The position numbers were made by a program, and so were the translations under genes. Shown one piece after another: positions 1 through 34,868 of a stretch of 34,868 nucleotides of DNA (positions are counted from its first letter, which is position 1; every line of letters begins with the position of its first letter). Location: IMG/VR virus record IMGVR_UViG_3300043539_000654, positions 1-34,868 of that record. The stretch is one strand, 5' to 3'. Under the pieces are notes generated by a model. That model did no database searches and was not told the DNA's origin. It saw only the letters and a program-made list of their open reading frames with translations. The stretch comes from a virus.

Positions 1-123
1 GTGCCGTTGTAATAACTTCTTTAGCGTTCCATCATCGGAATCACTGCCGGTGTACTCGCCACGCTCTGCCCGTGGCTTACGCTTTGGAGTAGCGTCCAGC
101 TCATCAAACCATTCATCACCCAA
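1..123 (-). CDS. Primase-helicase N-terminus (partial, left-end allele)
   Basis: This is the first 41 codons of the PriCT/ATPase helicase whose full version lies at 30901-32214; the rest runs off the left edge. Start is TTG at 123, overlapping the TGA of the primase gene by 8 bases, with a GAGG ribosome site 7 bases upstream, as in the full copy. The encoded residues are identical to the first 41 residues of the full copy. The first 127 bases of the window match 32092-32218 without a mismatch. It is probably the same gene seen again because the contig ends overlap, not a second gene. Confidence 0.85.
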   Translation of the reverse strand, partial: MGDEWFDELDATPKRKPRAERGEYTGSDSDDGTLKKLLQRH

Positions 124-985
124 AGTAGTACCTCATTATCTCCGGCAGGTCTGCTCGGACAATGTCTAGCAAGAATGACCATCGTGCATCAAGTTTGCTT
201 TTTACGCAAGCCTGCTCAACCTCTAAGAAAAAGGTATCAAGGCAACCGGTGTATCGTCCGGAAGCATGGCGTATCATCGGGCTTGCGTGTCCCAGCTCGC
301 CAGCCTTGGCGGATGCCAGCAGGGCATCAAGCCTACCATCGCCCAGCGTCTCAACCAACAAGGATTGTTTGTAGGTTGGCTTCATGCCGCCACCCTTCAG
401 CATCAGCACAGGCTTAGGCTCATCGGGATTCTTCCAGTTGATCGTTCCCGCTACGCGCAGTATGCGGTCAACGTTAGCAACGTTATCGGTGCCGGGTAGT
501 ATCTTGTCTGCAAAGTCACGGATGCGGTTCTCTAGCGTGGTTCGGTCCTTGGTAGACGTGCAAAGTTTAGGTCTGGACAGCATTTTGTATCCGTGCCAAC
601 CGTTACCGCTTGATACGACCAAGTCGCAGGTGTCAAGTAATAGTTGACTACTGGCACCCGGTACCTTGGAATCTAGATCTATCCAGACTGTCCCGACCTG
701 CTCAATGGATTCCTTGCCGAGCTTACGCCCCGGACCTTCAGGCGCAGCACGTGGACACACTCCAACGTAAACATCGTAACCACGCATGGCGAGGGAAATG
801 ATGTGCTGGCTAAGTGCTTGCCCTTCCTCGCCCTTTAGGCAATGTGGCAAACGGTAAGTGGTTCGGTTAGCGTGGGGCTTGTGCTTGGATAGCGGACGGA
901 TTTCGATGAAGCCGTCTTGATAGGGCTTGAAAAGATGCCGTAAAAAGGCGATAGCCTGAACGGCATCAGTGGCTGGTATTGCCAT
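116..985 (-). CDS. AEP/RepB-type DNA primase (left-end allele)
   Basis: A 289-residue protein with archaeo-eukaryotic primase features of the RepB-primase type: a WIDLD acidic motif near residue 103, a GNGWHGY motif near 128 and a DRILRVAGTINWK block near 174. It should synthesise primers for phage replication together with the PriCT-helicase gene it overlaps. ATG 985 (MAIPATD) is chosen because the right-hand allele starts there and the longer in-frame start at 1018 would lie inside the structured leader. It is about 76% identical to the 32207-33073 allele, with most changes in the middle and C-terminal third. The primase motifs are kept, except that IPGT reads VAGT here. Confidence 0.85.
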   Translation of the reverse strand: MAIPATDAVQAIAFLRHLFKPYQDGFIEIRPLSKHKPHANRTTYRLPHCLKGEEGQALSQHIISLAMRGYDVYVGVCPRAAPEGPGRKLGKESIEQVGTVWIDLDSKVPGASSQLLLDTCDLVVSSGNGWHGYKMLSRPKLCTSTKDRTTLENRIRDFADKILPGTDNVANVDRILRVAGTINWKNPDEPKPVLMLKGGGMKPTYKQSLLVETLGDGRLDALLASAKAGELGHASPMIRHASGRYTGCLDTFFLEVEQACVKSKLDARWSFLLDIVRADLPEIMRYYFG

Positions 986-990
986 GATGT

Positions 991-1079
991 AACCTGTTGT
1001 CCTTCGAGATACCTGCATCTGGAAACCCTCCGGGGATCAGCCGGAGGGTGGACTAGGTCCATAACCAGAAGGACAGGTT
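991..1079 (-). promoter_or_regulatory. Structured RNA leader of the primase gene (allele 1)
   Basis: The gap between the nuclease gene and the primase start folds into nested inverted repeats. The central stem is ACCCTCCGG (1025-1033) with CCGGAGGGT (1041-1049). A short stem CTGG (1019-1022) pairs with CCAG (1065-1068). The outer stem pairs AACCTG/TCCTT (991-1004, 3-base bulge) with AAGGACAGGTT (1069-1079). No T-tract follows, so it is not an ordinary terminator. The outer stem contains the purine-rich stretch that would serve as the primase ribosome site, so folding could limit translation. The second allele keeps all stems. Confidence 0.6.
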
Positions 1080-1087
1080 CACGTACA

Positions 1088-1447
1088 TTATACATCAAAA
1101 GCAAAACCAACATGATCGGCTATTGCCTTGGCGGCATCGTGCCAAGAGTAGGCAACAACAAAGGTGTAGCCGTGCGGCTGCAATGCATCACGGAAGGAAA
1201 CCTGCCCCGGTGTAAGCCGACCTTTACCGGCCTTCATTTCAACGTACAGCCCCGGCGCTGGGCAAGGTAAAAAGATATCCCAAACCCCAGCAAGAACGCC
1301 CATTGCTTTGAACTTAGCAGCTGTCCTGATGTCTCGATGCCCGCCGTTAGGGCAATGGTAAATGGTTGACAGTTCCGGATGCTTGGTAGCCATCAGGCGC
1401 ACCCAAGTAATCAAGGCAATCTGTTCGCGGTCTTCAAGATGTTTCAT
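1088..1447 (-). CDS. VRR-NUC domain nuclease (left-end allele)
   Basis: A 119-residue stand-alone VRR-NUC nuclease of the PD-(D/E)XK fold. Visible catalytic pattern: D57 in GVWDIF, E70 and K72 in VEMKAGKG, and Q82 in LTPGQ. Phage VRR-NUC proteins are usually single-domain and are thought to act on branched DNA in replication or recombination. The ATG at 1447 overlaps the sigma factor stop by 14 bases, so the genes are translationally linked. It differs from the 33178-33537 allele at about 20 positions, none in the catalytic pattern. Confidence 0.88.
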   Translation of the reverse strand: MKHLEDREQIALITWVRLMATKHPELSTIYHCPNGGHRDIRTAAKFKAMGVLAGVWDIFLPCPAPGLYVEMKAGKGRLTPGQVSFRDALQPHGYTFVVAYSWHDAAKAIADHVGFAFDV

Positions 1448-2255
1448 AGATGGTCTTCAGTTCAGCAAGTGCTTTGTAGATGCGTTCTTTGACCACTGAT
1501 GGCGGTATACGATATCGACTGGCTACCATGTGAATGCTTTGAGGTACACGCCCATCAAGCCCAAGGTGTAGGGCTATCATCTGCCGGGTCTCACTATCAA
1601 GTGCGCCTAACGCTGTCATCAGGGTACCGTCTTCAGCCTCAGAAAAATACTCATCCTCGGCAGAGGCTGTAGATCCAAATATTGCAGTATCACCAAGCAC
1701 GAGTTGAGAACCCTGTACCGGGGTCTCAATGGATAGTGGTTCGATGCCTGATGCCGTGCGGCATATCTCGATGGTTTCAATGGTCATACCGCTACGTTCT
1801 GATAACTCTTCATCGGTCGGTGGTCTACGCAGCTCCATTTCCAAGATGACGTAGAACCGTTTGAGTTTGTGCCACTTCACCAAGGCGTGTTCGGCTATCC
1901 GTATGGTTCTGTATTGGTTAGATTGATAGCGTCGTAGTTTCTGATAAAGCCAAGGGTGGGCATAGGTTGAGAAACGTAAACCACGCTCAGGTTCCCACTT
2001 TTCAATAGCGCGAATCAAGCCCTCAACGCAATACTGGCAAGCATCGGTGAAGTGTTCTTTGTGCTTGATAACCTTACAGACTTCACGCACAAAAGCAAAG
2101 TTATGGCGGATCATAGCGTCAAAGCAATCATCTTTATATATGCCGTTAGCCCAACCGTAGTGAAGTAAAACCATCTCGTCGTGAGACAACAAACGCTCCG
2201 GTGCCTTATGTAAAGCCCGGAGCGTCTGCCGAATAGTACTTGGTCTGGGTGTCAA
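1434..2255 (-). CDS. Phage-encoded sigma-70 family factor (left-end allele)
   Basis: A 273-residue sigma factor. Region 2 spans roughly residues 43-113 and includes FSTYAHPWLYQKLRR, the core-binding and -10 melting segment. Region 3 covers about 120-190. Region 4, an HTH for -35 binding, covers about 212-268 with SRYRIPPSVVKERIYKAL. I chose the TTG at 2255 because it overlaps the TGA of the upstream gene (TTGA) and follows GCAGGGGG. The longer GTG start at 2297 adds 14 residues that differ between alleles (ACHTQ versus ASTAT), as expected if they are untranslated in this frame. Likely role: redirect host RNA polymerase to phage promoters. Confidence 0.9.
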   Translation of the reverse strand: MTPRPSTIRQTLRALHKAPERLLSHDEMVLLHYGWANGIYKDDCFDAMIRHNFAFVREVCKVIKHKEHFTDACQYCVEGLIRAIEKWEPERGLRFSTYAHPWLYQKLRRYQSNQYRTIRIAEHALVKWHKLKRFYVILEMELRRPPTDEELSERSGMTIETIEICRTASGIEPLSIETPVQGSQLVLGDTAIFGSTASAEDEYFSEAEDGTLMTALGALDSETRQMIALHLGLDGRVPQSIHMVASRYRIPPSVVKERIYKALAELKTIYETS

Positions 2256-2560
2256 CGAACCCCCTGCGCTTTGAGTATGGCAGGCTTGGTTTCCCACTCG
2301 TATCGTAAAGCGTCCTTAGCTGCAGCAATCATGCCAAGCAAAAGCAGGACACTTACCGCACAAATAACACCTGCCCTAATCGAATCCCTAATAGCCCGGT
2401 TACGGCTAAGGTATGCATCGCGCATAGCCTCCAGCGCGTAGTGCCGCTCCCTGAGCTTCTGGGCTTGCGCTTGCTGGTCTTGCCACTCTGCCATCCGGCA
2501 AGCCATACAAATCGAATCGTTATCCATCACATCATGCGCACAGTCGTTGCATCGTTGCAT
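2252..2560 (-). CDS. Zinc-ribbon single-pass membrane protein (left-end allele)
   Basis: A 102-residue protein with two CxxC pairs (C4/C7 and C18/C21) that look like a small zinc ribbon, a charged probable helical stretch at 24-60, and one hydrophobic segment at about 63-81 (AGVICAVSVLLLLGMIAAA). Its stop overlaps the proposed TTG start of the sigma factor, so the two are probably translationally coupled. A membrane protein with a zinc-binding cytoplasmic part next to a sigma gene suggests an anti-sigma role, but this is inference: the Cys pattern is not the classic HxxxCxxC anti-sigma motif. Confidence 0.75.
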   Translation of the reverse strand: MQRCNDCAHDVMDNDSICMACRMAEWQDQQAQAQKLRERHYALEAMRDAYLSRNRAIRDSIRAGVICAVSVLLLLGMIAAAKDALRYEWETKPAILKAQGVR

Positions 2561-2578
2561 CGTCTTTTCTCCCTAACC

Positions 2579-2800
2579 TTAGTTGTCAAACGTCTCTGTT
2601 TCAATGGTCGGCTTGATCCGACTCTTACGGCGAATAGTCAAGAGCCTTGCCAAGTCTTCTTCCGCCATGTCCATGGCTTCAGCGAGCTTGGTGAGGTTGC
2701 TTGCCTGTGGTGTCTTTTTACCAGCCATCCAATCGGATACTTGCGGCTGGGTTGCACCGATGCGTCTTGCCAACTCCTGCTGGCTTAGTCCTCTAATCAT
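2579..2800 (-). CDS. Small XRE-family (Cro-like) repressor
   Basis: A 73-residue HTH_XRE protein: LSQQELARRIG (helix 2) and TQPQVSDWMAGKKTP (recognition helix and turn). It has no C-terminal oligomerisation or peptidase domain, so it resembles Cro more than CI. It is the first gene of the leftward unit, the position of lambda cro. The ATG at 2800 lies 6 bases from the likely -10 (TATATA), with no ribosome site, which suggests a leaderless mRNA. A perfect 19-bp palindrome (2807-2825) lies just upstream, so it probably represses itself and is the best candidate to bind the other five copies of that palindrome. Confidence 0.88.
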   Translation of the reverse strand: MIRGLSQQELARRIGATQPQVSDWMAGKKTPQASNLTKLAEAMDMAEEDLARLLTIRRKSRIKPTIETETFDN

Positions 2801-2806
2801 GCAATC

Positions 2807-2825
2807 TATATACCATATGTATATA
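2807..2825. promoter_or_regulatory. Operator O1 at the repressor promoter
   Basis: TATATAC-CATAT-GTATATA is a perfect palindrome with 7-bp arms and a 5-bp centre. It covers the likely -10 of the leftward repressor promoter; a TTGACG at about -35 lies upstream on the minus strand with a long, roughly 19-bp spacer. It belongs to a six-member set with consensus TATA-N2-C-N5-G-N2-TATA. Confidence 0.7.
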
Positions 2826-2841
2826 CTTACCCGTCAAGTGT

Positions 2842-2869
2842 TTGACAATATATATCTTCGGTGTATAAT
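2842..2869 (+). promoter_or_regulatory. Rightward early promoter with operator O2
   Basis: TTGACA (2842-2847) and TATAAT (2864-2869) with a 16-bp spacer form a near-consensus sigma-70 promoter driving the 2904-5191 cassette. An imperfect copy of the 19-bp operator, TATATAT-CTTCG-GTGTATA (2849-2867), fills the spacer and overlaps the -10. Binding there would block transcription. Confidence 0.8.
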
Positions 2870-2903
2870 AGTGATGTACCAAGCGGTACGGGAGATAAGA
2901 ACA

Positions 2904-3161
2904 ATGCTTCAACAAGCAGTAGAGATGGTCAAGCAAGCGGTGGCAGACGGAAAATTTCTTCGAGTTAAAATCGGTTCTGCGATACACGATATTAACTTAG
3001 TTGATGCCATCACTTTTATTGAAGGTAAATCGGTGTGGTTCATTAAGAGAATCACTATCAGTGATAACGCTGTTACGTTTTTGGACGGATCACTTGGTAT
3101 CCTTATGGAAGACCCAGACGATTACAACGCTGATGCATCCAACCACGTAACGGGAGTATAG
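2904..3161 (+). CDS. Hypothetical small early protein, 85 aa
   Basis: Start ATG 2904 is fixed by GGGAGATAA just upstream and by the promoter at 2842-2869; an in-frame extension further upstream would run through the promoter and is not credible. The protein begins MLQQAVEMVKQAV and has an acidic C-terminus (LMEDPDDYNADASN). I recognise no family. It is the first gene of the rightward cassette, so it is probably made early and placed under repressor control through O2. Confidence 0.7.
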   Translation: MLQQAVEMVKQAVADGKFLRVKIGSAIHDINLVDAITFIEGKSVWFIKRITISDNAVTFLDGSLGILMEDPDDYNADASNHVTGV

Positions 3162-3163
3162 CG

Positions 3164-3388
3164 ATGACAAAGCGAGACGCATACAACATCCTCACGCTGG
3201 CCCTTGCAAAAGGGCTGACGTTTGAGGGTGGCACCTATAAGGGTAACTTCCCTGTTGTGTATCGACAAGATCCATACTGGGTACACACCATCAACCGTGG
3301 TGCAGGATTCAACATCGAATACAAATATCAACGACAGTTTTCATGGCTTGGCTCACCTGACGAGCTGCGGGAGATAAAGAATGACTAG
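3164..3388 (+). CDS. Hypothetical small protein, 74 aa
   Basis: A 74-residue protein starting MTKRDAYNILTLALAKG, with a basic and aromatic middle (YWVHTINRGAGFNIEYKYQRQFSW). It starts two bases after the previous stop, behind CGGGAGTATA, and its last codons overlap the ERF gene start at 3381. No family is recognised. The tight packing supports a real gene in the recombination cassette. Confidence 0.65.
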   Translation: MTKRDAYNILTLALAKGLTFEGGTYKGNFPVVYRQDPYWVHTINRGAGFNIEYKYQRQFSWLGSPDELREIKND

Positions 3389-3878
3389 TAGCGAAAACAT
3401 AGGGGCTATTGCCCCTTCCCTCATAAAGGCACAAAGCCGTATGCAGGGCATCAGTAAGGAAGGTACTAACCCTGCCTTCCGTTCCAAGTACGTCACCCTT
3501 GACAGTATCCTTGATGCTCTGCGCCCTATCCTTACGGCTAACGATTTGATGCTTACCCAAGGCACCACAGACACCACGGTCACAGATGGCAAGGTTGTAG
3601 CGATTACTGTAGAGAGTCGCATCATTCACGCCTCCGGCGAGTGGATCAGCACCACGGCAACCATCCCGGTAACCAAACCGGACGCTCACGGCTTAGGCTC
3701 TGCGCTGACTTATGGCCGCCGGTATTCGGTCTCCGCCCTGCTGGCAATAAGTGCCGATGAGGATGATGATGCAAACGGAGCGGTAGCGCCCCGTGATGAC
3801 TACCGTAGAGGCCCACAGGGCAACATTGTTATTGATACGCCAATCAAGGCAGCAAGACCACTGGGAGGAAATAGATAA
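3381..3878 (+). CDS. erf: ERF-family single-strand annealing recombinase
   Basis: A 165-residue protein of the ERF superfamily. The pattern is typical: N-terminal SLIKAQSRMQGISKEGTNPAF then KYVTLDSILDALRPIL, and later YGRRYSVSALLAISADEDDD. ERF proteins anneal complementary single strands in phage recombination and genome circularisation. GGGAGATAA precedes the ATG. Its TAA overlaps the start of the next gene (TAATG), so it is co-translated with the Gp157-like protein, a pairing seen in many siphoviruses. Confidence 0.9.
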   Translation: MTSSENIGAIAPSLIKAQSRMQGISKEGTNPAFRSKYVTLDSILDALRPILTANDLMLTQGTTDTTVTDGKVVAITVESRIIHASGEWISTTATIPVTKPDAHGLGSALTYGRRYSVSALLAISADEDDDANGAVAPRDDYRRGPQGNIVIDTPIKAARPLGGNR

Positions 3879-4444
3879 TGGCTTTTGACATCATAGATGG
3901 TGAGCTATGGGACGAGGAAACCGGCGAGTATGCCGGGCCCGCTTCTGGCTGGATAACAGGCGAGGAATCACCAGAAGACCTTGCCCTGCTGGTCATGCGG
4001 AAGCGGATGGACATAGAGGCAGCCATTGATGCCGAGACGGCTAAGATGCACGCTATCTTGGCTAACTGTACAAACATCATCGGCAAGCAGACAGCACGGC
4101 TTGAATGGTTGCAACATCAGTACGATGCCCAGCTGCAAGACTACGCTATGAGCCAGTTACCACGCAAGGCTGATGGATCACTGAAAGCCAAGACGTGGAC
4201 GTGCCCTTACGGTACGGTTGCCTTTCGTACACTACTCCCAAAGGTTGCTGTAGTGGATGATGATGTTGCTTTGGCATGGGTTCGCAAGAACTGTCCTGCA
4301 GCCATCAAGATCAAAGAATCCATCTTGGTGAGTCAACTACCTGAGCCAATCAAGAGCGCCATGCTTGAGCATCCAGAGGATGCTAAGAAGGCTGGGTTTG
4401 TGGTTCACCCTGAAGCGCAAGCAGTCACCATCAAAACAGTTTGA
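3878..4444 (+). CDS. Siphovirus Gp157-like protein
   Basis: A 188-residue protein resembling the Siphovirus Gp157 family. It has an acidic N-terminus, a long helical stretch (about 45-95: DIEAAIDAETAKMHAILANC and on) and a conserved-looking core, KTWTCPYGTVAFRTLLPKV, followed by VDDDVALAWVRKNCP. The family accompanies recombination genes in phages, and a role in resistance to the host or in DNA handling has been proposed without a firm mechanism. It follows ERF with an overlapping TAATG; GGGAGG is its ribosome site. The next promoter (4441) begins at its stop codon. Confidence 0.8.
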   Translation: MAFDIIDGELWDEETGEYAGPASGWITGEESPEDLALLVMRKRMDIEAAIDAETAKMHAILANCTNIIGKQTARLEWLQHQYDAQLQDYAMSQLPRKADGSLKAKTWTCPYGTVAFRTLLPKVAVVDDDVALAWVRKNCPAAIKIKESILVSQLPEPIKSAMLEHPEDAKKAGFVVHPEAQAVTIKTV

Positions 4445-4470
4445 CAATCTATACCCGCATGGTGTATATA
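4441..4470 (+). promoter_or_regulatory. Promoter with operator O3 upstream of the double-HTH gene
   Basis: TTGACA (4441-4446) and TATATA (4465-4470) are 18 bp apart. Operator copy TATACCC-GCATG-GTGTATA (4450-4468), one mismatch from a perfect palindrome, lies between them. This is the same design as the 2842 promoter, so the 4505 gene should follow the same repressor separately from the cassette promoter. Confidence 0.72.
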
Positions 4471-4504
4471 CTGTGTGGGTATAACTACCCAAGGGAGATA
4501 AATA

Positions 4505-5191
4505 ATGGGAGCAAAGCATATCACTGCTCAGGAAAAAGAGCTTTTTCAAGTGTTAGTAAACACTGGTTTGTCTATGCAAAAGGTTGCAAGTCTCACAGGT
4601 CGTGACGCAGGAACCGTCAGTAATCATGTGACCTCAACTGTAAGTAATCATCTGACATCATCTGATACTAAACCGGTTGAAAATATCCATTTGACACAAG
4701 ATGAAATGTTTTTAATTTTAGATTTACACGCACAAGGAATGACTTGTACTCAAATTGGGAAAAAGGTTGATAAAGCACATGGCACGGTTTACAAAGTCAT
4801 AAATCAACTTTACCCAAAGCATAAAAAAGCCTATGAAAAATGGCTTGAGTTGCAAAAAGAAAAAGATGCACCAGCTCTTGTGATGGAAGTACAGCCGGTT
4901 GAAGAAAAAGCAGTACCGGCAGCGTTACTTGCTATCCGTGCGGCTCGTGCTGCTGGTAGGACATTACATCAAGAGCCGGTGGAAGTACACACAACCAAAA
5001 GTGAACCATGTGATTGCGACTTTGCAGATTCAAAGAGGTATCAGTTAATGGCAGATCAACTTAGAACCAACCGAGAATGTATTACTAAAAATGAGGCAAT
5101 AATCAAAAGTCAAATTCTATTGATTGCCGAATGTCAAGAAACTATAACTTTACTCAAAGAGCACATTCAGTTGCTCAAATCACTGCGGTAA
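4505..5191 (+). CDS. Double-HTH coiled-coil putative regulator
   Basis: A 228-residue protein. Residues 6-40 (ITAQEKELFQVLVNTGLSMQ and on to GRDAGTVSNH) and 66-100 (LTQDEMFLILDLHAQGMTCT and on to AHGTVYKV) both read as HTH domains of a similar type, probably an internal duplication. The C-terminal part (about 175-228) is a predicted coiled coil (ECITKNEAIIKSQILLIAEC and on), suited to dimerisation. It has its own repressor-type promoter, GGGAGATAA before ATG 4505, and a terminator after it. The coding sequence is clearly more AT-rich than its neighbours, which suggests separate ancestry. It could be an activator, antirepressor or second repressor; the sequence does not decide. Confidence 0.7.
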   Translation: MGAKHITAQEKELFQVLVNTGLSMQKVASLTGRDAGTVSNHVTSTVSNHLTSSDTKPVENIHLTQDEMFLILDLHAQGMTCTQIGKKVDKAHGTVYKVINQLYPKHKKAYEKWLELQKEKDAPALVMEVQPVEEKAVPAALLAIRAARAAGRTLHQEPVEVHTTKSEPCDCDFADSKRYQLMADQLRTNRECITKNEAIIKSQILLIAECQETITLLKEHIQLLKSLR

Positions 5192-5250
5192 ACTGTAGGC
5201 ACCCGCAAGGGAAACCAAAAACGACAACTGATGCCGGAACTGATGAGGAA

Positions 5251-5280
5251 AGACCCGATCTAAACAATCGGGTCTTTTTT
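5251..5280 (+). terminator. Rho-independent terminator of the rightward cassette
   Basis: AGACCCGAT (5251-5259) pairs perfectly with ATCGGGTCT (5267-5275) across a 7-base loop, followed by a run of T. It ends the rightward cassette. On the minus strand the same hairpin is followed by a weaker TCTTTCC, so it may also slow leftward transcripts. Confidence 0.92.
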
Positions 5281-5284
5281 CGTC

Positions 5285-5360
5285 AACTTGTAAGGATTTC
5301 TTACAAGTTCAACTCTTTCCATTATGGAAACAGTTCAAGTGGTTAGTTCCATTTTGGAAC
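5285..5360. repeat. Cluster of three perfect inverted repeats in the convergent gap
   Basis: Between the terminator and the endolysin stop are three perfect palindromes: AACTTGTAAG-GATTT-CTTACAAGTT (5285-5309), TTTCCA-TTA-TGGAAA (5316-5330) and GTTCCA-TTT-TGGAAC (5346-5360). The last two share TTCCATTnTGGAA and have centres exactly 30 bp apart, close to three helical turns. None has a T-tract. They could be binding sites, a packaging or replication site, or weak leftward terminators. The rest of the 5192-5360 gap holds only the terminator. Confidence 0.7.
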
Positions 5361-5897
5361 CTACCAATCGATGGATACAAAACCACCGTTGCTGCCAAGC
5401 TCGCGCCATGCTCTAGCCTTGCGATAGACACCGTCACCCTCGCGTTCTGGCTTATCTTCGTCTTCCATTTCTGGGGACGTGTTACCCTCTACGGTTTTGA
5501 CACCCCATGGAAAAACACCGGTCACGATTCCGATATGAGCCAGCCGGTTCAAAGGTGCAAACCAAAAGCAAGCAAGGTCACCGATACGCACCTTGGTAGG
5601 GTCTGCTTCAGCATCCTTTACCGATAGCCAGTTCTTTGTGCGCCTTGCCCAGTTACCATGATCTGGACAGTAAGCCGAGCGTGGCCAGTCTAGCGGGATT
5701 GTTAGCGCTAGGTCATGAGCGGCATTACGTAGCCGGTACACGACAAAGGCAGCACACCACGGGCTACCGGGTGGCACAGGTGGAACCGTAGACGCTTGAT
5801 AAACTTCAACCGCCTTGCCGCGATTGTCCCCGGTCTCCTGAACACCAACATTATCTAGGGCTTCTTTGGCTGCGCGTAAAGCGATTGGTCGTAGCAT
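5361..5897 (-). CDS. Endolysin, CHAP-like amidase/peptidase
   Basis: A 178-residue cell-wall hydrolase of the CHAP/NlpC-like fold. The probable catalytic Cys is C48 in GSPWCAAFV, the His is H121 in LAHIGIVTG, and a third polar residue is in VEGNTSP near 137-139. No separate wall-binding domain or signal peptide is seen, so release would depend on a holin; holin-like genes lie at 17389-17849. ATG 5897 follows AAAGGA. It is the last gene of the leftward late unit and ends at the convergent gap. Confidence 0.82.
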   Translation of the reverse strand: MLRPIALRAAKEALDNVGVQETGDNRGKAVEVYQASTVPPVPPGSPWCAAFVVYRLRNAAHDLALTIPLDWPRSAYCPDHGNWARRTKNWLSVKDAEADPTKVRIGDLACFWFAPLNRLAHIGIVTGVFPWGVKTVEGNTSPEMEDEDKPEREGDGVYRKARAWRELGSNGGFVSIDW

Positions 5898-5932
5898 GAT
5901 ATATTCCTTTTGTCGACTTTATCTCCCGACAC

Positions 5933-5976
5933 GGTGGGCAGGCTAACTCCCAAGCTGTTTTCACAAACTGCCCACC
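5933..5976 (-). other. Hairpin in the endolysin leader
   Basis: GGTGGGCAG (5933-5941) and CTGCCCACC (5968-5976) form a perfect 9-bp stem with a 26-base loop in the gap before the endolysin. No T-tract follows on the minus strand. It may tune read-through or stabilise the lysin message. Confidence 0.5.
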
Positions 5977-5989
5977 ACCCCTTCTTACT

Positions 5990-8926
5990 TTAGGCGAATG
6001 TCTCGCCATCATCCACACTAACTAGTTGCGTGATACCTGCCGCTGTGTCGTGGTAATAAAGGTACCAGTTACCAAGCCTCCAGCTAATAGCCGTTTGGTC
6101 GTTTTGCACCCCGCTGGCTACTACCGCAGATGATGCCGTGATGATGTTTCCTTGCGGATCATAGATAACCCTGTGGAGGTCGTTGCCTGTATGCCGGAAG
6201 CAAACGATACGCTTACCCATGGGGTTGATTCCCACGCTTACGTGTGTCCCTGCTGCACTCACTACGGTTGCCATTGATACGGTTGCTCCTTCGTTATCGG
6301 TGTAATACGAATCAATACCACCACCTGATTGTTTCTCTACCAAGATGTACAACCTGCCGGATGCGCTCGTAGGGTCGTAGGCAATGGCCACGCAGTCAAC
6401 CTCGGTTATAGGTGTAGTCACCTCGACAAAGTTGGTAGCGTTCGGACCGTCAGCAAAGTGAAGTACTACGGTATGAGCTTCAACATTAGCATAGCAAAGT
6501 CGTTGGTTCGGGGCTACATCAACTGACAGACAACCACCTGCAGCCGTCAACGCTCTGAACCAAGACCTAAACCGGTGGCTAGTATGAAGTGGATCTATAC
6601 CGATATTGTTAGTGCCTTGTACGGCATCATGGTTGCTTTCACCTAAGCCCCAAGGTGTTGACGTGTAATATCTCCCCTCGGCATCCAGCGTGTTATCGGT
6701 TCCACGGTTGGCGCTAGTTGATGTAAGTAAGAGGTCAACTGTACCGGTAATCTCAGGGTCTCCTGCATTGTCCAAGATGGCACCATGGGCAATACCCCTG
6801 AGCAAGGAACCACCCGCCAAGTACAAGCCTGCTTCGGTACCACCATTGATATCAAACGGGTCATTGAGATCCGGTGGAAAGTTGCCATTGATACGGTCAA
6901 AGAGCGTCTGGGCTACGATGGTTCCCTGTGCCAACTGATGCCCGTAAGCAAAGTCAGTACCGGTTGTAGCGTGTGGGGTGGCAAGGATACCTCCGCCCCT
7001 TAGCCAAGTGCTGTAGCCGGTAACGCCGTTGAGAAAACAATCCCTAAGCGGTGGTTGAGATGCAGAGCAAGTAGCACCAGCCGGGTAGGCTACAGAGTTT
7101 GTTGCCGCCCAGCCGGGATGCCGAACGATGCTGTTATCCGATGCATTGATCTGGTCGCATAGCTCGCTGATGGTTACCGGGTCGACGCTGTAAGTCGTAA
7201 CCCCGGTAGCACCGCCGACCGTCATCTGCCACCACACGTCTGATTCTTCTTCAGTTCTACCATCCCTGTCTTGTTGCCAAAATCGTCTACCGTAGTAGTA
7301 CGTGGTGGTGTCTACCTCTGCAACGATGGCAGGCGTGATGCGCTCAAACGCCGCCGTGAAAGTATCCGGTACATAGGTAGAATCGGTGTTGGTGTAGGTT
7401 AGCGTGGTTGTACCGATGTCAATAGATCCACTTGATACCCTCAATCGTTGACATGAAGTGATACCCCAGTAAGCCGAGTCTACAGACTCACTACCGGCAA
7501 AACTGCTCGATGCAGTATTTTTCCTTGGGTAAGGGTTGTCCTTGTCATCGGTTGCCGGTAACGCTCCAAGACTCCAAATGTCAGGGCTGCATAAGTCAAG
7601 GGTAACCGTGCTGTATGAGGTCGTAGGAGCCACAACCTGCCATCTTTTCGTGTTGCCGTGGTAATCAGTCAGTTCGATGTAGCCGGCTTGGTTGGTGCCG
7701 CTTTGTGCTTTTATTTGTATGGCAAGATACCGGTAGCCGCTGGTTCCTTGGTAAGGCGTGTATGTCCTGTCGTTCCCTGTGCCGGGGATAGAACGGTTGT
7801 TTGTCTCAGCGATAGCCCAACCGTTGAAGCGGAAGCCACGGAACAACACCCGGTTGTCGTTATCCGAATCACCGTTGGTTGTTAGTCCGGTGGTAGACAA
7901 TGCAGCTGATATCCACTCTGGTACATCATTCAGTGATGTTGATAGGCTTGCGGTACCAACCACTGGATCTGTAAGGGTAGTGCTTGCGCTGTAGTCGTTG
8001 AAGGTATCCTGACCACCGTATGACCCGCCGGAGCTTAGAATCGTACGGGTGCCACCGTCATAACCGGTAACAAATACATTTAGGTTGTCGGGGTACGCAC
8101 CCTCCCAAGCACGTATCCTGCCGACAATCGAGACAGCACGAGCAAGGCATACCGTGGTGCTGATGGTTCCAGAACCGGACTGATAGATTCCAAACGCATC
8201 AACCTCACCCTCTAGCGATAATGACCACTCAGTAGCAGACTGCATCCCCTTGGTTTGTGCGTGTGTGATATCCGGTACGGTGGTTCCGTTTATTTTGATG
8301 TTAGTGACACCAAAGTTGTGCGTCTGTGGCCCGGTACAGAATCCGGAAGCACTTAATGATGCTTTGTAATTTGCTGTTTGTCTTGTGGCGCTTACGGTAT
8401 TTGTAGCCGTGACTGTTGACCCACCGACAGACAGACTACAGGCGGCGGTACTTCCAACCGTGCTACGTTCATACCAAGTGTAAGACGTAAGGCTTGGGAA
8501 TCTAGTTGGTGCGACAGATGATGAAAACGATGCTTCGGCAACGTCCCAAAGTTTATCGGTTCCTACGCTTGCGCTGAATGAGCCAGCATACGTTGCCGAT
8601 CCATAAGCAAAGTAAGCGGTAGATGTTCCTGATGCAATCGTTACCGTTGTTACTTGTGTGGCACCGTGGCCGTTGTTTACTGTAACAACCGCTTTTAGAT
8701 CCCACCCCCAAGTTGTTGAGTTGATTCCGTAAGTTGTACCATCAACAGCTATTGAACCAGAAAAGCCTAAGTGATTACTGAATGTAAAGTCGGTGTACTT
8801 ATCAAGGTACTGGTCTTCCCATGTTGGCGGTATCGCTATACCGATAGGGTTGATAAAAGTAATGGTCACGTCTTGCGTGTGATCCATTGCAAGCGTCGAT
8901 GTACGGGTACCGTCAAGGTATGGCAT
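5990..8926 (-). CDS. Large tail fibre/tip protein with C-terminal repeat module
   Basis: A 978-residue structural protein rich in Ser, Thr, Gly and Tyr, typical of extended beta fibres. The N-terminus (MPYLDGTRTSTLAMDHTQDV) is followed by several beta-rich, Ig-like stretches. The final 170 residues contain repeats resembling sialidase/BNR-like beta-propeller strands (for example VDCVAIAYDPTSASGRLYIL, YTDNEGATVS, SVDDGETF). It sits between the tail-tip gene and the endolysin, the usual place for a receptor-binding protein. The start overlaps the stop of the 8926-11136 gene (TAATG). Specific receptor and fold are unknown. Confidence 0.7.
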   Translation of the reverse strand: MPYLDGTRTSTLAMDHTQDVTITFINPIGIAIPPTWEDQYLDKYTDFTFSNHLGFSGSIAVDGTTYGINSTTWGWDLKAVVTVNNGHGATQVTTVTIASGTSTAYFAYGSATYAGSFSASVGTDKLWDVAEASFSSSVAPTRFPSLTSYTWYERSTVGSTAACSLSVGGSTVTATNTVSATRQTANYKASLSASGFCTGPQTHNFGVTNIKINGTTVPDITHAQTKGMQSATEWSLSLEGEVDAFGIYQSGSGTISTTVCLARAVSIVGRIRAWEGAYPDNLNVFVTGYDGGTRTILSSGGSYGGQDTFNDYSASTTLTDPVVGTASLSTSLNDVPEWISAALSTTGLTTNGDSDNDNRVLFRGFRFNGWAIAETNNRSIPGTGNDRTYTPYQGTSGYRYLAIQIKAQSGTNQAGYIELTDYHGNTKRWQVVAPTTSYSTVTLDLCSPDIWSLGALPATDDKDNPYPRKNTASSSFAGSESVDSAYWGITSCQRLRVSSGSIDIGTTTLTYTNTDSTYVPDTFTAAFERITPAIVAEVDTTTYYYGRRFWQQDRDGRTEEESDVWWQMTVGGATGVTTYSVDPVTISELCDQINASDNSIVRHPGWAATNSVAYPAGATCSASQPPLRDCFLNGVTGYSTWLRGGGILATPHATTGTDFAYGHQLAQGTIVAQTLFDRINGNFPPDLNDPFDINGGTEAGLYLAGGSLLRGIAHGAILDNAGDPEITGTVDLLLTSTSANRGTDNTLDAEGRYYTSTPWGLGESNHDAVQGTNNIGIDPLHTSHRFRSWFRALTAAGGCLSVDVAPNQRLCYANVEAHTVVLHFADGPNATNFVEVTTPITEVDCVAIAYDPTSASGRLYILVEKQSGGGIDSYYTDNEGATVSMATVVSAAGTHVSVGINPMGKRIVCFRHTGNDLHRVIYDPQGNIITASSAVVASGVQNDQTAISWRLGNWYLYYHDTAAGITQLVSVDDGETFA

Positions 8927-11136
8927 TAGATTTTCTGCCCACGGTAAACGGCTTTGCGTACTGAGAATCCGGATGTCTGCTCGGTTACAAAGTCAATCGA
9001 TGGGATGCCGATAATACGGTAATCACCCTTTGTTGTAGTACCGTCAGGTTCCATAATCCGAACAACATCACCAAGCCAAAGCGGGCGGTTGTTACTGCTC
9101 AAGACCAATAGATCCGACTCCCACTCAATCAATATTCTGCCCGTAGTCAACCGGCTGTAAAGGATGTCGCAAGCAGCATCAACCGCATCCTGTGTCGTAA
9201 GGGTTGGGTCTCTTAGTTGATACGGTACTGGGCGCCCACGCCAGTTGTAGGGTCTGCTTGCAGGTGCCGTACTTGCAGTCTCTGCAGCACCGTCTACCAG
9301 TGACTTTGTGATAAACAAGCCGGTTGCCGGGTCTTGCCCGACAACCTGCACCTGTGTTGCCTCTGGTGTTTCGTAGTGGCTTGACATAGCCCGTACAACC
9401 CGCTTAGGGCGTAGTACTTCAGTTACACCAGCGGTTGTTGCAGCTGCGATGCTTTGGTATAGCGTGATCGCTGGAGTGGTTGTAGCCAGTGCCGGGTCAA
9501 TCCAGTAATACAAATATCCGGATGTAGTAGGCATCCAACCGGTGATGTAGTTAGCAGCATAATCGTTCTTGAGCTTGTCTATGTAACCACCGACCGTGTC
9601 GAAAAAGTCAGGAGCCAAGGCATACTGACCCTTAGAAATGTTAGGGCTGTAAGGCAAGTCAATAGATGGAAAGTCACCACCAAGGTAAGGTCCTGAGCCA
9701 TCTGGATAACCTGCTATTTCGAGCAAGTCCAATAACGCACTGCTGAAAAGTAAACCATCGTAAGGGTAAGACTCCACGATGTAAGCGAGGTCAAAGTCAC
9801 GGCTACGGTCTTGTCCGGCATAGACAAAGACCGACCAGTCCCTCGTCGTATCGCCTTGCTCGTATGTAATCTCTGGTGGTGTAAGGGTGCCACGGAATAC
9901 GTCAATATATGTTGGTGAGACTGCGCCGTCGCTTAGGGCAATCCGGATTGGTCGGTCTGAAGTAATCTGCGGTTGGTCTACTCCCGCATCCGTGATGGGC
10001 TTCCTACGAGTTGTAAGTGAGCAAGTAGCCCTGCCGTCATCGTCTACGCTGATGCTTACCCGCTCAACATCGCAGGTGATGTCTACCGGATCATTGGCGG
10101 TTGAACCGGCAGCAGGTTGATACACCATGTCAACTTCATAGAATCCATACGTTGCCGCACCTGTTGCGCTTGTAAGGCTTACCTTTGCCCGTACGGACGT
10201 TATAACACCGTTAGGCGTGTATGCGGTTAGGTCATCCTTTACCACGCTGTAGGAAGCGGATGCCGTGCCGGTGCCTATCTGGTCGTAAGCAAAAGTATCA
10301 GTGAAGGTCGCACCGGTGGGAGGTGCATACCGTAACTTCTTCACCGGGCTGACGGCATAACCTGACGTAGCAAATTGCAGCTTTGCCAGCTGAACGGATG
10401 CTTGCCCAGCAGGTACCAACCAAGAGAACGCGGCGGCAGGTGTGATTGTATTACTCGTCAATGCAGACAGGTCACCAAAGACATGACTAAAAGCTAACCC
10501 GTTAGATGCAACCACGACAAGTTCACGCCGTCGGCAGGGAATCATCATAATACTGATGAACTGGGAGTTTACCGATGATAGAAAAGCAACATTAGCAGTT
10601 GGTGCTATGTTGGAATCATTCTTTTGATAACTACCAACTAGCACCCCAGACTTGTACACCTGTGCGCTTCCGTTAGCCCCAAACCAGACCTCTACAGAGC
10701 CAGCCGACCCGACACCCCACCCTGCCTTAAGAATCGTGCTATCGTCCGAATCCTTTAGTCCCGGTACATAGAGGGACAGATAGGCTGATTGGTTAGCACT
10801 CCATGCCGTGGTAAGCGTAGCCCGTTCAGTAACGTTCAATGACTGGAGGTAATAATCACCTGATGCTTTGATCTGCATCTGTTTCCACGATGCTGCCGTC
10901 GGTAAGGTGTAGTCGGTCTTTTGGAATCGGGCGTAGTTACCAGCAAAGGTTGTACGCCATGCAGCCGTAGTCGGTAGCGGGGCAAGCATCAAGGTTAGGG
11001 TAGTAGGGTCAAGCCAGACACCGCTACTCTTGGCTAAGTCCCATGTAGTGCCGTCAGCTGCAACAACCAACCGCCCTTTCTGTGGGCGTGGTTCTGGGCA
11101 GTCTACTTCGATCAATAAAGGCCAAGCGTTCGCCAT
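8926..11136 (-). CDS. Tail tip / tail-associated structural protein
   Basis: A 736-residue protein directly downstream of the tape measure gene, the usual position of distal tail or tail-tip proteins. The first part (about 80-260) looks like a beta-sandwich (VEVWFGANGSAQVYKSGVLVGSY resembles lectin-like strands). The C-terminal region ends with a compact domain (RPLWLGDVVRIMEPDGTTTK, then GDYRIIGIPSIDF) of the kind seen in phage tail baseplate hubs. I cannot name a family with confidence. It overlaps both neighbours by one base (TGATG and TAATG), indicating coupled translation. Confidence 0.68.
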   Translation of the reverse strand: MANAWPLLIEVDCPEPRPQKGRLVVAADGTTWDLAKSSGVWLDPTTLTLMLAPLPTTAAWRTTFAGNYARFQKTDYTLPTAASWKQMQIKASGDYYLQSLNVTERATLTTAWSANQSAYLSLYVPGLKDSDDSTILKAGWGVGSAGSVEVWFGANGSAQVYKSGVLVGSYQKNDSNIAPTANVAFLSSVNSQFISIMMIPCRRRELVVVASNGLAFSHVFGDLSALTSNTITPAAAFSWLVPAGQASVQLAKLQFATSGYAVSPVKKLRYAPPTGATFTDTFAYDQIGTGTASASYSVVKDDLTAYTPNGVITSVRAKVSLTSATGAATYGFYEVDMVYQPAAGSTANDPVDITCDVERVSISVDDDGRATCSLTTRRKPITDAGVDQPQITSDRPIRIALSDGAVSPTYIDVFRGTLTPPEITYEQGDTTRDWSVFVYAGQDRSRDFDLAYIVESYPYDGLLFSSALLDLLEIAGYPDGSGPYLGGDFPSIDLPYSPNISKGQYALAPDFFDTVGGYIDKLKNDYAANYITGWMPTTSGYLYYWIDPALATTTPAITLYQSIAAATTAGVTEVLRPKRVVRAMSSHYETPEATQVQVVGQDPATGLFITKSLVDGAAETASTAPASRPYNWRGRPVPYQLRDPTLTTQDAVDAACDILYSRLTTGRILIEWESDLLVLSSNNRPLWLGDVVRIMEPDGTTTKGDYRIIGIPSIDFVTEQTSGFSVRKAVYRGQKI

Positions 11137-12848
11137 CAGAACCTCTTCATAATTCCGGGCGTACCGTTGCGCCTTGCTTCATCACGGATAACAGATCGAA
11201 CTGCTCGTTCCAACTCAGTACCGGCAGGTATCAAGCCACGGTTACCACCGCCCATGAAATCACCCATCCGGATACCACCACCACCACCTACAGCCATCTC
11301 TGCAGCCGTAACGCCCATCTGTCCAAGTTGCCCACCACCAAGCGTCTCACGGCGTAGGGTAAGAGCATCAGCCGCTGTTTTCGTATTGTCTGCAATCCTG
11401 CCAATGTTGTCAGCGATTGACGGTCCACCTAAACCACCACCGGTGCCTTGCGCACCACCGTAAATCATGCCACCCGGTAAACCTTGCGGACCAAGATTAC
11501 CCATGATGGCTCTTTGATACTGGGCTGCAATCTCATTTGCGTTGGCTATCACACTTGGCAACATAAAGTTTCCAGCAGTTGGTGCAAACTTTGGCGGTGC
11601 TAGTGTTTGTGTCTCGATTGGTATTTTGCCGGTATTTGGTGGCGCAAGTAATCCTACGTTAGGTAACTCACCACCGGGTAGCTGAACCGTACCAAGTGTC
11701 AAGATGGCAATTGCCTGTTTTAGACCTGTAAGGATTGGCTGTATAAACTCAAGAAACGCAGTACCGAAATCTTTTACACCACTACTGAACGCGTCTATCA
11801 ACTCGTTATACTTACCGGCTGCCCAGTTGAAGGCTTCACCGAAATAGTAAATCATCGATTCTTTTACGAACTCAAAAGCAACACCCATATCATGCACGGC
11901 AGCGTTCCAGAAGTTTGGAATCTGACCCATGTAAGCAAGGATGTTTGCGATTGCTCCAACCATCATCTGCTGAAAGTTTGCAACACCAGTACCGCTTAGA
12001 AACTTTGAGAACACATCCTGAATAACACCACTTTTGCCGATAGCAGTAAATACCTCACCGATTTGTTTTCCGATGTTAGTAATCAAATCAATAAGGCGCA
12101 TGGTGCCACCTTCGGCACTACTGAATATGTCAAGGATTCCACGACCAATAGGTAAGAAGGCTTGCTCAAGCGCATCCTGTAGATTCTCAAACGTGGTCAA
12201 GGCAGAGGTGGTTGCCTTCGGTAGTTGCTCAAGCCCTGCAATAATTTTGCCGATGGCAACGTCTGCTGATAGTCCCATCTTTTGAATGGCTTCAGTGGAT
12301 GCAGTACCAAAGGCTGAAACCAAGACCTGCCGGATCTGCGGAACCCGTTCGGCTATCTGGTTGATTTCTTCAGCTGAGATTGCGCCCTTGCTGGCTATCT
12401 GACCAAGGGCAAGGATGACCCCGTCCAGTTCTGATTTGCCTTTGCCAACCAATGCAAGCGCATTGCCAAAAGCCATCAATGCCCGTTCAGATGTTTGAGC
12501 AGATAACCCTGCGGCTTCAAGGTTAAGGACACCCGCACGAACCTCTGTAAGCCCCAATCCGGGGAGTTTGGCTATCTCCTTGAGTCTACCTAGTTGGGTT
12601 TGAAGTTCTTCTGCATTCTTCGCATATGCAGCCAAACCACGAACCTGCGAGTCATAAGCCATTGCAGCTTGTACCCCGGTTACTGAAGCAAAGGAGTTTT
12701 GTGCTATCTCGAATAGCCGGGTGGCATCTGCCGCAGTGCGGATTGCTTCTCCAACACTTTTAGCCGACTGGCCTACCCGGCTCAAAGCACGAACAGCAGC
12801 GGCTTCACCAACTACAGAAATCTTAGCCGTCAGTTCCGCTACTGTCAT
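11136..12848 (-). CDS. Tape measure protein
   Basis: A 570-residue protein with the tape-measure N-terminal domain pattern: helical segments around 40-230 (for example LQTQLGRLKEIAKLPGLGLT, GKSELDGVILALGQIASKGA, ISAEEINQIAERVPQIRQVL). A hydrophobic helix near 290-310 (MMVGAIANILAYMG) is followed by a glycine-rich tail. It sets tail length and is ejected with the DNA. At 570 residues it is short for a siphovirus and implies a short tail. It starts three bases after the end of the frameshifted tail chaperone, the classic gene order. Confidence 0.88.
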   Translation of the reverse strand: MTVAELTAKISVVGEAAAVRALSRVGQSAKSVGEAIRTAADATRLFEIAQNSFASVTGVQAAMAYDSQVRGLAAYAKNAEELQTQLGRLKEIAKLPGLGLTEVRAGVLNLEAAGLSAQTSERALMAFGNALALVGKGKSELDGVILALGQIASKGAISAEEINQIAERVPQIRQVLVSAFGTASTEAIQKMGLSADVAIGKIIAGLEQLPKATTSALTTFENLQDALEQAFLPIGRGILDIFSSAEGGTMRLIDLITNIGKQIGEVFTAIGKSGVIQDVFSKFLSGTGVANFQQMMVGAIANILAYMGQIPNFWNAAVHDMGVAFEFVKESMIYYFGEAFNWAAGKYNELIDAFSSGVKDFGTAFLEFIQPILTGLKQAIAILTLGTVQLPGGELPNVGLLAPPNTGKIPIETQTLAPPKFAPTAGNFMLPSVIANANEIAAQYQRAIMGNLGPQGLPGGMIYGGAQGTGGGLGGPSIADNIGRIADNTKTAADALTLRRETLGGGQLGQMGVTAAEMAVGGGGGIRMGDFMGGGNRGLIPAGTELERAVRSVIRDEARRNGTPGIMKRF

Positions 12849-12850
12849 CG

Positions 12851-13398
12851 TTACCTGCCTCCAAACAATGCACCCAGCATTTCGACCTGTTGCTTCTCTA
12901 TCTCTTGTCCGATCATAGCCACCTCGGCTATCTGGTCAAGGGTTAGGTCGGTCTCTGACGGGTGCCGGTTGAGATACTTCACGGTGTAGTAGGCAACCTG
13001 ACCTGCTACACCTCTGAGTCGTTTTTTGCGTCTTTTACCCGTCCCTGTAGGTCATCTGTTGGATACCAAGAAATGAACTCACCAAGGATTCTAAAGAACG
13101 TCTGTTTACTGGTTCGTGCTAGATTGCCGAAAGCCCGGAGTGGTGATTCTTCGGAGCTGTCCGTAGGGTCTGCCACGTAGCAACGACCAAGTAGATAGAT
13201 CTGGTACAGCATCGCTTCGGGAAACTCAGCGAATGCAACACGAAGAGAGCCGAGTTCCTTGGCATCCGGAAAGAGGTCTGCCGCTTTCGGTTCACGGAAG
13301 CGTAGCTCTGCGCCGTCACCAGCGACATCGGACAGGTCTACAGTAAGTAGACCTTTGTCCGTGTCCTTAGGTATTTGTTTTAGGGATTGTAGTGCCAT
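12851..13398 (-). CDS. Tail assembly chaperone GT fusion (-1 frameshift product)
   Basis: Ribosomes slipping back one base at AAAAAAC (minus strand, plus positions 13021-13027) leave the 130-residue frame and read on to a TAA at 12851-12853, giving a 182-residue protein. The extension runs KRLRGVAGQVAYYTVKYLNR and on to MLGALFGGR and stays open up to just before the tape measure ATG. In lambda and related phages the equivalent GT protein helps load the tail tube protein on the tape measure. This frame also fills what would otherwise be a 157-base gap. Confidence 0.85.
12983..13027 (-). promoter_or_regulatory. -1 programmed frameshift signal
   Basis: The slippery heptamer A-AAA-AAC is in the correct zero-frame phase (GCA AAA AAC) at 13027-13021. 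Eight bases downstream begins a perfect 7-bp stem, GGTGTAG with CTACACC (plus positions 13006-13012 and 12983-12989), with a 16-base loop. The zero-frame stop TAG is inside the stem. Heptamer, spacer and hairpin together match a standard -1 frameshift cassette. Confidence 0.88.
13006..13398 (-). CDS. Tail assembly chaperone (G-type)
   Basis: A 130-residue protein between the major tail protein and tape measure genes, the standard place for the siphovirus tail assembly chaperone. It begins MALQSLKQIPKDTDKGLLTV and ends just past the slippery site at TAG 13006. Sequence similarity to named chaperones is not obvious; the call rests on position, size and the -1 frameshift. Most ribosomes should make this short form and a minority the 182-residue GT form. 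Confidence 0.82.
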   Translation of the reverse strand: MALQSLKQIPKDTDKGLLTVDLSDVAGDGAELRFREPKAADLFPDAKELGSLRVAFAEFPEAMLYQIYLLGRCYVADPTDSSEESPLRAFGNLARTSKQTFFRILGEFISWYPTDDLQGRVKDAKNDSEV

Positions 13399-13409
13399 GG
13401 CTTAGTGTA

Positions 13410-13844
13410 CTACGACCAAGCGGTAGTCACGCCATTCGCTCCAAGGGTAATGGTTGCCGACTCAGTAAGCGCTTCCTCGTTAGCGATGTTGAGTCCAGTA
13501 CCAGTTACAACGCCAACAAAGGTCTTAGCGGTAAGGGTTCCAGGCGTAACTACAATCTGGCAGTAGTAACCGTCTTTGCCAAAGAAGATAGGGTTTACAA
13601 CGGAATCGACCAAGAACTCGACCTCAACGGATCCGTTAGCCTTGGTTACCTGTGCTTTGTTCTGAGCATCACAAAGTGCAGAGACATCAACGGTATTCAC
13701 CGATGAGGAAAAGCGTACCGAGCGAGCGATACAGGTATAAGTTTCAGCGGTAAAGGCTGAGGGCGTGCCGTCTTGGTATCCACCGAAAGCAACCGTGACA
13801 ACGCAGTTTTCCCCGATAAGCGCACTTGTTCTTGTAAAAGGCAT
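13410..13844 (-). CDS. Major tail tube protein
   Basis: A 144-residue beta-rich protein (VRFSSSVNTVDVSALCDAQN, VEVEFLVDSVVNPIFFGKDG, YYCQIVVTPGT) with the size and position expected of the tail tube subunit, between the tail terminator and the chaperone. Small tube proteins of this kind polymerise around the tape measure. GGAGTAAATT precedes ATG 13844. The family is not certain from sequence alone, so the call leans on synteny. Confidence 0.75.
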   Translation of the reverse strand: MPFTRTSALIGENCVVTVAFGGYQDGTPSAFTAETYTCIARSVRFSSSVNTVDVSALCDAQNKAQVTKANGSVEVEFLVDSVVNPIFFGKDGYYCQIVVTPGTLTAKTFVGVVTGTGLNIANEEALTESATITLGANGVTTAWS

Positions 13845-13853
13845 AATTTACTC

Positions 13854-14333
13854 CTACTGTTGCGTGACGAATCGGTACACCGCTGTCACTCCAAAATCTG
13901 TACGACCACCACTTTCCAAGCCGAACGTTTGAGCAGTTGATTCCCGCCGCACATAGAACCTTGGCGTGGTGCTCGAAACGTGAATATTGTCAAGTAGTGT
14001 GTCAATGCGAGACATGATGGTAGCCGAGCTTGCCATCGATACCGCACCACTTGCAGTATCCCACACGGTGATTCTGTAGGTTGGATAGGTAAAAACCCGG
14101 CTACCGCACAGCGTGTCTTGGTCTTGCCCTGCGTTACCAGCACGGTCAAAGACCACATAAGGTGTAACCGGTTGCTTGCGTGATATCGGGTCTATCTGAG
14201 GTGCTATGGTGTTATAAATTGCCATCTGGAAACCGTTAGGCTTGTTATCAGGTGCAAGCAAACCCATCAAGGTAGCATCACCTGTCAGGGTGTCGTAGAT
14301 CCACTGCTCAATCACCGCTGGTTCAAATGCCAT
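13854..14333 (-). CDS. Tail terminator / DUF3168-like tail completion protein
   Basis: A 159-residue protein whose layout fits tail terminator or tail completion proteins: an N-terminal helix with VIEQWIYDTLTGDATL, then a PYVVFDRAG strand, YRITVWDTAS, and a final TDFGVTAVYRFVTQQ. It follows the gp10-like gene and precedes the tube gene, as in HK97-like tails. The 11-mer TGTGGGATACT occurs inside this gene (14055-14065), encoding VWDT; no start codon follows directly, so it may be chance. Confidence 0.72.
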   Translation of the reverse strand: MAFEPAVIEQWIYDTLTGDATLMGLLAPDNKPNGFQMAIYNTIAPQIDPISRKQPVTPYVVFDRAGNAGQDQDTLCGSRVFTYPTYRITVWDTASGAVSMASSATIMSRIDTLLDNIHVSSTTPRFYVRRESTAQTFGLESGGRTDFGVTAVYRFVTQQ

Positions 14334-14764
14334 CAGTTTCTACCCTTCAGGATAACTTTCACAGCAGCTTGAAAAGCCGGTGCTTCTTTTTCAACTGCCG
14401 GACGCAGGAACGGTCGAGCCGGTACGTGGTTGCCAGCCTTTGACATCCAACCAAGTTCCAGCGGTATTCCATACTTTGCATTCACGCGTACCTCGGCAGA
14501 TGTCTTGCCGGTCATCTTGTTGTAAATGCTTCCAGCCAGAATACCGGTGTCGCTGTTAGGTGCAGTGCCTGGAGGGCTTGAATAGTGCGGATGCTCTTTA
14601 CGTCCGGGATACTTTCTGTATTGCCCACTAGACATCTCAATGCTATCTTTTGCATTGCCTTCGATGTTAGCGGCAGCAGTTCCAACAGCAACGGAAAGTT
14701 GGCGTAGATTCTTTTGATAAGAATCTAGCCGTACTTTCTTCAGGCTTACCGACATCTTTATCAC
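14333..14764 (-). CDS. HK97 gp10-like head-tail/neck protein
   Basis: A 143-residue protein with the gp10 signature: an N-terminal helix, then SPPGTAPNSDTGILAGSI, and YGIPLELGWMSKAGNHVPAR followed by PFLRPAVEKEAPAF. Members join head and tail or complete the tail end. The first possible start is GTG 14764, overlapping the previous stop as GTGA; an ATG three codons later (14755) is equally possible, as neither has a clear ribosome site. Confidence 0.83.
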   Translation of the reverse strand: MIKMSVSLKKVRLDSYQKNLRQLSVAVGTAAANIEGNAKDSIEMSSGQYRKYPGRKEHPHYSSPPGTAPNSDTGILAGSIYNKMTGKTSAEVRVNAKYGIPLELGWMSKAGNHVPARPFLRPAVEKEAPAFQAAVKVILKGRN

Positions 14765-15114
14765 GGAGCAAGAACCTCAATCTCTAAAGGCCCAAAGCGC
14801 CGCACCGTGGTTGACACCGTGAAGGATATCGTTAGCCGGATGTCTGCCGCTGTGGCGTAAGCCGCAGGGTTGAGAACGCTAAGGATGCCTTGTGCGCTGT
14901 ACTGCTTAGTCAAGGTAACCGATCCAGACGGAAAGGTATACGTCGAGCCGGTCTGGATGTTGGTGAAGGTAGCACCGAGAGTGCCGGTAGTAATGTCAAC
15001 CGGGCTACCCAACTCATCCACCAACCGGACCACGTAACTGTGCCAATCACCGACCCACGCGCTGGCTTGTATGACCTGCTGAGGGTCTTCGGTCAAATCA
15101 TAAATCAATGCCAT
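14761..15114 (-). CDS. Beta-sandwich virion protein, paralogue of spike C-terminus
   Basis: A 117-residue protein with the form of a phage baseplate or tail beta-sandwich (VVRLVDELGSPVDITTGTLG, then ATFTNIQTGSTYTFPSGSV). Its last residues, RRFGPLEIEVLAP, match the end of the preceding 685-residue spike (TQIFGPLRIYVRDI), and the whole protein follows the same strand pattern as the spike's last 110 residues, so the two share a domain. It starts at TAATG overlapping the spike stop. BppU-like N-terminal domains are similar; the exact role is unknown. Confidence 0.65.
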   Translation of the reverse strand: MALIYDLTEDPQQVIQASAWVGDWHSYVVRLVDELGSPVDITTGTLGATFTNIQTGSTYTFPSGSVTLTKQYSAQGILSVLNPAAYATAADIRLTISFTVSTTVRRFGPLEIEVLAP

Positions 15115-17171
15115 TAGATGTCCCTCACATAGATGCGCAAAGGTCCGAATATCTGCGTATCAGATGCACCTGTTGTGCGTGTAATCGTTGCAGTGTAGGT
15201 TCCTGGCGTGTTCGTAACCGTGGTAGTCAGAGTAAACTGCGCCCGTCCATCAGCTGCATAAGTTGCCGTACAAGCAAGAGTGCTTACAAGCGTTGCACCT
15301 GAGTTGTAGATTTTAGCCGTTACCGTTGCGCTCGTGATATCAATCCCTGCGCCATTGTTGTCTACGCACTGGATGTCTACTCCGTGCTGTGCGCCCTTCT
15401 GAATGTCCAGCGGATCAGATGCCCCAAGACCATCAGCCTTGACCTCAAAAGGCCCCATGCGTACCAGAGCGGCAGATGTAACCGGGGTAACCAACTCGGC
15501 GTTCACGTACTGCCCAAACGTACCGGCTGTCGTGTGGTTTGCACGTAACTCTTGCCAGACGTTAGACGGAATATCACCTACCTCTGAATCGATGCCGTTG
15601 ACTACGTTATTTGTTTCCATCATGACACCGCCAAAGTTAGTAGCGGTGTTGTACCCAGCGACAGTAGCATCCCACACCGCTGCGGCTGTCTGCGCTGCCG
15701 TCAAGCCACCAGATGAAAGCGTGACCGTCAGCACCGCGCCGTTCGTACCAGACGCACCACGCACCACGATAGTGACATCAGAAGCGCCAGCCGCAAAAGC
15801 GGCGTTAGGCACATCCAAACGATACACGCCCGGCACGAGGCTCGAGCTTATCTCAGCAAATCCACCAGATGACCACGCGCCTGTAGGTGTCTGCGTTACC
15901 AGCGTTATAGCCACCGGAGCGCTCTGGTTGCGGACGTAGTATGCCGCTAGACCAGAGGTGGCAAAGGTTAGCCCTGTAGCACCGAGGTAGAGTTCTACGC
16001 TTTGTGAGGTTGAGCCCGGAGCGATGGTGATTGCGGATGCGTTCCGCTCTGTTGGTTGGTAACCAGTCAAGGTTGAAAGATTACGGTATGTAACCGCTCC
16101 AGCATCCGGTGTAGCCCCTGTCCACGTCACACCAAACATATCGGTAGCAGGTGCGCCAGATGATACGCCGAATCCAGCGTTTACACTTCCAAATGTTGAA
16201 CCATAAGCATAGACTGGAGGTAGACCAACGAGCGTGGTGTATCCTAAGTCCATCCCGTAGACACCAACAGCAGATGATGTTCCAGATGCCGTAACACCTG
16301 TGAGAGTAGCGTTAGGGTATCGATTATAAGTTTCCACCATTGAACCAGTTGTAGCCGTTTGCAAGAATCGACCGGCATTCAAATACATACAGTTTTTAAC
16401 AGCAAATGGCGTTGTTATATTCCAACCATATTCATGCACTATTACACCAAATGTAGTCGACCCTCCGGTAAATGTACAGTTTGTAACAACACCACCGGTC
16501 GGGAAAGTTGTACCAGCGCCGGGGGATGTGTATATGGCCGCTGGATATACAATGTTATTAGGCACATTGAAAAAACAATCAGTCCACGTCATACCTGAAT
16601 CATAAGTGGCGGTGTGTTTTGGAATAGTAAGGAAAAAACAAAATGCTGAATCAAAAATACATTTAGTACAACTTAGACCCAATGCTGTACCTGCCGCAGT
16701 TGTCATAGAGATTGTGGAACCGGTGGCTGTCGTTCCCCCAGTCGCTCGAATAGATTGCATGTAACATTTTTCAAATGTCCAGTTATTACATGTCGTTGCT
16801 TCTACAACACGAATCTGATTTTGAAAAAAGATATTAGACCAGTACAGGTTATTCTTACTTGTTGCAGTGATTACCGTTCCAAGTGACGTACTTAAAGTAT
16901 CAGTACTAAAACCAGTTATGCGGACTTCACCAGCAGCTACACCAGAGAACTGTGAACCAGTTGGGTCACCGGTAATGTAAGTCGTAGCCGAGTAAGTACC
17001 ACCAATGGTCACCGCCTCACGATACACGCCGGGAGCGATGTAGAGCGTGTCACCTGAACCTATACCGGTGGCTCCAAGAGCCTTCTGTATTGTCTGCCAC
17101 GCTTGCCCTGATGTGGAGCCAAGGCCAGTATTTCCATTAGAGCCGTCTGTTCTGACGTAGTAAGTTGCCAT
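15114..17171 (-). CDS. Right-handed beta-helix tail spike-like protein
   Basis: A 685-residue protein. Residues 1-60 (YYVRTDGSNGNTG, QAWQTIQKAL, GDTLYIAPGVYREAV) are a classic entry to a pectate-lyase-like right-handed beta-helix, continuing with short repeating strands to about residue 340. The middle is Ala/Thr-rich beta sheet and the last 110 residues repeat the fold of the next gene. It is probably a spike or depolymerase-like receptor protein; no catalytic residues can be assigned. It sits between small membrane proteins and the neck genes, an unusual place for a spike. Several segments are AT-richer than the rest. Confidence 0.78.
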   Translation of the reverse strand: MATYYVRTDGSNGNTGLGSTSGQAWQTIQKALGATGIGSGDTLYIAPGVYREAVTIGGTYSATTYITGDPTGSQFSGVAAGEVRITGFSTDTLSTSLGTVITATSKNNLYWSNIFFQNQIRVVEATTCNNWTFEKCYMQSIRATGGTTATGSTISMTTAAGTALGLSCTKCIFDSAFCFFLTIPKHTATYDSGMTWTDCFFNVPNNIVYPAAIYTSPGAGTTFPTGGVVTNCTFTGGSTTFGVIVHEYGWNITTPFAVKNCMYLNAGRFLQTATTGSMVETYNRYPNATLTGVTASGTSSAVGVYGMDLGYTTLVGLPPVYAYGSTFGSVNAGFGVSSGAPATDMFGVTWTGATPDAGAVTYRNLSTLTGYQPTERNASAITIAPGSTSQSVELYLGATGLTFATSGLAAYYVRNQSAPVAITLVTQTPTGAWSSGGFAEISSSLVPGVYRLDVPNAAFAAGASDVTIVVRGASGTNGAVLTVTLSSGGLTAAQTAAAVWDATVAGYNTATNFGGVMMETNNVVNGIDSEVGDIPSNVWQELRANHTTAGTFGQYVNAELVTPVTSAALVRMGPFEVKADGLGASDPLDIQKGAQHGVDIQCVDNNGAGIDITSATVTAKIYNSGATLVSTLACTATYAADGRAQFTLTTTVTNTPGTYTATITRTTGASDTQIFGPLRIYVRDI

Positions 17172-17392
17172 CAGTTAGCCCCAACAATATCCTGTGCAAT
17201 GAGGTACGACATCTGAAGGACGAACCCACGCTGTACCTCTTCGGTCTGCTGAAGCCACCACGTAAACAAAGACGTGCCATCAACACCGTATGTGCCGATT
17301 ACGTTATTATCACTGTCGGTGATGTCACCAAAGATGAGCCAGTCAGTGGATGGTGCTGGTTCCTTAACGACCGAGAAGTTTACAAAGTTCAT
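17171..17392 (-). CDS. Hypothetical small protein, 73 aa
   Basis: A 73-residue protein (MNFVNFSVVKEPAPSTDWLI, then a DITDSDNNVIGTYGVDG strand pair and LFTWWLQQTEEVQRGFVLQM). It overlaps the spike start (TGATG) and the preceding holin-like gene by four bases, so it belongs to the same operon. I do not recognise the family; it may be a small virion protein or chaperone for the spike that follows. Confidence 0.65.
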   Translation of the reverse strand: MNFVNFSVVKEPAPSTDWLIFGDITDSDNNVIGTYGVDGTSLFTWWLQQTEEVQRGFVLQMSYLIAQDIVGAN

Positions 17393-17640
17393 TTACCCAC
17401 CTTCATCGCATTTGCTTGCACACCCTTAAACGGCATCGTAAGGAACGCCAGCACAGAAGAAACCGCAGCGGAGACACCAGCCGCTATCGCCTTCGAGCCG
17501 TAGAGTGCCAGCACTGCGCCGAGCTCGCTGAGGTCGTGTGCTTCGGATGTCCGGATGCCATCGCCGAAAACGCTCGTGAAAGCAGCTACGAAAGCCACGA
17601 TCACAACGACCACCAACCTCTTGATTGAAATGCTGTTCAT
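17389..17640 (-). CDS. Holin-like two-segment membrane protein
   Basis: An 83-residue protein with an N-terminal hydrophobic helix (about 9-24, LVVVVIVAFVAAFTSV) and a second hydrophobic stretch (about 42-70, AVLALYGSKAIAAGVSAAVS and on to FLTM), ending in a short basic tail. Size and topology suit a class II-like holin that would release the endolysin at 5361. It is far from the endolysin but in the same leftward late region, paired with the membrane/coiled-coil protein upstream. Confidence 0.6.
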   Translation of the reverse strand: MNSISIKRLVVVVIVAFVAAFTSVFGDGIRTSEAHDLSELGAVLALYGSKAIAAGVSAAVSSVLAFLTMPFKGVQANAMKVGK

Positions 17641-17849
17641 TGCTTCGCCTCCAACTTTGTAACCTGCGTTTTCAGTTCACCGGTTGCAGTTTCCAGTCTA
17701 CCGATACGATGCCCGTGGTCTTTGATCGTTGCAGTGTCTACCGCTCCACGCTTGTCCATACGGTGGAGGAACTGAATGATGTAGACCAGTAACGAGATAA
17801 CAGCACCTGAAACGCTGATGCCTATCGTAGTCCATTCCGATGCTGTCAT
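17637..17849 (-). CDS. Small membrane-anchored coiled-coil protein (XhlA/DUF2730-like)
   Basis: A 70-residue protein: a hydrophobic segment at about 7-28 (TIGISVSGAVISLLVYIIQF) followed by a charged, heptad-like tail (IGRLETATGELKTQVTKLEA). This resembles the small phage lysis or accessory proteins of XhlA/DUF2730 type. It overlaps the holin-like gene by four bases, so the pair probably works in lysis; it could also be a virion accessory protein. Confidence 0.6.
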   Translation of the reverse strand: MTASEWTTIGISVSGAVISLLVYIIQFLHRMDKRGAVDTATIKDHGHRIGRLETATGELKTQVTKLEAKQ

Positions 17850-18211
17850 GATGTACGCTCCACCAGCCCTACGTGCTGTACCAATAATTCAGTTTGTCCA
17901 AAGTCAGTCCCGATCACATCGTAATATCGGGCATCATCGCCTACGCGGTAAACCCTGTCCTGCGGCATCACGTCAGCACCGACAGCAACAATCAGCGTCC
18001 ATTGTGCAGATGACTGGATGCCACCGCCTACGATTGATTCTGTGTCATTCTGGTTGGTTAGGCGGGCGTTGTACTCGGCAACCTTGCGCCATGTCTCAGT
18101 GACTCCACCACGGCCATCTTCGGTCAAGGTGAAGCGGTGAATCTCTACCCGGTCTTGGCACAAGTTGCGTACCATCCCGGCTTGTATGGTGGAGCGGAGA
18201 AGTGGGCTCAT
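17846..18211 (-). CDS. Head closure / head-tail joining protein
   Basis: A 121-residue protein like phage head-tail joining proteins of the SPP1 gp16/HK97 gp7 type: DRVEIHRFTLTEDGRGGVTE, then TWRKVAEYNARLT, and a closing VYRVGDDARYYDVIGTDF segment. It seals the capsid portal once DNA is packaged. It overlaps the upstream connector by four bases, and the order connector, closure, neck fits. Confidence 0.8.
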   Translation of the reverse strand: MSPLLRSTIQAGMVRNLCQDRVEIHRFTLTEDGRGGVTETWRKVAEYNARLTNQNDTESIVGGGIQSSAQWTLIVAVGADVMPQDRVYRVGDDARYYDVIGTDFGQTELLVQHVGLVERTS

Positions 18212-18705
18212 GCGAACACCATCGGTCTAAACTTGTCGGCCATCGTCAAGCAGTTCTGCATCAGTTGGGAAAGCTTGACATCTGAGGTGCCTTCTTTAGC
18301 ATCGATGTCTGCCGCTACTCTGGATGCTTTGATCAGCCATGCTTGGCGGGTTGCTGTCCTGACATCGTAACGCTCTACATTGATCGGGCCTTGGTCTACC
18401 CACATCAAGGTAGGGTCTCCCGTGCCATCTTCCAGCGTGTAGCCTCTCACGTGGTAAGGAGAGTAGACCGGGTAATCGGGTTGTGTCGTGCCTGATGTTC
18501 CAGCCACCCGGCACTCGTAGACCCTCCCATTAGGCGTTGTAGGCACCACACGGTCACCTACTGCATAAGTGGTTGCCGCTGTCCAAGTGGAGAAGCGTGA
18601 GAAGGAATCCAAGATGGAACCGATGTCCGTAGTGGACATCTGCGGGTAACTTTGAGCGGACACAAATAAGGATACTTGTGCGATTGCCTCGGCTCTGGTC
18701 ATCAT
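18208..18705 (-). CDS. Head-tail connector (gp6-like) with inserted chitin-binding-like module
   Basis: A 165-residue protein. The N-terminal helices (TRAEAIAQVSLFVSAQSYPQ, then DIGSILDSF) and C-terminal helices (ATRQAWLIKASRVAADIDAK, QLMQNCLTMADKFRP) form a gp6-like adaptor of the portal ring. In between, about 38-80 reads WTAATTYAVGDRVVP followed by GRVYECRVAGTSGTTQPDYP, the pattern of small CBM5/12-type modules. It has its own candidate promoter, TGTGGGATACT (18712-18722), 6 bases before ATG 18705, just after the capsid terminator. Confidence 0.78.
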   Translation of the reverse strand: MMTRAEAIAQVSLFVSAQSYPQMSTTDIGSILDSFSRFSTWTAATTYAVGDRVVPTTPNGRVYECRVAGTSGTTQPDYPVYSPYHVRGYTLEDGTGDPTLMWVDQGPINVERYDVRTATRQAWLIKASRVAADIDAKEGTSDVKLSQLMQNCLTMADKFRPMVFA

Positions 18706-18711
18706 GCCCTA

Positions 18712-18722
18712 AGTATCCCACA
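18712..18722 (-). promoter_or_regulatory. Candidate late promoter, leaderless start (connector)
   Basis: TGTGGGATACT followed by TAGGGC then ATG. Three copies stand 5-6 bases from a start codon. GATACT resembles a -10; no shared -35 is seen. It follows the terminator at 18744-18779, so this gene needs its own promoter. Confidence 0.55.
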
Positions 18723-18743
18723 TGGGGCATAGCCCGGATTGTC

Positions 18744-18779
18744 AAAAGGAAAAGCCCCCGGCACGTCTGCCGAGGGCTT
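18744..18779 (-). terminator. Terminator after the capsid gene
   Basis: On the minus strand an 11-bp stem, AGCCCTCGGCA with TGCCGGGGGCT (one G-U pair, 4-base loop, plus positions 18753-18778), is followed by TTTTCCTTTT. It lies 20 bases after the capsid stop and probably sets the level of downstream late genes. Confidence 0.85.
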
Positions 18780-18797
18780 GAGATAGAACCGCTAGGC

Positions 18798-20078
18798 TTA
18801 TGTAGCTGCGGATGCTCCGACGATAAGGCTTCCCGGTACGCGGTTGGCTGCTGTTGCATCCACGTTACCAATGTCAAAAGCCTTGAACGCAAAGCGCTCC
18901 GTGGCCTTGAACGCGAGTGCGTCTTGGTTGAAGTAGTACTGGTCGGATACTTCGATGGTAACCGTACGACGATCGCCGAACGCTGTACCCATGCTCAGGT
19001 CACCAAGCAAGATATAAGGCGTGGTGGCTGCCAAGGTCTTAGCCATGTTCTGTACGAAAACGACTGGATATCCGTAAAGCATAGGCGTAGGACCGTATGC
19101 ATTTTGGATGTCCATGATGGAGTTTCCGCCGAGTGCATCAAGCAAAGGAGCGATGGCGTTGTACCAAATCTCACGATGCATGAACCACTTAGCCTGTGCA
19201 GCATAGGTCGGGAGCTTTGCGACCATGCCCTTAAGGTTAGCCAACGTAGGTGAATACGTGATGGTCTGACCGGTTGTAAAGACCTGCAAAGAAGCAATGT
19301 TAGCCTTGGTGGCGTTGCTGCTATAAACAGCATAGAGGATGCCATCAAGACCAGATGTGCTATCGACTGCGTTGTTGAAAACAACACGGTCTTCTTCCTT
19401 CGCAAGGACATAAGCCATGTCACGGGCAAGGGTTGCACCAAAGTCAATGATCGAGTCTTCTGCCAGTTCCTTAGATACCTGAGTAAGGACAGATGGTTTC
19501 TTGGCTACAAGGTTGACCTGTGCAAATGTCAGGTCGGATGCCGTGATAGCGGTATTCTCCCCCGGATAGTACACAGTGGTCGATGCCGTTGCGTTAGGAA
19601 CGTTCAATACATCAGAACTCATCGGGTAGATGCGGCAGTTCTGGCGAGCAACACCGAACTGCTCACGCAGGTAGATAAGGTCGGACGACAGTGGATCTGG
19701 AACGGTAAAACCACCAGCGGTTGTCGTGCCTTCAGACTGTGCCTTAAGGTTGGCTTTTACCCAGTCGGATGCTTTGCGGTTGCCCATGATCGAGCGTCCC
19801 CATTGACCCCATGCGTATGCTTTATAGTTCGCTTCGTCACGGGTACCAACGAATGGATTGCGTCCAATACCACCGGACTTCCAAGGCTGTTCTGCTGGTG
19901 CTTCCGTTGCTACTGGGTGGCCTTGTCCAAGTGCCTTGATTGTCTCAATGCGCTCTTCAATGCCCTTGGCTTCTGCCATCAGGCTTTTGACCTGTGCGAG
20001 GTCACCGTTACCGGAAGCGAGCTCACGGGCGGTAGCAAGCACAGATTCTTTCTGATTTTGCAATTGTGTAAGGTTCAT
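18798..20078 (-). CDS. HK97-type major capsid protein
   Basis: A 426-residue HK97-fold capsid protein. Residues 1-50 form a helical delta-like scaffolding domain (NQKESVLATARELASGNGDL and SLMAEAKGIEERIETIKAL), expected to be removed by the protease encoded upstream. The core starts around 110 with TTTAGGFTVPDPLSSDLI and contains VLTQVSKELAEDSIIDFGAT and the E-loop/P-domain pattern. The start overlaps the protease stop (ATGA). A perfect AGTTGTT/AACAACT inverted repeat sits just before the start codon. Confidence 0.93.
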   Translation of the reverse strand: MNLTQLQNQKESVLATARELASGNGDLAQVKSLMAEAKGIEERIETIKALGQGHPVATEAPAEQPWKSGGIGRNPFVGTRDEANYKAYAWGQWGRSIMGNRKASDWVKANLKAQSEGTTTAGGFTVPDPLSSDLIYLREQFGVARQNCRIYPMSSDVLNVPNATASTTVYYPGENTAITASDLTFAQVNLVAKKPSVLTQVSKELAEDSIIDFGATLARDMAYVLAKEEDRVVFNNAVDSTSGLDGILYAVYSSNATKANIASLQVFTTGQTITYSPTLANLKGMVAKLPTYAAQAKWFMHREIWYNAIAPLLDALGGNSIMDIQNAYGPTPMLYGYPVVFVQNMAKTLAATTPYILLGDLSMGTAFGDRRTVTIEVSDQYYFNQDALAFKATERFAFKAFDIGNVDATAANRVPGSLIVGASAAT

Positions 20079-21025
20079 AGTTGTTGTAACAACTCCAAGC
20101 GTGCCAGTATGTCGGCTCGCTCATCAATATCATGGGCTTTCGCCTCGACTACGATGACCGGGTTTACTTCTGGTTGGTCTGCATCCCGCAGAGATTCCCA
20201 ACACTCAGGAGCAAGTCGCTTTGCAGCTGACCGGCTAAGACCGACTGCATCCCGCAGCCGACGTTCAACACCCCGCAGTGAAGCGGGTTGTACGCTCTTC
20301 ATACCGTGCATGGCATATAGCCCTTTGGCACGTCGAGCAAATTCGTCAATGATGGCATCCGCCATGGTCTGATCTGATACCGCTTCGATGGCTCCACAAA
20401 GCGCATCGTAGTAGGCTTCTAGCCCTTCGTGGATAAGGTCACCTTCGGCATCATCGTATACCGACATTGCGTACTCTTCCGGGGACTGCTCAGGCATTGG
20501 AGCCATGACCATCTCTTCTTCTTCTATCATAGGCTCCATGCCGTAGTACTCCTTTAGGCTTTTGACGCTGTTACGATACTCGGCTGGTGTCGGTGTGATG
20601 CTTGCCTCAGCGATAGGCCACCGGGTGATTTCAGAAACATCACCCATGCTTTTCCGTTCTACCAAGTGTGCAGCTGCACCAGATGAAAAACCCATCTTGC
20701 CTTGCTTACATAACTTGGCAATCATCGAGCCGTACTCGTCGGCTAGATCTAACTGTGCCTCGTACCATAGCCCGGTGTCGTCCATCTTGATGTAGCCAGT
20801 ACCGATGCTCTTCTTCCCAACCTGTGCATCCATGCCGTGGTGATAGTAAACGTTAAGCGGTACGCGCTTGCCTTCGCTCATTGGGAAACCGTAGTCGGTT
20901 GACTTAGTGAAATAATCACCCTCAAGGTCAGCCGTCTTGGTATCGCCAAAGCGCACCAGATAGCCCTTGACGTAACCAAGCCGGTCACTCTTGATATTGT
21001 CTACGGTAGAAGTCAGCACGTCCAT
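20075..21025 (-). CDS. HK97-family prohead protease
   Basis: A 316-residue maturation protease. The S78-type fold is visible: GYVKGYLVRFGD at the start, the catalytic His in YYHHG (about residue 64), the Ser in MGFSSGAAAH (about 111) and the EASITPTPAEYRN strand. The C-terminal acidic, helical part (about 160-310) may act as scaffold. I choose ATG 21025 (MDVLTS), because TGTGGGATACT lies 6 bases upstream as it does at the portal and connector genes; the upstream GTG at 21043 would place translation through that motif. It should cleave the capsid delta domain. Confidence 0.88.
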   Translation of the reverse strand: MDVLTSTVDNIKSDRLGYVKGYLVRFGDTKTADLEGDYFTKSTDYGFPMSEGKRVPLNVYYHHGMDAQVGKKSIGTGYIKMDDTGLWYEAQLDLADEYGSMIAKLCKQGKMGFSSGAAAHLVERKSMGDVSEITRWPIAEASITPTPAEYRNSVKSLKEYYGMEPMIEEEEMVMAPMPEQSPEEYAMSVYDDAEGDLIHEGLEAYYDALCGAIEAVSDQTMADAIIDEFARRAKGLYAMHGMKSVQPASLRGVERRLRDAVGLSRSAAKRLAPECWESLRDADQPEVNPVIVVEAKAHDIDERADILARLELLQQL

Positions 21026-21031
21026 GGTGTA

Positions 21032-21042
21032 AGTATCCCACA
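21032..21042 (-). promoter_or_regulatory. Candidate late promoter, leaderless start (protease)
   Basis: Second copy of TGTGGGATACT, followed by TACACC then ATG 21025. It stands just after the minor head protein stop codon. Confidence 0.5.
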
Positions 21043-21050
21043 CGGTCCTT

Positions 21051-22196
21051 TTATTCGAATGTCGTTAGATCCGGTTCGTATCCCTCTAGGTCTCTAAGCG
21101 GTAGAACCCTAGTGGTTGGTCCCCAGTCTGCATTCTGAACCACGGTTGCCATATCACTGAGCGGCAACCCTTCTGCGTAAAGTGCATAACGTGATTTGCC
21201 AAGTATTTGTTGAGCCTCGATAGCGGTTAGCCCACGCAAGATATCTTCACCGGTGACCGGCTTAGGTCGTGTATCAGGGATGCTACTATCCCCGGTAATC
21301 TCTGCCCATGACAAAGTTACCGGAATCATCACGCACCGACAGTTCGGATGGCTTGGCATAATCTCATCGGTGGTTGATAGCGTTCCGGACAGAGCCAAAC
21401 ACGCAAGGCAAACCCTGCTGTCCTGCGTTGCTTGGCGTCGGTATCCGGTAACCGCTGGGTTCTGCGTGTAGAGTTGTCGTTGTGCTTCACGGGCACTTCG
21501 GATCATCTCAGTACGTGCTATCGTCTCTGCTCGGTAGCGTCCAATGTCTGCCGCCTTACGTACCCGCCGTGCTACCGTACGTGGTCCTTCACCCAACGAG
21601 ATACCCTGCACCAAAGCCATCTGCATGGCATCAGTGGTCACCTGCGGTATGGTCGCAAATAACTCACCCAAAGGGCTTCCATCACCCGCCATGCCGACAA
21701 AGGCTTGGAGCTGTTCGTCTGGTAGGTTTGTCCATGAACTTCCGAGGCTAACACCTGCCGGTTTACGACCTGCCGCCGCTTCAACCATGCCGACGCTCGC
21801 CTCATTCGCAAGGATTGCTGCTTCGAGTTGTCCATCTGCTGTAATGGTTGCCCCCTCGATACTAAACTTTTTGAGATTCCTACCTAACTCTTCTATGTTG
21901 TCTATGATGCGTTGACGCATCCAGAGTATGGTGTCGGACGGGTCTTCACCGTTATCTAGCCGTTCTTGGATACGATCCTCTAACGCTTCCAGCTCATCGA
22001 TGCTTGCCTTGGTTGCCGCCTTGTATGCGCGTTGCATACGGCTGATGGCTACACCTTCACGCTCCAAAAGTTCATTACGAAACTTTTGACTGGCTGCATA
22101 GATACGAGCACTGTCCGTGTTTACTCTTTTGAGATGGTTTCCATCTCGTACCCGTAAAAAGGGTGAGACTTGTACACTACCCCCGGAGTGCAGCAA
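21051..22196 (-). CDS. Minor head protein, SPP1 gp7 / Mu gpF family
   Basis: A 381-residue head morphogenesis protein. The family signature lies at about 225-300: ARTEMIRSAREAQRQLYTQN, then the Cys/His cluster CLACLALSGT and SHPNCRCVMIPVTLSW. Members bind the portal and are injected or stay inside the head. The first possible start is TTG 22196, 76 bases inside the portal gene and without a good ribosome site, so the true start is uncertain. Confidence 0.82.
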   Translation of the reverse strand: MLHSGGSVQVSPFLRVRDGNHLKRVNTDSARIYAASQKFRNELLEREGVAISRMQRAYKAATKASIDELEALEDRIQERLDNGEDPSDTILWMRQRIIDNIEELGRNLKKFSIEGATITADGQLEAAILANEASVGMVEAAAGRKPAGVSLGSSWTNLPDEQLQAFVGMAGDGSPLGELFATIPQVTTDAMQMALVQGISLGEGPRTVARRVRKAADIGRYRAETIARTEMIRSAREAQRQLYTQNPAVTGYRRQATQDSRVCLACLALSGTLSTTDEIMPSHPNCRCVMIPVTLSWAEITGDSSIPDTRPKPVTGEDILRGLTAIEAQQILGKSRYALYAEGLPLSDMATVVQNADWGPTTRVLPLRDLEGYEPDLTTFE

Positions 22197-23848
22197 TCGA
22201 GGCTCTTACCGTCAGGTTGCATAGCGTTACGTTTGGATGTAGACCAGCGGAACCCGGCATCACCGCCCCACAAGTCCCAAGCAACCCTACCGGGTGAAGG
22301 GAAGCCATCTTCACCAGCGTTGAAGCCTTCCGCCTTCTTGTCTACCTCATGACGTGAAAAGAAACTGTACATCCGGAGGATAGTATCCTCGCTCAGTTTC
22401 TCACCATTCACAATCTGGTTAGCCCTTGCAAGGCCTACGCGCGTGCCGCCATCAAAGCCTTCTGCTTTCCAGTCAAGCGCCCGTTGTGCTGCTGTACGCA
22501 TTGCTTCGGTTGGTCGGAACTTTACATCGTAAGACCGAACGGCTGCACCTTCAAAGCCACCGCCGCTTTGTACGGGTATAGCCGTTGGGTGTAGCTGCCC
22601 TTCGTCTTCGGGCACGGCTTCTAACCCTGCTATGCGCTTGGCTTCAGCACGATCAATAATGCCAGCCTTGTACAGCCGTTCTGCACGTTCCGCTTCAGCT
22701 GCAAGGTCATCAGCCAACGCCCGTACGGTTTCAAGGTCGTACTGAATGAAGTCACCCTCTTGGGTTTCTGGATACTCCGGCAGCAGGTCAGCAGTGATTG
22801 CATCGGCAAGGGTGCGGAGCAGAGGAACCATGCCATCTTCCCATGCCGCTTGTTGCGCCCTCTCATAATTACTGTAAGTAGACCGCTCTAGGCCGCTTCC
22901 AAGGCCTAAGACCATAGGGTTGATGCCAAGGGCGGAACAGATACGCTCCTCAGGTACACGCCTAACGGAATCCAAAGCAAGCTCGGACGGTGTAAGACTA
23001 ACACGGTCAAGTTTGTACGCACCGGTCATAACCACGATGCCACCTGAACCGTCCCCGGTAAGGTCTTCGTGCAGTTGTCTTTTGACCTGCCGGGCATCAT
23101 CGATGCTAATGTCTACGGTCTGGTCTTTTGCATCAGGCCCGACAATAAGCGATGGCATAGCACCGTTAGCCAGCAAGCCGTAAGCGGTTGTGCTGGCTGT
23201 ATTGTCGGTAGCAATCTCACGTAGTACAGCCATGACTGGAGACCTACCCAAGCGGATATCTTGCGGGTCCCGGTTGTACCTTATGTGGATGATGTCTGAA
23301 ACGGGAATGTCAAAAGAACGACCATCAGTGGTGTAGACGTAATGGGTTAGCGGGTTCGTACCATTACCAACCGGGCGAACCATGTCCTGCGGCAAGAACT
23401 GTAAAGCCGTGACTACACCACGGGTCGTAGATCGAATCTTTCTCAGGTACGTGTTGCCAAACAATTTATAATCTTGAATGACCCAGCCCCAAAATAGAGA
23501 CCCCATAATCATTGGGTCTGGTTGAGCCATGAGCTTGATAACTGGATGGTCTTCTACCGGCTCTGCTTGCTGGCTGTCTACCGGTCTGTAGTACTTTGGT
23601 GTGGCTTGTGGGTAGTTCCTTACGTACCAATCAATGGCAGATGCAACAACCCCATTCAGCCCAAGGTCACCGGCTATGCGTGACCAGTCTTTTGTTGAGC
23701 CGGGTAACGCACGACGTAGCAATGTCTGCAGCTGACCTGAGCCGTACCCGGTAAGGTAGATGTCCCGTGACTGACTCAATGGCAGCGGGAGTGCTTGTGT
23801 CGGGTTGGCTGCGGCTTTGCGTCCGAGGAATCGATCAAATATACCCAT
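22121..23848 (-). CDS. HK97-family portal protein with C-terminal extra domain
   Basis: A 575-residue portal. The core (about 40-420) has GVVASAIDWYVRN, LFWGWVIQDYKLFGNTYLRK, QFLPQDMVRPV and SDIIHIRYNRDPQDIRLGRS, the HK97 portal pattern. Residues about 435-550 form an extra module (KFRPTEAMRTAAQRALDWKA, RVGLARANQIVNGEKLSEDT, YSFFSRHEVDKKAEGF, SPGRVAWDLWGGDAG) that I have seen as a free-standing or fused domain in other phage proteins, with no known function to me. ATG 23848 is 5 bases after the TGTGGGATACT motif, directly after a terminator. Confidence 0.9.
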   Translation of the reverse strand: MGIFDRFLGRKAAANPTQALPLPLSQSRDIYLTGYGSGQLQTLLRRALPGSTKDWSRIAGDLGLNGVVASAIDWYVRNYPQATPKYYRPVDSQQAEPVEDHPVIKLMAQPDPMIMGSLFWGWVIQDYKLFGNTYLRKIRSTTRGVVTALQFLPQDMVRPVGNGTNPLTHYVYTTDGRSFDIPVSDIIHIRYNRDPQDIRLGRSPVMAVLREIATDNTASTTAYGLLANGAMPSLIVGPDAKDQTVDISIDDARQVKRQLHEDLTGDGSGGIVVMTGAYKLDRVSLTPSELALDSVRRVPEERICSALGINPMVLGLGSGLERSTYSNYERAQQAAWEDGMVPLLRTLADAITADLLPEYPETQEGDFIQYDLETVRALADDLAAEAERAERLYKAGIIDRAEAKRIAGLEAVPEDEGQLHPTAIPVQSGGGFEGAAVRSYDVKFRPTEAMRTAAQRALDWKAEGFDGGTRVGLARANQIVNGEKLSEDTILRMYSFFSRHEVDKKAEGFNAGEDGFPSPGRVAWDLWGGDAGFRWSTSKRNAMQPDGKSLDCCTPGVVYKSHPFYGYEMETISKE

Positions 23849-23853
23849 GCCCT

Positions 23854-23864
23854 AGTATCCCACA
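23854..23864 (-). promoter_or_regulatory. Candidate late promoter, leaderless start (portal)
   Basis: TGTGGGATACT followed by AGGGC then ATG. It lies between the terminator at 23870-23891 and the portal start, so the late head genes most likely begin transcription here. Confidence 0.6.
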
Positions 23865-23869
23865 GAAAC

Positions 23870-23891
23870 AAAAAAGCCCCCTTGCGGGGGC
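23870..23891 (-). terminator. Terminator after the 94-aa gene
   Basis: On the minus strand GCCCCC-GCAA-GGGGGC is followed by TTTTTT. It separates the 23908 gene from the portal. Confidence 0.9.
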
Positions 23892-23907
23892 CTGTAGGTT
23901 TTTATGC

Positions 23908-24192
23908 TTAAAGTGCTGCAATGATTTCACGGGCCATCTTTGCCCACTCAGCATCTAGTGTAGTTACTACTTCGCCGGTAATAACATTTACATAAAGAAA
24001 TGCATTAATGATGCGTCCAGCCTTCGAGTTGCTGATTCGCTCGCCGTTCAATGTGACGTTACGCAATGAGCCGGTTTTGTAGCATTCAACTTCAAGACCA
24101 AGAATGTGTTGAGGTTTGAAGTAAACTCGGTGATTCGTTCCACCCGTCCACTCCTTGCCGCCTGCCTCAACCAACCGTGTAATAAGTTCCAT
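23908..24192 (-). CDS. Hypothetical protein, 94 aa, own promoter/operator/terminator
   Basis: Start ATG 24192 (MELITRLVEAGGKEW) is set by GGAGATAGAACA just upstream; a longer in-frame reading would translate the promoter. No family is recognised. The middle (VECYKTGSLRNVTLNGERIS) is beta-like and the end helical (DAEWAKMAREIIAAL). It is a one-gene unit with its own operator-bearing promoter (O4) and terminator, lying between terminase and portal, as accessory moron genes do. A repressible promoter suggests expression is tied to the early programme. Confidence 0.7.
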   Translation of the reverse strand: MELITRLVEAGGKEWTGGTNHRVYFKPQHILGLEVECYKTGSLRNVTLNGERISNSKAGRIINAFLYVNVITGEVVTTLDAEWAKMAREIIAAL

Positions 24193-24216
24193 TGTTCTAT
24201 CTCCTTGCTTGATGTC

Positions 24217-24251
24217 TATAATATACACTGTTAGTATATATACTGGAAGAA
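24217..24251 (-). promoter_or_regulatory. Promoter with operator O4
   Basis: Operator copy TATACAC-TGTTA-GTATATA (24222-24240, one mismatch between arms) overlaps a minus-strand -10 (TATATT or TATTAT). TTCCAG stands 17 bp further upstream where a -35 would be; the -35 is weak. Confidence 0.62.
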
Positions 24252-24259
24252 TATAAGTA

Positions 24260-24283
24260 AAATAAAAGCCCTTTTGCAAGGGC
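24260..24283 (-). terminator. Terminator after the 90-aa gene
   Basis: On the minus strand GCCCTT-GCAA-AAGGGC is followed by TTTTATTTT. It resembles the 23870 terminator, with the same loop and the same flanking bases, suggesting the two small units arose by duplication of their flanks. Confidence 0.88.
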
Positions 24284-24301
24284 CTGTGACGGTTCCTGTG
24301 T

Positions 24302-24574
24302 TTAGTCTCTGGTGATGTACTGAGTATCTACATCAAGTCCGAGTGCGTGATACTTAGCGATGATGGCTTTCGATTCTTCGTTGAGTCCACCAGCAACGTT
24401 GGACTGAAAGCCTACACTGCTTGTGTAGATATAGCGGCGGTAGCTGTTGCGGCCGTACTGAGCATAACCATCAAATACTGAGTTGATGTCTGCGGCATCG
24501 ATGCCGGCTTTCTTAAGGTCTGTCTTGCGTGTGCTTGAAACCTTAATAACGTAAAAGTCGAAGTAATTTTCCAT
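24302..24574 (-). CDS. Hypothetical protein, 90 aa, own promoter/operator/terminator
   Basis: Start ATG 24574 (MENYFDFYVIKVSSTRKTDL) follows GGGAGATAGAACA, almost the same leader as at 24192. A longer in-frame reading would cover the promoter. The protein is Tyr-rich (FDGYAQYGRNSYRRYIYTSS) and otherwise unrecognised. It is a separate small unit under operator O5. Unrelated proteins in near-identical expression cassettes suggest swappable accessory genes. Confidence 0.7.
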   Translation of the reverse strand: MENYFDFYVIKVSSTRKTDLKKAGIDAADINSVFDGYAQYGRNSYRRYIYTSSVGFQSNVAGGLNEESKAIIAKYHALGLDVDTQYITRD

Positions 24575-24598
24575 TGTTCTATCTCCCTGCTCGATGTA

Positions 24599-24633
24599 GA
24601 TAATATACACCGTTAGTGTATATATTGGAAGAA
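24599..24633 (-). promoter_or_regulatory. Promoter with operator O5
   Basis: Perfect operator TATACAC-CGTTA-GTGTATA (24604-24622) overlaps the minus-strand -10 (TATATT); TTCCAA is 17 bp upstream. Confidence 0.66.
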
Positions 24634-24648
24634 TATAGGAAATATATT

Positions 24649-25821
24649 TTAAACGGCACCCCAGCCTTTGCGTTGTCCGATCACTTGCCAAGCGTACGCC
24701 ATTGCGTCTACAACGTCATCATGCCTGCCAACTGGGAATGATAACAGTTCATCTTGCCAATACGGTGGCAACTGTTCAGCGTGTACAACTTGCCCTTGCT
24801 CGTACCGGGCTTCCAGTGGTCCAAAGCGGGTTACTTTGTCACGGTCTGGACGTATTCCCCGGATAGGCAGTTTTGTCCGCCTCATCAGCTCCTGCACGAC
24901 AGCGGCTTGGTATTGCACCTGCTCAATGCCAATCATCGTAGGTTTCCACTTTTCAGCCATCATCTCGATGAATCGCAATACGGAAGCAAAGTCAGCACGG
25001 GTACGGTTGACATCAAGAACGTATATCGTCCCATCTTCACCACGAGATAAAGCAACCACGGCTGTGTAGTCTGCTTCTGCCTTGGTACTGATGGCAAGGT
25101 CAACACCAAGGTAGACGGGCAAACCTTCAGGCGCATCACCAAAGCGTAGCCATTCCCGCTTGATCCGAGCGCCGCTTGCATCAACGAACTCTGCTAAGTA
25201 CTCTTGTCGGAAGGCTATGCTAGGCAAGGATTCACCAGCCTTTTCTACCTCAGCTGCATCTATCCAAGGGTTCGCCGTGGTTGGCATCTGCCAGCTCATC
25301 CAGTCTGGATCTAAAGCAGCCATGGAGTGCAGGGTTTTGAAGTAGTTACTACCCTTTGGAGTGCTCAAAAAGAAAGCATCTCCTCGGTAGTCGGTAAGAG
25401 TTGGGCGGATGGCTTCGGTCCACGCTTGTTCTAAGTGCCTGGCCATTGCCGCTTCATCAATGATAACCCGTTTATATTTCCGTCCACGGGCTACCGTGCT
25501 TGGATCGTCAAGTGTCCAATAGTCAATAGCCGCACCGGTAATCAGTTCAATGCGTGGTGCAGGTGTTTGCACAGCTCGCCTGATGACAGGAGCATATATC
25601 CTCTTATGGTCGTTGTACGCCTCTTCTAGGAGCCTGTAGGTTGGTGCAAACCAAGCACACGGCAGTCCGTTGGTTAGCACTGGTTCACTAAGCAAGTTAC
25701 CGCCAAGCGTTGTCTTGCCGAACCTACGACCACAGGCAAGAACATTGAATCGCTTTGCTTCCCTTAGAATCACCTGCTGGGCTTCGTGTGGCTTTGGAAG
25801 CACCAGCCTTATATCAGCCAT
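24649..25821 (-). CDS. terL: Terminase large subunit
   Basis: A 390-residue packaging motor. ATPase part: Walker A GRRFGKTT (31-38), Walker B VIIDEA (119-124), coupling motif STPKG (153-157). Nuclease part: GVDLA with D241, then D251, E300, and the closing HDDVVDAMAYAW with D368/D369/D372. The active-site residues are complete. It powers DNA entry into the prohead and cuts concatemers. It overlaps the small subunit by eight bases. The packaging type (cos or headful) cannot be read from the sequence. Confidence 0.95.
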   Translation of the reverse strand: MADIRLVLPKPHEAQQVILREAKRFNVLACGRRFGKTTLGGNLLSEPVLTNGLPCAWFAPTYRLLEEAYNDHKRIYAPVIRRAVQTPAPRIELITGAAIDYWTLDDPSTVARGRKYKRVIIDEAAMARHLEQAWTEAIRPTLTDYRGDAFFLSTPKGSNYFKTLHSMAALDPDWMSWQMPTTANPWIDAAEVEKAGESLPSIAFRQEYLAEFVDASGARIKREWLRFGDAPEGLPVYLGVDLAISTKAEADYTAVVALSRGEDGTIYVLDVNRTRADFASVLRFIEMMAEKWKPTMIGIEQVQYQAAVVQELMRRTKLPIRGIRPDRDKVTRFGPLEARYEQGQVVHAEQLPPYWQDELLSFPVGRHDDVVDAMAYAWQVIGQRKGWGAV

Positions 25822-26170
25822 TAGGTTTGTCTGCGTACTCTACAATTACTTTTACCGGTAAACCGTCTGCGCCGGTCTGCTCTATTCTTGATGACCAGTC
25901 GGCTTTGTGCTTGCGCTCAAGCCACCACGCCGCCGCCTGCCAAGTTGTGTCAGCTGCTTTTTGAATGATAGCAACGTTCCGAACCTCGGCATCCGCTTCT
26001 GCTTTTTTTATAGCGTCCGCAAATTCCGACTTGTCTCGCAGCCAGTTAGCAAAAGTATCTTCTGAAATAGCCGCATAAGAGCATGAAGCACGGCGGGTGT
26101 TTCCAGCCCTTAGTGCTTGCGTAATGCGCGTTATCGTTTCATCGTTGTATTTTGATGGTTTACCCGGCAT
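25814..26170 (-). CDS. terS: Terminase small subunit
   Basis: A 118-residue protein starting MPGKPSKYNDETITRITQAL, with an N-terminal HTH (ALRAGNTRRASCSYAAISED, then TFANWLRD) and a helical oligomerisation part (WQAAAWWLERKHKADW), as in many small terminases. ATG 26170 has GGAGG six bases upstream and overlaps the methyltransferase stop; a longer in-frame form is less likely. It recognises the packaging site and recruits TerL. Confidence 0.85.
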   Translation of the reverse strand: MPGKPSKYNDETITRITQALRAGNTRRASCSYAAISEDTFANWLRDKSEFADAIKKAEADAEVRNVAIIQKAADTTWQAAAWWLERKHKADWSSRIEQTGADGLPVKVIVEYADKPNG

Positions 26171-27215
26171 TATTAGCCTCCAGTTTGTCCAACCATTGCC
26201 ACTGGATCTGCTCAGCAATACGAGCGGTCATAACCGGAGGAACCGACATCCCGATTACATACTTTGGATCGGCATCCATGAAGTCATAATCTTGTGGATA
26301 ACTGCCACAACACTTAAGTTCTCTCACACTTAAAAATCGTTTTTTTGTTGGGACAACCATGGCTCCACCTGATGAAGCAACAATTGTATTACAAACATCT
26401 GTGTCACGAACAAATACTGAATTGAATCCTGTTGGCTTTCCAACTAATCTAAGATTTACATCGCCATATGTTTTGTCAGTTGCAATGTAGTTATCCCAAA
26501 TCCTTTTATCTCTTTCAGTTGGTTTTTTACATTGCCCATCACCTTCCCTTCGTATTTGACCAAAGGTTATAGGCTTGTCATCAAAGTTACACTTGAGCGG
26601 TTGAAGTTTCAAATCAGAACGCCGAGCAATGAAAAAAGAACGTTGCCGTTTCTGCGGAACTCCCATTGATGCTGCATTGAAAAGGAATACCTGGAGGTCG
26701 TATCCGGCATCATTGAAAGCCGTTTGTATCTCTTTCACGTATCCTTTAGCTGCTCCTTTGAGTAGTCCGCTGACATTCTCAGCGACTGCAACCTTAGGCT
26801 GCAATCGCTTCACAAGAGCTATGTATTCAAAGAATAAATCATCAAGCCGTTGTTTTGCTTGACCTTCCCGAAATTGTTTTTCTTTGCCCCAATCTTTTTC
26901 CCGATTACCTGCCGTGCTGAATGATGAGCATGGAGGCGAACCATCAAGGATGTCAAGATTGAATAGTTCAACGGGCAAATCTTCACGCTTACGGAATACC
27001 CGGATATCTTCCAAGTACACCATCTTAGGCTTGTGATTTTGTTTGTAAATGCGCGCCATCTGCGGATCAATCTCACAGATACCAAGCATTTCAAACCCGG
27101 CTAACTTGTAACCCATTGTAGATCCACCGCCACAGGCAAAAGTGCTAAACACTTTGTAGCCGTTGCGGGGCATGATGTAGCCATCTGCTAGATTCCATTC
27201 ATACGGGTATTTCAT
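26160..27215 (-). CDS. DNA (cytosine-5) methyltransferase
   Basis: A 351-residue m5C methyltransferase with all main motifs: motif I FSTFACGGGSTMG (about 23-35), motif IV GSPPC with catalytic C96, motif VI AENV (145-148), motif VIII VPQKRQRSFFI (186-196), motif IX LSVRELKCCGSYPQ (about 295-308) and motif X IGMSVPPVMTARIAEQI (about 321-337). No partner nuclease is present, so it is an orphan enzyme that probably protects phage DNA from host restriction or alters packaging or regulation. The target sequence cannot be deduced. It starts at an ATGA overlap with the ParB-like gene. Confidence 0.93.
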   Translation of the reverse strand: MKYPYEWNLADGYIMPRNGYKVFSTFACGGGSTMGYKLAGFEMLGICEIDPQMARIYKQNHKPKMVYLEDIRVFRKREDLPVELFNLDILDGSPPCSSFSTAGNREKDWGKEKQFREGQAKQRLDDLFFEYIALVKRLQPKVAVAENVSGLLKGAAKGYVKEIQTAFNDAGYDLQVFLFNAASMGVPQKRQRSFFIARRSDLKLQPLKCNFDDKPITFGQIRREGDGQCKKPTERDKRIWDNYIATDKTYGDVNLRLVGKPTGFNSVFVRDTDVCNTIVASSGGAMVVPTKKRFLSVRELKCCGSYPQDYDFMDADPKYVIGMSVPPVMTARIAEQIQWQWLDKLEANNAG

Positions 27216-27730
27216 TGTTCGAACTCAAAGCCACAACGAGGGCAAGCAACAGCATCATCAGAAAGTAATGTGTCTGGATCTATTTCTTTGTTCGTTGCTT
27301 CGTAATCGTCAACAGGTCCAGTGAGTGAGCCAATCAAAGCATCAAGGTCAGCAGCGCCATACCCTGTACCTTCAAGGCCTATCGGCGTATTTGCAAGCTC
27401 GGCAAGGATGTCGGTAATCTTGGTTGTGTCATCTTGCCCGATACGGGTAGTGCGGTTGTCAACAACAAGAATCCGCAGCTCTTCCTCTGGAGTAACATCA
27501 ACCCATTGAACAGGTACGGTTTCCCAGCCTAGAGCCTTTGCAGCCATGACCCTATGATTTCCCGCTAGGATATGCTTAGTCCCCGTGTTGACCACTACAG
27601 AGCCATACCAGCCATTGACTGCTAAGCTCTTCTTGATGGCTTCCACATCGCCGTTGTTAGCGTTACGTGGATGGTGCTTGAGCAGGTTTATTGCAACCTG
27701 CTCAATGGTTTTATTGATTATTCTACTCAT
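27212..27730 (-). CDS. ParB/Srx-fold nuclease-like protein
   Basis: A 172-residue protein with the ParB N-terminal-domain pattern: INLLKHHPRNANNGDVEAIK, VVNTGTKHILAGNHRVMAAK (GNHR at 57-60), VPVQWVDVTPEEELRILVVD. This phage type usually lacks the ParB HTH and is often encoded near DNA methyltransferases and terminases. The C-terminus (CPRCGFEFEQ) has one CxxC pair. It may have nuclease or CTPase activity; no ParA is present, so a partition role is unlikely. Confidence 0.85.
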   Translation of the reverse strand: MSRIINKTIEQVAINLLKHHPRNANNGDVEAIKKSLAVNGWYGSVVVNTGTKHILAGNHRVMAAKALGWETVPVQWVDVTPEEELRILVVDNRTTRIGQDDTTKITDILAELANTPIGLEGTGYGAADLDALIGSLTGPVDDYEATNKEIDPDTLLSDDAVACPRCGFEFEQ

Positions 27731-27911
27731 CTAGATTCTTCCTTAGCTCCGCACTAGTAGCCCAGAGCATAGCAGCGCGCAGTTTATCCTTACTCATACC
27801 CTGAGCCTTAGCCCGTTTCTTTACATCAGCATACAGCCAGCGTGTATAGAGTTCGTTGTATACCGCCAAGCATCCAGCGCCCACCAAAGCACCAATAGCA
27901 AAAGGTATCAT
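27723..27911 (-). CDS. Small membrane protein, 62 aa
   Basis: A 62-residue protein with an N-terminal hydrophobic segment (about 3-18, PFAIGALVGAGCLAVY) and a basic tail (KKRAKAQGMSKDKLRA). It overlaps both neighbours at the start and stop codons (ATGA type), so it is probably translated in series. No family recognised. Confidence 0.65.
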   Translation of the reverse strand: MIPFAIGALVGAGCLAVYNELYTRWLYADVKKRAKAQGMSKDKLRAAMLWATSAELRKNLDE

Positions 27912-28147
27912 TTGGCAACCTCCCCGGTTCGCGGATCAAGTACAACGATGGCCCAGTCGTTAGCAAACAGGTCACCAGGGGACAGGCTCAGTTCTTCAAG
28001 TTGCGTTACCCGTTTCTGTGGCCCGTGAAGTTCAAAGATATTCCACACTTCGGAGTACCGCAAGAATACGGCTCCTCCCCACTCACCGCGCCATACGGCA
28101 TTACCGCCACCAGCCATCAAGGCTTGAATCACTTCTCCGAATCTCAT
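27908..28147 (-). CDS. DUF2829 / Tad2-like protein (possible Thoeris anti-defence)
   Basis: A 79-residue protein matching the DUF2829 layout: MRFGEVIQALMAGGGNAVWR at the start (xFGEAIxALxxGxxVxRxGW type) and LSPGDLFANDWAIV near the end (SDxLAxDWxIV type). Some DUF2829 proteins are Tad2, which sequesters the signalling nucleotide made by Thoeris ThsB and so blocks that defence. Not all members have been tested, so the function here is inferred. It starts in an ATGA overlap with thyX and ends in one with the small membrane gene. Confidence 0.75.
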   Translation of the reverse strand: MRFGEVIQALMAGGGNAVWRGEWGGAVFLRYSEVWNIFELHGPQKRVTQLEELSLSPGDLFANDWAIVVLDPRTGEVAK

Positions 28148-28773
28148 CCTATTACTCCCATTGTGATCGGCAGGTGTTCAGCCATCAAGGCTTTTATGCT
28201 GTCAGCAATCTGTCTATGCTCTACTTGCGTATCTTCCTGCGTCCTGAGCTGCACGTAGTGAATCCAAGACCGTATCGTGCCACTCATGTACAAAGTGGTC
28301 GGAGTGCAAAGCGGTAGTACCATTCTTGCAGTCTCCGCAGCGATACCGGCCTTGATTAGTTTGTTGTATGTCCAGTAGCCACGGGATACGGAGAGCCCAG
28401 CATCAAAGATGACTCCTTGCATCTCGGCATCCAACTCTTTCCATTCTGGCAACGGTTGTGAGCTTTGCCGGTTAGTTGTACCAGCAAGCCGCATCTGCCC
28501 CAGAATGGGGTAATCGTGAACCTCTGCGTACCGTTGGGAAAACTCTTGGAAAGAGAAACTTCGATGCCGCAGAATCTGCGGTGCGATAGCACGGGTGGTT
28601 TTGATTTCCACGCACATCGATGCCATCTCAAAGATTGACCAGTGACCGTGCTTGATGCAGTAAGAGAGCAACCGGGCCACGTCTGGGTTGTCTTGGTTGG
28701 CGGGATTGCTGACCCTTGCGCAGTATCCGATGACCTGCTCCGCTTCCGGTGTAATCCAGATAAGTTTTGTCAT
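28144..28773 (-). CDS. thyX: Flavin-dependent thymidylate synthase
   Basis: A 209-residue ThyX. The signature RHRx7S is at 69-79 (RHRSFSFQEFS, then QRY). The C-terminal SGTIRSWIHYVQLRTQEDTQ and VEHRQIA match the substrate-binding helices. It makes dTMP from dUMP using reduced flavin and methylene-THF, increasing thymidine supply for replication. It overlaps the genes on both sides by four bases and follows GGAGAT, so it is fully embedded in this operon, flanked by two DUF2829-type genes. Confidence 0.95.
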   Translation of the reverse strand: MTKLIWITPEAEQVIGYCARVSNPANQDNPDVARLLSYCIKHGHWSIFEMASMCVEIKTTRAIAPQILRHRSFSFQEFSQRYAEVHDYPILGQMRLAGTTNRQSSQPLPEWKELDAEMQGVIFDAGLSVSRGYWTYNKLIKAGIAAETARMVLPLCTPTTLYMSGTIRSWIHYVQLRTQEDTQVEHRQIADSIKALMAEHLPITMGVIG

Positions 28774-29183
28774 CCGTTGTATATCTCCCAGTCGAAAGCC
28801 AAGACATCAGCGGATCCGAAAGACGCCACCCGGCTGTAGTGCCGGTTACCAGCGCCATCAATCAGATAAAGGCATATCTTGCCATCGACCAGTTGAAGGA
28901 ACCACTGGGCAGCGTGGCGGCGTACCGTCATGCCAGCCCGCAAGCGTTCCAAGGCTGAAGGAAAGCCACCGCCAGAGAGGTTCATCCGCTGGGCTTCAAT
29001 GCTCTTTAGCTGTTCTTCGGTCCGTTCTTTTAGCCACCGGTTGACGGTGGTGTGCTGGAATCCTACAGCCCTTGCCGCTTCGTGGCATTTCATGCCTTCA
29101 GCCACCAAGGTTTCATACCGCTCTAAAAGATACTGCCGCTTTGCGCGGTTAGCAATCACCGATTCACTTGGTCTACCTACCAT
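28770..29183 (-). CDS. HTH protein fused to a DUF2829/Tad2-like domain
   Basis: A 137-residue two-part protein. Residues about 22-52 (YETLVAEGMKCHEAARAVGF, then QHTTVNRWLKERT) read as a Hin/resolvase-type HTH. Residues 74-137 follow the DUF2829 pattern: FPSALERLRAGMTVRRH, a strand core WFLQLVDGKICLYLID, and SADVLAFDWEI at the end. The second DUF2829 gene lies 620 bases downstream. The fusion could be a DNA-binding sensor of a nucleotide signal or a modified anti-defence protein. Only the domain order is visible; the function is inference, and the C-terminal match is weaker than for the 79-residue protein. Confidence 0.6.
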   Translation of the reverse strand: MVGRPSESVIANRAKRQYLLERYETLVAEGMKCHEAARAVGFQHTTVNRWLKERTEEQLKSIEAQRMNLSGGGFPSALERLRAGMTVRRHAAQWFLQLVDGKICLYLIDGAGNRHYSRVASFGSADVLAFDWEIYNG

Positions 29184-29406
29184 TATTTATCTCCTCGGCT
29201 TCCTTGGCTACACGATCAGCAAATGCAACGTCCTTGGTGGCTGTATAAGCCATATACCAGAGTGCCTTGATGCTGTCATCGGTAGGGCTACCTTTGTGCG
29301 GGACCCGCTGTAAGTACTTGACAACGTTCCCAGCTGCAAAGTCTAACCCCCAGTCGTCGATGACGCTGAGGGCCTGAATCTTTGTAGTCCGGTAATGACC
29401 GGTCAT
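29173..29406 (-). CDS. DUF3310-family protein
   Basis: A 77-residue protein with the DUF3310 pattern: HYRTTKIQALSVIDDWGLDF, then GNVVKYLQRVPHKG (27-40) and SIKALWYMAYTA. The family is common in phage nucleotide-metabolism regions; a kinase-like role has been suggested but not shown for this type. It overlaps the HTH gene by eleven bases and the 113-residue gene by four. Confidence 0.82.
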   Translation of the reverse strand: MTGHYRTTKIQALSVIDDWGLDFAAGNVVKYLQRVPHKGSPTDDSIKALWYMAYTATKDVAFADRVAKEAEEINNGR

Positions 29407-29744
29407 ACGGCTACATCTTCGGTTTTCTTGTGCATCATCCGGTCGATGTTGTAGGACACAGCCCAGATGTCAGCGATGACATCCGCTACCTTCAGGTAGC
29501 CAACCCAGTAAGGATTCTGGATGCACTCACCAAACCAAGAGTTGCAGTCAAAGATGCCGGTATCATCACCCGACATAGCAACCATAAGGTGCAAGTCACC
29601 CTTGGTCATGTGGATTTCGGAATGATCGGAACTAACCTGAATCTGCAATGGGCAATCGATCACATTGAACGCTTCACCCCGGTTGATGGTCTGCTGTGCC
29701 AAGTCTGTAATGACTTCGGCTAAAGTCTTTTCTGTTACTGTCAT
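29403..29744 (-). CDS. Hypothetical protein, 113 aa
   Basis: A 113-residue protein (MTVTEKTLAEVITDLAQQTI, then a beta region LQIQVSSDHSEIHMTKGDLH and a helical end DVIADIWAVSYNIDRMMHKK). No family is recognised. GGGAGATAA lies directly upstream of ATG 29744. It is in the same run of overlapping genes as DUF3310, so a role in DNA or nucleotide metabolism is possible. Confidence 0.65.
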   Translation of the reverse strand: MTVTEKTLAEVITDLAQQTINRGEAFNVIDCPLQIQVSSDHSEIHMTKGDLHLMVAMSGDDTGIFDCNSWFGECIQNPYWVGYLKVADVIADIWAVSYNIDRMMHKKTEDVAV

Positions 29745-29762
29745 TTTTTATCTCCCAAAGTT

Positions 29763-29784
29763 GGGAGGGATTCTAGCCCCTCCC
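29763..29784 (-). other. Hairpin before the 113-aa gene
   Basis: GGGAGGG (29763-29769) pairs with CCCTCCC (29778-29784), 8-base loop, in the 59-base gap after the SSB-like gene. No T-tract. It could be a processing or attenuation point. Confidence 0.5.
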
Positions 29785-29803
29785 GATTACAAGTTACCCG
29801 TTT

Positions 29804-30292
29804 TTACTCGCCTTCAAACGGATCTACAATGTCATCAACCGGTACGGCTTTTCGTAATGGCTTTGTAGCTGCAACCTTTACCGGCTTTACAGTTTCGATA
29901 ATGTTGGTCATCTCACCGTTCATTTTCTGCCGGGTGCCTACCACTACTTGCCATGACTTGGCTTTGAGCGCTTCGATGTCAAGCTCGGCAAATTGTTGGT
30001 TGGTCATGCGTCCAACCATGCCATCGAGCAAGATTGTCAATTTAGCCTTTTCGTTGCCGTAGTAGGTCTTGGTGTATGCCATGAAGCGGAACGGCTGGCC
30101 ATCATCATCACCAACCTCGGTTGATTCAAACACCCACTTAAAGTTGGGTTCGAGTACGTTAGGGTCATCAAAGCTTTTGCCCTGTACCGCTTCGCAATCG
30201 ATCAAAGCACAGATGTAGATACCCTGCTCGGCTACACTGTACTTCTTGCCGCCACCTTCCGAGAACTTCCCGTGTTGTGCAAAAAATCCCAT
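29804..30292 (-). CDS. Putative ssDNA-binding-like replication protein
   Basis: A 162-residue protein resembling the phage family annotated as SSB-like: KYSVAEQGIYICALIDCEAV, FKWVFESTEVGDDDGQPFRF, KLTILLDGMVGRMTNQQFAE, SWQVVVGTRQKMNGEMTNII and an acidic tail (DDIVDPFEGE), typical of proteins that recruit replication partners. I infer single-strand binding from layout and context near the primase-helicase genes; the family is not certain. AAGGAGACGAT precedes ATG 30292. Confidence 0.6.
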   Translation of the reverse strand: MGFFAQHGKFSEGGGKKYSVAEQGIYICALIDCEAVQGKSFDDPNVLEPNFKWVFESTEVGDDDGQPFRFMAYTKTYYGNEKAKLTILLDGMVGRMTNQQFAELDIEALKAKSWQVVVGTRQKMNGEMTNIIETVKPVKVAATKPLRKAVPVDDIVDPFEGE

Positions 30293-30335
30293 ATCGTCTC
30301 CTTGGGCTACCGCCCGGTCATTGGCCCTATTGCCA

Positions 30336-30371
30336 GTTCAATATATACCATACCGGTATAAAGTGCCAAAC
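30336..30371 (-). promoter_or_regulatory. Promoter with operator O6 for the SSB-like gene
   Basis: Minus-strand TTGGCA and TATATA are 16 bp apart. Operator TATATAC-CATAC-CGGTATA (30342-30360) lies between and over them. Its first 11 bases match O1. It restarts transcription for the nucleotide-metabolism genes under repressor control. Confidence 0.65.
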
Positions 30372-30372
30372 A

Positions 30373-30795
30373 TTATTTATGACGTGTACGCATAAACCAA
30401 TCGGGGCACAAACTACCATTACGGATTACATGGTCGTTTGGAACAATGATAAAACCTTCATCAATCAACCCATTATCTGCTTTACAAAATGGATTTGATC
30501 CGTGAGATTTACACCAAGTGTAGCGTAACAGAATGTTTTCATTTTCTTGGATGAGATACGTACCGAGCCCATCATAGCGCCGAGGAATAACACGACCACC
30601 CGCAGCTAGCCACGCTTTTACCAAGTTGAACTCATGCGCCCATCGTTTGAAGTGTTTCTTGTTTTCACGTTGATACCGTCCATATGCTGCATCCAACGTC
30701 TCTGCAATGATTTCCATTTTTCTTCTATTCTTTCTTGGCAATACCTGTACCGGCGCCTTTGCGCCGGGTACACGGTTTGCCCTTTCGTTCCCCAT
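30373..30795 (-). CDS. Hypothetical protein, up to 140 aa
   Basis: No family recognised. It is helical at first (MEIIAETLDAAYGRYQREN), then has TYLIQENENILLRY and a Cys/His group (WCKSHGSNPFCK, SLCPDWF). Two starts are possible: ATG 30795 after GGGAGGG, which is part of a GC-rich hairpin, or ATG 30717 (MEIIAETL) after AAGAA. The shorter one gives 114 residues; the first 26 residues of the long form (ANRVPGAKAPVQVLPRKNRR) are basic and low-complexity, which is why I keep both open. It could be a DNA-binding or zinc-binding protein. Confidence 0.6.
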   Translation of the reverse strand: MGNERANRVPGAKAPVQVLPRKNRRKMEIIAETLDAAYGRYQRENKKHFKRWAHEFNLVKAWLAAGGRVIPRRYDGLGTYLIQENENILLRYTWCKSHGSNPFCKADNGLIDEGFIIVPNDHVIRNGSLCPDWFMRTRHK

Positions 30796-30848
30796 ACCAG
30801 CCCTCCCTTCGGGCTGGGGGGGTAGGTTCTAGGAAGGGGGGGTATTTC

Positions 30849-30901
30849 AAAAGTGTATCTATAAATATACTTAAGGGGATACAGTTTTTCGATACACTTT
30901 T
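30849..30901. repeat. Perfect 11-bp inverted repeat between helicase and 140-aa gene
   Basis: AAAAGTGTATC (30849-30859) and GATACACTTTT (30891-30901) are perfect arms with a 31-base, AT-rich middle; the right arm touches the helicase stop codon. An extra GATACAG lies inside. It may be a terminator-like or protein-binding site. Confidence 0.6.
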
Positions 30902-32214
30902 TACCGCTTGTAATACCGCTTGCTACGGCACTCAATCAGCTGTAATTCCATTGCCTCATCAATGGTTTCCCAAACCAGATTTCTATTCTTCTTCAGCCCA
31001 TCACAGATACCACTTTTGGTCTTGCCGGGGTTGTCTGCCACATACTGAGCAACCCGATCTAATACCTCCGTTTCACTTCCAGCCGTTGTGATTTGCTGTA
31101 GTGCTATCTGCCCCGGTTCATCGGTGTTGAGCCTGTACACAAAGTGGACCCAGTCATCCTCCCCAATGTGCCTGTGTTTGACCGTACGCACGTCATACGT
31201 CTTGGCTTCGATGTCGTGGTTGATAGACAACACCATGTCGGCCTGTGCAGCCAAATCAGAGGCCCCACGCATGGTGTCCTGAGTGATAGCCGTTCCCGGT
31301 GCTAATTTTTTATTATGGTGAAGAATCACAACCGCAGCCCCTGCATCAATCAGTTCTTGAAACCGGTCATAGAGTTTGGCAACCGCGCCATTGTCGTTTT
31401 CATCCATGCCATGCACACGAACAAAAGTATCAACAACCACTAGCTGGATGTCATTATCTTTGATGTACTTCACGAGCGCGTCAACGTGGTACCGCTTGTC
31501 TACCTTGGTATTCTTTTTTTGGATGATATGAAGGTTTGGCAGGTCGGTGTTGTGCATCATGCAGAACCGCCCCCAGAACTGCTTTAGGTTTATTTCCTCA
31601 TTGATGTACAGCACCTTAGCCGGGGTTGTCTCAATGAAGTTGCACCATGGTCTACCTGAAGCGCAAGCAATCGCAAGGTCAATACCAAGCCACGATTTAC
31701 CTGATCCGGATGCGGCAGCAATAAAGTGTAGCCCTTTGTGGATAACCATATTCTCAGCTATCCATTCTTGCTCTGGGCAGTTTTGCCCCTCTTCCTTGAA
31801 GCGCCACCAGTTCCAAATCTCAAGCTCGACTTCCGGTACAACCTTCACCGCCAACTCTTCCCGTAGCATGGCAGGGGTTAACGGTGGTAGGTCGGAATCT
31901 TTCCAGTCTGCCCACGCCCTAGCAACCTTTTCGGTTACCTCGTGTTCTTCCATTGGCGGATCACAATAGGTGCGGTTCCAATCCAAGATGCCAGAAAGTG
32001 CAAAATTGATATGTAGCCGTGTGCTCCTGTAGTACCCCACGCAAGCCGTTAGAGCATTGTCCCGCCCACCGTAAGGGCCGCCCCCTTCAGGGTGCCGTTG
32101 TAATAACTTCTTTAGCGTTCCATCATCGGAATCACTGCCGGTGTACTCGCCACGCTCTGCCCGTGGCTTACGCTTTGGAGTAGCGTCCAGCTCATCAAAC
32201 CATTCATCACCCAA
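30901..32214 (-). CDS. PriCT-domain primase-helicase (RecA-like ATPase)
   Basis: A 437-residue protein. Residues about 32-110 form a PriCT-type primase C-terminal domain (GRDNALTACVGYYRS, then YCDPPMEEHEVTEKVARAWA). A RecA-type ATPase follows: Walker A AASGSGKS (167-174) and Walker B LVVVDTF (258-264), with VVILHHNKK and MRGASDLAAQADMV further on, as in RepA/AAA_25 hexameric helicases. It overlaps the primase gene by 8 bases, so primase and helicase are two proteins made from adjacent frames. The TTG start (32214) follows GAGG. It unwinds DNA at the replication fork. Confidence 0.88.
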   Translation of the reverse strand: MGDEWFDELDATPKRKPRAERGEYTGSDSDDGTLKKLLQRHPEGGGPYGGRDNALTACVGYYRSTRLHINFALSGILDWNRTYCDPPMEEHEVTEKVARAWADWKDSDLPPLTPAMLREELAVKVVPEVELEIWNWWRFKEEGQNCPEQEWIAENMVIHKGLHFIAAASGSGKSWLGIDLAIACASGRPWCNFIETTPAKVLYINEEINLKQFWGRFCMMHNTDLPNLHIIQKKNTKVDKRYHVDALVKYIKDNDIQLVVVDTFVRVHGMDENDNGAVAKLYDRFQELIDAGAAVVILHHNKKLAPGTAITQDTMRGASDLAAQADMVLSINHDIEAKTYDVRTVKHRHIGEDDWVHFVYRLNTDEPGQIALQQITTAGSETEVLDRVAQYVADNPGKTKSGICDGLKKNRNLVWETIDEAMELQLIECRSKRYYKR

Positions 32215-33073
32215 AGTAATACCTCATTATCTCCGGCAGGTCTGCTCGGACGATATCTAATCTATATCTCCATCGCTCGTCAGCTTCAAACACCTGACAC
32301 GCTTCCAATGCTTCGATGAAGAACACATCTAGCGAGTCGGTTATCCTACCGCTTGCGTGATGTATACGTGGCTCTGACTTGCCAAGTTGTCCCTGTAGTG
32401 CGGAAGCCAACAAAGCATCTAAACGTTGATCACCGAGGTGTCGAACCAACAATGATTCCTTGTACGTTGGCCGCATCAAGCCACCCTTCAGTAATACGAC
32501 TGGCTTCGGGTTGCTTTGATCTTTCCAATTTAGCGTGCCGGGGATACGTAGGATGCGATCAAGGTTAGATACATTATCAGTACCGGGTAAAACCTTGTCT
32601 GCAAAGTCTCGTATGCGACCTTCCATTGCTGAACGTTCTCGTGTTGATCCGCAAGCCTTTGAGGAAGATAGAACCTTGTAGCCATGCCAACCATTGCCCG
32701 TATGAACCACGATGTCGCAGCCGTCGAGTAAACCTTGACTACTGCCGGGTACTTTAGAATCAAGGTCAATCCAAACTGCACCTACCTGCTCTATAGAATC
32801 CTTGCCCAGCTTACGTCCCGGTCCTTCAGGTGCAGCACGGGGACATACCCCGCAGTAGACATCGTAACCACGAATGGCTAGGCTGATGATGTGTTGGGTT
32901 AGCGCTTGACCTTCTTCACCTCGCAGACAATAAGGCAGTCTGTAAGTGGTTCGGTTAGCGTGGGGCTTGACCTTAGATAAAGGTCTGATTTCAATGAACC
33001 CGTCTTGATAGGGTTTGAATAGATGCCGCAGGAAGGCGATCGCCATCCCGGCATCCGTGGCTGGTATAGCCAT
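32207..33073 (-). CDS. AEP/RepB-type DNA primase (right-end allele)
   Basis: The 288-residue allele of the primase. D103 and D105 in WIDLD, GNGWHGY (126-132) and DRILRIPGTLNWK (172-184) mark the primase core. It is one residue shorter than the left-end copy (SKVPG-SSQ versus SKVPGASSQ). ATG 33073 follows the structured leader. The unchanged C-terminus (LPEIMRYYFG) overlaps the helicase start, which constrains it. Confidence 0.87.
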   Translation of the reverse strand: MAIPATDAGMAIAFLRHLFKPYQDGFIEIRPLSKVKPHANRTTYRLPYCLRGEEGQALTQHIISLAIRGYDVYCGVCPRAAPEGPGRKLGKDSIEQVGAVWIDLDSKVPGSSQGLLDGCDIVVHTGNGWHGYKVLSSSKACGSTRERSAMEGRIRDFADKVLPGTDNVSNLDRILRIPGTLNWKDQSNPKPVVLLKGGLMRPTYKESLLVRHLGDQRLDALLASALQGQLGKSEPRIHHASGRITDSLDVFFIEALEACQVFEADERWRYRLDIVRADLPEIMRYYFG

Positions 33074-33079
33074 GGGTGT

Positions 33080-33169
33080 AACCTGTTGTCCTTAGAGATA
33101 CCTGCTACTGGTAACCCTTCGGTAGCTACTCCGAAGGGTGGACAAGGTCCATAACCAGAAGGACAGGTT
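33080..33169 (-). promoter_or_regulatory. Structured RNA leader of the primase gene (allele 2)
   Basis: Same nested design as 991-1079. The central stem is ACCCTTCGG (33114-33122) with CCGAAGGGT (33131-33139). The base pair C-G of allele 1 is T-A here, a two-sided change that keeps the pair. The loop sequence and length differ (TAGCTACT versus GGATCAG). CTGGT (33108-33112) pairs with ACCAG (33154-33158), and AACCTG/TCCTT (33080-33093) with AAGGACAGGTT (33159-33169). Confidence 0.65.
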
Positions 33170-33177
33170 CAGCAACA

Positions 33178-33537
33178 TTATACATCGAAAGTAAAACCCA
33201 CGTAATCGGCTATCAACTTGGCTGCATCTGTCCACGAATATGCAATCCGGAAGGTGTAGCCATACGGCATCAAGGCATCTCTAAAAGCCACTTGCCCCGG
33301 TGTCAGCCTACCTTTTCCAGCCTTCATCTCGATGTAAAGCCCGGGCGCCGGGCAAGGTAGAAAGATGTCCCAAACACCCGGTTTGACACCCATGGCTTTG
33401 AACTTTGCAGCTGAACGAGGGTCACGATAGCCACCGTTAGGGCAATGGTAGATACTTGCAAGCTCAGGATGTTTTGACTGCATCAGACGTACCCAAGTAA
33501 TCAAGGCTATCTGCTCGCGGTCTTCAAGATGTTTCAT
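33178..33537 (-). CDS. VRR-NUC domain nuclease (right-end allele)
   Basis: The 119-residue allele of the 1088-1447 nuclease, with the same catalytic pattern (GVWDIF, IEMKAGKG, LTPGQ). About 20 substitutions, many in the C-terminal third (for example FRIAYSWTDAAKLIADYV versus FVVAYSWHDAAKAIADHV). It overlaps the sigma gene stop by 14 bases. Confidence 0.87.
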   Translation of the reverse strand: MKHLEDREQIALITWVRLMQSKHPELASIYHCPNGGYRDPRSAAKFKAMGVKPGVWDIFLPCPAPGLYIEMKAGKGRLTPGQVAFRDALMPYGYTFRIAYSWTDAAKLIADYVGFTFDV

Positions 33538-34345
33538 ATATGGTTCTCATTTCGGCTAGTGCTTTGTAGATGCGCTCTTTGACCACTGATGGCGGTATAC
33601 GGTATCGACTGGCTACCATGTGAATGCTTTGCGGTACACGTCCATCAAGCCCAAGGTGCAGGGCTATCATCTGCCGGGTCTCATCATCCAGTACGCCTAA
33701 CGCTGTCATCAGGGTACCGTCTTCAGCTTCAGAAAAATACTCATCCTCGGCAGATGCTGTAGATCCAAAGATAGCAGTATCACCAAGTACCAGTTGAGAA
33801 CCCTGTACCGGGGTCTCAATAGATACCGGCTCGATGCCTGATGCCGTGCGGCATATCTCGATGGTTTCAATGGTCATACCAGAGCGTTCTGATAACTCGT
33901 CATCGGTCGGTGGTCTGCGCAGCTCCATTTCCAAGATGACGTAGAACCGTTTGAGTTTGTGCCACTTGACCAGTGCGTGTTCGGCTATCCGGATGGTTCG
34001 GTATTGGTTAGATTGATATCGTCTAAGTTTCTGATATAGCCAAGGGTGAGCATAGGTTGAGAAACGTAAGCCACGCTCAGGCTCCCACTTTTCGATGGCA
34101 CGAATCAAGCCCTCAACGCAGTACTGGCAAGCATCCGTGAAGTGTTCTTTGTGTTTGATAACCTTACAGACTTCACGAACGAAAGCAAAGTTATGGCGGA
34201 TCATAGCGTCAAAGCAATTATCTTTATAAATGCCATTCGACCAGCCGTAGTGCAGTAAGACCATCTCATCATGAGATAACAAACGCTCCGGCGCCTTATG
34301 TAAAGCCCGGAGCGTCTGTCGAATAGTACTTGGTCTGGGTATCAA
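33524..34345 (-). CDS. Phage-encoded sigma-70 family factor (right-end allele)
   Basis: The 273-residue allele of the 1434-2255 sigma factor. Regions 2, 3 and 4 are conserved; substitutions are conservative (DD to DN, ALDSE to VLDDE, ELK to EMR). The TTG start at 34345 overlaps the stop of the zinc-ribbon gene exactly as in the other allele, while the 14 codons further upstream diverge, which supports this start over the GTG at 34387. Confidence 0.9.
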   Translation of the reverse strand: MIPRPSTIRQTLRALHKAPERLLSHDEMVLLHYGWSNGIYKDNCFDAMIRHNFAFVREVCKVIKHKEHFTDACQYCVEGLIRAIEKWEPERGLRFSTYAHPWLYQKLRRYQSNQYRTIRIAEHALVKWHKLKRFYVILEMELRRPPTDDELSERSGMTIETIEICRTASGIEPVSIETPVQGSQLVLGDTAIFGSTASAEDEYFSEAEDGTLMTALGVLDDETRQMIALHLGLDGRVPQSIHMVASRYRIPPSVVKERIYKALAEMRTIYETS

Positions 34346-34650
34346 CGAACCCCCTGCGCTCGTAGCAGTGCTGGCTTGGTTTCCCACTCGTATCGTAAAG
34401 CGTCCTTAGCTGCAGCAATCATGCCAAGCAAAAGCAGGACACTTACCGCACAAATAACACCTGCCCGAATAGAATCTCTTACCGCACGGTTACGGCTCAG
34501 GTAGGCTGTCCTGTGGGATTCCAAGGCATAAGCCTTCTCACGAGCCTGCCGGGTTTGCTCCTGCTGGTCTTGCCACTCTGCCATCCGGCAAGCCATACAA
34601 ATCGAATCATTATCCATAACATCATGCGCACAGTCGTTGCATCGTTGCAT
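34342..34650 (-). CDS. Zinc-ribbon single-pass membrane protein (right-end allele)
   Basis: The 102-residue allele of the 2252-2560 gene. All four Cys and the membrane segment are unchanged; differences are concentrated at residues about 31-49, in the charged linker (EQTRQAREKAYALESHR versus AQAQKLRERHYALEAMR). Conserved ends with a variable linker fit a protein whose binding head and membrane anchor matter most. Confidence 0.75.
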   Translation of the reverse strand: MQRCNDCAHDVMDNDSICMACRMAEWQDQQEQTRQAREKAYALESHRTAYLSRNRAVRDSIRAGVICAVSVLLLLGMIAAAKDALRYEWETKPALLRAQGVR

Positions 34651-34668
34651 CGTCTTTTCTCCCTAACC

Positions 34669-34868
34669 TTAGTTGTCAAACGTCTCTGTTTCTACAGTCG
34701 GCTTGATCCGACTCTTACGGCGAATAGTCAAGAGCCTTGCCAAGTCTTCTTCCGCCATGTCCATGGCTTCAGCGAGCTTGGTGAGGTTGCTTGCCTGTGG
34801 TGTCTTTTTACCAGCCATCCAGTCGGATACTTGCGGCTGGGTTGCACCAATGCGTCTTGCCAGCTCCT
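34669..34868 (-). CDS. XRE-family repressor (partial, right-end allele)
   Basis: The last 66 codons of the repressor, cut by the window end; its start and operator would lie to the right. The one amino-acid change seen is in the tail (TIETET to TVETET). The recognition helix is unchanged, so both alleles should bind the same operators. Confidence 0.85.
   Translation of the reverse strand, partial: ELARRIGATQPQVSDWMAGKKTPQASNLTKLAEAMDMAEEDLARLLTIRRKSRIKPTVETETFDN

Follow-up and report, generated by a model that had tools for sequence, protein, structure and literature searches.

Genome organization of the phage

The window, that is, the whole stretch of 34,868 nucleotides analysed here, is a single virus record (IMG/VR IMGVR_UViG_3300043539_000654) of a siphovirus-like phage. 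It encodes HK97-type head genes, a tape measure protein, TerS and TerL, a CHAP endolysin, ERF, Gam, a VRR-NUC protein, a primase, a helicase, ThyX, a cytosine methylase and the phage's own sigma factor. An XRE gene leads a leftward operon, followed by the genes for a 102-aa protein, the sigma factor, the VRR protein, primase and helicase; ERF and Gam belong to a rightward operon that runs divergently from it, and nearly all remaining genes are leftward (Table 1). The ends of the window (1-2778 and 32092-34868) encode the same genes with 83.7% DNA identity. The genome unit is about 32.1 kb and the record continues into a diverged copy, which represents either an assembly chimera or tandem genomes. 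Two diverged phage units are also found head to tail in record G008 (L035-L038, 62,434 bases), with class B and class A repressors (see below); this double unit is either a chimera or a real concatemer.

Table 1. Genes, promoters and putative operators of the window, with positions counted from its first nucleotide
Feature	Position	Strand	Details
Phage RNA polymerase sigma factor	1434..2297	-	PHROG 351 1e-29; Sigma70 r2/r3; in the repressor's operon
XRE/HTH_3 repressor, 73 aa	2579..2800	-	HTH_3 43.7 bits; probably leaderless
Repressor promoter	-35 TTGACG 2832..2837; -10 TATATA 2807-2812	-	Sequence and 46-locus comparison
Operator O1	2807..2825		Repressor's own promoter; 14/14
Cassette promoter TTGACA-N16-TATAAT	2842..2869	+	Sequence
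Operator O2	2849..2867		Recombination-cassette promoter; 13/14
Cassette: 85 aa, 74 aa, ERF recombinase, Gam-like	2904..4444	+	Pfam ERF, Phage_Mu_Gam
Operator O3a	4450..4468		Before double-HTH gene; 13/14
Operator O3b	4465..4483		Overlaps O3a; missed earlier; 13/14
Double-HTH protein (HTH_38 + HTH_23) under O3	4505..5191	+	Pfam; -35 4441-4446, -10 4465-4470
Accessory gene 2, 93 aa	23908..24189	-	Matches no known family; its family lies behind 23 arrays
Operator O4a	24222..24240		Spacer and -10 of accessory promoter 2; 14/14
Operator O4b	24237..24255		Covers -35; missed earlier; 13/14
Terminator hairpin GCCCTT..AAGGGC + T-run	24268..24283	-	Ends accessory gene 1; from sequence
Accessory gene 1, 90 aa	24302..24574	-	Directly behind TerL; matches no known family
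Operator O5a	24604..24622		Accessory gene 1 promoter; 14/14
Operator O5b	24619..24637		Covers -35; missed earlier; 12/14
ThyX	28144-28773		Pfam match; in the run led by the SSB-position gene
137-aa HTH protein	28770-29183		HTH domain
SSB-position gene	29804..30292	-	First of run with ThyX; no family match
Operator O6	30342..30360		Upstream of SSB-like gene; 12/14; same promoter has a site in outgroup G021

Palindromic sites in the intergenic regions

In a sequence-only reading of this DNA, six occurrences of TATA-N2-C-N5-G-N2-TATA had been described as a dispersed operator network of the XRE repressor. A sequence search of the window returned all six at the positions given and with the arms described, O1, O3a, O4a and O5a being exact and O2 and O6 having one mismatch each. 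The number of six was nevertheless too low, as there are two more exact matches (O3b and O4b) and one further site with a single mismatch (O5b), each having one TATA arm in common with a site already reported, at an offset of 15 bp. Nine putative 19-bp palindromic operators are consequently spread over five intergenic regions and six early promoters, those behind TerL and behind Gam forming tandem overlapping pairs.

A refined consensus with 14 scored positions, TATAYAC-N5-GTRTATA, was derived from the window and its relatives. The whole-genome count of 19-bp matches exceeds chance, with seven sites at ≥13/14 and ten at ≥12/14 against means of 0.015 and 0.27 in 200 dinucleotide shuffles of the window; the reversed, uncomplemented string gave no match. 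Shuffling the five promoter regions alone predicts 0.02 sites at ≥13/14 where seven are observed, and hence AT-rich promoters do not account for the sites; chance and AT-richness as their source are ruled out by both kinds of shuffle and by the reversed-pattern controls. Similar matches at equal frequency inside genes would have spoken against the network, and this is not the case: nine of the ten matches at ≥12/14 are intergenic, while intergenic DNA constitutes 4.9% of the window (binomial p 1.6e-11). The tenth, at 27830, was set aside as an operator because it lies inside a gene and codes for a conserved YTRWLY. One motif is found, above chance, at several separate promoters.

Promoter architecture

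Each site had been placed in a likely promoter, and each indeed overlaps a sigma-70-type promoter, the -10 of which contains the downstream arm of the site. The two divergent promoters at the repressor locus are arranged back to back; in relatives their -35 hexamers are usually separated by 3-4 bp. O1 begins 6 bp behind the repressor -35, a distance kept in 39 of 46 loci, and overlaps the TATATA; this -35 reads TTGACG in the window and TTGACA in most relatives. O2 sits between the TTGACA and TATAAT of the cassette promoter, its right arm inside the -10, which reads TATATT or TATAAT in 43/46 loci. Since the repressor TATATA ends 6 bp before the ATG and the base preceding that ATG is C in 47/47 loci, the repressor mRNA is probably leaderless. 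In the cassette transcript leader (2870-2895) a small hairpin, GTACC-AAGC-GGTAC, lies ahead of the Shine-Dalgarno sequence, and a hairpin-like element is present in 35 of 47 relatives.

The -35 of the arrays behind TerL (TTGACG or TTGCAG in most relatives, TTCCAA or TTCCAG in the window) starts within the 5-bp spacer of the upstream operator, and the -10 TATATT, at a 17-bp spacing, contains the end of the downstream operator. Two dimers on such an array would cover the whole promoter. Among 84 arrays of the TerL or Gam slot (see below), the -35 is TTGACG or TTGCAG in 68 and the -10 is TATATT in 70. As regards the genes under control, the repressor, the recombination cassette, the double-HTH gene and the accessory genes are retained as putative targets; the replication genes, which had been assigned to the site at O6, are not reached through it, as O6 fronts the SSB-like/ThyX stretch, and primase and helicase sit in the repressor's own operon.

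Conservation in related phages

The same sites had been expected in relatives, and they recur at these promoters in 18 IMG/VR contigs that encode close XRE homologs; these contigs and the window together hold 70 matches at ≥13/14, versus none for the reversed control. A wider search yielded 47 repressor loci. Of these, 46 belong to class A (QPQVSDW) or class B (QPRISDY, 53-61% identical), and the remaining one is an outlier. Every one of the 46 has an operator 4-11 bp before the repressor ATG (6 bp in 41 of them), and a second is located 33-45 bp from the first, again in 46/46, the distance being 41-43 bp in 41.

Most relatives were found through the XRE gene, which makes part of the co-occurrence of XRE and sites a matter of construction, the searches by tandem pattern and by VRR being independent of it. 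For this reason the whole collection was scanned for the tandem DNA pattern alone. From 2.9 million viral contigs (IMG/VR), this blind search for tandem sites at 15-bp spacing retrieved 84 stretches. Homologs of window genes are encoded in 81 of them, and in 77 of these 81 the distance between the array and the end of TerL or Gam is 8-87 bp. In an unrelated phage (L099:235-370, L116:2755-2890), several sites resembling TATATAC-N5-GTATATA, some of them spaced by 15 bp, flank a 115-aa XRE gene; these sites represent either a convergent or a related operator code and were left out of the evidence.

Co-variation and co-loss of sites and repressor

With VRR-NUC as bait, five outgroup records of the same gene order (G019-G023) were reached. 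G021 has an XRE protein of 35% and a sigma factor of 31% identity but retains four sites that fit the same consensus, all at promoters, against 0.08 in shuffles. A pair spaced 41 bp apart lies at the repressor locus, a third site precedes the SSB-like gene and the fourth is in the TTGACG/TATAGT promoter of an opposite-strand accessory ORF. The recognition helix of G019, G020 and G023 reads HQPQVSAW or HQSNVSTW, and their repressor locus carries a palindrome of the same 7-5-7 geometry, TATAACG-N5-CGTTATC or TATATCG-N5-CGATATA (TATAWCG-N5-CGWTATA). No TATAYAC site with up to two mismatches was detected in G019 and G023, in which a clear operator is present at the repressor locus only; weaker TATAWCG matches in the outgroups fall inside helicase and VRR genes, where they may be coding, and were not counted.

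In G022 the XRE gene is absent, ERF and the 102-aa gene being only 186 bp apart, and neither kind of site was found with up to two mismatches, while the sigma factor, replication genes, TerL and portal are still present. As the sites alter with XRE, and disappear with XRE though sigma stays, it is XRE and not sigma that is tied to them. The sites thus track the repressor in 46/46 class A and B loci, in G019 and G023 and in G022, within a small set of outgroups in which co-loss is represented by one contig and co-variation by one lineage with changed sites.

The XRE protein

The 73-aa protein matches HTH_3 well above the curated cut-off of 23 bits, and its ATG start is conserved in the 47 loci. 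Its AF2 model (pLDDT 79) shows four helices, from helix 2 onward, and superposes on operator-bound P22 c2, the best DNA-bound match (Z 6.8, rmsd 1.5 over 52 residues), and on 434 Cro (Z 5.3), such Z values being modest, as for any domain so small. The HTH_3 profile aligns from position 8 and P22 c2 from residue 16, and in this model of only pLDDT 79 the protein looks like a shortened variant of the five-helix domain, a complete form that is common in the family and is not required for the Pfam assignment. Support for its assignment as the repressor of the network comes from the position of the sites, from their presence at the same promoters in relatives, and from the way repressor and sites change or are lost together in the five outgroup records. 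On these comparisons the XRE protein is the likely binder of the sites, and all nine are very probably bound by this single Cro-like repressor.

The remark that no CI is visible holds in the 10 records inspected, as each phage unit has one HTH_3 protein, with no antagonist CI sharing the operators; a tyrosine or serine integrase (PF00589, PF00239) was found in none of these records, which are draft contigs and perhaps incomplete. The protein is therefore called Cro-like in its action, and not a member of a lambda cI/cro switch. Like lambda and 434 Cro, it is a small XRE/HTH_3 protein without a C-terminal domain that is encoded by the first gene of an early replication operon, divergent from the recombination operon, with operators in both early promoters. 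Unlike those systems, there is no CI partner and there are no tripartite operators, each divergent promoter having one operator, 41-43 bp apart; more operators are found at distant promoters, and the model is without the first helix of the domain.

Proposed regulation and alternative explanations

Taken together, these data make it probable that the nine palindromes are operators of a leaderless, CI-less, Cro-like autorepressor that would shut off all early sigma-70 promoters, cargo slot included. In the proposed sequence of events, host sigma-70 would fire the early promoters at once, the leftward transcript giving the repressor, the phage sigma factor and the replication proteins, the rightward transcript giving ERF and Gam, and single promoters driving the SSB-like/ThyX run, the double-HTH gene and the accessory genes. 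The accumulating repressor, as a dimer, would then occupy the -35/-10 spacer of all early promoters, including that of its own gene, and occlude RNA polymerase, which is to say that it would repress rather than activate; behind TerL and Gam, two overlapping dimers would cover most of the promoter. It would act like Cro, in an autoregulated shut-off of early genes, and the co-encoded sigma factor would take over the late genes.

The same network could instead belong to a CI-type repressor of lysogeny or of plasmid-prophage maintenance, conferring long silencing of the early promoters and superinfection immunity. The dispersed-operator networks considered here, MrpR/SPBRE (PMC10516654) and the cluster A stoperators (PMC6550527), are those of temperate phages. 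Operators close to consensus at all early promoters would keep the phage silent, and a CI-like role in a plasmid-like prophage retains some plausibility, the records being draft contigs. However, none of the 10 records has a tyrosine or serine integrase, the prophage search of 84,980 genomes gave no relative of XRE, the TerL relatives in sequenced genomes are distant only (34-48%), and the XRE gene heads the early replication operon and is predicted to be autorepressed, which is the Cro arrangement, with no second repressor. Searches by XRE, TerL, helicase and sigma returned only remote matches among cultured phages. A Cro-like lytic role is the likelier one because of the sole HTH_3 protein, the lack of an integrase and the lack of XRE relatives in those genomes, and the CI-type role is considered unlikely.

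The identity of the binder was also weighed. Both the double-HTH protein and the 137-aa protein have HTH domains, and binding by XRE is itself a prediction; however, in most relatives with the sites no double-HTH gene was detected, and this candidate was rejected (a viral search with the protein gave no matches), and a host regulator would not readily account for sites that change or are lost alongside XRE. Another binder is accordingly very unlikely. More improbable still is a role of the palindromes as promoter elements that the sigma factor of the phage would recognize, as might be suggested by the presence of that factor and by the overlap of every site with a -10. The consensus TTGACA/TATAAT boxes fit host sigma-70, the register of the 19-mer to the -35 differs among promoters, and the sites are unchanged where sigma identity ranges from 31 to 94% (42-43% in many class B phages); a sigma-specific motif was rejected on this register, on sigma divergence and on the co-loss in G022.

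A better candidate for recognition by the phage sigma factor is a motif without a -35, TGTGGGATAMT, at late genes. The element TGTGGGATACT occurs on the minus strand at 23854-23864, 21032-21042 and 18712-18722, in front of the portal, a 322-aa gene and a 165-aa gene, where it ends 5-6 nt before the ATG; it is kept at these genes in relatives, and in the outgroups G019 and G023 TGTGGGATAAT takes its place at the same genes. TGTGGGATAMT motifs before late genes may be late promoters of leaderless transcripts that the phage sigma factor reads, and are a candidate route of the hand-over to it.

Comparison with known phage repressor networks

Dispersed operators under one phage repressor are already known from SPbeta, the cluster A mycobacteriophages and P1. 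P1 operators are asymmetric, and the C1 repressor of this phage maintains lysogeny. C1 acts at operators located next to several phage promoters (PMC8198154). In SPbeta, a short repeated element (SPBRE) found in many phage promoters is bound by one master repressor, MrpR, and the network had been predicted computationally well before its binder was identified (PMC10516654); MrpR has a tyrosine-recombinase fold and SPbeta is temperate, whereas here the predicted binder is an XRE protein and no integrase is visible. Cluster A mycobacteriophages likewise use one repressor and many genome-wide sites with no Cro/CI pair (PMC6550527, PMC9283540), their stoperators being 20-30 asymmetric, monomer-bound sites of 13-14 bp, mostly outside promoters (PMC6550527). 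The nine sites described here are, in contrast, palindromes, all intergenic and at promoters, and are not stoperators in that sense. The present network differs from the known ones in its predicted binder, in the palindrome and in having its sites only at promoters, as well as in the cargo slot and in the lack of a CI and of an integrase.

The regulon was defined from sequence alone, in uncultured phages without close cultured relatives in the collections searched, and its operators are testable. The operator array also serves as a specific tag by which these phages and their accessory slot can be retrieved from millions of contigs, and the repressor/operator pairs, unchanged, switched or lost, constitute a small natural series for the evolution of specificity.

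An exchangeable accessory-gene slot

Behind the arrays, 16 unrelated families of small ORFs are found besides the double-HTH family, and a terminator-like hairpin follows in 62 of 75 cases. None of the ten tested had a Pfam match over cut-off or a PHROG. Like lambdoid morons, these genes have their own promoter and terminator, are absent from close relatives and are inserted between late genes; they differ from morons in that the cargo promoter carries the phage's own early operator, by which the cargo gene joins the repressor's regulon. The most unusual part of the finding is the pairing of a constant promoter under predicted repressor control with cargo that can be exchanged. The slot, with many unrelated small genes under predicted early control, is a good hunting ground for host-takeover or counter-defence genes. 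In a wider view, for which the case appears evenly balanced, one leaderless minimal Cro, co-encoded with a phage sigma factor, would be the only timer of all early promoters in apparently non-integrating, CI-less phages. A standard module of operator, promoter, gene and terminator behind TerL would connect interchangeable cargo to this timer, giving early expression and later shut-off of accessory genes that lie in the late region. A terminator that separates the accessory slot from the portal, GCCCCCGCAAGGGGGC-T6 (23876-23891, minus strand), is nearly invariant in about 60 relatives, and is perhaps the recombination point at which cargo genes are swapped.

Follow-up and report, generated by a model that had tools for sequence, protein, structure and literature searches.

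Extended -10 promoters work without a -35 element, and the late promoters of phage T4 have only a -10. In the phages SPO1 (gp28, gp33/gp34) and T4 (gp55), sigma factors encoded by the phage redirect host RNA polymerase to the late structural genes. Extended -10 elements, which have been reviewed (PMC2613000), take the form TRTGn with sigma A in Gram-positive bacteria and TGn in E. coli. Leaderless genes are described in Actinobacteria and Deinococcus-Thermus as TA-led genes, and their reported mark is a -10-like signal whose first base lies about 12 nt before the start codon (PMC3160421). The late promoters of phiKZ-type phages, as quoted in PMC5312081, consist of TATG with the G as the start of the RNA.

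Three of these known kinds, extended -10 promoters, phage-sigma late promoters and leaderless genes, are each matched in part by the 11-mer TGTGGGATACT, which stands in front of head genes in a family of uncultured phages. Like the TRTGn promoters, it has a TGTG, one base, a hexamer and no -35, but it carries G rather than T at -12 and C or G at -8, it is nearly absolutely invariant, and it is fused to the start codon. As in SPO1 and T4, a phage sigma is proposed to redirect host RNA polymerase to late structural genes; unlike those sigmas, the factor here is a full region 2-4 protein of a phage of about 32 kb, its motif is different, and the head messages are predicted to be leaderless. The spacing recalls that of TA-led genes, in which the -10 also lies about 12 nt before the start codon, whereas here a single class of phage genes stands beside early genes led by Shine-Dalgarno (SD) sites, with a different hexamer and probably a different sigma. 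As far as the quoted description goes, the phiKZ type offers a parallel in being a late promoter class of its own with a very short core at the RNA start, but those promoters are read by a multisubunit phage RNA polymerase and not by a sigma70-family factor. A literature search for the motif returned no match in a relevant context, and none was found that combines leaderless messages, late genes and a phage sigma beyond the work on giant phages. This combination, a -12 base that is G, and the way the element is joined to the start codon set it apart as a new variant.

The window, by which we mean the whole stretch of 34,868 nucleotides that was analysed, holds four exact copies of the 11-mer, all on the minus strand, which is the coding strand. 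Chance expectation for that strand is 0.009 copies from base composition and 0.011 from a first-order Markov model. The first-pass annotation had seen the 11-mer 5-6 bases before the ATG of three head genes, twice just behind a strong terminator and far more often than chance would allow, and all of this is confirmed, with four copies seen against about 0.01 expected and spacers of 5, 6 and 6 nt. The first candidate late promoter, at 23854-23864, precedes the ATG (A at 23848) of the portal gene (22121-23848, PHROG 2662/12) by 5 nt; for the second, at 21032-21042, the gap is 6 nt to the start codon (A at 21025) of the gene for the prohead protease (20075-21025, Peptidase_S78, Pfam PF04586); and the third, at 18712-18722, has a gap of 6 nt as well, to the start codon of the connector-position gene (18208-18705; A at 18705). 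This last gene takes its name from its position adjoining the head-completion protein gene, which comes after it, and its PHROGs matches are weak (head decoration or unknown). The major capsid protein (MCP) gene (18798-20078, PHROG 10) overlaps the end of the protease gene and has no motif of its own. The strong intrinsic terminators lie at 23874-23893, directly 5' of the first copy, and at 18752-18779, directly 5' of the third. The fourth copy, at 14055-14065, is internal to a tail-region ORF (13854-14333) whose function is assigned by position only, and there it codes for VWDT. All of these features are on the minus strand.

The early genes are organized differently. As had been claimed in the first reading, the rightward early genes have GGGAGATAA-type leaders of the SD kind, unlike the head genes, and they follow a canonical TTGACA-16-TATAAT promoter on the plus strand (2842-2869), which matches at 12 of 12 positions. 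Three further observations concern this part of the genome and the ends of the contig. In the stretch 2801-2817 (minus strand), a small helix-turn-helix-like gene with its ATG at 2800 is preceded at 6 nt by TATGGTATATA, and a host-type extended -10 may make the message of this early gene leaderless as well. Two small genes share a near-identical upstream region of about 60 nt (TATATTCTTCCARTATATAYACTAACRGTGTATATTAT..GGAGATAGAACAATG; 24192-24255 and 24574-24637, minus strand), which is perhaps a duplicated early promoter and leader. The window ends, 1-2778 and 32092-34868, overlap at 84% identity and not at 100%, so the contig seems to run through one turn of a genome of about 32 kb and then into a related but different genome.

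In IMG/VR, the capsid protein brought up 178 relatives, of which 80 loci were kept, and the sigma protein 38; the motif played no part in the choice, and the starts of portal, protease and connector were placed by protein alignment. Absence of the motif from relatives with the same head genes had been named as the outcome that would speak against the first reading; it is instead present at 194 of 194 start sites, 128 times exactly and 66 times as TGTGGGATAGT. The sole variation is at position 10 (-8), which is C or G, and the other ten positions are fixed: all 50 portal sites are exact, the 66 protease sites divide into 34 exact and 32 with the C->G change, and the 78 connector sites into 44 and 34. 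The flanks, by contrast, are free, in that the 30 nt upstream comprise 27, 28 and 19 distinct sequences for portal, protease and connector, and the spacers have many different sequences although none is shorter than 5 or longer than 6 nt. Across the loci chosen by MCP, the sense strand has 123 exact copies and the opposite strand 0. Full-length records have exactly four copies, in the same four places (portal, protease, connector and tail ORF), and in them the motif is confined to structural genes. It is retained in members whose capsid proteins are 58-79% identical, also where MCP identity falls to 58-62%, and in two members whose sigma is 34-35% identical; of these two, one shows TGTGGGATAAT before its portal gene.

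Megablast of the late region against phage records gave no match, indicating that there is no cultured close relative; among the best matches listed, portal proteins of cultured phages reach about 30% identity or lower; and a prophage search of bacterial and archaeal genomes, with the portal and an MCP alignment, found none. Viral contigs were also scanned for the DNA pattern of the motif followed by an ATG; this served only to find extra family members among the matches listed, and those outside the phage family, in short or unrelated ORFs, look like chance. Some records are unusual in structure. In one of 62434 bases (L086, G002) a pair of related genomes lies head to tail; their sigma genes differ in subtype, the motif is present eight times, and the contig is either a strain-joining assembly artefact or a true tandem. 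In two others (L085, G001, and L104, G016) the portal and protease copies are about 4.1-4.4 kb apart rather than 2.8 kb, which suggests an extra gene between them in some relatives.

The 11-mer is real and functional, and it is very likely a promoter. The earlier proposal took GATACT as a -10 with transcription starting at or near the ATG, and the fixed gap of 5-6 nt and the base before the ATG both favour it. If the A of the ATG is +1, then with a 6-nt gap GATACT falls at -12 to -7 and TGTG at -17 to -14, the place of the extended -10 in TRTGn promoters. TG, one base and a hexamer with A at -11 and T at -7 are invariant in the 194 sites. The T at -12 of the extended -10 class is missing, however, and G stands there in every copy, so that the element is a variant of the extended -10 promoter and not a plain member of the class. 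That no common -35 is visible, as first reported, holds across the family: none was found in the 30 nt upstream in 45 non-redundant sequences (one from an unrelated contig), with at most 0.5 bit at any position. The 11-mer would thus be the full promoter core, TGTG at -17 to -14, G at -13 and GATA(C/G)T at -12 to -7, working without a -35.

From the same spacing we infer an RNA start at the A. Where the gap is 6 nt, a pyrimidine (C or T) precedes the ATG at 253 of 253 sites of the family, compared with 10 of 26 control genes (other genes in the window), and an invariant pyrimidine at -1 is what is expected for RNA starting at the A of the ATG; among 5-nt sites there is one listed exception (L134), which seems to be a chance match in an unrelated contig. 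The hexamer begins 12 nt before the ATG at 6-nt sites and 11 nt before it at 5-nt sites. No SD site lies at a working distance, because with spacers of 5-6 nt any GGAG there abuts the ATG. For the portal gene, the predicted RNA start is 23848, give or take 1 nt. In these three genes (portal, protease and connector), then, the element would be fused to the gene start, with the A of the ATG as the first transcribed base, and the promoter likely makes leaderless head messages. That it acts late we infer from the genes it serves.

The first-pass annotation had also raised the phage's own sigma as a possible factor. The window encodes a sigma-70-family factor of 287 aa with regions 2 to 4 (33524-34387, minus strand; PHROG 351, E=8e-30), with Pfam Sigma70_r2 above its cut-off and r3 just below, and residues 58-281 align to SigA from region 2 through region 4. 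A second copy of the gene, with 13 residues different, lies at the other window end (1434-2297, minus strand). The listed ORF starts at GTG 34387; in several homologues a stop falls inside the matched stretch, probably among its first residues (34340-34387), so that the gene may really begin about 15 codons downstream. A sigma gene was found in 35 of 48 records searched, the rest being mostly short fragments. In subtype A, the window type, the base at -8 is C, at the protease and connector sites found, in 17 of 17 records; in subtype B, whose sigma is 43% identical to the window type, G occurs at one or both of the protease and connector sites in 5 of 5 records (G054 being counted as subtype B from a sigma fragment), and in 0 of the 17 of subtype A; these G records fall at three or more points of the capsid tree. 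This association would arise once in 26,334 if the 22 records were independent, which they are not; the capsid tree gives three independent contrasts, all concordant, for which the floor of a sign test is 0.25. In a larger capsid tree the letter at -8 changes at least 7 times. In these records the G variant is seen with subtype B and never with A, a covariation that, on three contrasts, points to the phage sigma as the likely reader, and the residues expected to contact the motif add to the case. Suppressor genetics showed that Gln437 and Thr440 read -12 (PMC2613000); in region 2.4 of the phage sigma, Gln437 is kept and Arg takes the position of Thr440 of SigA/RpoD, and this Arg is found in subtype A, subtype B and the 34-35% group, in all of which the base at -12 is always G. 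As a unique marker, Arg at 440 is weakened by the cyanophage sigma S-N03, which has it too, and it is thus not diagnostic of G at -12. E458, which helps sigma70 to read TG, is Val in the phage sigma. Taken together, the covariation and the residue arguments make it likely that RNA polymerase with the phage's own sigma reads the 11-mer.

The strongest competing explanation is that the main sigma of the host reads the same promoter, still with leaderless messages, as an ordinary extended -10, the phage sigma having some other role. TGTG, G and GATACT follow one another as extended -10 promoters in general would have it, A standing at -11 and T at -7. Two very distant phages (MCP 37-38% identical over a short stretch) have TGTGGTATAAT instead; looking for a sigma gene in them gave none, and in one of them part of the copies have TTGACA upstream and SD leaders. 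A distant record (L328, G062) has seven copies of TGTGGTATAAT, two of them after TTGACA and before AGAAGGAGGG leaders, and TGTGGTATAAT looks like a host version of the element. Against this explanation, the invariant G at -12 is not a sigma70 preference, the early genes of the same phage have TTGACA-TATAAT, and the allowed base at -8 tracks the sigma subtype. We consider host reading of the 11-mer unlikely, and the phage sigma remains the preferred reader.

A different function for the motif must also be weighed, as the operator of a phage regulator or as an RNA-processing signal that gives leaderless ends by cleavage. Such a motif could be just as long, invariant and directional, and cleavage could also yield ends at the ATG. 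The surroundings of the head genes do not favour it. RNA folding of the three upstream regions shows both terminators, and strong terminators just upstream would starve a processing site; at the portal there is hardly any space for a second promoter between terminator and ATG, and no separate promoter fits there. The tolerance at -8 alone and the -1 pyrimidine also suit a promoter better, and we regard the operator or processing function as very improbable. Pairing of the 11-mer with the terminator flanks was considered at the portal and rejected, the fold being weaker and the flank sequence involved not conserved. For a promoter, the terminators before the first and third copies would shield the late units from upstream transcription.

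The fourth copy had been noted as lying inside a coding region, and it does, but the notion of a stray match fails, as it is strongly conserved at the DNA level. The codons GTG TGG GAT ACT are present in 33 of 33 distinct homologues, down to 54% amino-acid identity, and a 34th (L322) has AGT, the same C->G change as at other sites, which turns Thr into Ser. Of the 56 degenerate codon columns whose amino acid never varies, only 3 keep to a single codon, and these are the motif's three; codon choice would single them out by chance once in 27,720. The longest invariant nucleotide run of the ORF (34 homologues) is 10 nt and lies in the motif, the next being 3, and no other part of the ORF shows clear constraint on its DNA. 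This copy is therefore not accidental and is functional too, and no start codon is conserved among the homologues 5-6 nt after it, which argues against a translation signal and for a promoter. Least probable of all is a translation-initiation or enhancer element in the mRNA, which would account for the fixed distance to the ATG, where an SD site would sit, but not for a fourth copy kept at the DNA level without a start codon, for ordinary GGAG sites at other genes of the phage, for two copies right after terminators, or for an 11-mer that presumably does not match the complement of the 16S 3' end.

As a promoter, the tail ORF site is predicted to start RNA near 14048; the message would carry a leader of about 204 nt, with an SD site for the next tail gene, at ATG 13844. 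This gene (13410-13844, minus strand) occupies the major tail protein position; no family match was found for its product. It has an AGGAG, which is kept in most relatives, and in the most distant ones (L265-L268) the tail gene lacks a clear SD. A functional fourth copy with a leadered tail transcript means that the late messages would not all be leaderless.

Overall, we think it probable, on the strength of comparative sequence evidence, that the 11-mer is a -10-only late promoter specific to the phage sigma, from which three head transcripts would start without a leader and one tail transcript with a leader. A bolder idea, possible but doubtful, is that the whole late programme runs from exactly four copies of one -10-only promoter read by the phage's own sigma, and that the sigma switch also moves the head genes to leaderless translation late in infection. 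Leaderless messages are unusual as a phage's standard plan for late genes. Should the main reading be true, a widespread family of uncultured phages would have its late promoter defined to the single base, together with a named sigma that likely reads it and a one-letter covariation supplied by nature, and a single genome would offer a clean natural example of leaderless capsid-gene messages beside SD-led early genes. The near-absolute conservation of the 11-mer also makes it a simple marker for these phages in metagenomes.

Follow-up and report, generated by a model that had tools for sequence, protein, structure and literature searches.

Gene content of the window

The window, meaning the whole stretch of DNA analysed, is the IMG/VR virus record IMGVR_UViG_3300043539_000654, with a length of 34,868 bases. 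It carries genes of a tailed phage, among them those for a terminase, a C5 DNA methylase, an AAA/primase protein and a sigma-70-type factor of the phage. The features of the locus under study are as follows.

28770-29183, (-): HTH-Tad2-like fusion gene, an ORF of 137 aa with Pfam HTH_23 and Tad2-like matches; core gene in relatives
28977-29159, (-): N-terminal helix-turn-helix (HTH) region of the fusion, residues 9-69, helices 9-28, 33-39 and 44-69
28779-28967, (-): C-terminal Tad2-fold domain of the fusion, residues 73-135, from domain model, VIA-align and hhalign
29173-29406, (-): DUF3310 protein (Pfam DUF3310, 4.8e-10), directly upstream and overlapping the fusion start; order conserved
28144-28773, (-): thyX (Pfam Thy1, 1.4e-42), between the fusion and the single-domain Tad2-like gene
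27908-28147, (-): single-domain Tad2-like protein of 79 aa, which keeps R-x-x-W; Pfam 25.4 bits against a cut-off of 25; same operon in relatives
30339-30369, (-): operon promoter TTGGCA-N16-TATATA/T upstream of g162, with the inverted repeat TATACC-N5-GGTATA in its spacer and -10

The sigma-70-type factor (regions 2 and 3) occurs at 33524-34387 and at 1434-2297. It is one of four genes (primase-like, VRR_NUC-like, sigma factor and a 102-aa protein) of which diverged copies lie at both contig ends, at 116-2560 and 32207-34650, as if the assembly had gone around a circle of genome and continued in a sister strain, with a unit of about 32.1 kb.

Conservation of the locus in related phages

When viral contigs were scanned, about 200 overlapping loci were recovered. 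The gene order in the relatives was g162 - (g113) - DUF3310 - HTH-Tad2 - (thyX) - Tad2-like - g62 - ParB-like. Among loci picked through the single-domain neighbour and having at least 2.5 kb upstream, the fusion was present in 30 of 30, and it belongs to the core genes of this lineage of uncultured tailed phages. It shows purifying selection, with dN/dS well below 1 when close relatives were compared and dN well below dS throughout.

At this place in the operon the gene comes in two forms: type A, which is that of the window, and type B, which has an unrelated N-terminus. The Tad2 halves of the two types share 42% identity (hhalign E 1.3e-13 over 64 columns), and no relationship could be detected between their N-termini (E 0.058 over 8 columns). 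There was no Pfam HTH match in the N-terminus of 13 type-B relatives; a sequence pattern suggests that type B may also have an HTH and bind DNA. Within type A, the mean pairwise identity is 81% in the Tad2 half and 53% in the HTH half. The HTH half appears to be fast-evolving or exchanged (type A or B), and the putative effector half to be held more constant.

The original prediction placed a sensor and a sponge in one operon, on both sides of thyX. Across 151 loci, thyX lies between the fusion and the Tad2-like neighbour in 84 and is absent from there in 67, and therefore it is optional cargo and not part of the device. By type, it was found between both genes in 76 of 93 type-A loci versus 8 of 58 type-B loci. 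It occurs mostly with type A and rarely with type B, as if moving together.

Relatives were searched for beyond this lineage. A pattern scan of 84,980 bacterial species genomes and a profile search of four bacterial genomes found none, and cultured phages had no relative of either the fusion or its single-domain neighbour; eight cultured-phage matches from one search were weak HTH-like stretches in tape measure genes. A pattern search of viral contigs gave no relatives of SPO1-type Tad2. No HTH-Tad2 fusion was found in the literature searched, in which this architecture appears to be undescribed.

The N-terminal half is a helix-turn-helix

Residues 26-53 of the fusion match HTH_23 (PF13384) with 29.1 bits, above the cut-off of 24.6, and the N-terminus has a three-helix HTH arrangement. 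The match was found in 21 of 21 type-A members. Mean pLDDT of the AlphaFold2 model was 81-93 in the blocks covering residues 11-60. Weak structural matches of this half were to TnpE, DesR, DeoR, region 4 of SigD and HTHs of small terminases. The fusion itself was ruled out as the small terminase, which is a separate gene:

25814-26218: small terminase (Sf6-like TerS), match just under the cut-off

The C-terminal half has a Tad2 fold

The motifs SALERLRAGMTVRR and SADVLAFDWEI, which had been quoted as a DUF2829 pattern, are present in the fusion ORF. Pfam Tad2-like (PF11195, the AcrIIA7-type DUF2829) aligned with residues 74-134 over model positions 3-72 of 73, and a search of whole contigs with PF11195 returned the same ORF. 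The score of the fusion alone was below the curated cut-off (14.6 against 25 bits, E 0.049). The match recurred in all 21 type-A relatives (best E 0.0013) and all 13 type-B relatives (best E 0.0032). With hhalign, the fusion family was aligned to SPO1 Tad2, taken from the annotated SPO1 genome, across the full domain with E 3.7e-5.

In a first model, made from type A sequences only, the C-terminus was of low confidence (pLDDT 55 and 32 for its final blocks), and Foldseek gave no matches with it. A template-free model of residues 63-137 was then built from 40 sequences of the window and sister phages, and it had a pLDDT of 89 and a pTM of 0.77. When VIA-align was run on the 1000 best chains of Foldseek, ranks 1-10 were all Tad2 entries of the PDB (SPO1, SptTad2, HgmTad2/AcrIIA7 (8kbi) and Myroides Tad2), with Z 8.9-10.2, rmsd 1.6-1.9 A and 60-65 residues aligned at 22-35% identity. 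The best non-Tad2 row had Z 5.4 and rmsd 4.0 A. The Tad2 match comes from VIA-align: Foldseek alone gave nothing significant with the 40-sequence model, and when proteins of the window were compared with PDB sequences, only chance matches came up. The matched structures were released from 2023 on, later than the training data of AlphaFold2, so the model was not copied from them.

Four lines, namely Pfam matches in relatives, hhalign, the domain model and VIA-align, point to the same conclusion, and by sequence comparison and modelling we regard the Tad2-like half as real and the HTH plus Tad2-fold architecture as confirmed. This is what the original prediction had proposed for the fusion, together with a second Tad2-like gene nearby, and the suggested structure prediction and fold comparison came out in its favour. 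Its interpretation as a whole was partly supported, as discussed below.

The pocket looks changed but maintained

The Tad2 sponges (SPO1 Tad2, SptTad2, HgmTad2/AcrIIA7 and Myroides Tad2; PF11195) have the fold of the whole C-terminal domain of the fusion, and share with it the framework residues R89, D126, L128, A129, D131 and W132 at 22-35% identity. In seven canonical Tad2 domains, the invariant residues (numbered as in sequence L221) are R21, G23, W24, N25, G26, M29, W72, S75, D78, L80, A81, D83 and W84. Unlike the sponges, the fusion has an N-terminal HTH, a DGAGNR motif of its own and a Pfam score under the cut-off. The G-W-N-G..M loop signature of the sponges is replaced, with a shorter loop and A92 in place of W24, and A120 replaces W72; both tryptophan positions are invariant alanines in the HTH-fused form. 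Not one HTH-fused domain among 95 distinct ones keeps the R-x-x-W position, which is present in at least 190 of the 218 single-domain Tad2-like ORFs from these phages. Tad2 also has an insertion, located after beta2 and before the next long strand, that is reported to bind cyclic dinucleotides (CDN) (PMC12043709). In the fusion this insertion is absent: there is a two-residue turn, D100-G101, compared with about 24 residues in SPO1 Tad2.

Across types A and B, 16 positions are at least 95% identical, and eight of them (A92, D109, G110, A111, G112, R114, A120 and F122) are not common with canonical Tad2. The gcADPR pocket of Tad2 is surrounded by the beta1-beta2, beta3-beta4, beta4 and beta4-alpha elements according to a review (PMC12043709). 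When residues were assigned to elements by the secondary structure of the predicted model, all eight HTH-form-specific invariants fell in these same pocket-wall elements. Because they gather there, the pocket looks re-specialised, as a site that has been altered and yet preserved. A structural role is also conceivable for the DGAGNR turn and the invariant alanines.

We can weigh two explanations against these residues. The first is that of the original prediction, in which the fusion, as a transcription factor, would detect gcADPR or some other known immune nucleotide and regulate the sponge next to it. It agrees with the true Tad2 fold, with the presence of single-domain Tad2-like genes in the same operon and with invariant residues at pocket positions. 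The original prediction had named a different fold or absent ligand residues as grounds for rejecting it; the fold is that of Tad2, and the ligand residues are in part absent, as R-x-x-W is in 95 of 95, which goes part of the way to refuting it. The alanines at W24/W72, the missing G-W-N-G..M loop and the missing CDN-binding insertion also speak against sensing of these nucleotides, which is not supported by a domain without the canonical pocket signature. In addition, the fusion and its neighbour belong to a single series of genes that overlap or abut, which would make it hard to switch the sponge on its own. The sensing of an immune nucleotide is possible but weakened as an idea, and we consider the model with a known nucleotide improbable.

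The second explanation is a pure oligomerisation module, in which the Tad2-type domain would do no more than assemble the HTH into a multimer, without a small ligand, and the multimer would act structurally on the phage's DNA (in replication, copy control or packaging). The Tad2 of SPO1 forms a tetramer, interlocked at alpha1 (PMC12043709). A tetrameric parent, the loss of the R-x-x-W position in every HTH-fused domain and the likeness of the HTH to those of small terminases and transposases all fit such a module, but the group-specific invariants are in the pocket-lining elements and not at alpha1, and the phage has its separate small terminase gene at 25814-26218. We consider the module somewhat unlikely.

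Because the defining features that were tested are not found in it, the fusion should not be classed among the Tad2 sponges. More probably it is a regulator bound to DNA, in which the Tad2 domain has been put to another use.

Promoter, inverted repeats and hairpins

The inverted repeat of the operon promoter, or a variant of it, is present in 73 of 78 distinct operon promoters of relatives versus 27% of shuffled sequences. The full promoter-plus-repeat pattern was too strict for the window's own promoter, and the repeat alone was therefore counted. Allowing at most two mismatches, TATACC-N5-GGTATA has nine sites in the window against 0.84 expected, and none of 100 shuffles reached nine. The sites and an adjoining repressor gene are as follows.

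2809, 2851, 4450, 4467, 24222, 24606 and 30344, also 8837 and 22577: inverted-repeat sites
2579-2800, (-): XRE-type repressor gene, 73 aa, adjoining two repeat copies in a divergent promoter region

The nine repeats are a candidate operator set, probably for this XRE-type repressor, which is a likelier binder of the operon repeat than HTH-Tad2. Identical promoters occur with type A and with type B: among 98 identical pairs, 56 were of the same type, compared with a shuffled mean of 48.7, and 36 of 500 shuffles reached 56. Because identical promoters accompany both types, there is no clear link between the operator and the type of HTH.

These results bear on a two-in-one protein, in which the HTH would repress its own operon and the Tad2 domain would block or sequester a defence factor or signal. 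AcrIIA15 is an autorepressing HTH joined to an anti-CRISPR domain (PMC10901769), and AcrIIA7 itself is a DUF2829/Tad2 protein (PMC6739104; 8kbi). Like the fusion, AcrIIA15 comes from phage and joins an HTH at its N-terminus to a C-terminal domain of counter-defence type, and it is the nearest functional precedent for joining the two; it differs in its C-terminal domain and target. The inverted repeat in the relatives' promoters also fits such a protein, but identical operators accompany both HTH types, the XRE-type repressor, whose own promoter region contains similar repeats, is the better candidate for binding, and the canonical sponge residues are absent from the fusion. A role of HTH-Tad2 as autorepressor or operon-operator binder is not supported, and we regard the two-in-one protein as quite unlikely.

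Several other elements were observed. The tandem repeats at 4450 and 4467 precede a gene for a 228-aa protein (4505-5191, (+)) with two HTH-like stretches. A small hairpin at 30304-30315 (-) lies directly 5' of the g162 ribosome-binding site, and at the same place in relatives; it is present in all but 6 of about 130 loci and shows compensatory changes (GGGC/GCCC, GAGCC/GGCTC, AAGCC/GGCTT, GATCC/GGATC and TGGACT/AGTCCA). Another hairpin, CTCCCAA-CT-TTGGGAG at 29752-29767 (-), overlaps the ribosome-binding site of g113 (29403-29744).

Proposed function

An effector or oligomerisation role of the Tad2-derived domain within a DNA-binding protein is the best-supported reading. In the form that we tentatively favour, and which may be nearly as likely right as wrong, the fusion would be a DNA-binding protein of the phage that has, as its C-terminal half, a Tad2 homologue with a re-specialised pocket. 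By analogy with the SPO1 Tad2 tetramer, the Tad2-type domain would make the fusion an oligomer. It would bind an effector or a protein partner, but not gcADPR or a cyclic dinucleotide in the canonical manner, and such binding would control how the HTH binds phage DNA. We further speculate that the fusion is a transcription factor with the Tad2-derived domain as its effector-binding part, which would read a host immune or stress nucleotide outside the known Tad2 ligands and adjust phage gene expression to the defence of the host; we consider this unlikely. Should the ligand be a host signal, phages would be able to sense immunity besides blunting it. In any of these forms, a Tad2 fold has been built into a DNA-binding protein and its pocket, as modelled, appears rewritten yet under strong selection.

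Other multi-domain Tad2-like proteins and the Tad2-like expansion

Tad2 proteins had been described as single-domain in the original prediction, and this does not hold: additional N-terminal domains are common among the Tad2-like proteins of cultured phages and prophages, and N-terminal extensions of at least 25 aa were found in 43 of 80 Tad2-like proteins of bacterial genomes, some of which may be start-codon artefacts. Phage_gp49_66 is the one recurrent named N-terminal partner. Proteins with this or another N-terminal domain are multi-domain with a Tad2-like end, like the fusion. Unlike the fusion, these proteins have Tad2 halves that keep the canonical signature, and an HTH was found in 0 of 38 scanned N-termini of canonical Tad2-like proteins. 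The search for other HTH-DUF2829 fusions, which had been proposed at the outset, thus gave none outside the lineage. When 398 genomes from a single phylum were surveyed by profile, Tad2-like matches were found in four. Apparent tandem Tad2-like domains in one protein were observed in bacterial genomes at two loci (L283, 1246-1779; L286, 1258-1743), and many further Tad2-like proteins of genomes carry a phage domain at the N-terminus, such as Phage_gp49_66.

The locus is a Tad2-like expansion, with the HTH form and its 79-aa neighbour as standing members. In sister phages, more single-domain Tad2-like genes are present in the cassette that in the window contains thyX, mostly with two to four Tad2-like ORFs per locus and up to six, and these ORFs fall into about 25 clusters at 45% identity. 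Such divergent genes in this lineage are a natural panel for new Tad2 ligands. Sister loci with many of them include L136 (4039-7400), L095, L108, L131, L067 and L008.
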